Assembly: GCA_016872355.1 (NCBI GenBank)
Contig: VGZY01000028.1
Location: 1 to 32,211, forward strand
Direction of reading: 5' to 3'
From: SAR202 cluster bacterium
Lineage (GTDB): Bacteria > Chloroflexota > Dehalococcoidia > Lucifugimonadales > VGZY01
DNA length: 32,211 nt
Shown here: positions 1 to 32,211 of the stretch, piece after piece
Layout: the number at the start of each line of letters is the position of its first letter
How positions within the stretch are numbered: position 1 is the stretch's first letter
Position numbers and translations under genes: made by a program
Notes under the pieces: generated by a model
Seen by the model: only the letters and a program-made list of their open reading frames with translations
The model's database searches: none
What the model was told of the DNA's origin: nothing

Positions 1-52
1 CAAGACTTGCTTTTGAGACATCGATACCGATAAATGTACTCTGACTGGCCAT
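1..52 (-). CDS. IS110-family transposase, N-terminal fragment (runs off the window)
   Basis: On the minus strand an ATG at 52-50 opens a frame reading MASQSTFIGIDVSKASL that leaves the window at position 1. The FIGIDVSKA block is the typical start of IS110-family (DEDD, RuvC-like) transposases; the Asp of GIDVSK is the first catalytic acidic residue. An AAAGGGAC ribosome-binding site lies just upstream. Only 17 codons are present, so completeness and subgroup cannot be judged. The family assignment rests on this motif and on the non-coding, hairpin-rich leader upstream, which is the normal arrangement for IS110 elements. Confidence 0.8.
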   Translation of the reverse strand, partial: MASQSTFIGIDVSKASL

Positions 53-205
53 GATGTCCCTTTCTGTCCCTACCTTGCGGAAGCGAGCTGTCACTAATGA
101 CGCTCAGGCAACTGTTCGGGATCTGTAAGGTGATTTGCGCGGCGGCCTCGCTGAAGGACGGTCTCGACAATGTCGGACCAAGGCCTGATCGGCCTGCCGC
201 GCTAT
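53..205 (-). ncRNA. Candidate bridge (guide) RNA region of the IS110 element
   Basis: In IS110-group elements a structured bridge RNA is made from the non-coding end upstream of the transposase, on the same strand. The equivalent stretch here contains two compact hairpins: AGGCC/GGCCT around a 5-base loop (181-195), and GGTC-CGAC / GTCG-A-GACC around ATT (160-179), 8 bp with one bulge. The location and strand fit the known arrangement. The guide loops cannot be assigned without the donor and target junctions, and no covariance model was run. The boundaries given are approximate. Confidence 0.4.
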
Positions 206-206
206 C

Positions 207-731
207 TCACATTTTATACATCAGCCAGTCTCTTTTTATCTTACAAGGCACGGACCTCAGAGCGGCCTCGTTCATGCGGTTGAGATCGGCCGCCATCCCC
301 GGCGCGCCCAGCTCCGTGGACTTTATGCCGGCGGCCATCTGCTCCATCTGCGCTTCCATGGAGAGGAAGCTGCGCGCCTCGAGCCTCTGGCCAAGGTCGT
401 CGGGCGTTGTGCCGGGCCCGGTCCACCAAAACATGAACGGCGCATTGCGTTCCCTGAACCAGGAAATCGCCTCGTCTATGGCGGAGTCGGCCTCTTCATC
501 GGACAGGCGGGAACGCCATACACCCTTGTACATGGGGTTGGTGGGCGGGCACAGGTGGTAGGCCAGCCGCGGCGTCTCAACGATCTCGCTCCCGGGCTGG
601 GTGGCCATAGCGCGGAAGAGGGCGAAGAGGTTCTCGTCCACTGCGGCGCCGAGCTCGCGGTATGTTGCGTTCATTATCGGGTTATCGCCTTCCAATTGCA
701 CCACCTCGGGCTGCTCCCATCGTGCTCCCAT
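207..731 (-). pseudogene. GNAT-family acetyltransferase, C-terminally truncated
   Basis: The minus-strand frame encodes the N-terminal half of a two-part GNAT-like protein. A helical segment (FALFRAMATQ) is followed by a strand region with PTNPMYKGVWRSRL, FMFWWTGPGTTPDDLGQRLEA and a Met-rich helix. Proteins of this type normally continue into the acetyl-CoA-binding GNAT fold, but here the recognisable sequence ends at ALRSV (about 247) and is followed by a short unrelated tail to a stop at 207. The lost part lies where the IS110 element begins, so disruption by insertion is the simplest reading. The start is uncertain: ATG at 731 or ATG at 674 (MNATYREL). The remaining piece lacks the catalytic fold and is unlikely to be an active acetyltransferase. 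Confidence 0.6.
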
Positions 732-1013
732 CTTCTCTGATTTTCTCACAGTGCGGCAAGCGTGCCGCAGGTGCGTTGACGCTTCTCCCGGGACCGGTCC
801 CCCCTGCCGCCGGAGGACCAGGGCGTTGAGTAGCGCCTGTGCCTGGAACGGGCGGCTTAACGTTTTGATACCTGATTCCGGACCGGACATAGCGAATATC
901 GTAAACACTCGGACTCTCAGGCATGGCGACGAAGAAAGCGTTCAAACCACCCTTTAGCTTGATATCATAGGCTTGGAGAGGTAGTTTGCGCGGGATGAAG
1001 TACCCCCCCCCTT

Positions 1014-1040
1014 TCCTACCGCGAGAAAAGCTGGTATATT
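1014..1040 (+). promoter_or_regulatory. Possible promoter of the RRM gene
   Basis: TATATT at 1035-1040 is a good -10 hexamer; the -35 candidate 17 bases upstream (TTTCCT) is poor. It would give a leader of about 125 bases before the RRM gene, which fits the long leaders of cold-responsive RNA-binding protein genes. The 909-1172 interval otherwise holds only a run of nine C at 1003-1011 and no gene I can support. Confidence 0.3.
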
Positions 1041-1172
1041 CTCCGTGACTCCAGAATCGAGTTTACGCAATTGTCCTGATTCCGGCCTTTTTGTGAACCT
1101 TTCAGCCGTGAAGCTCATGCGACGCTTGCAGACGTTCGATACGGAGAATTCAGTGGCAACCAGGAGCGCCGC

Positions 1173-1493
1173 ATGAAGATCTACGTTGGCAATCTTTCAT
1201 TCTCTGAGACGGACGACTCGCTGAGGCAGACCTTCAGCCAGTTCGGCGAGGTAGTCTCTGCGAGGGTCGTGACCGATCGCGAGACCAACCGGTCGCGAGG
1301 GTTCGGCTTTGTGGAGATGTCGAACGACGCCGAGGCGAAGGCCGCGATCGCGGACCTGAACGGCAAGGAAATCAAGGGCCGGCAGCTGACGGTCAACGAG
1401 GCCAAGCCCCAGGAGCCCCGCACCGGCGGTGGCGGCGGCCGCGGGTTCGGCGGCGGCGGCGGCGGTTTTGGCGGCGGCGCCCCGCGCAGGTAG
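1173..1493 (+). CDS. Single-RRM glycine-rich RNA-binding protein
   Basis: This 106-residue protein is one RNA recognition motif followed by a glycine-rich tail. RNP2 is IYVGNLSF (residues 3-10) and RNP1 is RGFGFVEM (42-49), with the aromatic positions needed for RNA stacking present in both. Residues about 83-104 are almost entirely Gly with Phe and Arg, as in plant and cyanobacterial Rbp proteins. Family members bind single-stranded RNA and are often cold-induced or act in RNA localisation and turnover; the target here is unknown. The start is fixed by AGGAG seven bases upstream of ATG. It is monocistronic, with a strong terminator 30 bases after the stop. Confidence 0.95.
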   Translation: MKIYVGNLSFSETDDSLRQTFSQFGEVVSARVVTDRETNRSRGFGFVEMSNDAEAKAAIADLNGKEIKGRQLTVNEAKPQEPRTGGGGGRGFGGGGGGFGGGAPRR

Positions 1494-1521
1494 TACCGCT
1501 CAGCGGAATTGAATAGAAAAG

Positions 1522-1561
1522 CACGCGGCCCCGATGGGAATCGGGGCCGCGTGTGTTTTTT
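1522..1561. terminator. Intrinsic terminator between the RRM gene and the response regulator
   Basis: A perfect 14-bp GC-rich stem (1522-1535 with 1540-1553) encloses a GGGA loop and is followed on the plus strand by a T run at 1556-1561. On the other side AGAAAAG supplies a short T run for minus-strand transcripts, so the hairpin can also end the response regulator transcript, whose gene stops at 1574. Confidence 0.9.
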
Positions 1562-1573
1562 CGGACGGTCCGG

Positions 1574-1978
1574 CTAGCCCAGGACGGACTTGAGGAAGTC
1601 CATAATCTCCTCTATGGAGAATGGCTTGCCCATGATCCTGTCTGCGCCAAGAGACCGAGCGCGGTCCAGGATACGTCCCTCGGCGGTGCCGCTGAGAACG
1701 ACCGTGGAAACTCCAGGGTACTCCTTGGCCTTGCGCAACACTTCCAGCCCGTCTTCGGGGCCAAGGTTCACGTCCAGGATGACAACAGGGGGCCGCGCGG
1801 CGTCCAGGGCCGCAATGGCGTCCGCCACGTTGGTGGCGGTGATCACTCGGTAGCCGCGACCGGAGATTACCCTGGACACAATCTTGAGCATGGCCGTGTT
1901 ATCGTCCACCACCAGGACGGGCCTATTCGCCTCGTCCGCCCTTTCGGGGGGCGGCAGGCGAAGGCGATTGAGAATCAT
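1574..1978 (-). CDS. Single-domain response regulator (CheY/Spo0F-like receiver)
   Basis: The product is 134 residues and consists of one receiver domain with no output domain. The acidic pocket is D25-D26 (VVDDN), the phosphoacceptor is D69 (VVILDVNLG), the switch Thr/Ser is in LSGT (96-98) and the conserved Lys is K118 (GKPF). The ATG at 1978 has GGAGG just upstream and lies inside the end of the kinase gene, which stops at 1923, giving a 56-base overlap and probable translational coupling. It is the likely phosphotransfer partner of that kinase. With no DNA-binding domain it must act through another protein, which is not visible here. Confidence 0.92.
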   Translation of the reverse strand: MILNRLRLPPPERADEANRPVLVVDDNTAMLKIVSRVISGRGYRVITATNVADAIAALDAARPPVVILDVNLGPEDGLEVLRKAKEYPGVSTVVLSGTAEGRILDRARSLGADRIMGKPFSIEEIMDFLKSVLG

Positions 1979-2711
1979 CACCCTCCAGGCCCGGCAAGGT
2001 GAATGTGAATGCTGCGCCCTTCCCCTCACCCGCGCTCTCCGCCCGTATCTTCCCGCCATGCGCCTCGATTATCCCCTTCGAGATCACCAGCCCCAGCCCG
2101 GTGCCTTCGACGCGCGTGTTGAGACGAGAAAACTTCCTGAAGAGCCTGTCCTGCATCTCCGGCGGTATACCCATGCCGTGGTCCGACACCTTGACCGCAA
2201 CGGCCCCGGCGCGGTACTCGACCTCAACGCGAATCTCTCCTTCCGGCGGAGAGAACTTGTTGGCGTTCGAAAGCAGGTTGGTCAGCACCTGCAATATCCG
2301 GCACCTGTCAGCGCTTACCAGAGGAAGGCTGCTGGGGCAAAGGAGCTCCAGCTTTCGCCGGTTGCCGGTCGAGCGGCGGAAGATGGCTATTGCCTCCTCC
2401 GCCGTCAGGCACAGGTCGAGCGGCTCGGACCTCACGGCCAGGTGGCCGGACTCTACGGCCGATATGTCCAGCAGGTTGTCCAGAAGCTCCTTCATCCGGG
2501 AGACCTGCTCGGAGACGACCTCCCGAAGCTCATCGGCATCGGCGACATCCAGCGGCTGCCCGGCGCGAAGGATGGTTTCCGCCGTGGCCTTGATGACCGC
2601 CAGGGGCGAACGGAGCTCGTGGCTCACCATACCTAGGAACTCGTGCCGCGAGCGCTCCATGTCTTCCAGGACTGTGATGTCCTGGACGGAAACGACCGCT
2701 CCGTCAATCAC
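1923..2711 (-). CDS. Sensor histidine kinase core, N-terminus apparently lost
   Basis: The frame from GTG 2711 encodes a dimerisation/phosphoacceptor domain (SHELRSP, His31) and an HATPase domain: N box NLLSNANKF (about 145-153), G1 DHGMGIP (177-183), F box RLFRKFS and G2 GTGLGL (203-208). All residues needed for ATP binding and autophosphorylation are visible. The first 20 residues (VVSVQDITVLEDMERSR) look like the last strand of a PAS domain, which normally sits upstream in such kinases. No ribosome-binding site precedes the GTG, and an in-frame TAG is at 2741-2739. The protein therefore has a catalytic core but no complete sensor. An internal start at MERSRHEF is the alternative. Confidence 0.8.
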   Translation of the reverse strand: MIDGAVVSVQDITVLEDMERSRHEFLGMVSHELRSPLAVIKATAETILRAGQPLDVADADELREVVSEQVSRMKELLDNLLDISAVESGHLAVRSEPLDLCLTAEEAIAIFRRSTGNRRKLELLCPSSLPLVSADRCRILQVLTNLLSNANKFSPPEGEIRVEVEYRAGAVAVKVSDHGMGIPPEMQDRLFRKFSRLNTRVEGTGLGLVISKGIIEAHGGKIRAESAGEGKGAAFTFTLPGLEGDDSQSPSPAAPRKGGRGE

Positions 2712-2738
2712 CAGCAGGGAAATGCCGATTCCAGATTT

Positions 2739-2830
2739 CTAGTCAGCGCCCCCTGTCCGGCACCTGGAATGTCTTCTTGCCGATGCGGACCTCTTTCATC
2801 GGCCGGGAGCGCGGGCGTTCCTCAGAGGGC
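2739..2830 (-). pseudogene. Remnant of the kinase sensor (PAS) region, frame-broken
   Basis: Between the methyltransferase stop and the kinase GTG, one frame reads KEVRIGKKTFQV (2799-2743), resembling the strand pattern before the end of a PAS domain, then stops at TGA. The continuation SGIGISLLVIDGAVVSVQDIT is in the kinase frame, shifted by one base and preceded by TAG. Joined together they give a plausible PAS ending. This may be a frameshift in a decaying gene or a chance resemblance; the stretch is only about 30 codons. Confidence 0.35.
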
Positions 2831-2859
2831 TGCTGATCGCGAGTCCGTCCCTGCGAGCG

Positions 2860-3843
2860 CTAGCTCCTGGGTCCGGACGGAGGACGGCGGTCCTGGGCCA
2901 CCGGCTTGCGGGCCTCGCGGCCGACGCGGCGCTCACGTGGCTCTGCAGCGGACACTTTGACGGCGCGCACGGCCAGGAAGAGAGGGAATTCGTCGCGAGA
3001 ATGGTTTTCCGCGTCTGCACGGGGGCCGGAGTCGCTGCGCTTGTGGGAAGTCCACCCCTCCATGGCATTCGTCCACAGGCCGGCGGCGCCCATCATTGTG
3101 ACGTATGCCTCTACCGGCCGGTGGTAAGTCCACGTCTGCTTTTCGGACGGCCTCTTGAAAGGACGCATATCTATGGGGATGCGGAGTGGAGAGAGGTACC
3201 TGTCCACCGTGCGGACCTGCAGGCTGCGCTGCTCGTCCCAGAGCCAGCCGGACTGCCTCGGTATCCGGAAAGCGGGGTGGGAGATGACCATGAAGAAGCG
3301 GCCCCCCGGCTTCAGGAGGCGGGCGCACTCCGCGAACATGGGCTCCACGGGGTCGATGTTCTGGGCCGACATTACCGATACAATCGCGTCGAACGGGCCG
3401 GCATCGAGCTTTTTCAGGTCGCGGGCGTCGCCCACGTGGTAAGTGATTTCGGAGGGTGAGCGGCGGCGGGCGATTTCTATGAGCTGGGGTGAGATGTCCA
3501 CGCCCGTCACATCCGCGCCCAGCCTGTAGAGGGTGTTGCTCACCGCGCCCTGGCCACATGCGATATCCAGGACTGCTTCGCCCGGCTTGAGGGCAAGCAG
3601 CTTCACCACGCCCGGGATGATGACGGACTGGTGGAAGTCCGAGCCCTTTTCGCCCACCATGGAGTCGTACCATTCAGCGACGTGGTCCCAGGAGCCCTCC
3701 ACGGCGTCGGCGCGCTCCGGCGGGGCAAAACGCCGGCTGCCGCGGCGAGTGCGGACATCGCCTCGCGCGGCCCCTGCAGGACGTCGCTGGGCGTGCGGTC
3801 GCGCCTGGGAGTTGCCGTGCCTGGACTGTGGGAGATCTGTCAT
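2860..3843 (-). CDS. Class I SAM-dependent methyltransferase
   Basis: This 327-residue protein has a Rossmann-type methyltransferase core at about residues 50-300. Motif I is VLDIACGQG (91-99), the acidic ribose-binding residue is D116 in VTGVDIS, and VGDARDL (137-143) is the adenine-side motif. LLKPGGRFFMVISHP is the usual strand after motif III. The 45-residue N-terminus and the last 40 residues are rich in Arg and Pro and probably disordered. The start is well supported by AGGAGG nine bases before ATG 3843. It lies upstream of the kinase and response regulator on the same strand, 148 bases away. The substrate cannot be inferred; the fold fits small-molecule or quinone-type methyltransferases. 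Confidence 0.88.
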   Translation of the reverse strand: MTDLPQSRHGNSQARPHAQRRPAGAARGDVRTRRGSRRFAPPERADAVEGSWDHVAEWYDSMVGEKGSDFHQSVIIPGVVKLLALKPGEAVLDIACGQGAVSNTLYRLGADVTGVDISPQLIEIARRRSPSEITYHVGDARDLKKLDAGPFDAIVSVMSAQNIDPVEPMFAECARLLKPGGRFFMVISHPAFRIPRQSGWLWDEQRSLQVRTVDRYLSPLRIPIDMRPFKRPSEKQTWTYHRPVEAYVTMMGAAGLWTNAMEGWTSHKRSDSGPRADAENHSRDEFPLFLAVRAVKVSAAEPRERRVGREARKPVAQDRRPPSGPRS

Positions 3844-4019
3844 GTTCTGCTACCTCCTGATAACCCGTTCTTATGGTACTACGTTTTCAAAGTCGTCCCC
3901 ACTTTCTTTGGGCGAGCGCGCCCCTTTCTTGCATTGATTGCGGTCCTTCTGGCATACAGGCCGAATATGTTGTAGATTTAGGACTCGCGGATTCTATTTC
4001 GTCCACGCTTCGTCCGAAT

Positions 4020-7000
4020 ATGCGCCAACTTACAATTCCAAACCTGGTCCGAAAAAGAATCGCCGACGACTGGAAGCTCCTCGTTGCAGTCTTCGCAGGG
4101 GTCCTGGTTGCCGTCACACTAGCCGCAGGCACACCGGTATACCTGACCGCGCTCGATCAACTCGCCTACCAGACCTCGATTAACAGGCTGGACAACGCCA
4201 ACGTTGAAGTGACGGGCGGGAAAGTTATCACGTCCGAGACTTCGCTGCGCGGGGCCGAGGGCGTGCTGGACGCCGCCGTCTCGGAGAACATTGAGGACGT
4301 TTACACAGGCCGAGAGGAGTTCTTCCGGACGGAGACGGGCCTCACTGGCACGCCAGCCAACCCGCTGCCCCCGGGCAACGGCAAGGGCATTGTTGTCGGC
4401 CGCGGATACGTACAGTCCCTGACAAACCTGGAGCAACACTCGCGGTTCCTGGCCGGGCAGATGTCCGGCGACGAGGTGCTGCAGGACGACTTCGGGTGGA
4501 CGATTGAGGCGGTTGTATACGCGGAGACCGCGGTCAAGTTCGGCCTCAGGGTCAACGACGAAGTCCGGTTCTCCCCTTCCCTCTCTTCCAACCAGACAAT
4601 CAAGGCGAAAATCACAGGCGTCTTCGAGCCTCTCTCCCCCACCCCACCCGTGTGGCAGGCCGGCGCCTCCCTCCTGAGTCCCCAGCCGTTGCCCGCGCCG
4701 ACCGAGATCTTCGTGCAGGTCGAGCCCGGGGAGCCGCCCATCACGGTCTTCGCGACGCAGCGGGTGATGGACCGGGTCTTCGAGGAGTGGGCGGTATTCA
4801 CGGCCGTCGGCGGCGAGCAGTACGTCCAGAGCAACCCCTATCTTGCAGGCACGCCTTCCCGGCCGCTGCCGGCAGCGACGGGCGAGGGAGTGTATGCCCT
4901 CGTCGGCCACCTGCACTACCTTTCCAACCTTGGCGACCACATCAGGCTGCGCGAAGGGCGGATGGCAACCGACAGGGTTGAGATGGACCCGAACGGCCCG
5001 TTCATCGAGACGGTGCTGTACCACACCGGAGCGGCCAGGCGCGAGCTCAAGCTGGGCGAGCAGGTGATATTCGCCTCCTCGCTGGGGGCCAACCGGTACA
5101 TCAAGGCAACGGTCGTCGGCATCATGGAGCCGGACGATGTAAACACGCCGTACTGGAGCCGGGCGAGGGCGTTCCTGGACCCTCCTCCGGCAAGCGACAA
5201 GCCGACGCTGGCGCAGGACGGCGACCGCTCGCCTTTACCCCTGTTCGTCACCCGGCACACGCTCTTTGAGTCCATATCGTCTGTCTACCCGGGCATGCTG
5301 GGACAGCCGACCTGGGTGCTGTACCTGGACAAGGACACGATGAAGGTGTGGCCGACCACTGAGGCGCGCGCTCGGCTGCGGGCGTTTGAGCAGGCGATGA
5401 TGGAGTCCGTGCCGGGCTCGCAGACCAACGTTGCACTGGTTCGGTCGCTCACGCGCGAGGGCGAGCGACAGAGCCTCTTCGCCCGCATCCCAATGCTGTT
5501 GCTTCTCACCGTCACGGTCTTCACCGTGCTCTTCCTGCTCAGCGTAGTGATCTCGTACCTGGTTGAGAGCCGGCAGAGCGGCACCGCCTTGCTGCGCTCC
5601 CGCGGGGTAAGCGGAAGACAGCTCCTCGTCCTGTACCTGGCGGAGGGGCTTCTTATTACTGCGCCCTCGATGGTCCTGGCGCCGGTTCTCGCCATTGCCG
5701 CGGTGGCGCTGGCGGGGTATCTACCGTACTTCAGCGATATGACGGGTGGCGGAATTCTGCCTATCGTCCTGGAGCCAGAGCCCTTCGTCGTGAGCTTCGG
5801 GTTGGGTATGGCGTGCCTGGCCACTTTCGTGTTGATGGGCCTGTCCGGCACGCGCGGCGGCCTCCTTGCGCACAAGCTGCGCCAGGCGAGGCCCCTGTCG
5901 CTCCCCCTGTTCCAGCGGTACTACCTGGACGTGGCGCTGATCGTGATCGGCGGCCTCATCTTCTGGGAGCTGCGCGAGCGCGGACAGTTCGCGTCAGGCG
6001 GGCTGTTCACGGATATCAAGGTCAACGAGCCGCTGCTCCTTGCGCCGGTGCTGTTCCTGCTTGTGGTCGCGCTGCTATTCATGCGCTTCTTCCCCATGAT
6101 CGTCCGGTTCGTGGCCGGGGAGTCGACGTCGATAGTCCACCTTGTCGCCGTTGCCTCCGCAGTAGCGCTGGCAGTCGGCATCACTGTGGAGGAGCGAAAT
6201 GCCGGGGATGTTACGGCGTGGCTATGGCCGGTGTTGTGCCTGGCAGCATTCCTTGCGGCCTATGGGGCCACGCAGAACGCGGAGAAGCCGGTGGCAAGGC
6301 TGCTGGGAATCGCCTCGCAGGCGGCGCTCCTGGCGCTGGTGGCGGTGATGAGGCGACCGCTTGACCTGACCGGCCCCATGGTGTTCGCTTTCGGCGGATT
6401 GACGGCCGTAGCGCCGCTGCAGCTTTTCTTCATGGCGCAGCGCGAGCTCATGAAGGTGGCGCCGGTATTCCTCTCCATGGGTCTCTGGAGAATGGCGCGC
6501 AACCCCATGCAGTACACGTGGTTCATCCTCATACTGGTGCTTGCGACCGGACTGGGGATCCTCTCCACAACCGTCGGGGGCACGCTCGAGCGCAGCCGCG
6601 AAGACCGTGTGAGGTACGAGACACCGTCCGACCTCTATGCGAAATTCAGCGAATTCGGCGTCATTGGAGGCATCCCAGCGGTGCGAGAGAACTTCGACAG
6701 CACTCCCGGGATCAACAAGTACTCTCTGGCCCTGAGGCAGCCCGTGGACATCGGCACGACGCGCGCGGACCTCCTCGCCGTGGATACGAGGACATTCGCG
6801 GACACCACCTGGTACCGGAGCGACTTCGCGGACCGCAGCCTGAAGGACATGATGGAGGACCTGCACCCCTCGGAGGGCTTCAGGCCGATACCTATACCTG
6901 TGAACGCCAGCAGCACGATCGGCCTGTGGGTGAAGCCGATTGACTACCTGCCGTTCGTCACGGTCATGGCGCAGGTGGCCGACAGATACGGAGCTATGAC

Positions 7001-8183
7001 CTCGGTTTTCATCGGCCGGCTCAGCTCCGGGGAGTGGCACGAGCTGTCCACCCAGATACCCGAGCACATTGCCCAGCCCAGGACGCTCGTCTCCATACAG
7101 GTCTACGAAGAGGGCGCCTCCGGCCAGTCCGGCGAGGGCGGCGTGCCTGTGACGCCGGGCACGGTGCTCTTCGACGACGTATTCGTAACGACCGAGGATG
7201 GCCGGCGGATCGTGCTGGAGGACTTCGAAGGGCCGTTCAAGTGGACACCGATCTACACGTGGGCCGACCTCACGGAAAGGGTAACGGCCGAGACAGCGGA
7301 CGTGCACAGCGGGCAGGGCGCGCTTCGCTTCTCGTTCACCAACCTCACAGCCAGAGGGCTGCGCGGCTTCTACGTGAAGCCGGCGGACTTCCCCATGCCG
7401 GTACTTGTATCCTCCCGGCTGGCGGAGGCGAACGGCTACAAAGTGGGCGACACCGTCACGGCGCGCATCAACCTTAGGTGGATGCCCGTAGTCATCAAGG
7501 ACATTGTGGACTACTTCCCCACAGTCGCGCCGACAAGCGCCGGATTCATGGTTGCCGACATTAACGCCGTGATGGGCCACATGAACAACCTGATGGACTT
7601 TTACAACGAGAGGCCGCACGAGGCTTTCATTGAAGCCGACCCGACGATGCATGAGTCCATCACATCGGCTATCAACGAATTCACAACACGGACGGGCGGC
7701 GTGTCGGACGCTACGGCGGAGCTGGAATCGTTGCGGAGCGACCCGCTGACCATCGCCGGATGGGAGCCGCTGGCGCTGCTGGCGCCCCTCATAGGGCTTC
7801 TGGCCGCCGCGGTTGGATATGTGACCTACCTTCTCCTTTTCGCCAAGCGGAGCGGAAAAGAGATGGGCTCACTGCGGTTCGTGGGACTTTCACGGGGACA
7901 GCTTGCGAGCCTCCTGGGGTTTGAGCACCTGGCAGTCGCGGCGATCGGCCTGGGGATTGGCACCTGGGCTGGAATGCAGATGAGCCGGATGATGGTATCG
8001 CCGCTGGCCGTCACTGAGAACGGCGACCCGTTGCTGCCGCCGTTTATCCTCACGACAGACATGGCGGCGCTATCGCTCACCTATGTGGCGCTGGCGGCGC
8101 TATTCCTGGCGGCGGTGTTCCTGCTGAATCGTGGCATCGGCCGCCTGAGCCTGATATCGATAGCCAGAGGCGGGGAAGTGTAG
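4020..8183 (+). CDS. Giant FtsX-like ABC transporter permease (1387 aa)
   Basis: An inner-membrane permease of the FtsX/MacB type. After TM1 (residues about 20-45) there is a large extracytoplasmic region holding two related modules: VVGRGYVQSLTNLEQHSRF near 125 and ALVGHLHYLSNLGDHIRL near 290. A first FtsX membrane block starts near 490 and is followed by several more helices to about 760. Another helix (about 831-853) precedes a second extracytoplasmic domain carrying a beta-rich insert near 1050 (VLFDDVFVTTEDGRRIVLED). The final FtsX block (about 1250-1387) includes FAKRSGKEMGSLRFVGLSRG. No nucleotide-binding subunit is encoded nearby. ATG 4020 is chosen because the protein proper begins MRQLTIPNLVRKR; no clear ribosome-binding site precedes it. 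It probably handles lipids, lipoproteins or peptides by analogy with MacB/LolE. Confidence 0.85.
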   Translation: MRQLTIPNLVRKRIADDWKLLVAVFAGVLVAVTLAAGTPVYLTALDQLAYQTSINRLDNANVEVTGGKVITSETSLRGAEGVLDAAVSENIEDVYTGREEFFRTETGLTGTPANPLPPGNGKGIVVGRGYVQSLTNLEQHSRFLAGQMSGDEVLQDDFGWTIEAVVYAETAVKFGLRVNDEVRFSPSLSSNQTIKAKITGVFEPLSPTPPVWQAGASLLSPQPLPAPTEIFVQVEPGEPPITVFATQRVMDRVFEEWAVFTAVGGEQYVQSNPYLAGTPSRPLPAATGEGVYALVGHLHYLSNLGDHIRLREGRMATDRVEMDPNGPFIETVLYHTGAARRELKLGEQVIFASSLGANRYIKATVVGIMEPDDVNTPYWSRARAFLDPPPASDKPTLAQDGDRSPLPLFVTRHTLFESISSVYPGMLGQPTWVLYLDKDTMKVWPTTEARARLRAFEQAMMESVPGSQTNVALVRSLTREGERQSLFARIPMLLLLTVTVFTVLFLLSVVISYLVESRQSGTALLRSRGVSGRQLLVLYLAEGLLITAPSMVLAPVLAIAAVALAGYLPYFSDMTGGGILPIVLEPEPFVVSFGLGMACLATFVLMGLSGTRGGLLAHKLRQARPLSLPLFQRYYLDVALIVIGGLIFWELRERGQFASGGLFTDIKVNEPLLLAPVLFLLVVALLFMRFFPMIVRFVAGESTSIVHLVAVASAVALAVGITVEERNAGDVTAWLWPVLCLAAFLAAYGATQNAEKPVARLLGIASQAALLALVAVMRRPLDLTGPMVFAFGGLTAVAPLQLFFMAQRELMKVAPVFLSMGLWRMARNPMQYTWFILILVLATGLGILSTTVGGTLERSREDRVRYETPSDLYAKFSEFGVIGGIPAVRENFDSTPGINKYSLALRQPVDIGTTRADLLAVDTRTFADTTWYRSDFADRSLKDMMEDLHPSEGFRPIPIPVNASSTIGLWVKPIDYLPFVTVMAQVADRYGAMTSVFIGRLSSGEWHELSTQIPEHIAQPRTLVSIQVYEEGASGQSGEGGVPVTPGTVLFDDVFVTTEDGRRIVLEDFEGPFKWTPIYTWADLTERVTAETADVHSGQGALRFSFTNLTARGLRGFYVKPADFPMPVLVSSRLAEANGYKVGDTVTARINLRWMPVVIKDIVDYFPTVAPTSAGFMVADINAVMGHMNNLMDFYNERPHEAFIEADPTMHESITSAINEFTTRTGGVSDATAELESLRSDPLTIAGWEPLALLAPLIGLLAAAVGYVTYLLLFAKRSGKEMGSLRFVGLSRGQLASLLGFEHLAVAAIGLGIGTWAGMQMSRMMVSPLAVTENGDPLLPPFILTTDMAALSLTYVALAALFLAAVFLLNRGIGRLSLISIARGGEV

Positions 8184-8184
8184 G

Positions 8185-8270
8185 AAATTACGAATTACAA
8201 ATTACAAGTTACAAGTTACAAGTCAGAAAGGCAGGCCGCTTAACTGTTTTCAATTCGTAATTCGTAATTT
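8185..8270. repeat. AT-rich heptamer tandem and inverted repeat between the two permease genes
   Basis: The left part contains successive 7-base units of the form AATTACG/AATTACA/AGTTACA (about 8186-8220). The right part carries the complementary GTAATTC units. A perfect 14-bp inverted repeat pairs 8185-8198 with 8257-8270. The sequence is far AT-richer than its surroundings. It may fold as a long hairpin in the message linking the two permease genes. Confidence 0.8.
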
Positions 8271-8288
8271 GTTATTCTCAGAGTGCTT

Positions 8289-11200
8289 ATGAAGAGATTT
8301 CAGCACAACTTAAGGTTGGCGGTTAACCGGCTCATCTCGGCCTGGCAGCTTGTCGTCAAGCGCGGCGTGGCGCACTGGCGGATGCTCATGTACGTGATGG
8401 TGGGCGTTCTGTTGGCATCCGCGATACTCTCAGGGACGGTTATCTACTTCGACGCTCTGAAGGACCTGGCGCTCAAGAATGCCCTGGGCAGGTACGACGA
8501 CAGAAGTCTCGACATCCTGTTCACCAACCGCCAGCTCCCTACCAGCCCCGAGCTCTACGCGGAAACGTCCGGGACGCTTGAAGCCGAGGCAGGATACCGC
8601 ATCGGCTGGATGGCCCGCTCGACCTATCGCGCGGGAAAGTCGCCGACGATGTTCCTTGGGACGCCGGGCCGTGAAGCGGAGGCAGGGAGCGACAATGCCC
8701 GGACCTTCGTGGCCTTCCTGCCGGAGCTCATGGACAACGTGTCGCTTCCGGCGGGCAGCGTGCGGCCGCTGGACGAGGGCGTGGGGGCGCCGGGAGGGCC
8801 GGTGGAGGTGGAGGCGCTGGTGCCGGCGGACGCGGCGGCGCAGTTCGGCGTGAAGGTGGGCGACCGGTTTGTGGCGAAGCCCACGTGGTCGGAGCGCATC
8901 GTGAACCCGGACGGCTCGATTGGGACGAGCGACGCGGTGCTGTACGTCACCGTGAGCGGGATGTTCGAGCGGGGTGACAACGCGGAGTTCAACTACCTGG
9001 AGCAGCAGACGCTGCAGGCTTCGATAGGGTCCGGGTTTCGCTCTCTCCCGTTCTATGTGACCCAGAACGCCTTCTTTAACGTGATAACGCCGGCGTTCAA
9101 GAACATGCAGGTAACCTACCACTGGCTTTCGGACATCGACCAGTCGAAAGTTGACGCGACGAACTCCAGCCTTACCGTTCTACATATCGATACCATGGGC
9201 CGCAACCTGGCGGGAAACCTGCTCGGGTTCTCGTACTCGACCGACCTGGACAACGCGCTGCGGGACTACGACCAGAGGATCTTCTTCAGCCGACTGCCCA
9301 TGTTCGTTGTGCTGGCGATGATAGCGCTGGTGGTGCTGTTCTACGTTGCGACGATGTCCGCGCTTGTAGTCGAGACGCAGCGCAGCGAAGTGGCGCTGAT
9401 GCGGAGCCGCGGCTCCAACTCCGCCCAGATACACACTGTGTTCGGGCTAGAGGGCGCGACAATTGCCCTGGTGGCGATCGTAATCGCCCCGCCGTTCGCG
9501 GCGCTGACGATTGGCCTGCTGGGTTATACGCCGGTGTTCAGCGACCTTACCGGAGGGTCGCAGCTCGAGGTGGGCATATCGCGAACGGCGTACCTGCTGA
9601 GCGCGCTCGGCGGGCTGCTGAGCTTCGCGGCGCTCATGGTCCCTGCCTGGCAGGCCGCGCGGATCGGCCTTGTACAGCAGCGCCAGTTCTCGGCGCGCCC
9701 GGCATCGAAGCCGTTCTACCAGCGGTACTACATAGATGTCCTGCTGCTGGTGGTAAGCGTGCTGCTGTTCCGTCAGCTTACGGAGCAGGGCTCCATTGTG
9801 GCGCGGGACCAGCTCGGACAGGAGACGGTTGACCAGCTCCTGCTGGCGGTGCCCGGGCTAGTGCTCATCGCGACGGCGATGATACTGCTGCGCCTGTTCC
9901 CGCTGGCGATGAACCTGGTAAGCAAGGTAACGTCTGCATGGCTGCCGACCGGGCTGGTGCTGAGTGTGTGGCAGATGTCGCGCGAGCCGACGCACTACGC
10001 GAGGCTTTCACTGCTGCTGATTCTGACGGCAGGGCTGGGCATATTCGCTGCTAGCTTTGGGGTGACGCTGGACCGCAATGTGACGGAGAGGATACTCTTC
10101 CTGACCGGCAGCGAGATACGCATGGACAGCGTGCGGCCGGCTTCGGGGACGGGGCCGGCGGCCGAGCCGGCGGAGGCCTTCAGCCAGGCGCCGGGGGTGA
10201 CGGCCGCGAGCGCTGTCACGCGGACGCCGGGACAGGATGTGACGTTCGACGGCGGGACGAACTTCGAGCTCCTTGCGGTGGACACGGACACCTTCGTCGA
10301 CGTGGTGTGGTTCAGGGACGATTTCGCGCCGCGACCACTGCCGGAGCTGCTGCGTTCCCTGAAGGTTCCCAATGCGACGGCGATAACCGGACTCCGGCTA
10401 CCGGACGATGCCACTTCGATACTTCTACGATTGAAGGCAGACAGGCTCCAGCCCACTGTCTCCGTGAACGTCAGGCTCCAGAACGGCCACGGCCAGTTCA
10501 CAGACGTGGAGCTTGGCCGGCTCAACGATGCGGAGCCCTTCACAATGGAGAAGGCGCTCAACGAAGGCGCGATACAGCAGTTCGCGGCGACGCGGCCGCT
10601 GCACGTCGTTTCCGTGTACGTACAGGAGGCGACTCTCGGGCAGATCAGGCCGGGATCCGTCCTCATAGACAGCCTGGGCGTGAAGCGCTCCAACGGGCAG
10701 ACGGTGGTCCTGGACGAGTTCGACGACGCGGCGCGGTGGAACCTGCTGCAAACGACCAGCGAGGCCCTTGGCGATTCGTCCAGGCCGGCAGGTGAAGTGC
10801 TGGCGAATGCCCCGGCAGACGGGACGGTCTTTTTCTGGACAACCGGCGCGCCGATGACGCCGCGCGGCATCTACTTCGGTGAGAAGCCCTCTCCCCTGTC
10901 CGTGCTGGCAAGCAAGGCGTTCGCGGAGGCGTCCGGCCACGGCGATGGCGATGAGTTCACGATCTCCATATCAGGCGCCAGGGTGCCGGCGAGGATCGTA
11001 GGCACCCTGGACCTGTTTCCCACTACGGGGGGGCCGGAGCGGCGCTACGTTGTTGCTGACCGTGCCGCGGTAAAACGGTACGTGACTATCGGCTCGGCGA
11101 CGGGCGACATCTCGCAAATGGAGGTGTGGGTGGACACGCCGGCAACGGGCGAGGATCGCGAGGCCCTGATCGCGGCGCTGTTCCAGGCCCCGGGCTACAC

Positions 11201-11699
11201 GGCGTCTCAGGTCGTTGACCGTGCAGAGCGGCTGGCGGCGAACGACGCGTCGGTAGACCCGCTGGTAGAGGCCGGCTGGAGCGCGCTGCTCGTGATCGCG
11301 TTCGGGACCGTGCTTGTCCTGAGCTGCCTGGGCTTCCTGGTGCACGCATATGTCTCATTCCGGAACAGGCGCGTCCACTTTGGCCTTATGCGGACCGTGG
11401 GCCTCTCGATGGGGCAGCTAATGACGGCCATCTGGGTGGAACAGGTGCTTGTGGTCGCAGTGGGGCTGGCGCTGGGGACGTGGATGGGCGGGCGGCTGGG
11501 GGCAACGATCATGCCGTTCCTGGGCCACGACGACTGGGGAGGGCGCGTTGTGCCGCCGTTCGCCGTTGAAGTGAACTGGCAGGCCCTGCTTGTCACCTAT
11601 GGTGTGATGATGGTGTTCTTCGTCGTCGTCAGCCTGGGGCTGATGGTGCTCATTCGCCAGATATCGCTCCAGAAGGCGCTCAGGCTGGGAGAGGGTTAA
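8289..11699 (+). CDS. Giant FtsX-like ABC transporter permease, paralogue of the preceding gene (1136 aa)
   Basis: The architecture matches the upstream gene: TM1 (about 34-57), one extracytoplasmic module, an FtsX block from about 335 (LPMFVVLAMIALVVLFYVAT), further helices, a helix near 571-595 (LILTAGLGIFAASFGVTLDR), a second extracytoplasmic domain and a final FtsX block (about 998-1120). Shared signatures include FYQRYYIDVLLL here versus FQRYYLDVALI upstream, and a beta-rich insert near 788 (GSVLIDSLGVKRSNGQ). Only one copy of the N-terminal module is present, which accounts for the shorter length. The pair probably form a heterodimeric permease needing an ATPase encoded elsewhere. ATG 8289 is used; GTG 8283 is an alternative, and neither has a good ribosome-binding site. 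Confidence 0.85.
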   Translation: MKRFQHNLRLAVNRLISAWQLVVKRGVAHWRMLMYVMVGVLLASAILSGTVIYFDALKDLALKNALGRYDDRSLDILFTNRQLPTSPELYAETSGTLEAEAGYRIGWMARSTYRAGKSPTMFLGTPGREAEAGSDNARTFVAFLPELMDNVSLPAGSVRPLDEGVGAPGGPVEVEALVPADAAAQFGVKVGDRFVAKPTWSERIVNPDGSIGTSDAVLYVTVSGMFERGDNAEFNYLEQQTLQASIGSGFRSLPFYVTQNAFFNVITPAFKNMQVTYHWLSDIDQSKVDATNSSLTVLHIDTMGRNLAGNLLGFSYSTDLDNALRDYDQRIFFSRLPMFVVLAMIALVVLFYVATMSALVVETQRSEVALMRSRGSNSAQIHTVFGLEGATIALVAIVIAPPFAALTIGLLGYTPVFSDLTGGSQLEVGISRTAYLLSALGGLLSFAALMVPAWQAARIGLVQQRQFSARPASKPFYQRYYIDVLLLVVSVLLFRQLTEQGSIVARDQLGQETVDQLLLAVPGLVLIATAMILLRLFPLAMNLVSKVTSAWLPTGLVLSVWQMSREPTHYARLSLLLILTAGLGIFAASFGVTLDRNVTERILFLTGSEIRMDSVRPASGTGPAAEPAEAFSQAPGVTAASAVTRTPGQDVTFDGGTNFELLAVDTDTFVDVVWFRDDFAPRPLPELLRSLKVPNATAITGLRLPDDATSILLRLKADRLQPTVSVNVRLQNGHGQFTDVELGRLNDAEPFTMEKALNEGAIQQFAATRPLHVVSVYVQEATLGQIRPGSVLIDSLGVKRSNGQTVVLDEFDDAARWNLLQTTSEALGDSSRPAGEVLANAPADGTVFFWTTGAPMTPRGIYFGEKPSPLSVLASKAFAEASGHGDGDEFTISISGARVPARIVGTLDLFPTTGGPERRYVVADRAAVKRYVTIGSATGDISQMEVWVDTPATGEDREALIAALFQAPGYTASQVVDRAERLAANDASVDPLVEAGWSALLVIAFGTVLVLSCLGFLVHAYVSFRNRRVHFGLMRTVGLSMGQLMTAIWVEQVLVVAVGLALGTWMGGRLGATIMPFLGHDDWGGRVVPPFAVEVNWQALLVTYGVMMVFFVVVSLGLMVLIRQISLQKALRLGEG

Positions 11700-11704
11700 C
11701 GCTA

Positions 11705-13237
11705 CTACCAGCGCCGAGCTGGGCCGCGGCCGGCCATCTGGTCCATCATGCCCGCGGTCTTCCATGCGCTCGGGCTGAAGCCATGCGCCTCCCAGGTGCC
11801 GTTGCGAGAGGCCTCCCGGGCCGAGAGCGCAGCTACAGCAATAGCGGCCGCCAGCGCCTTGTCCCTACCCTCCTGCGCCGCCTCCGCAGCCTTCTTCTCA
11901 GCGTTCAACAGCGTAGAGACCAGCCACGTGTCGTACTTCCCGCTCGTAAAGTCCTCGGATGCCACTACCTTCTTCAGGAAGGGCACGTTGGTCTGCACGC
12001 CCTCGATCTGCAGCTCGTTCAATGCCGCGGCCAGGCGGAGGCGCGCGTCCTCGCGGTTCTCCCCCCAGCACATCAGCTTGCCCAGGAGAGAGTCGTAGTG
12101 GACGCCGACCTGGTAGCCCTCATAAATGTAGGTGTCCAGGCGCACCTTGTCGGAAAGCGCAGGCAGATTGAGGCGGCTGATGCGACCGGCGGAGGGGAGG
12201 AAGTTCACTGGGTCCTCCGCGTTGATGCGGGCCTCCATTGCGAATCCGTGGGCCTCTATGCCCTTCCGGGTGAACGGCAGGGCTTCGCCCGAGGCTATGC
12301 GGAGCTGCATCTCTACTATGTCTATGCCGGTGATCATCTCAGTGATGCCGTGCTCCACCTGCAGGCGCTTGTTCATCTCCAGGAAGTAGATATCGCCTTC
12401 GGGTGACACCATGAATTCCACGGTGCCCGCGTTGGTGTACTTGATGTGCTTGGCCAGCTTGATCGCGTACCCGGTGATCTCCTTGCGCAGGTTGGCATCC
12501 AGCTTTACCGAGGGCGCAACCTCAATGATCTTCTGGTTACGGCGCTGCACGGAGCAGTCGCGTTCGAGCATGTGCACGTAATGGCGCTTCTCGTCCGCCA
12601 GGACCTGCACTTCAATGTGGGAGGCATGCTCCAGGTAGCGCTCGAAGTAGAGGCTGGCGCTGCCGAAGGCGCTCTTGGCCACGTTCCGGCCCATTTCGAT
12701 TATGGGCTTTAGCTGCTCCGGGCTGCGGACGATGTGCATGCCTATTCCGCCGCCGCCGCTGGCCGCCTTGACCATGAGGGGATAGCCGATCTCCTTGGCG
12801 CGCTTCAGCGCCTGCTTATCGCTGACGGCAGAGTTTGTGCCGTCGATGATGGGCAGGCCTATCTGCTTGGCAAGCTGGCGCACCTGGATCTTGTCGCCCA
12901 TGGTCTGCAGCGCTTCGGGAGAGGGGCCGATGAACTTGATGCCGGCGTCTCGGCAGGCGATCGCGAAGGCGGAGTTCTCGGAGAGAAAGCCATATCCGGG
13001 GTGGATGCCCTCCGCGCCGGCCTTCTGCGCGGCTTCTATGGCAGCCTTGATGTTCAGGTAGGACTTCATTGGGGAAGCCGGGCCGATGCAGACTGCCTCG
13101 TCCGCCATGCGGACGTGCGGCGTCTCGAGGTCGGCCTCGGAGTAGACCGCCACCGTCTTCACGCCCATCTTCTGGCACGTGCGGATAATTCGGCACGCGA
13201 TCTCGCCCCGGTTGGCAATCAGAATCTTGCTGAACAT
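11705..13237 (-). CDS. accC: Biotin carboxylase subunit of an acyl-CoA or pyruvate carboxylase
   Basis: This 510-residue enzyme carboxylates biotin on a carrier protein using ATP and bicarbonate. The biotin carboxylase N-domain starts at residue 1 (MFSKILIANRGEIACRIIRT). The ATP-grasp glycine loop is KAASGGGGIGM (157-167), the metal/bicarbonate site is EMNKRLQVEH (287-296) and the catalytic Arg is R337 in ARINAED. The usual EMNTR is EMNKR here, at a position that is not catalytic. An Ala/Glu-rich tail (about 450-510) extends past the core and contains no biotin-attachment motif, so carrier and carboxyltransferase must be encoded elsewhere. It could serve acetyl-CoA carboxylase, propionyl-CoA carboxylase or a two-subunit pyruvate carboxylase. 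The start is set by GAGGGGAAG before ATG 13237. It converges with the permease gene, five bases apart. Confidence 0.9.
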   Translation of the reverse strand: MFSKILIANRGEIACRIIRTCQKMGVKTVAVYSEADLETPHVRMADEAVCIGPASPMKSYLNIKAAIEAAQKAGAEGIHPGYGFLSENSAFAIACRDAGIKFIGPSPEALQTMGDKIQVRQLAKQIGLPIIDGTNSAVSDKQALKRAKEIGYPLMVKAASGGGGIGMHIVRSPEQLKPIIEMGRNVAKSAFGSASLYFERYLEHASHIEVQVLADEKRHYVHMLERDCSVQRRNQKIIEVAPSVKLDANLRKEITGYAIKLAKHIKYTNAGTVEFMVSPEGDIYFLEMNKRLQVEHGITEMITGIDIVEMQLRIASGEALPFTRKGIEAHGFAMEARINAEDPVNFLPSAGRISRLNLPALSDKVRLDTYIYEGYQVGVHYDSLLGKLMCWGENREDARLRLAAALNELQIEGVQTNVPFLKKVVASEDFTSGKYDTWLVSTLLNAEKKAAEAAQEGRDKALAAAIAVAALSAREASRNGTWEAHGFSPSAWKTAGMMDQMAGRGPARRW

Positions 13238-13471
13238 CTTCCCCTCTTTCCCAGACTGGTTAACCCTCACCAAAACGGCCCTGACTATGATAGCAGTTGA
13301 CTGTAGGTGGATGGTAGCCGGGGACTGAGGACGAGTCCGTTTGGACGATAGCAAGACGAGGCACATGCGCACCATCGCCCGTTTCGCCAATGAAAGTAAG
13401 CCGTTTGTGTAGTCGGTTGTGGCGCAGGTGATTGTCTTAAGGGGCGTACAGGCGGCGAACTTACATCTTTA

Positions 13472-13543
13472 GGCTGTTACAAGGGATGGCTGGGGAGGCA
13501 GCGACGCCGGCCGTCCCTCCACAATACCAGCTATGTAACAGCC
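13472..13543 (+). repeat. Nested inverted repeat, candidate structured leader element
   Basis: Three concentric stems occur in 72 bases: GGCTGTTACA (13472-13481) with TGTAACAGCC (13534-13543), GCTGG (13489-13493) with CCAGC (13527-13531), and GGAGG (13494-13498) with CCTCC (13516-13520). It ends 45 bases before the start of the secreted-protein fragment. The rest of 13238-13588 holds the biotin carboxylase leader and no gene I can support. Confidence 0.55.
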
Positions 13544-13588
13544 CCGTGGGCGAGGCCCGGGGTAAGGGAAGGATGGAGGGGGAACTCG

Positions 13589-14041
13589 ATGACTTCCGCA
13601 AGCGCGCTCCGGTCGGTGGTCTGCGCCGGCAAGTCGTGGACGGCAAGAGGGATGCTCGTGATGGCGGCCTGCACGCTGTTTCTGGCGGCGAGCCCGTGGC
13701 AGGCCCAGGCTGCACCCACGCAACTGATTGCAAACGGTGAAACATGGAGGTACTTCAAAGGCACGACCGAGCCTCCCGCCGACTGGAAAGAGGTGGGCTT
13801 CAACGACGCCGTGTGGCTATTGGGACCGAGCGGCTTCGGATACGGCGACAACGACGATGCAACCATCCTGAAGGACATGCGTAACGGCTACGTGAGCCTC
13901 TATGTAAGGAAGTCCCTTTTCGTTGCCAATCCTTCGACCGTAACCTATCTCACGCACAACGTCGGCAATGACATTGGGGGCGGGGTGTATTTTGGAATCA
14001 GATTTTCCCATGTGATGGCCTACTTATGTAGTAGCCTTTGA
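13589..14041 (+). pseudogene. Secreted beta-sandwich protein, truncated fragment
   Basis: The ATG follows a GGAGGGGG site. The product has a signal peptide (MLVMAACTLFLAASPWQAQA, cleavage before APTQ) and then the opening of a jelly-roll-like domain: ANGETWRYFKGTTEPPADWK, GPSGFGYGDND and YVSLYVRKSLFVANPSTVTYL. This pattern is common at the start of large secreted proteins (for example with lamin-tail or CotH modules), where it continues for hundreds of residues. Here the similarity stops near residue 133 (about 13990) and the frame closes 18 codons later in unrelated sequence. It looks like a gene cut by an insertion or deletion; a short secreted product could still be made. Confidence 0.65.
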
Positions 14042-14166
14042 GCGCCTTCATTATCCCGCTCGTGGGCAAACGCATGAAGCGCCTCAGGTAGTTTCTTGTC
14101 AGGAAAGAACCGTATGGCAAGTTCCGTGTTCGTCATGTCCTTTGCCGGCTTCTTTTTATCGAGCAT
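14020..14166 (-). CDS. Hypothetical 48-residue protein
   Basis: The minus-strand frame runs from ATG 14166 to TAG 14020, with AGGA five bases upstream of the start. The sequence is charged and soluble (MLDKKKPAKDMTNTELAIRF and then PDKKLPEALHAFAHERD), with an amphipathic helical second half and no cysteine. The pattern NTELAIRFFPDKKLPEALH resembles short orphan proteins found near mobile elements, but I do not recognise a function. Its start is 12 bases from, and divergent to, the transposase relic, and both share the GGATCC palindrome as upstream sequence. Confidence 0.5.
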   Translation of the reverse strand: MLDKKKPAKDMTNTELAIRFFPDKKLPEALHAFAHERDNEGAQRLLHK

Positions 14167-14178
14167 GGGATCCTACAA

Positions 14179-14562
14179 ATGACTCAGAACCGCAAACGCC
14201 AGCCCGCATCCAAGCACCACATGAATCTTGTGGAGTTGACGGAGGAGTACAACTGCGACGATATGTGCTGAGACGAAATGGTTGAATTGCGCCGGCCGAA
14301 CGGTGTTGCTTGTGTCCGGTACAGGGGAACGCAAATTCGGAATTCCTACATTCAAATGACGTTCTATTGCGGCTCATGCGGAGATGAGTTCTAAGCCACT
14401 ATCGGCACCATGCTCCAGAATTCGTATTTGCATTTGAACGTCTGGATTCTGGCAACTCAATTGGCTATCGTGACTTTAAGTTTTTTGGCTTTGTCTTCCA
14501 TTTCACAGAGAGACTTTATGGCCTTGTCACGCTCTTCTTCTATTCGAGAGACTTTCTCGTAG
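14179..14562 (+). pseudogene. IS1595-family (ISXO2-like) transposase relic, N-terminal part
   Basis: A single plus-strand frame reads MNLVELTEEYNCDDMC, TGA, DEMVELRRPNGVACVRYRG, FYCGSCGDEF, TAA, ATIGTMLQNSYLHLNVWILA. This follows the order of IS1595 transposases: helix, CREYLEKLRWPNGVxCPRC, zinc ribbon, RxFSVTVGTIFExSHLPLRKWLLA. Lesions are TGA at 14269-14271 (probably from an Arg codon), CxxC changed to CxxY in the first zinc pair, and TAA at 14392-14394. Recognisable homology ends near 14470, and the DDE catalytic domain is missing. It is a dead fragment. The frame stays open to TAG 14560-14562 but is no longer transposase-like there. Confidence 0.75.
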
Positions 14563-14771
14563 TTAGCACATAGAAAAGCGTGAAGCGCCGAGAAGCATAT
14601 ATGCATCCAAGCCCACCGCAACGCAAAACCGAGCCATTAGTTGGCAACCCACGCACCCATGGGAAAATTGAGTGAGATACTGACTGAAAGCACCACCAGC
14701 ACACTGATTACCAGCATGTTCGACAACCGGTCCAATGCCGATTCCAAGTCAGTGGGTAAGTTACGGAACAT
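14457..14771 (-). pseudogene. Small two-helix membrane protein with C-terminal coiled coil, split by a stop
   Basis: One minus-strand frame from ATG 14771 to TGA 14457 (105 codons) is interrupted only by TAA at 14639-14637. The first part has a hydrophobic helix (MLVISVLVVLSVSISL). After the stop comes a second hydrophobic stretch (WMHICFSALHAFLCANYEKV) followed by a charged heptad-like helix (RIEEERDKAIKSLCEMEDKA). The continuity of the pattern across the stop suggests one decayed gene. No family is recognised. The base composition is distinctly poorer in GC than the flanking metabolic genes, consistent with acquired DNA. The first 44 codons alone could still be translated. Confidence 0.4.
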
Positions 14772-14911
14772 TCACCCGTAGAATGTGAGAATGCTCAAGA
14801 ACTCTGGCGTTCCCAACCACTACCATAATGTCTTGGCAAATTGCACAACCCATCCCAACGAATTGAGGCAATGCCGTCATTCACAGGCTGGAAAACCCCG
14901 GGGGAACATGA

Positions 14912-14950
14912 AGCTCCCCACTCGCCTGGTTGCGGAGGCGGCGTGGGGAG
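14912..14950 (-). terminator. Hairpin downstream of the PEP synthase gene
   Basis: A perfect 9-bp stem (14912-14920 with 14942-14950) contains an inner 5-bp stem CGCCT/AGGCG. It lies 37 bases past the ppsA stop. The T stretch after it on the minus strand is weak (TTCATGTT), so termination may be partly factor-dependent. Confidence 0.6.
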
Positions 14951-14986
14951 CCTGAGGTGATCGGCTGATGGGTACGATGAAAGCCG

Positions 14987-17278
14987 TTAGAGCTGGTTCT
15001 CGACCTTGTAGGTGGTCTCCCGTGTCTCGTCGACCATGTCAGGCGTGACTGAGACGAAGGTGATACCCCAACTGATCAGCGCCTTGACAAATTCGGGGTA
15101 GACGGAGGGCGCCTGGCCGCAAATGGAAACGGTGACGCCCCGGGACTTGCAGACCTTGACGACCCTCTCCATTGCCCGCATTACGGCGGGGTTGCATTCA
15201 TCGAACGTGGACGTCGGCTTCTCGCTGTTGCGGTCCACCCCAAGGATCAACTGGGTCAGGTCGTTGCTGCCGATGGAAACGCCGTCCACGCCCAAATCGA
15301 GAAACTCCTCCAGCAGGATAACGTTGGACGGGACCTCGCACATCATCCAGAGCTTGAAGTTCTCCTGGCGCGGCAGCCCGAACTTGTCCAGGAGGTCCTT
15401 CACGCCCTTCATCTCGTCGAGCGTTCGGACGAACGGCAGCATCACCCACAGGTTCTTGTGTAACGCTCGCACGCGCTTTATCGCCTCAACCTCCATTTCC
15501 AGCAGATCGGGTTCCTGGAGATAGCGCGAGCAGCCGCGGTAGCCGATTATTGGGTTGTCTTCATGCGGCTCGTACTGCTGGCCGCCTTTCAGGTTGCGGT
15601 ATTCATCCGTCTTGAAGTCCGAGAAGCGGTAGACGACCGGCCGCTCTCCGAAAGCGGAGGCGAACTTCTCAAGGCCTTCCGCCAGCCTGTCCACGTATTC
15701 GCCGCGCCTGCCGGAGTCCAGCTTAGCCCTCGGGTGCTCCCCGATGTGGGCCATCATGAACTCCGCGCGCAGAAGCCCCACACCGTCCACGTGCATGGAG
15801 GCCACACGTTCGGCGGCGTCGGGATCCGCCAGATTCACGTAGAACCTTGTGCGTGTCTTGAGCTTCTGACCGGTCTTCGCCGGACTATTGGTCTTTAGCT
15901 GAGCCGTAACATCGCCGGCGTACACCTTGCCGGTGCGGCCGTTGATGGTCACAATGGCGCCGTTAGTCAGCACCTTTGTGGCGGCGCCCGCGCCCACGAT
16001 GCATGGGATGCCCATTTCGCGGCTCACTATAGCCGCGTGGCATGTCCTTCCCCCTCGGTCCGTGACGATGCCGGCTGCCCGCTTCATCGCGGGCACAAAG
16101 TCCGGGGTCGTCATCTCGGTGACGAGGACATCCCCAGTCATCACCTTGTCAATGTCGTCTGCGCTGTGGATTATCCGTACCGGTCCCGAAACCACGCCGG
16201 GGCTGGCTGGGGAGCCGGAGATAACCGCCTCGATGTCGGTTTCGTGGTCCGCCGGCGCTACATGACCATTGGTGCTCTGGAGTGTCGTGATTGGGCGGGA
16301 CTGGAGCACGTAGAGATGCCCGTTGTGGAGGACCCACTCGACGTCCTGGGGGCTGCCGTAGTGCTTCTCGAGCTTCAGGCCGAGGATGGCCAGCCTGGCA
16401 AGCATGATGTCGTTAAGTTTCTGCCGTTTTTGGAGCTCGACGGGGATCTCCTCATGCTCTGTGCCGTTGCTGTACCCGTTTTGCCTTCGCCCTCGGCACA
16501 TCTTCCATGACTGCTCGGCAATCTGGCGGTCAACGATGCGCTGGCTGCCGCGCTCCAGCACGTAAGTGTCCGGAGATAGCTCGCCGGATACGAGCGGCTC
16601 GCCGAGTCCGTAGATGGCCTCGATCACCATATGTGACCGGTCGTTCGTTGTTGGGTGCACGGTGAACATGACACCGGAGACGTCCGACGACACCATTTGC
16701 TGCACCGGCACGGCGATGCTGACGTCGTCGTGCCTGAAGCCATTGGTCTCCCTGTAGAAGATGGCCCTGGCCTCAAACAGGGAAGCCCAGCACCCCTGTA
16801 TCGCCTTTATCACGTCCTTTATTCCTTCCACGTGAAGGAAGGTCCGCTGCTGCCCCGCGAAGGATGCGTCCTCGCCATCCTCGGCAGTGGCGGAGGAACG
16901 GACTGCAACTGTGCCTTCGCCTATTCGGCGGTAGGCCTCTTCGACCTCTCGCATGACCTGCATTGTCATGGGGGCCGAGGTAATAATGTTCTGGATTTGC
17001 AGGGCCGCGCGCTGCAGCTCCGAAAGGTTAGCGCCCGCGGACTTTGGGATGAGCCCGTCGATCGCTTCATAGAGTCGGTTGCGCTCCATGAACTCTTTGA
17101 AGGCGGACGTGGTGACGACGAATCCTGGCGGCACAGGGAATCCGGCCCTGGTCATCTCGCCGAGGCTCGCTCCCTTGCCCCCGGCTATGTCAACGTCGTC
17201 CTTGCCTACCTCGCCGAAATATACGACAATCGCCCGGTCTGTCGCTTGCGCTAAGTCCGTGTATTTTTCTCTAAGCAT
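14987..17278 (-). CDS. ppsA: Phosphoenolpyruvate synthase (pyruvate, water dikinase)
   Basis: This 763-residue cytosolic enzyme converts pyruvate, ATP and water to PEP, AMP and phosphate. The nucleotide-binding domain starts near residue 35 (IAGGKGASLGEMTRAGFPVP). The swivelling phosphohistidine domain contains GGRTCHAAIVS, with the catalytic His near 413. The C-terminal PEP/pyruvate barrel contains SIGSNDLTQLILGVDRN, and its catalytic Cys is in ICGQAPS near 719. Length and domain order are normal, and pyruvate phosphate dikinase inserts are absent. ATG 17278 has GAGGAG 12 bases upstream; a TTG six bases earlier is less likely. It is divergent from a PPi-type phosphofructokinase, which points to a gluconeogenic or reversible glycolytic role. 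Confidence 0.95.
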   Translation of the reverse strand: MLREKYTDLAQATDRAIVVYFGEVGKDDVDIAGGKGASLGEMTRAGFPVPPGFVVTTSAFKEFMERNRLYEAIDGLIPKSAGANLSELQRAALQIQNIITSAPMTMQVMREVEEAYRRIGEGTVAVRSSATAEDGEDASFAGQQRTFLHVEGIKDVIKAIQGCWASLFEARAIFYRETNGFRHDDVSIAVPVQQMVSSDVSGVMFTVHPTTNDRSHMVIEAIYGLGEPLVSGELSPDTYVLERGSQRIVDRQIAEQSWKMCRGRRQNGYSNGTEHEEIPVELQKRQKLNDIMLARLAILGLKLEKHYGSPQDVEWVLHNGHLYVLQSRPITTLQSTNGHVAPADHETDIEAVISGSPASPGVVSGPVRIIHSADDIDKVMTGDVLVTEMTTPDFVPAMKRAAGIVTDRGGRTCHAAIVSREMGIPCIVGAGAATKVLTNGAIVTINGRTGKVYAGDVTAQLKTNSPAKTGQKLKTRTRFYVNLADPDAAERVASMHVDGVGLLRAEFMMAHIGEHPRAKLDSGRRGEYVDRLAEGLEKFASAFGERPVVYRFSDFKTDEYRNLKGGQQYEPHEDNPIIGYRGCSRYLQEPDLLEMEVEAIKRVRALHKNLWVMLPFVRTLDEMKGVKDLLDKFGLPRQENFKLWMMCEVPSNVILLEEFLDLGVDGVSIGSNDLTQLILGVDRNSEKPTSTFDECNPAVMRAMERVVKVCKSRGVTVSICGQAPSVYPEFVKALISWGITFVSVTPDMVDETRETTYKVENQL

Positions 17279-17401
17279 CCACAACTCCTCAGTGTCTTTT
17301 CGGTACTAAAATGCGCTGCGGCGTTTGTATGATGCGTGGACTCAAACCTTCATTCGCGGTTTACCTCCGGCTTTCCGAACATTTCGGAACGCACGCGGAA
17401 A

Positions 17402-17440
17402 AGAAATATTGTACCGGGAATCACCGAAAAAAGAGAAAAG
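17402..17440 (-). promoter_or_regulatory. ppsA: Possible promoter of ppsA
   Basis: On the minus strand TACAAT (plus coordinates 17408-17413) is a near-consensus -10 element. The -35 region is a T-rich stretch about 16-17 bases upstream with no good match to consensus. It implies a leader of about 125 bases. Confidence 0.35.
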
Positions 17441-17756
17441 TACCCCTGCCCTTTCACAGCGCAGGACTACGTAGCGTCGGCTGCCAGAATGCCTGGCTTT
17501 TTCGGCTCCGGTTGAACGTCTATGGGGTCAATAACATCCGGCCTTTTGCCATCCTACAAAAGGCATCGTAACGGGAGATCCCAACGACAAGGCACATCTG
17601 GGCAGATTAGCTTGGGGGGGGTACAACTTGCTTAGTCGGTCAGACTGCACACCTAAACAATAAGGCAAGTCCGGTAACTCGTCTATGCCTACCCCTGGCT
17701 GCCTTCGACGGCCTCGAGATTTTTGCGGCGGACAAGTACCATAATGGACCTGTGAT

Positions 17757-17804
17757 GTGACGAGACTGTGACACTGCCGGGCCAAGCCGTGACAATATCG
17801 TGAC
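17757..17804. promoter_or_regulatory. Helically phased GTGAC direct repeats (operator candidate)
   Basis: GTGAC occurs four times, starting at 17757, 17768, 17789 and 17800, at intervals of 11, 21 and 11 bases. On the minus strand the units read GTCAC. Direct repeats spaced by 11 bases are the arrangement bound by PhoB/OmpR-type winged-helix regulators (pho-box style). A perfect 12-bp palindrome, GGTAGGCCTACC, follows at 17809-17820. The array sits 142 bases before the phosphofructokinase start in the 17279-17945 divergent region, which contains no gene I can support and a run of eight G at 17614-17621. Confidence 0.5.
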
Positions 17805-17945
17805 GCGAGGTAGGCCTACCGGAAATGGCCCCGCGCAGGGAAACTGATCGCGCCGGCTGCCTCCTCCCCACGGGAATGTACTTGGCTCGGTGGCCTGTGG
17901 CATATTTAGAGGGGGAGAAGCTGTGACAGCTCAGGAGGTCATCCC

Positions 17946-19130
17946 TTGGCGGTATTGGGCAACGCTATGGTTATGCAGTCCGGAGGTAGCACGCCCGTGC
18001 TCAACAGGAGCCTGTACGGAATATTCCGCGAGGCCTGCCTTCACCGGGAAATCGGCAACATCTACGGGGCCGATCACGCCCTGGACGGCGTCATTGCCGG
18101 ACGGTTATACGACCTCAGGGGCCAGTCGCGGGACGAATGGGAGGCCATAGCAGCCACCCCGGGCGCCGCTCTTGGGTCATCGCGGCGAAAGCTAAAGCCT
18201 GATGACGTCCCCGTCGTGCTGGAGCTCGTCGAGCGGCTGAATATCAGGTACTGGTTCATCATTGGAGGGAACGACTCGGCAGATACCGGCAACCGCCTGA
18301 GTATCGCAGCCAGGGACGCAGGCATCCCTCTCTCGGTGATAAACGTCCCGAAAACGATCGACAACGACCTGGTTTCGATGGACCATACGCCGGGATACGG
18401 CAGCGCGGCGCGTTTTGTGGCCATCGCAGCGATGGGTGCGGGACGGGACGCTGAGACGATGGGCCGAGAAGCGCCGATAACAGTCATTGAGGTTATGGGA
18501 CGCGACGCCGGCTGGCTTGCCGCGGCAGGCGCGCTGGCCCGGCGGGAAGAGCGGGACGCCCCGCACGTGGTCTGCATCCCCGAATCGGCGGTGGATGAGG
18601 ACAGGTTCGTCGAGCTCATTGAGGCCTCCTATCGCAAGAACGGCTTCGCCGTTGCTGTTGTGGCCGAGAACGCCCGCGGCAAGGACGGAGTCCTCGGCAA
18701 GAACAAGGAGCCATGGTACGTGGACGATTTCGGCCACGCGTACTACGAGGGCGCCGGCCGGCACCTGGCGTCTCTCGTTGGTATGCGGCTAAGGGTGCGG
18801 GTGAGATATGAGAAGCCCGGCACAATCCAGCGTTCAATGGCTTCAACCTATTCCACGGCGGACACCAGCGAGGCGGAAATAGCCGGGCGCGCCGCGGTTA
18901 AGGCCGCAATCGCAGGCGAGACGGGCAAGATCGTCACGCTGCTCAGGGAACAGGGGTCCGGCTATCAGTGCACCACGGGGCTCGCCCTGCTCATGGAAGT
19001 GGCAAACGCGGTCAAGAGAATGCCGGCCGAATACTATGATCCTGCGACCTGCTTTCCTACTGCGAAGTTCATCGAGTACGCAATGCCGCTCGTGGGGGAA
19101 TCACTGCCCAGGTTCGGCAGAGTGAGATAG
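17946..19130 (+). CDS. pfkA: 6-phosphofructokinase, pyrophosphate-dependent type
   Basis: This 394-residue enzyme interconverts fructose 6-phosphate and fructose 1,6-bisphosphate. Phosphoryl-donor specificity is read from two positions: the glycine-rich motif is GGND (107-110), where ATP enzymes have GGDG, and the catalytic loop is PKTIDND (135-141), with Lys where ATP enzymes have Gly. Both indicate pyrophosphate as donor and therefore a reversible reaction. Asp139 of TIDND is the catalytic base, and EVMGRDAGW follows as expected. The start is TTG 17946, fixed by AGGAGG seven bases upstream; ATG 17967 would lose the first beta strand. Its location beside and divergent from PEP synthase suits flux in both directions. 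Confidence 0.9.
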   Translation: MAVLGNAMVMQSGGSTPVLNRSLYGIFREACLHREIGNIYGADHALDGVIAGRLYDLRGQSRDEWEAIAATPGAALGSSRRKLKPDDVPVVLELVERLNIRYWFIIGGNDSADTGNRLSIAARDAGIPLSVINVPKTIDNDLVSMDHTPGYGSAARFVAIAAMGAGRDAETMGREAPITVIEVMGRDAGWLAAAGALARREERDAPHVVCIPESAVDEDRFVELIEASYRKNGFAVAVVAENARGKDGVLGKNKEPWYVDDFGHAYYEGAGRHLASLVGMRLRVRVRYEKPGTIQRSMASTYSTADTSEAEIAGRAAVKAAIAGETGKIVTLLREQGSGYQCTTGLALLMEVANAVKRMPAEYYDPATCFPTAKFIEYAMPLVGESLPRFGRVR

Positions 19131-19175
19131 GTAGCCACGGCAGTGTCGCCAACTTGTACCTACGGCCGCCATCCA

Positions 19176-19204
19176 TTGACACTGCCTGTCATGGGCCGTA
19201 ACAT
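19176..19204 (+). promoter_or_regulatory. Near-consensus sigma-70 type promoter of the SAM-cycle cluster
   Basis: TTGACA at 19176-19181 and TAACAT at 19199-19204 are separated by exactly 17 bases. Transcription would start near 19211, giving a 134-base leader before mtnA. This is the best promoter match I see in the window. Confidence 0.7.
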
Positions 19205-19209
19205 TAATC

Positions 19210-19224
19210 TTGTCGTTACGACAA
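19210..19224. promoter_or_regulatory. Dyad at the predicted transcription start (operator candidate)
   Basis: TTGTCG-TTA-CGACAA forms a perfect 6-bp dyad over the expected +1 of the preceding promoter. That is a classic repressor position. The rest of the 19131-19344 leader shows no SAM or SAH riboswitch motif that I recognise. Confidence 0.45.
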
Positions 19225-19344
19225 TCGTCTGTCCTGCTGTAGATCATCAGCCCAGCGCCCCCATGTCCAAGCCGCCCGCAGCATGACGACCATTCACCTG
19301 AACTTCTCTGGACAAGGGGAGTTCTCTTTGTGAAAACGAGATAG

Positions 19345-20409
19345 TTGTCCAACACCGGCCCAACAGTAATACGGCCCCTGTACTGGCGCGATGGAAAGGT
19401 GATGCTGCTCGACCAGACGCACCTGCCTTCAAGCGAGGTGTGGCTGGAGCTTGCCGACTACCGCGCAGTTGTCGAGGCGATCAAGCACATGCGGGTCCGA
19501 GGCGCGCCCGCGATCGGCATTGCCGGCGCATACGCCGTGGTGCTCGCCGCCGGTGAGCTCACGGACTACACCCCAGACGAGTTCCAGGTGCGCCTCAAGG
19601 CGGCCGCGGATGTGATCGCAAACGCGAGGCCGACCGGCGCCAACCTCGCCTGGGCGGTCCGCCGCATGATGGCGCACGCCCACGTGGTCACCTCACCCAG
19701 TTCTGCGGAGAAGCAGCTCCTGGCTGAAGCCCTGCGGATCCATGAAGAGGATGAGAAGGCTAACCGCCGCATGGGCAAGCTTGGCGCGGACCTGCTCCCA
19801 CAGGGCGCCGGCGTGCTCACACACTGCAACACCGGAGCGCTCGCCACCGGGGGCCATGGCACAGCGCTTGGCGTTATCCGCAGCGCGTGGGAAGCCGGCA
19901 AGCTGGGGCACGTGTACGCCACGGAGACGCGGCCCCTCCTCCAGGGCGCGCGCCTGACGGCCTGGGAGCTTATGCACGACCATATCCCGGCGACGCTGTT
20001 GCCGGACTCCGCCGCCGGCCAGCTCATGCGGCAGCGGAAGGTGCAGGCCGTGATCGTAGGCGCGGACCGAATAGCGGCCAACGGCGACACCGCAAACAAG
20101 ATAGGCACCTATAGCCTGGCCGTGCTGGCGAAGGAGCACGGAATACCTCTCTATGTGGCGGCACCCTTCAGCACAATCGACCTCACCCTCTCGTCCGGAG
20201 AAGGGATAGTCATAGAGGACCGCTCGGCCCGCGAGGTAACGCACTTCGGCGGGTACAAGTCCGCGCCGGACGGCATAGCCGTGATGAACCCGGCGTTCGA
20301 CGTGACTCCGAACGACTATATCGCGGCAATAATCACTGAGCTTGGCGTGGCCAGGAAGCCGTACACCACCGGCCTGGCGAATCTCAAAAAGGCGCATACA
20401 CATGGCTGA
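19345..20409 (+). CDS. mtnA: S-methyl-5-thioribose-1-phosphate isomerase
   Basis: This 354-residue isomerase converts 5-methylthioribose 1-phosphate to the ribulose form, the second step of methylthioadenosine salvage. It has RGAPAIG (52-58), the catalytic Cys161 in LTHCNTG and the catalytic Asp241 in GADRIAANGDTANKIGT. These align with Cys160 and Asp240 of the Bacillus enzyme and distinguish it from eIF2B regulatory subunits. A TAG lies immediately before TTG 19345, so this TTG is the only start that keeps the conserved VIRPLYWRDGKVMLLDQ beginning; its ribosome-binding site is weak. The end overlaps mtnP by 8 bases. None of the later salvage genes (mtnB, C, D) is in the window. Confidence 0.95.
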   Translation: MSNTGPTVIRPLYWRDGKVMLLDQTHLPSSEVWLELADYRAVVEAIKHMRVRGAPAIGIAGAYAVVLAAGELTDYTPDEFQVRLKAAADVIANARPTGANLAWAVRRMMAHAHVVTSPSSAEKQLLAEALRIHEEDEKANRRMGKLGADLLPQGAGVLTHCNTGALATGGHGTALGVIRSAWEAGKLGHVYATETRPLLQGARLTAWELMHDHIPATLLPDSAAGQLMRQRKVQAVIVGADRIAANGDTANKIGTYSLAVLAKEHGIPLYVAAPFSTIDLTLSSGEGIVIEDRSAREVTHFGGYKSAPDGIAVMNPAFDVTPNDYIAAIITELGVARKPYTTGLANLKKAHTHG

Positions 20410-21265
20410 AGTCAAGCTGGCGTTCATTGGCGGCTCCGGCCTCTACAATATGGAGGCGCTCACGGACAAAGAGGAGCGCGCCATAAAGACCCCGTTCGGT
20501 GAGCCGAGCGACAAGGTTGTCATCGGGACCCTGTCGGGTCATCGCGTGGCGTTCATCCCCCGCCACGGCCGCGGCCACCGGTACTCCCCTTCGGAGATAC
20601 CGGCGCGGGCAAATATCTACGCCCTCAAGACCCTGGGCGTGGAAAGGCTGGTCTCCATCAGCGCCGTCGGCAGCCTGAAGGAAGAGGTCCGGCCGCTGGA
20701 CATGCTGGTGCCGGACCAGTTAATCGACCGGACCCGCGGCTTCCGTCCGAGCTCGTTCTTCGAAAAGGGCATCGTGGCCCATGTCGGGTTCGCTGACCCC
20801 TTCTGCCCTCAGCTACGGGCGTCCCTGCACGCCACGTCCGAGAAGCACGTTGCGACCCACAACAGCGGCACATTCGTCGTCATGGAGGGGCCCCAGTTCT
20901 CAACCCGCGCGGAGTCCGAGCTCTATCGCTCGTGGGGCGCGAGTATTATCGGCATGACCGCGCTGCCCGAGGCGAAGCTGGCCCGCGAGGCGGAAATCTG
21001 TTACGCCACCCTTGCGCTGGTCACCGACTACGATTGCTGGCGCCAGGGCGAGGAGGTAGTTTCCGTCGAGCTGGTCGTCGCCAACCTTATGAAGAATGTC
21101 GCCAACGCGCAGAAGATCGTCCAGGACCTGGTTGGCGCTCTCCCGGAGAAGCGAGACTGTACCTGCGGCGCCGCGCTCGAGAACGCGATCATCACCGGGC
21201 GAGAGCACCTGAGCAAGGAGACCCGGACGCGGCTCTCGGCGATTATTGGGAAGTACGTGAAGTGA
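20402..21265 (+). CDS. mtnP: 5'-methylthioadenosine phosphorylase
   Basis: This 287-residue enzyme of the PNP/MTAP family cleaves methylthioadenosine with phosphate to adenine and methylthioribose 1-phosphate, the substrate of the overlapping upstream gene product MtnA. GGSGLY (10-15) binds phosphate. VVMEGPQFSTRAES (about 158-171) contains the family signature, and ALVTDYDCW (about 203-211) is the base-recognition segment, where Asp rather than Asn favours 6-aminopurines. The 8-base overlap with mtnA indicates coupling. Related inosine-cleaving phosphorylases exist in archaea and bacteria, but the pairing with mtnA supports methylthioadenosine as substrate. Confidence 0.93.
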   Translation: MAEVKLAFIGGSGLYNMEALTDKEERAIKTPFGEPSDKVVIGTLSGHRVAFIPRHGRGHRYSPSEIPARANIYALKTLGVERLVSISAVGSLKEEVRPLDMLVPDQLIDRTRGFRPSSFFEKGIVAHVGFADPFCPQLRASLHATSEKHVATHNSGTFVVMEGPQFSTRAESELYRSWGASIIGMTALPEAKLAREAEICYATLALVTDYDCWRQGEEVVSVELVVANLMKNVANAQKIVQDLVGALPEKRDCTCGAALENAIITGREHLSKETRTRLSAIIGKYVK

Positions 21266-21269
21266 CAGC

Positions 21270-21317
21270 CGGCAGTCAGCAGTGAGTAGTCGGCAGTCGG
21301 CCGAAGAAACGGCAGTA
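21270..21317. repeat. GGCAGT short repeats after mtnP
   Basis: GGCAGTC occurs at 21271-21277 and 21292-21298, with related CAGCAGT and GAGTAGT units between and another GGCAGT at 21311-21316. It is a degenerate short tandem in the 128-base gap between mtnP and the rhodanese gene, with no hairpin strong enough to call a terminator. Confidence 0.5.
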
Positions 21318-21393
21318 AGACAAAAGGCCGGGGAACGAGTATCATATACAACCGGACTTCGGATTGGCCCAGGCAGGGCCGGAGGTTAAGATA

Positions 21394-21747
21394 ATGCCCA
21401 GAAGAGAGCCAGGAGAGCCGTATTACAGGCTCACAGTGGATGAGGCCGGTAAGATGCACGGCAAGCCGGACACGATGTTTATCGACGTCCGCAAGCCGGA
21501 CGAATACCGGTCCGGACACGTCAAGAACGCAACGCTCATCCCCGTGGATGACGTGCTCGCAAAGGTAGACGACCTCCCCAGGGACAAGAACCTGGTGTTC
21601 ATCTGCGCGGTGGGCGCAAGGAGCGGGCTCGCCTGCGAGATGGCGGCAGCCATGGGGCTGGACCAGGAGAAGCTCTTCAGCGTGGACGGCGGAACGCCCG
21701 TCTGGATACAGAAGGGTCTGCCGACGAGCCGGGGCAACGAGCCGTAA
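21394..21747 (+). CDS. Single-domain rhodanese-like sulfurtransferase
   Basis: This 117-residue protein is one rhodanese domain. DVRKPDEYRSGHV (31-43) is the conserved first motif, and the active-site loop is CAVGARS (71-77) with nucleophilic Cys71, followed by MGL and GGTPVWIQKGLP near the C-terminus. The CxxGxR loop of six residues is typical of sulfurtransferases rather than Cdc25-type phosphatases. ATG 21394 has GGAGG nine bases upstream. The substrate is unknown. Its place between methylthioadenosine salvage and SAM-cycle genes suggests a role in sulfur transfer around methionine or cysteine, but this is inference from position only. Confidence 0.9.
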   Translation: MPRREPGEPYYRLTVDEAGKMHGKPDTMFIDVRKPDEYRSGHVKNATLIPVDDVLAKVDDLPRDKNLVFICAVGARSGLACEMAAAMGLDQEKLFSVDGGTPVWIQKGLPTSRGNEP

Positions 21748-21761
21748 GAGAGAAAATCAAG

Positions 21762-21792
21762 CGCAGAGTGCGCAGAGTTTCAGGACGCAGAG
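21762..21792. repeat. CGCAGAG heptamer repeats
   Basis: CGCAGAG occurs at 21762-21768, 21771-21777 and 21786-21792. The same heptamer with TTT after it recurs at 25648-25657 after metK, so it is a dispersed intergenic motif of this genome. Confidence 0.6.
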
Positions 21793-21811
21793 AAACACAA
21801 GGAGAAAGTCA

Positions 21812-21898
21812 ATGAACAAGTCGAAGCGAAGGGCCTGGGAGAAGCATCGCAAGACCCAGAAGAGGATTAAGGCCAAGCGCAAGGCCGAGAAGGCGTAG
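21812..21898 (+). CDS. Very basic 28-residue microprotein
   Basis: ATG 21812 to TAG 21898 encodes a 28-residue peptide with nine Lys and five Arg, starting MNKSKRRAWEKHRKTQKR. AAGGAG lies about nine bases upstream, and the stop is two bases before the ATG of the PfkB kinase gene, so it is placed like a real, coupled cistron. Composition and length resemble the small additional ribosomal proteins of bacteria (THX or bS22 type, AURKAIP1-like basic helices), and ribosome or RNA binding is the best guess. The codons are GC-rich like the neighbours. I cannot assign a family with certainty. Confidence 0.65.
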   Translation: MNKSKRRAWEKHRKTQKRIKAKRKAEKA

Positions 21899-21900
21899 GC

Positions 21901-24248
<2,348 letters not shown>

Positions 24249-24294
24249 GCCTTGATTTATTCCGGCAAACAGGTAAATCTCAATAGTGGTTTTG

Positions 24295-24313
24295 CGGCCC
24301 TCCGGGAGGGCCG
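24295..24313 (+). promoter_or_regulatory. metK: GC hairpin in the metK leader
   Basis: CGGCCCTC (24295-24302) pairs with GAGGGCCG (24306-24313) around CGG within the 139-base gap before metK. No T run follows, and I do not recognise a SAM-I, SAM-II or other SAM riboswitch. It could be a processing or attenuation structure. Confidence 0.35.
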
Positions 24314-24387
24314 GAGCAAGTCTGAACGCGAGCGCGTGAGGCGGCGGCGCCGGTCATGCGCGCGTACCCAGGGAGGGTCCTTTTCAT

Positions 24388-25617
24388 ATGCCGTCTACGT
24401 TCTCCACTTCCCCTAAATACCTGTACACGTCCGAGTCCGTGACAGAGGGGCACCCCGACAAGCTTTGCGACCAGATTTCCGACTCCGTGCTCGATGCGCT
24501 CATCGCCATCGACCCCATGTCCCGCGTTGCCTGCGAGTCGGCGACAACCACCGGCCTCGTTGCCGTGATCGGCGAGATCACGACGAACGCCAGGGTGGAC
24601 ATGCAGGCGATCGTCCGCAACGCCATCAAGGAGGCCGGCTACACGGACCCCGCGTACGGCTTCGACTACCAGTCGTGCGGGGTGATGGTATCCATTGGCC
24701 AGCAGTCGCAGGACATTTCCGGCGGAGTGACAAACTCCCTCGAGACCCGCGGCAACAAGGACGGCAAGTACGACGAGGTTGCGGCCATCGGCGCCGGAGA
24801 TCAGGGCATGATGGTCGGATTTGCCTGCAATGAGACGCCGGTGCTCATGCCGATGTCCATCTACCTGGCGCACGGCATCTGCCGCCGTCTGGCAGAGATG
24901 CGCAAGAACAAGACCCTCAAGTACCTGCGGCCGGACGGCAAAGCGCAGGTTACGGTTGAGTACTCCATGGGCGTGCCAAAGCGCGTCCACACAGTTGTAG
25001 TCAGCACGCAGCACAGCCCGGACGTCGACCAGGCTACCATCCGCAAAGACGTCATCGAGCACGTTGCAAAGCACGTCATCCCAGCCAATCTGCTGGACAA
25101 GGACACCGTCTTCCACATCAACCCGTCCGGCCGCTTCGTCACCGGCGGCCCCGTCGGCGATGCGGGCCTGACCGGCCGCAAGATCATCGTGGACACGTAC
25201 GGCGGAGTTGCCCGCCACGGCGGCGGCGCGTTCTCCGGCAAGGACCCCACAAAGGTGGACCGCTCGGCCGCTTACGCCGCGCGCTACGTGGCGAAGAACA
25301 TCGTCGCGGCCGGCCTGGCGGACAGGCTGGAGATCCAGATCTCCTATGCCATCGGCGTCGCAAAGCCGGTGTCCGTAGCCGTCGAGACGTTCGGCATGGG
25401 CAAAGTGCCGGACAGCACAATCGTGGACCTGGTCAACAAGAACTTCGACCTGCGCCCGGGCGCGATCATCCGCGACCTCGGCCTGCGCCGGCCGATCTAC
25501 AAGCAGACGGCCACCTACGGCCACTTCGGCCGCAACGACCTGGACCTGCCCTGGGAGCGCACGGACAAGGCAGCGCTGCTCAAAGCAGAGGCGTTCGCAA
25601 AGCCGGTGAAGGCGTAG
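24388..25617 (+). CDS. metK: S-adenosylmethionine synthetase
   Basis: This 409-residue enzyme makes SAM from methionine and ATP. Signatures are [14 protein letters not shown] (21-34, ATP and metal binding), [12 protein letters not shown] (about 136-147) and [16 protein letters not shown] (about 277-292, phosphate binding). All three domains of the usual tetrameric bacterial enzyme are present and the length is normal. ATG 24388 has GGAGG about 11 bases upstream. It is the last gene of the SAM-cycle cluster and is followed by a terminator-like hairpin at 25674. Nothing unusual is seen in the protein. Confidence 0.97.
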
Positions 25618-25673
25618 GGATTAAGAGCAGAGGGCGCTGAGGGAAGACGCAGAGTTTAAGAGATTTATTAAGT

Positions 25674-25710
25674 GAGGCCCCGAGATTTCGGGGCCTCGCT
25701 GACTTATTTT
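25674..25710 (+). terminator. Intrinsic terminator after metK
   Basis: A 10-bp GC-rich stem (25674-25683 with 25688-25697) around GATT is followed by GCTGACTTATTTT. It lies 57 bases past the metK stop and would end the SAM-cycle transcript. Confidence 0.7.
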
Positions 25711-25760
25711 CTCCCCCTCGATGGGGGAGATGTCGCCGCTTTGGGCGACAGAGAGGGTGA
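25710..25760 (-). repeat. Bipartite hairpin repeat, copy 3 (inverted)
   Basis: In minus-strand reading this is TCACCCTCTC, stem TGTCGCC/GGCGACA around loop CAAAGC, then stem TCTCCCCC/GGGGGAGA. It has the same two-hairpin plan and the same loop as the copies at 22874 and 27227, with different stem bases. It occupies part of the 314-base gap between metK and the PLP enzyme, which contains no gene I can support. Confidence 0.75.
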
Positions 25761-25931
25761 TTGGGGTGGTAGCGTGGCGGTGTCTTCGTTTTCGTAGTGG
25801 CGGACTGCGTCCGCTGGGTTGGGTACGGAGAGGGAGGACAAGGCAAGCATCCTCTCCCTCCCCCTCCATCGAGAACCCTCGATAGGCCCGGGTATCATTT
25901 AGCCGCATCCATCCCCCGGAGGTACCCCACC

Positions 25932-27101
25932 GTGGCCCCATCGAAGTCCGCAGTCGCGCTTGAGAATCTGAGGAAGCGCGGCGCCGTCTACGGCAGGCTC
26001 GGCATAAAGCCGGTCATCAACGCGTTCGGCACCGATACGAAGCTCGGCGGCTCGATTATGGAGCCGGAGACGGCGGCGGCCATGGCCGAGGCGAGCAAGG
26101 TGATGGTCCACATGCACGAGCTGGTGGAGAGGGCGGGTGAGGTTATCGCAAGGCACACCGGCGCCGAGGCGGGGCTGGTGACGGCGGGCGGCGCGGCGGC
26201 GATGGTGCTGCAGGCGGCGGCGTGCATGACCGGCAATGATCCGGGCAAGGCGCTTCAACTGCCGGACACGACGGGGATGAAGAACGAGTTCGTCATCAAG
26301 AAGATGCACACGCACAAGTACGTGCAGCAGTGGCGTGAGGCGGGCGCGAAGCCGGTGTGGGTGGGAGACGAGAAGGGCGCGACTCCCGCGCAGATCGAAG
26401 CCGCCATCGGCCCCAACGCCTTCGGCCTCGCCTTCATCGCATCGCGCGCCCTGCCCGACTCCTTCGACGGGCTGGACGTGATGGTCAAGATCGCCCACAA
26501 GCACGGCCTGCCGATCATGGTGGACGCGGCTGCGATGCTCCCGCCCGTGGAGAACCTCCGCCGCTTCATCGACCACGGCGCGGACATGGTCTCCTTCAGC
26601 GGCGGCAAGGCGATCCGCGCGCCGCAGTCGAGCGGCATCCTGGCCGGACGCAAGGACCTGATCGCGGCGGCGTCTCTCAGCAACAGCCCCAACCAGGGCG
26701 TCGGGAGACCCACAAAGGTGTGCCGCGAGGAGATCGTCGGCCTCGTCACCGCCCTTGAGAGCTACGTGAAGCGCGACCACGCCGCGGACATGCGCCGCTG
26801 GCGGCAGCTAGACCAGGTGATCATCGACGCGATCAGCGAGATCCCCGGCGTGACCGCCCGAATCGACCAGCACGATTGGACCGCGCCGGTGCCGGAGGTA
26901 TCGGTGAGCTTCACCCCGGAGTGGCGCGGCCCCAAGCCGCAGGAGGTCGTCGCGGCGCTGGCTGCCGGCGACCCTGAGATCATCGTCGCGCCCGCCAAGC
27001 GTCCCGGCGAGGCGTTCTTCATCAACCCACACGGCTTCCTTGACGGCGAGGCGGAGCTAGTGGCGGAGCGCGTGCGCGCGGTGCTGGAGAGGAAGAGGTA
27101 A
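25932..27101 (+). CDS. SelA-like PLP-dependent enzyme (aminotransferase fold type I)
   Basis: This 389-residue protein belongs to the group related to L-seryl-tRNA(Sec) selenium transferase and the D-glucosaminate-6-phosphate ammonia-lyase family. VITRHTGAE-like glycine-rich text (IARHTGAEAGLVTAGGAAAM, near 74-93) forms the phosphate cup. MVDAAAMLPP carries the Asp that pairs with the PLP ring. The cofactor Lys is K226 in VSFSGGKAIRAPQSSG, very close to the SGGKxLRGPQSSG motif of the non-selenium members. Substrate is unknown; an ammonia-lyase or transaminase reaction on an amino sugar or amino acid is likely. True SelA is less likely, as the protein is shorter and no sel genes are seen. The start is GTG 25932, with GGAGG 11 bases upstream. 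Confidence 0.85.
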   Translation: MAPSKSAVALENLRKRGAVYGRLGIKPVINAFGTDTKLGGSIMEPETAAAMAEASKVMVHMHELVERAGEVIARHTGAEAGLVTAGGAAAMVLQAAACMTGNDPGKALQLPDTTGMKNEFVIKKMHTHKYVQQWREAGAKPVWVGDEKGATPAQIEAAIGPNAFGLAFIASRALPDSFDGLDVMVKIAHKHGLPIMVDAAAMLPPVENLRRFIDHGADMVSFSGGKAIRAPQSSGILAGRKDLIAAASLSNSPNQGVGRPTKVCREEIVGLVTALESYVKRDHAADMRRWRQLDQVIIDAISEIPGVTARIDQHDWTAPVPEVSVSFTPEWRGPKPQEVVAALAAGDPEIIVAPAKRPGEAFFINPHGFLDGEAELVAERVRAVLERKR

Positions 27102-27226
27102 TCCGAAGACATCTCTCCGCCTGCCCCAGAATTCCCCGCCGGGGTATGGGGTACAGCCCCGATTCGATGACTCATCGGGGTCCAGAGCGAGGTACGAGGT
27201 ACGGTCAACAGCCGAGCAGACAGTCA

Positions 27227-27276
27227 CCCTCATCCTTCGGCCAAAGCGCCGAAGACCTCTCCCGTCGATGGAGAGG
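27227..27276 (+). repeat. Bipartite hairpin repeat, copy 2
   Basis: CCCTCAT is followed by stem CTTCGGC/GCCGAAG (27235-27241 with 27248-27254) around loop CAAAGC, then stem CCTCTCC/GGAGAGG (27256-27262 with 27270-27276). It lies 125 bases after the PLP-enzyme stop. Confidence 0.8.
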
Positions 27277-27371
27277 TAAGAAAGGGACAGGCAGCCACCT
27301 AACCCCTGCCGCTCCCTCAGATTCGCTACGCTCTTACGGGACCTGCGACTCGGAGGGAAGGGGTTCTGAGG

Positions 27372-27490
27372 CAGGCGGCTATGCCGCCTGAACGGGAGTC
27401 TGAGGGCGGAGCCCTCAGGGATTTATCCCCTCTCCCCTCTCAGGGGAGAGGGCTAGGGAGAGAGGTAGGGGTCTGGGGCGGAGCCCCAGA
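27372..27490. repeat. Cluster of four short hairpins
   Basis: Four near-adjacent stems of 8-9 bp with 3-base loops occur at 27372-27390, 27400-27418, 27430-27450 and 27472-27490. The second and fourth share the form TCTG(A/G)GGGC-GGA-GCCC(T/C)CAG, with a paired A-T to G-C change. The last is followed by TTCCTAATTGTTTTT and may terminate the PLP-enzyme transcript. The 27102-27693 interval holds only these elements. Confidence 0.65.
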
Positions 27491-27693
27491 TTCCTAATTG
27501 TTTTTCCCCTTCCGCCGAAGGCAGGAAGGGGTCAGGGGATGGTCCGAGGACATCAGGCAGGTGCGAGTCCCGTTCGCCGCAGACGAGCCTGTCCACGCGC
27601 CAGCGACGGCCATTCGGACGCTGCAACGTCGCCCTCTCGCACCATTCCCGTTGTATCATCATAGCTACACAGTACACCCCAGGAGCACCATCC

Positions 27694-29115
27694 ATGCCAA
27701 TCAAGTTCGGCACAGACGGCTGGAGAGCTATCATTGCCGAGGACTACACCTTCCAGAACGTCCGCTACTGCGCCCAGGCAACGGCCGAGCTCATGAAGGC
27801 CCAGGGCAACGGCGACAAGGCGCTCGTCATCGGCTACGACACGCGCTTCGCATCAGAGGACTTTGCGAACGCGGTGGCGGAGGTGGCGGCTGCCAACGGC
27901 ATCAAGGTGCTCCTCGCCGACCGCGCCTGCCCAACACCTGTGGCCAGCTACAACCTGGTGGCGCGGAAAGCGGCGGCGGGGGTGGTGATCACCGCCAGCC
28001 ACAACTCCGGCATCTGGAACGGCTACAAGGTGAAGCCCCACTACGGCGGCAGCGCGTCGCCCGAGGTCGTGGCGGAGCTAGAGAAGCTCATCGCTAAGGT
28101 GGAGTCCACCGGCAAGGTAAACCGCATCCCCATGGCGGACGCGACTTCGAAGAAGCTCGTCGAGAAGTTCGATCCGGAGCCGCTCTACCTGAGCAACATC
28201 GGGAAACTGGTCGACCTGGACGGCATCAAGCGCTCCGGGCTTAAGATTATGGTGGACTCGATGCACGGCGCCGGGTCCGGCTACTTCAAGAAGCTCGTGG
28301 CGGGCGGCAAGACGCAGGTTGCGGAGATTCGCGCGGACCGCAACCCGGCCTTCCCCGGCATGGTGCAGCCGGAGCCGCTCGAGCACAACCTGAAGCAGCT
28401 CATGGCCGAGGTGCCCGCCCAGAAGGCGAGCGTCGGCGTAGCGACGGACGGGGACGCGGACAGGCTGGGAATCGTGGACGAGAAGGGCAACTTCGTGACG
28501 ACGCTCCAGGCATTCGCCCTGCTCTGCTACCACCAGCTCGAGGTGCTCAAGAAGCGCGGCCCGCTGGTGCGCTCCATCACGATGACGAGCATGGTGGACC
28601 GCCTGGGCCAGATATACGGCGTCCCGGTCTTCGACACGCCCGTCGGCTTCAAGTACCTGGGGCCGATCATGATGAAGGAGGACGCGCTGCTGGCAGGCGA
28701 GGAGAGCGGCGGCTACGCCTTCCGCGGCAACATCCCGGAGCGCGACGGCATCCTGAGCGGCCTGATGATCCTGGACCTGATGGTCAAGACCGGCAAGTCG
28801 GTGTCGGATCTGCTGAAGGCGCTGAGCGACAAGGTGGGCCCGCACTACTACCACCGCATCGACCTCAAGTTCGACGAGGCCAAGCGCGTGGACATCCTCT
28901 CGAAGGTGAAGGCCGCCCAGCCCAGGGCCGTCGCCGGCCGCGCCGTATCGAAGATAGACACGCGCGACGGCTTCCGCTACGTCCTCGACGGCGGCTACTG
29001 GTCGCTGGTGCGCTTCTCCGGCACGGAGCCGCTCCTGCGCGTCTACGCGGAGGGGGAATCGCCGGAGCAGGTGACGAAGATGCTGGAGGAGACGCGCGCG
29101 CTAGCGGGGGTGTAG
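27694..29115 (+). CDS. Phosphoglucomutase/phosphomannomutase family protein
   Basis: This 473-residue alpha-D-phosphohexomutase has all four active-site elements: the phosphoserine loop TASHN (100-104, Ser102), the metal loop DGDADR (252-257), the sugar-binding loop GEESGG (335-340) and the phosphate-binding loop RFSGTEP (440-446). It interconverts hexose 1- and 6-phosphates for glycogen, trehalose or cell-surface sugar synthesis. GEESGG suits glucose and mannose substrates and argues against phosphoglucosamine mutase, whose loop is GEQSGH. AGGAG lies eight bases before ATG 27694. Its last 15 bases overlap the far end of the convergent repeat-protein frame. Confidence 0.93.
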   Translation: MPIKFGTDGWRAIIAEDYTFQNVRYCAQATAELMKAQGNGDKALVIGYDTRFASEDFANAVAEVAAANGIKVLLADRACPTPVASYNLVARKAAAGVVITASHNSGIWNGYKVKPHYGGSASPEVVAELEKLIAKVESTGKVNRIPMADATSKKLVEKFDPEPLYLSNIGKLVDLDGIKRSGLKIMVDSMHGAGSGYFKKLVAGGKTQVAEIRADRNPAFPGMVQPEPLEHNLKQLMAEVPAQKASVGVATDGDADRLGIVDEKGNFVTTLQAFALLCYHQLEVLKKRGPLVRSITMTSMVDRLGQIYGVPVFDTPVGFKYLGPIMMKEDALLAGEESGGYAFRGNIPERDGILSGLMILDLMVKTGKSVSDLLKALSDKVGPHYYHRIDLKFDEAKRVDILSKVKAAQPRAVAGRAVSKIDTRDGFRYVLDGGYWSLVRFSGTEPLLRVYAEGESPEQVTKMLEETRALAGV

Positions 29116-29691
29116 GCCTCGCGCGCTACGGCGCCGCGCCCATATCGACGCCAGCAGAAGCGCCAGCGCGAGAGCGGCGAAGGGCGGACCCGATAGGGCC
29201 GGCACCGCGCCGAGAATCCCCTGCCCTTTGGCCTCGGGCCCGTCGATCACTTCCACGGTCTCATCTACGTTCACGCTTGCGCCGCCGGCTGCCCTGCGCG
29301 CATCGATGATTTAAATAGACTCATTGACCGCGACGTTTCGGCCGGACAGAGCAGTTTGACTGTCTTGAGCGCCGACGCTAACGGTCACCTCTATCAGACG
29401 GGCGGGGCCCAGCCGGCTTGCGTCGGTCACTCCAATCGTCTCGGACTGGTTGATCTCGGCGCCCCGCCTGACAATCATCGTGTCCGCTACGCCCACCGAT
29501 TCGCTCAGCACGATATCGGCCTGTGGGCGCACAACGTTGCCATCGGATACGCCTACCGTCTCGAACACCTCGATCAGCACGTCGTCGCCCTCAGCAACTG
29601 CGCGCGACGGGTTGGCCGCGGCCCACAGAGAGACCGCGCCGACCAATAGCGTCACGGCAGCCGTTTTTACAAATCGTCCCACAGGCGACAC
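29101..29691 (-). pseudogene. Secreted repeat protein with C-terminal membrane anchor, split by TAA
   Basis: From GTG 29691 the minus strand encodes a signal peptide (VKTAAVTLLVGAVSLWAAA) and then about five degenerate repeats of the form IxVxExVGVxDxxxVRxxA, for example VLSESVGVADTMIVRRGAEI. The frame meets TAA at 29313-29311 after VNESI. Read through, it continues with VNVDETVEVIDGPEAKG, another repeat-like unit, then a hydrophobic helix (PPFAALALALLLASIW) and ARRRSARG, a classic membrane anchor with basic tail, to a TAG at 29101. The 126-residue upstream part could be secreted alone. I read the whole as one gene with a nonsense mutation. It starts eight bases after the stop of the gene at 29700. 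Confidence 0.6.
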
Positions 29692-29699
29692 CTCAGGTA

Positions 29700-30458
29700 C
29701 TAGGGGAACGATATCGAGACGCGGACCGTGACGTGCTGGCCCTCAATCAACTCGACCGGAGCCGGCAGCGTAGCCGACGTAAACTCGCGCGATTCCTGGG
29801 CCTGGTCAAAAGTGCAACTGTTCGGCGCCACGGTACCGGCGCAAACCCACGCTGTAGTTTGCACGAAGTCGATTACCCCGTCGGTCAAAGCGAACGCCGA
29901 GCCATTCAGGACCATAGTCCGCCCCAAATTGCTGTTGCTAACTGTCAGGGTTTCAACGATTTGTGTGCCAGGGGTAGGGACCCCGAGGGTAGGCTCCACG
30001 AGAAAACATGCAGACGGCTCGGTCCCTCCGGGCACCTCGACCAAACAAGGTCCACCGCTACCGGTTTCACCAATGGCGACGGCCCACCTCCCCTGGCTCC
30101 GGACCCTGCTCAGGACCGCCACGAGATGGCTCGCCCCGGTGTCAGGGTACAGGGCGTTTTCGAACTCGACCACCCTGGCAAGTGTGCCATCAGGGTTCGA
30201 GACCTCGATGACCCAGTCGCCGTGCACCTGGATGCCCTCCGCCTGGCCGTCGGACGGCGAGGTGGCGGCAGACCGCTCGGTGGAGGCCAACTCCGCCTCC
30301 GACAGTCTGGCGTCGCCGGACGTCACTGCCGCAGCCGCAGGAGCGTCGTCCTGCGCCAAATTCCATGCCGCGCCCGCTATGACCGCCAGCACCGCAACGC
30401 CAACAGCGACGGCCCCAGCCCACCTGACCCACCCTCTGGAAAGGTTCAGACCGCGCAT
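29700..30458 (-). CDS. Membrane-anchored secreted protein of unknown function
   Basis: This 252-residue protein has one N-terminal hydrophobic helix (WAGAVAVGVAVLAVIAGAAW) preceded by Arg residues, an Ala/Ser-rich linker, and an extracytoplasmic beta-rich domain. Recognisable blocks are HGDWVIEVSNPDGTLARVVE, EPSACFLVEPTLG and GQHVTVRVSISFP at the very end. I have a general impression that this block order occurs in other Chloroflexota proteins of unknown function. Four Cys may form disulfides. ATG 30458 is supported by GGAGG six bases upstream. It is followed after eight bases by the repeat protein, so the two are probably co-transcribed surface proteins. Confidence 0.75.
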   Translation of the reverse strand: MRGLNLSRGWVRWAGAVAVGVAVLAVIAGAAWNLAQDDAPAAAAVTSGDARLSEAELASTERSAATSPSDGQAEGIQVHGDWVIEVSNPDGTLARVVEFENALYPDTGASHLVAVLSRVRSQGRWAVAIGETGSGGPCLVEVPGGTEPSACFLVEPTLGVPTPGTQIVETLTVSNSNLGRTMVLNGSAFALTDGVIDFVQTTAWVCAGTVAPNSCTFDQAQESREFTSATLPAPVELIEGQHVTVRVSISFP

Positions 30459-30663
30459 CGTAGCCTCCGTTGACAAAGAAGAGTGTTACCACGCGAGAGT
30501 GCCGCAAAGGCACCCACTATCGTCGATCTCCGGAAGGAAATATTCAGGAATTCGTCACTGTAAATCCCAAAACGTACGTTCATTGTCCGTATGGCAAGCT
30601 GCTTACCGCACCATGAGCGCGTTGATGTACTATTGTCCTCAGCTAATTTTCAGGAGCGTTGCT

Positions 30664-31797
30664 TTGGCAGAAAACGAGAAGATATACCCGTTCCGCGTCG
30701 GCGTTATCGGAGCGGGGTTGAAGGGCTTCGGCCATGCGAACGGATACGAGTGGCACCCGAGGACCAAGGTTGTGGCCATTGCCGACACGGACGCGGAGAA
30801 CCGGCAGAGGTTCATGGACGCATTTGGCGTTCCGGGCTACAGCGACTACAAGGAGATGCTGGCGAAGGAGAGGATCGATATTGCCGCGCCCATTCTACCG
30901 GTCTCACCCAACCCGCCGGTGGTCATCGGATGCGCGCAGGCGGGCGTGAAGGCTATCTATTGCGAGAAGCCGATCGCGGCGAAGCTCTCGGACGCGGACG
31001 CGATGGTTGAGGAGTGCAAGAAGCGTAACATCCCCTTCGCGGCAGGCGACGCGTACATCAACATGCCGCAGCACTGGAAGGTGCTGGACCTTATCAAGTC
31101 CGGCGAGCTCGGCCACGTGCAGTCAATCAACCTGTACCAGTCGACCATCGAGATTTCCGGCGGCGGGTGCCAGGGCCTCAGCGCGCTCCGGATGTTCGCG
31201 GGCTGGTCGGACATCGACTGGCTGACCGGCTGGGTCTCCGGCGACCCCTGGAGCAACGACGATCAGAACATGGGTGGAGTGGTTTGGTTCGCCAACGGCG
31301 TCACGGGGTTCATCCATAACAGGCAGACTCCGCGCGACGGCCTTGAGGTGCTGTGCGAGAAGGGTGTGTACTTTACCGATTGGAACAGCGGCCACCTGTA
31401 TTGCGGCCCGGCGCAACGCAAGTCCTGGGCGCGCGAGCACGAGGATACGCACTTCTTCGACGAGTTCGGCGGCACGGAAGACTGGATGTCTCCCGGCGGC
31501 ACTCGGCAGAAGGGCGGGATAGTCGCCATCGTGGACGCGATCGAGAAGGGCATCGAGCCGCGCTGCAGCGGCGACAACCTCCGCAAGGTGCTGGAGATCG
31601 CCATCGCTCTGCGAGAGTCGGCCCGCCGCGGCCACGCGCCGGTGAAGCTGCCGCTCGAAGACCGCGGCCTGGCGCTCTACCCCATGAAGGACAGGATGCA
31701 TAGCAAGAAAGAGGCGCTCGGCCGGGAGTGGTACGACCCTGCCTATGCAAAGGCAAGCGTGAAGAAGGACCTGAGGAGCCAGAAGGACAAGGCTTAA
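30664..31797 (+). CDS. Gfo/Idh/MocA-family oxidoreductase
   Basis: This 377-residue protein has an N-terminal NAD(P)-binding domain with VGVIGAGLKGFGHANGYEW (12-30) and VAIADTD at the end of the second strand. The family EKP motif is at 101-103 in YCEKPIA, whose Lys is a catalytic residue. The C-terminal alpha/beta domain contains GGVVWFANGVTGFIHNRQTP and PRDGLEVLCEKG. Members oxidise or epimerise sugars, inositols and their derivatives; the substrate is not predictable here. The start is TTG 30664, with AGGAG seven bases upstream; upstream Met codons would add an unrelated extension. It is monocistronic in this window. Confidence 0.9.
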   Translation: MAENEKIYPFRVGVIGAGLKGFGHANGYEWHPRTKVVAIADTDAENRQRFMDAFGVPGYSDYKEMLAKERIDIAAPILPVSPNPPVVIGCAQAGVKAIYCEKPIAAKLSDADAMVEECKKRNIPFAAGDAYINMPQHWKVLDLIKSGELGHVQSINLYQSTIEISGGGCQGLSALRMFAGWSDIDWLTGWVSGDPWSNDDQNMGGVVWFANGVTGFIHNRQTPRDGLEVLCEKGVYFTDWNSGHLYCGPAQRKSWAREHEDTHFFDEFGGTEDWMSPGGTRQKGGIVAIVDAIEKGIEPRCSGDNLRKVLEIAIALRESARRGHAPVKLPLEDRGLALYPMKDRMHSKKEALGREWYDPAYAKASVKKDLRSQKDKA

Positions 31798-31890
31798 CGC
31801 ACGGGCGCCGCAGTCATTTCGACGACGCCCGGGGAGGAGAAATCTGAGCGGTCGCGTTCAGTGGCGCCTGTAACAACGCGCTTCATGCTT

Positions 31891-31992
31891 TGCCACCCTG
31901 AGCGTCAGCGAAGGGTCTAAGAGCGCGCCTGCGAGAGATGAGTATTATCTCCAGGAACGCCCGTAGACCCTTCGCTGACGCTCAGGGTGGCA
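31891..31992. repeat. Perfect 28-bp inverted repeat with 46-bp spacer
   Basis: The arm at 31891-31918 (TGCCACCCTGAGCGTCAGCG and eight more bases) is exactly complementary to 31965-31992. Each arm contains a smaller partial dyad (CCCTGAGCGTCAGCGAAGGG type). A loosely related stretch, GTCCTGAGGCCCTGCGAAGGA, is near 32060-32080. The 31798-32191 interval shows nothing else I can assign. Confidence 0.85.
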
Positions 31993-32120
31993 AGGGTTGG
32001 TTATGGCTAATACAAGCCGTTGCTTCCTCTATCGCCCTGGATTTCTGCTCGGAGCACTGTCCTGAGGCCCTGCGAAGGAACGTATCGAAATGGGCATATT
32101 TGCAGAAAATGTGTGATCCT

Positions 32121-32211
32121 ATGGACTGGCAACGGCTTTGTAAGGCGGCTACCATGGTTTTGAAAAATCATCAAGTTTTTGAGGAGTGCCCATGGCCCCC
32201 AAAAACGGTGT
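32121..32211 (+). other. Possible start of a gene leaving the window
   Basis: Two overlapping possibilities remain open to the right edge: ATG 32121 (MDWQRLCKAATMVLKNHQ, no ribosome-binding site) and, in another frame, ATG 32192 (MAPKNGV) with GAGGAG seven bases upstream. The second has the better initiation signal. Neither can be identified from so few codons. Confidence 0.25.

Follow-up and report, generated by a model that had tools for sequence, protein, structure and literature searches.

Two adjacent genes, P1 and P2, in a stretch of 32,211 nucleotides (called the window here) from a contig of a SAR202 cluster bacterium encode giant paralogous permeases. Judged from predicted structures, they are YbbP-type Type VII ABC permeases and belong to a Chloroflexota branch of the MacB/LolCDE/YbbAP machines. 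Each carries a beta-rich insert in its second extracytoplasmic domain that is probably, from profile searches, a jelly roll of the FlaA flagellar-sheath type with its two halves swapped, that is, a circular permutation. No ATPase gene adjoins P1 and P2. We favour the reading that a single ATPase pair, encoded by the genes nbdA and nbdB elsewhere in the genome, drives several permeases in trans. A broader proposal is more tentative: a modular Type VII ABC system may exist in which one single-copy pair of nbdA, with its AbrB-like tail, and nbdB per genome serves in trans up to nine giant permeases of the YbbP type that are interchangeable. Each permease would carry a circularly permuted jelly roll of the FlaA type as a head for its particular ligand or partner, and a family of mechanotransmission machines would run on one engine.

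Architecture of the Two Permeases

A first-pass annotation of the sequence had described a giant paralogous pair with two FtsX blocks in each chain, and the open reading frames, their coordinates (Table 1) and Pfam agree with it; every chain contains two Pfam FtsX stretches, all above the cut-off. The start of P1 at the ATG at 4020 is backed by alignment to relatives. The relatives that carry names are all from Chloroflexota (Dehalococcoidia/SAR202). Ten hydrophobic segments were found in P2. For P1, 15 hydrophobic windows were listed and read as 14 transmembrane segments (TMs), because two of the windows overlap. P2 thus shows the plan of 10 TMs in which TM1 and TM7 are each followed by an extracytoplasmic domain, and P1 shows this plan plus four extra helices.

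Table 1. Features of the P1 and P2 genes, in window positions.
Feature	Position	Strand	Remark
P1, giant two-block FtsX permease, 1387 aa	4020..8183	+	predicted 14 TM = 10 YbbP-like + 4 extra
P1 first extracytoplasmic domain, module copy 1 (residues 97-250)	4308..4769	+	Smith-Waterman
P1 first extracytoplasmic domain, module copy 2 (residues 264-415)	4809..5264	+	Smith-Waterman
P1 putative coupling helix 1 (residues 516-535)	5565..5624	+	position and homology
P1 four extra hydrophobic helices, 3' of TM6 (residues ~704-813)	6129..6458	+	absent from P2
P1 insert, first segment (residues 957-1061)	6888..7202	+	matches FlaA C-terminal half
P1 insert, second segment (residues 1062-1123)	7203..7388	+	matches FlaA N-terminal part
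P1 putative coupling helix 2 (residues 1276-1295)	7845..7904	+	position and homology
P2, P1 paralogue, two-block FtsX permease, 1138 aa	8283..11699	+	predicted 10 TM, YbbP-like over whole length
P2 putative coupling helix 1 (residues 364-383)	9372..9431	+	position and homology
P2 beta-rich insert (residues 704-866)	10392..10880	+	place and motif order same as in P1
P2 putative coupling helix 2 (residues 1027-1046)	11361..11420	+	position and homology

AF2 models were used for the structural comparison (mean pLDDT 86.4 for P2, and 83.6 for P1 residues 46-1245). YbbP was ranked first by Foldseek for both models, and the P2 model aligned to YbbP with Z-scores of 21.7 and 21.4 and to BceB with 21.1. 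Structural alignment also revealed a MacB/LolE-type core in the extracytoplasmic domains; the core residues aligned to LolE number 192, distributed across P2 597-983, and 189, distributed across P1-model 812-1189. The suggestion of a transporter or mechanotransmission complex is thereby upheld at the level of a Type VII, mechanotransmission-like architecture, through the YbbP and LolE alignments. The two FtsX blocks are present but not out of the ordinary, since the E. coli YbbP is a pseudo-dimeric chain with the same 10-TM plan and two FtsX blocks (PMC12646458). One of its coupling helices lies between TM2-3, the other between TM8-9, and each permease is bound by two ATPase subunits (PMC12646458). 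Every FtsX block of P1 and P2 appears to have a coupling helix, as judged from motif, position and conservation.

The duplicated N-terminal module that had been seen in P1 is confirmed. The two copies gave a Smith-Waterman score of 223, while 300 shuffles gave a mean of 30, a standard deviation of 4.8 and a maximum of 49. Self-BLASTP of P1 did not detect the duplication.

The Beta-Rich Insert

The models also contain the beta-rich insert that the first-pass annotation had placed in the second extracytoplasmic domain of both proteins: 11 (P2) and 12 (P1) strand segments lie between the two halves of the second-domain MacB/LolE-like core. Structure prediction had been proposed there as a check, with the insert being part of the standard MacB periplasmic core as the counter-case. 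In the models the insert is outside this core, because the LolE alignment covers core residues spread across both sides of it, and the counter-case therefore does not apply.

Profiles of the insert were built from 10 (searches A3 and A4) or 24 (A6 and A7) of 36 P1-type inserts and from none of 38 P2-type inserts. In all four profile searches against PDB, FlaA/flagellar sheath proteins occupied the top ten rows, and they were the only proteins with E < 0.1. The best E-value for FlaA was 8.3e-6 in the native order and 2.9e-6 with the halves swapped. In the native order, the FlaA alignments shown (three and two) were split into two pieces whose order was reversed. After the swap, the alignment of the top FlaA was a single piece, and the other rows shown were two collinear pieces or one half. 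Swapping lowered the E-value in seven of ten FlaA rows and raised it in three, in both the 10- and the 24-sequence search pairs. The N-terminal FlaA piece alone contributed just 2-7 bits. The Pfam FlaA family matched two of 10 inserts, below the cut-off (19 versus 25 bits). Pfam searches with single sequences did not discriminate between native and half-swapped inserts: the weak FlaA match fell on the same half, in two of 10 for each order, and one (native) and two (swapped) further weak matches were seen.

The structure of FlaA1 aligned to the P1 model with Z 7.2 over 98 residues (rmsd 2.4 A, 16% identity). Only its C-terminal part was matched, onto the first segment of the insert, as swapped halves predict. 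Among the listed structural matches of P1 (VIA-align), those to the insert reach Z 7.2 at most, and absence from this list does not count against a fold. The titles of two entries in it, 1cpn and 2xhh (Z 6.8), name circular permutations. The permuted profile found eight matches at E ≤ 0.01 in its own genome, as two separate segments in each of three P1-type copies and one in each of two P2-type copies. All eight are within the permeases, and therefore a copy in canonical order was not found in this genome. A circular permutation in evolution would account for these alignments.

Lipoxygenase and pancreatic-lipase chains also align in P1-model 918-1076, sequentially, with Z 6.5-7.1 over 101-111 residues at an rmsd of ~3.2-3.6 A. 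The aligned parts are presumably their PLAT domains, so the insert might instead be a PLAT/C2-like beta-sandwich of ordinary strand order that binds membrane or lipid, and not a permuted FlaA or CBM jelly roll. This is the less likely reading, given that no other proteins than the sheath proteins fall below E 0.1 in the PDB profile searches and that FlaA1 aligns at the lower rmsd with its C-terminal part on the first segment. The Pfam scans of 10 inserts contained no PLAT family at E ≤ 1.

The permuted FlaA-like jelly roll is thus preferred, and it modifies the first-pass annotation, in which a carbohydrate-binding jelly roll had been suspected. The jelly roll is retained, with FlaA as the nearest PDB relatives and with swapped halves, whereas among the PDB profile rows whose names denote carbohydrate-active proteins the best is 2xom, at only E 0.15. 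Any sugar binding by the insert is hypothetical. In the available portion of a paper on the Leptospira sheath (PMC7065911), the words jelly, lectin and carbohydrate do not occur.

ATPase Genes in the Genome

Pfam showed no ATPase gene among 20 other open reading frames of the window, and a whole-genome search with PF00005 gave zero matches on its contig. A tblastn search of the window with nbdA and nbdB likewise turned up no gene remnant, the lowest E-value being 1.4. The nucleotide-binding gene reported as missing is indeed missing locally, but not from the genome. The search for an orphan LolD/MacB-type ATPase, suggested in the same annotation, led to contig C37, on which a paralogous permease pair is followed by nbdA and nbdB. 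By our own reading these two are LolD-type ATPases, so that a cognate ATPase is in the operon of the C37 paralogues and absent from that of the window pair. NbdA has an AbrB/MazE-like C-terminal tail.

The genome (G000) contains 55 PF00005 matches, some of which adjoin other FtsX genes on contigs C5, C18 and C51, and three of these ABC ATPase genes are similar to nbdA with E < 1e-50. The window pair could therefore use another ATPase in trans, such as a subunit of one of these systems. This is quite improbable, because those ATPases have FtsX neighbours of their own, while nbdA and nbdB share an operon with the nearest permease paralogues and are found together with the permease family across genomes.

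The operon order P1-type, P2-type, nbdA, nbdB recurs in relatives as well as on C37, and three distant Chloroflexota loci (L126, L128 and L129) have a single such permease with both ATPase genes. Among 147 genomes of the order, nbdA was found in 89, exactly one in each, and permease matches in 87, from one to nine per genome; 86 genomes have both and 57 neither. At least three permease matches were found in 24 genomes, 23 of them with exactly one nbdA; loci were mapped in eight of these 24, and in the others separate complete systems may account for some of the matches. Genome G405, 83% complete in 610 contigs, is the exception: it has seven permease matches, but nbdA was not found in it at the threshold. 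One nbdB orthologue (at least 60% identity, the next at most 46%) was found in 18 of 18 genomes. No nbdA- or nbdB-like match was seen in the locus DNA examined at 19 of 20 other ATPase-less loci. In a quick tree of permeases of at least 900 aa and at least 500 bits (63 rows), the window P1 falls into one group (SH-aLRT 97) with copies from three other families that are likewise ATPase-less. The window pair is probably an older duplicate lacking an ATPase of its own.

Coupling Helices and Neighbouring Genes

The ATPase-less copies keep the motifs of both coupling helices. When L122, L077 and L073 are left out, the conservation of helices 1 and 2 in these copies is 0.46 and 0.49 in P1-type proteins, against 0.38 for the whole protein, and 0.58 and 0.63 in P2-type proteins, against 0.47. 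These values are lower than those of the operon members (0.58 and 0.53 for P1, 0.66 and 0.64 for P2), and the drop at helix 1 is slightly larger than that of the whole protein.

The above-average conservation bears on the idea that ATPase-less permeases no longer use ATP and act as passive sensors, scaffolds, ligand sinks or modulators of a complete transporter. The locus without an ATPase gene would suit such a role, and the two-component genes upstream of P1 and P2 are reminiscent of sensing of the Bce type. Matches to kinases or regulators were found at five of 25 loci without nbdA and two of 35 with it. The difference is small, however, these genes are 1.3-2.4 kb upstream in the window and not contiguous with the permeases, and coupling helices that keep their motifs speak against a loss of ATP use; we regard it as rather unlikely. 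As functional partners, the two-component genes were dropped as too sparse across loci.

No recurrent partner gene was recognized near the permease loci. The families present at four or more loci were, by eye, general metabolism or spurious open reading frames, the widest being SDR-like (13 loci). A cysteine-containing gene of ~110 aa stood out at six loci, all with nbdA.

Proposed Mechanism and Comparison with Known Systems

P1 and P2 are each a YbbP-like pseudo-dimer, in which two FtsX blocks of four TMs are combined with two extracytoplasmic domains and with linker helices, P1 having four further helices, and therefore each chain should dock one pair of ATPase subunits unaided. In the shared-pair reading, the one NbdA-NbdB pair, whose genes lie on C37, would power the window pair in trans. 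Closure of the ATPases on ATP would shift the extracytoplasmic domains, as in mechanotransmission. The second of these domains, through its permuted jelly roll, may bind a substrate or partner, for example a lipid, glycan or protein of the envelope.

In the usual picture, each Type VII ABC machine has an ATPase and a permease dedicated to one another. A lineage in which permease copies increase in number, with the ATPase genes remaining single-copy, would show that the ATPase pair can act as a common engine, as proposed for MceG. If the sharing is true, loss of one ATPase gene pair would make several transporters fail together. The permuted jelly roll, as an attached binding head, may offer a route to what the mostly uncultured SAR202/Dehalococcoidia move or sense at the envelope. 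Our literature search found no work on FtsX-like permease ABC transporters with a jelly roll, none on FtsX in SAR202, and none joining at least four of the terms LolD, AbrB, FtsX, permease and Chloroflexi. Single publications matched the pairings of Type VII ABC with jelly roll (a review), of FtsX-like permease with Chloroflexi, and of circularly permuted jelly roll with carbohydrate-binding module.

In LolC/E and MacB each chain has a single four-TM block, and an insert of this kind is not known from them, which fits the alignments here; the likeness of LolCDE/MacB to P1 and P2 is the MacB/LolE-like core in the extracytoplasmic domains. The E. coli YbbAP-TesA system is like P2 in its 10 TMs, two FtsX blocks, two extracytoplasmic domains and one-chain pseudo-dimer. 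It differs in that P1 and P2 are giant chains with a beta-rich insert, with four extra helices in P1, and in that the family operon has two different ATPase genes, nbdA and nbdB, and the window pair none adjoining. FlaA (PF04620) resembles the insert as its best sequence match and a partial structural match, but the halves of the insert are in reversed order, and FlaA is a flagellar sheath protein and not part of a transporter. MceG is one ATPase for two transporters, Mce1 and Mce4, encoded in separate operons (PMC9947336). It is like the NbdA/NbdB pair in the reading preferred here in that one ATPase serves several separately encoded transporters. The permeases of MceG are of an unrelated type, lipid importers, and its sharing is experimentally supported, whereas that of NbdA and NbdB is what we infer from gene content and conservation.

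Giant two-block permeases in the window

P1 and P2 had been described in the first-pass annotation as two-block FtsX permeases, and this was confirmed: both open reading frames (ORFs) are intact, and each scores over the Pfam cut-off for FtsX in two stretches. Their neighbours are unrelated, a methyltransferase gene upstream and a biotin carboxylase gene downstream, both on the opposite strand. Hydropathy analysis revealed 10 hydrophobic segments in P2 and 15 windows in P1, one pair of which overlaps, and P1 is thus read as having 14 transmembrane segments (TMs). Its four extra TMs are placed after TM6 and are helical in the AlphaFold2 model, too.

The duplicated module proposed for P1 was recognized as a tandem in the first extracytoplasmic domain, with a Smith-Waterman score of 223 against a mean of 30 (sd 4.8, maximum 49) for 300 shuffled controls. 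The duplication is also clear in the P1-type homologues at loci L059, L069 and L074, and it was not seen in the other four tested (L060, L050, L110 and L065). The operon-encoded L074 protein lies outside the window clade; the module may therefore have been duplicated on separate occasions.

Other genes of the window are included in the table. The IF-2B-family protein is MtnA-like by reading, and its cluster looks like a methionine/SAM salvage block.

Coordinates of permeases, ATPase-associated genes and other features
Feature	Location	Strand	Remark
P1	4020-8183	+	1387 aa
P2	8283-11699	+	1138 aa
RNA-binding protein	1173-1493	+	small, RRM-type
HisKA-HATPase ORF and single-domain response-regulator-like ORF	1574-2711	-	overlapping; upstream of permeases
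Metabolic cluster	19345-25617	+	IF-2B-family protein, nucleoside phosphorylase, PfkB kinase, S-adenosylhomocysteine hydrolase, S-adenosylmethionine synthetase
nbdA	L050:5905-6795		same genome, contig C37
P1-type permease	L074:11050-15558		1503 aa
P1-like fragment	C68:9868-11070 (L120)		same genome; 400 aa, in-frame TGA within match
Small cysteine protein	L050:4706-5026
Small cysteine protein	L060:2332-2715
Small cysteine protein	L063:13712-14056
Small cysteine protein	L064:14868-15233
Small cysteine protein	L068:15942-16301
Small cysteine protein	L117:6346-6711

Predicted structures and the identity of the insert

AlphaFold2 models were built on alignments of 38 (P2) and 36 (P1) sequences, with mean pLDDT of 86.4 for P2 and 83.6 for P1 (residues 46-1245). 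The P2 model matched YbbP from end to end (674 aligned, Z 21.7), with an rmsd of 10.9 that is put down to domain positions, and also matched BceB (Z 21.1, 603 aligned, rmsd 6.8). The predicted architecture of the P1/P2 system is that of a Type VII machine, which would work by mechanotransmission.

The core of the second extracytoplasmic domain aligned with the periplasmic domains of LolE, YknZ and MacB over 160-192 residues scattered across about 360-390, and therefore the beta-rich insert lies outside the standard core. This structural alignment contradicts the alternative, set as the refuting condition in the first-pass annotation, that the insert is an ordinary part of the MacB fold.

The proposed likeness of the insert to a carbohydrate-binding jelly roll stands in part, through profile matches to FlaA flagellar sheath proteins. 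FlaA or flagellar sheath proteins occupied rows 1-10 in all four PDB profile searches, done with 10 or 24 sequences and with the halves in native or swapped order. In native order, the 10-sequence profile matched FlaA with the E-value 1.1e-4, and the three alignments shown place the second segment of the insert on the N-terminal part of FlaA and the first segment on its C-terminal half; the 24-sequence profile matched in two pieces, reversed (E 8.3e-6). Once the two halves were exchanged, the best FlaA match came in one piece for both the 10-sequence profile (profile 4-122, chain 47-181, E 4.1e-5) and the 24-sequence profile (E 2.9e-6), and the other alignments shown were two collinear pieces or one half. 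In both search pairs the swap lowered the E-value in seven of ten FlaA rows and raised it in three, and the N-terminal FlaA piece by itself contributes 2-7 bits; the support for permutation therefore comes from the piece order, not from the totals.

Structural comparison with FlaA1 agrees in part with permutation: the C-terminal part alone superposed, onto the first segment (98 residues, 2.4 A, Z 7.2). The match list also includes 1cpn and 2xhh, titled circular permutations (Z 6.8), but PLAT-bearing lipoxygenase and lipase chains align in native order (Z 6.5-7.1). The evidence for permutation is mixed across rows, and the insert is most likely a circularly permuted jelly roll, which would be the likely ligand- or partner-binding part.

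Of 10 giant permeases encoded in further genomes of the class and the phylum, nine were matched by an insert profile (E at most 1.3e-10, for a set of 10 sequences). These permeases had been chosen because they matched P2 617-854, a query that spans the core and some of the insert and has hits in 34 of 301 phylum genomes; the result therefore speaks for the age of the insert, not its frequency. All 48 loci from a genome scan by two peptide patterns were labelled Chloroflexota/Chloroflexi, Dehalococcoidia or SAR202 MAGs. No report of a Type VII permease combined with a jelly roll was found in the open-access literature searched.

ATPase genes and their distribution

The usual ATPase gene had been noted as missing. 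PF00005 indeed has zero matches on the window contig, but two ATPase genes, nbdA and nbdB, lie immediately next to a paralogous permease pair on contig C37 of the same genome. The usual gene order in relatives is P1-type, P2-type, nbdA, nbdB. Both C37 ATPases retain what are taken, by eye, to be the Walker A, signature, Walker B and H-loop motifs. The C-terminal tail of nbdA, present in relatives as well, resembles MazE/AbrB (PF04014, E 0.0018, under the Pfam cut-off), and 35 of 36 listed tails carry the pattern D..GR.Q.P, the exception being L079. The tail may have a role in dimerisation or regulation. A small protein (106-127 aa) with conserved cysteines is encoded close to the ATPase genes in six loci.

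nbdA was found in 89 of 147 genomes of the order (E 1e-75 or better), one copy each among the best 16 candidates per genome. In an earlier set, a single nbdA at 55% identity or more was present in 20 of 20 genomes, the next match being at most 48% identical. nbdB was likewise single-copy, in 18 of 18 genomes. A profile of the helix preceding the second domain detected permeases in 87 of the 147 genomes, 1 to 9 per genome. Comparison of the two tables placed both in 86 genomes and neither in 57; three (G038, G411 and G433) have nbdA without a permease match, and one (G405) the reverse. At least three permease matches occur in 24 genomes, 23 of which have exactly one nbdA. Loci were mapped in eight of the 24, where profile counts agree with the mapped loci (G000, the genome of the window, 5; G002, 5; G005, 4; G010, 9; G032, 3; G036, 5; G042, 4; G046, 6). 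In G046, the ATPase pair has no permease across 3.4 kb to the contig edge. An nbdA/nbdB-like match was absent from 19 of 20 other ATPase-less loci within 10-19 kb of fetched DNA, some of which ends at contig edges; at the one exception, L113, a LolD-like gene (43% identity) lies some 6 kb off, beside a 1157-aa ORF.

State of the ATPase-less copies

Window P1 clusters with the ATPase-less L110, L069 and L059 of other families (SH-aLRT 97), a grouping that deserves moderate trust since the tree is a quick one; window P2 clusters with L059 only (93, not starred). The presence or absence of a nearby nbdA requires five changes on each tree, of which well-supported branches force three (P1) and two (P2). 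In ATPase-less copies, the coupling helices are more conserved than the whole protein (P1, 0.46 and 0.49 vs 0.38; P2, 0.58 and 0.63 vs 0.47). Operon members have higher values in all four (P1, 0.58 and 0.53; P2, 0.66 and 0.64), and helix 1 conservation drops slightly more than that of the whole protein in ATPase-less copies. The P1-like fragment on contig C68 is probably a decayed permease copy.

Comparison with known systems

It is reasonably probable that the window encodes a YbbP-like Type VII pair driven in trans by the C37 nbdA-nbdB, with the permuted jelly roll as the binding part. A wider proposal, that one ATPase pair per genome is common to up to nine permeases, each with a permuted FlaA-like jelly roll, is tentative. 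Three loci from other classes (L126, L128 and L129) each encode a single giant permease and both ATPase genes, and the ATPase:YbbP stoichiometry is 2:1 according to PMC12646458. Together these suggest one permease per ATPase pair as a working unit, so that a P1-P2 heterodimer would not be required. For the sharing of an ATPase there is a precedent in MceG, common to Mce1 and Mce4 according to PMC9947336.
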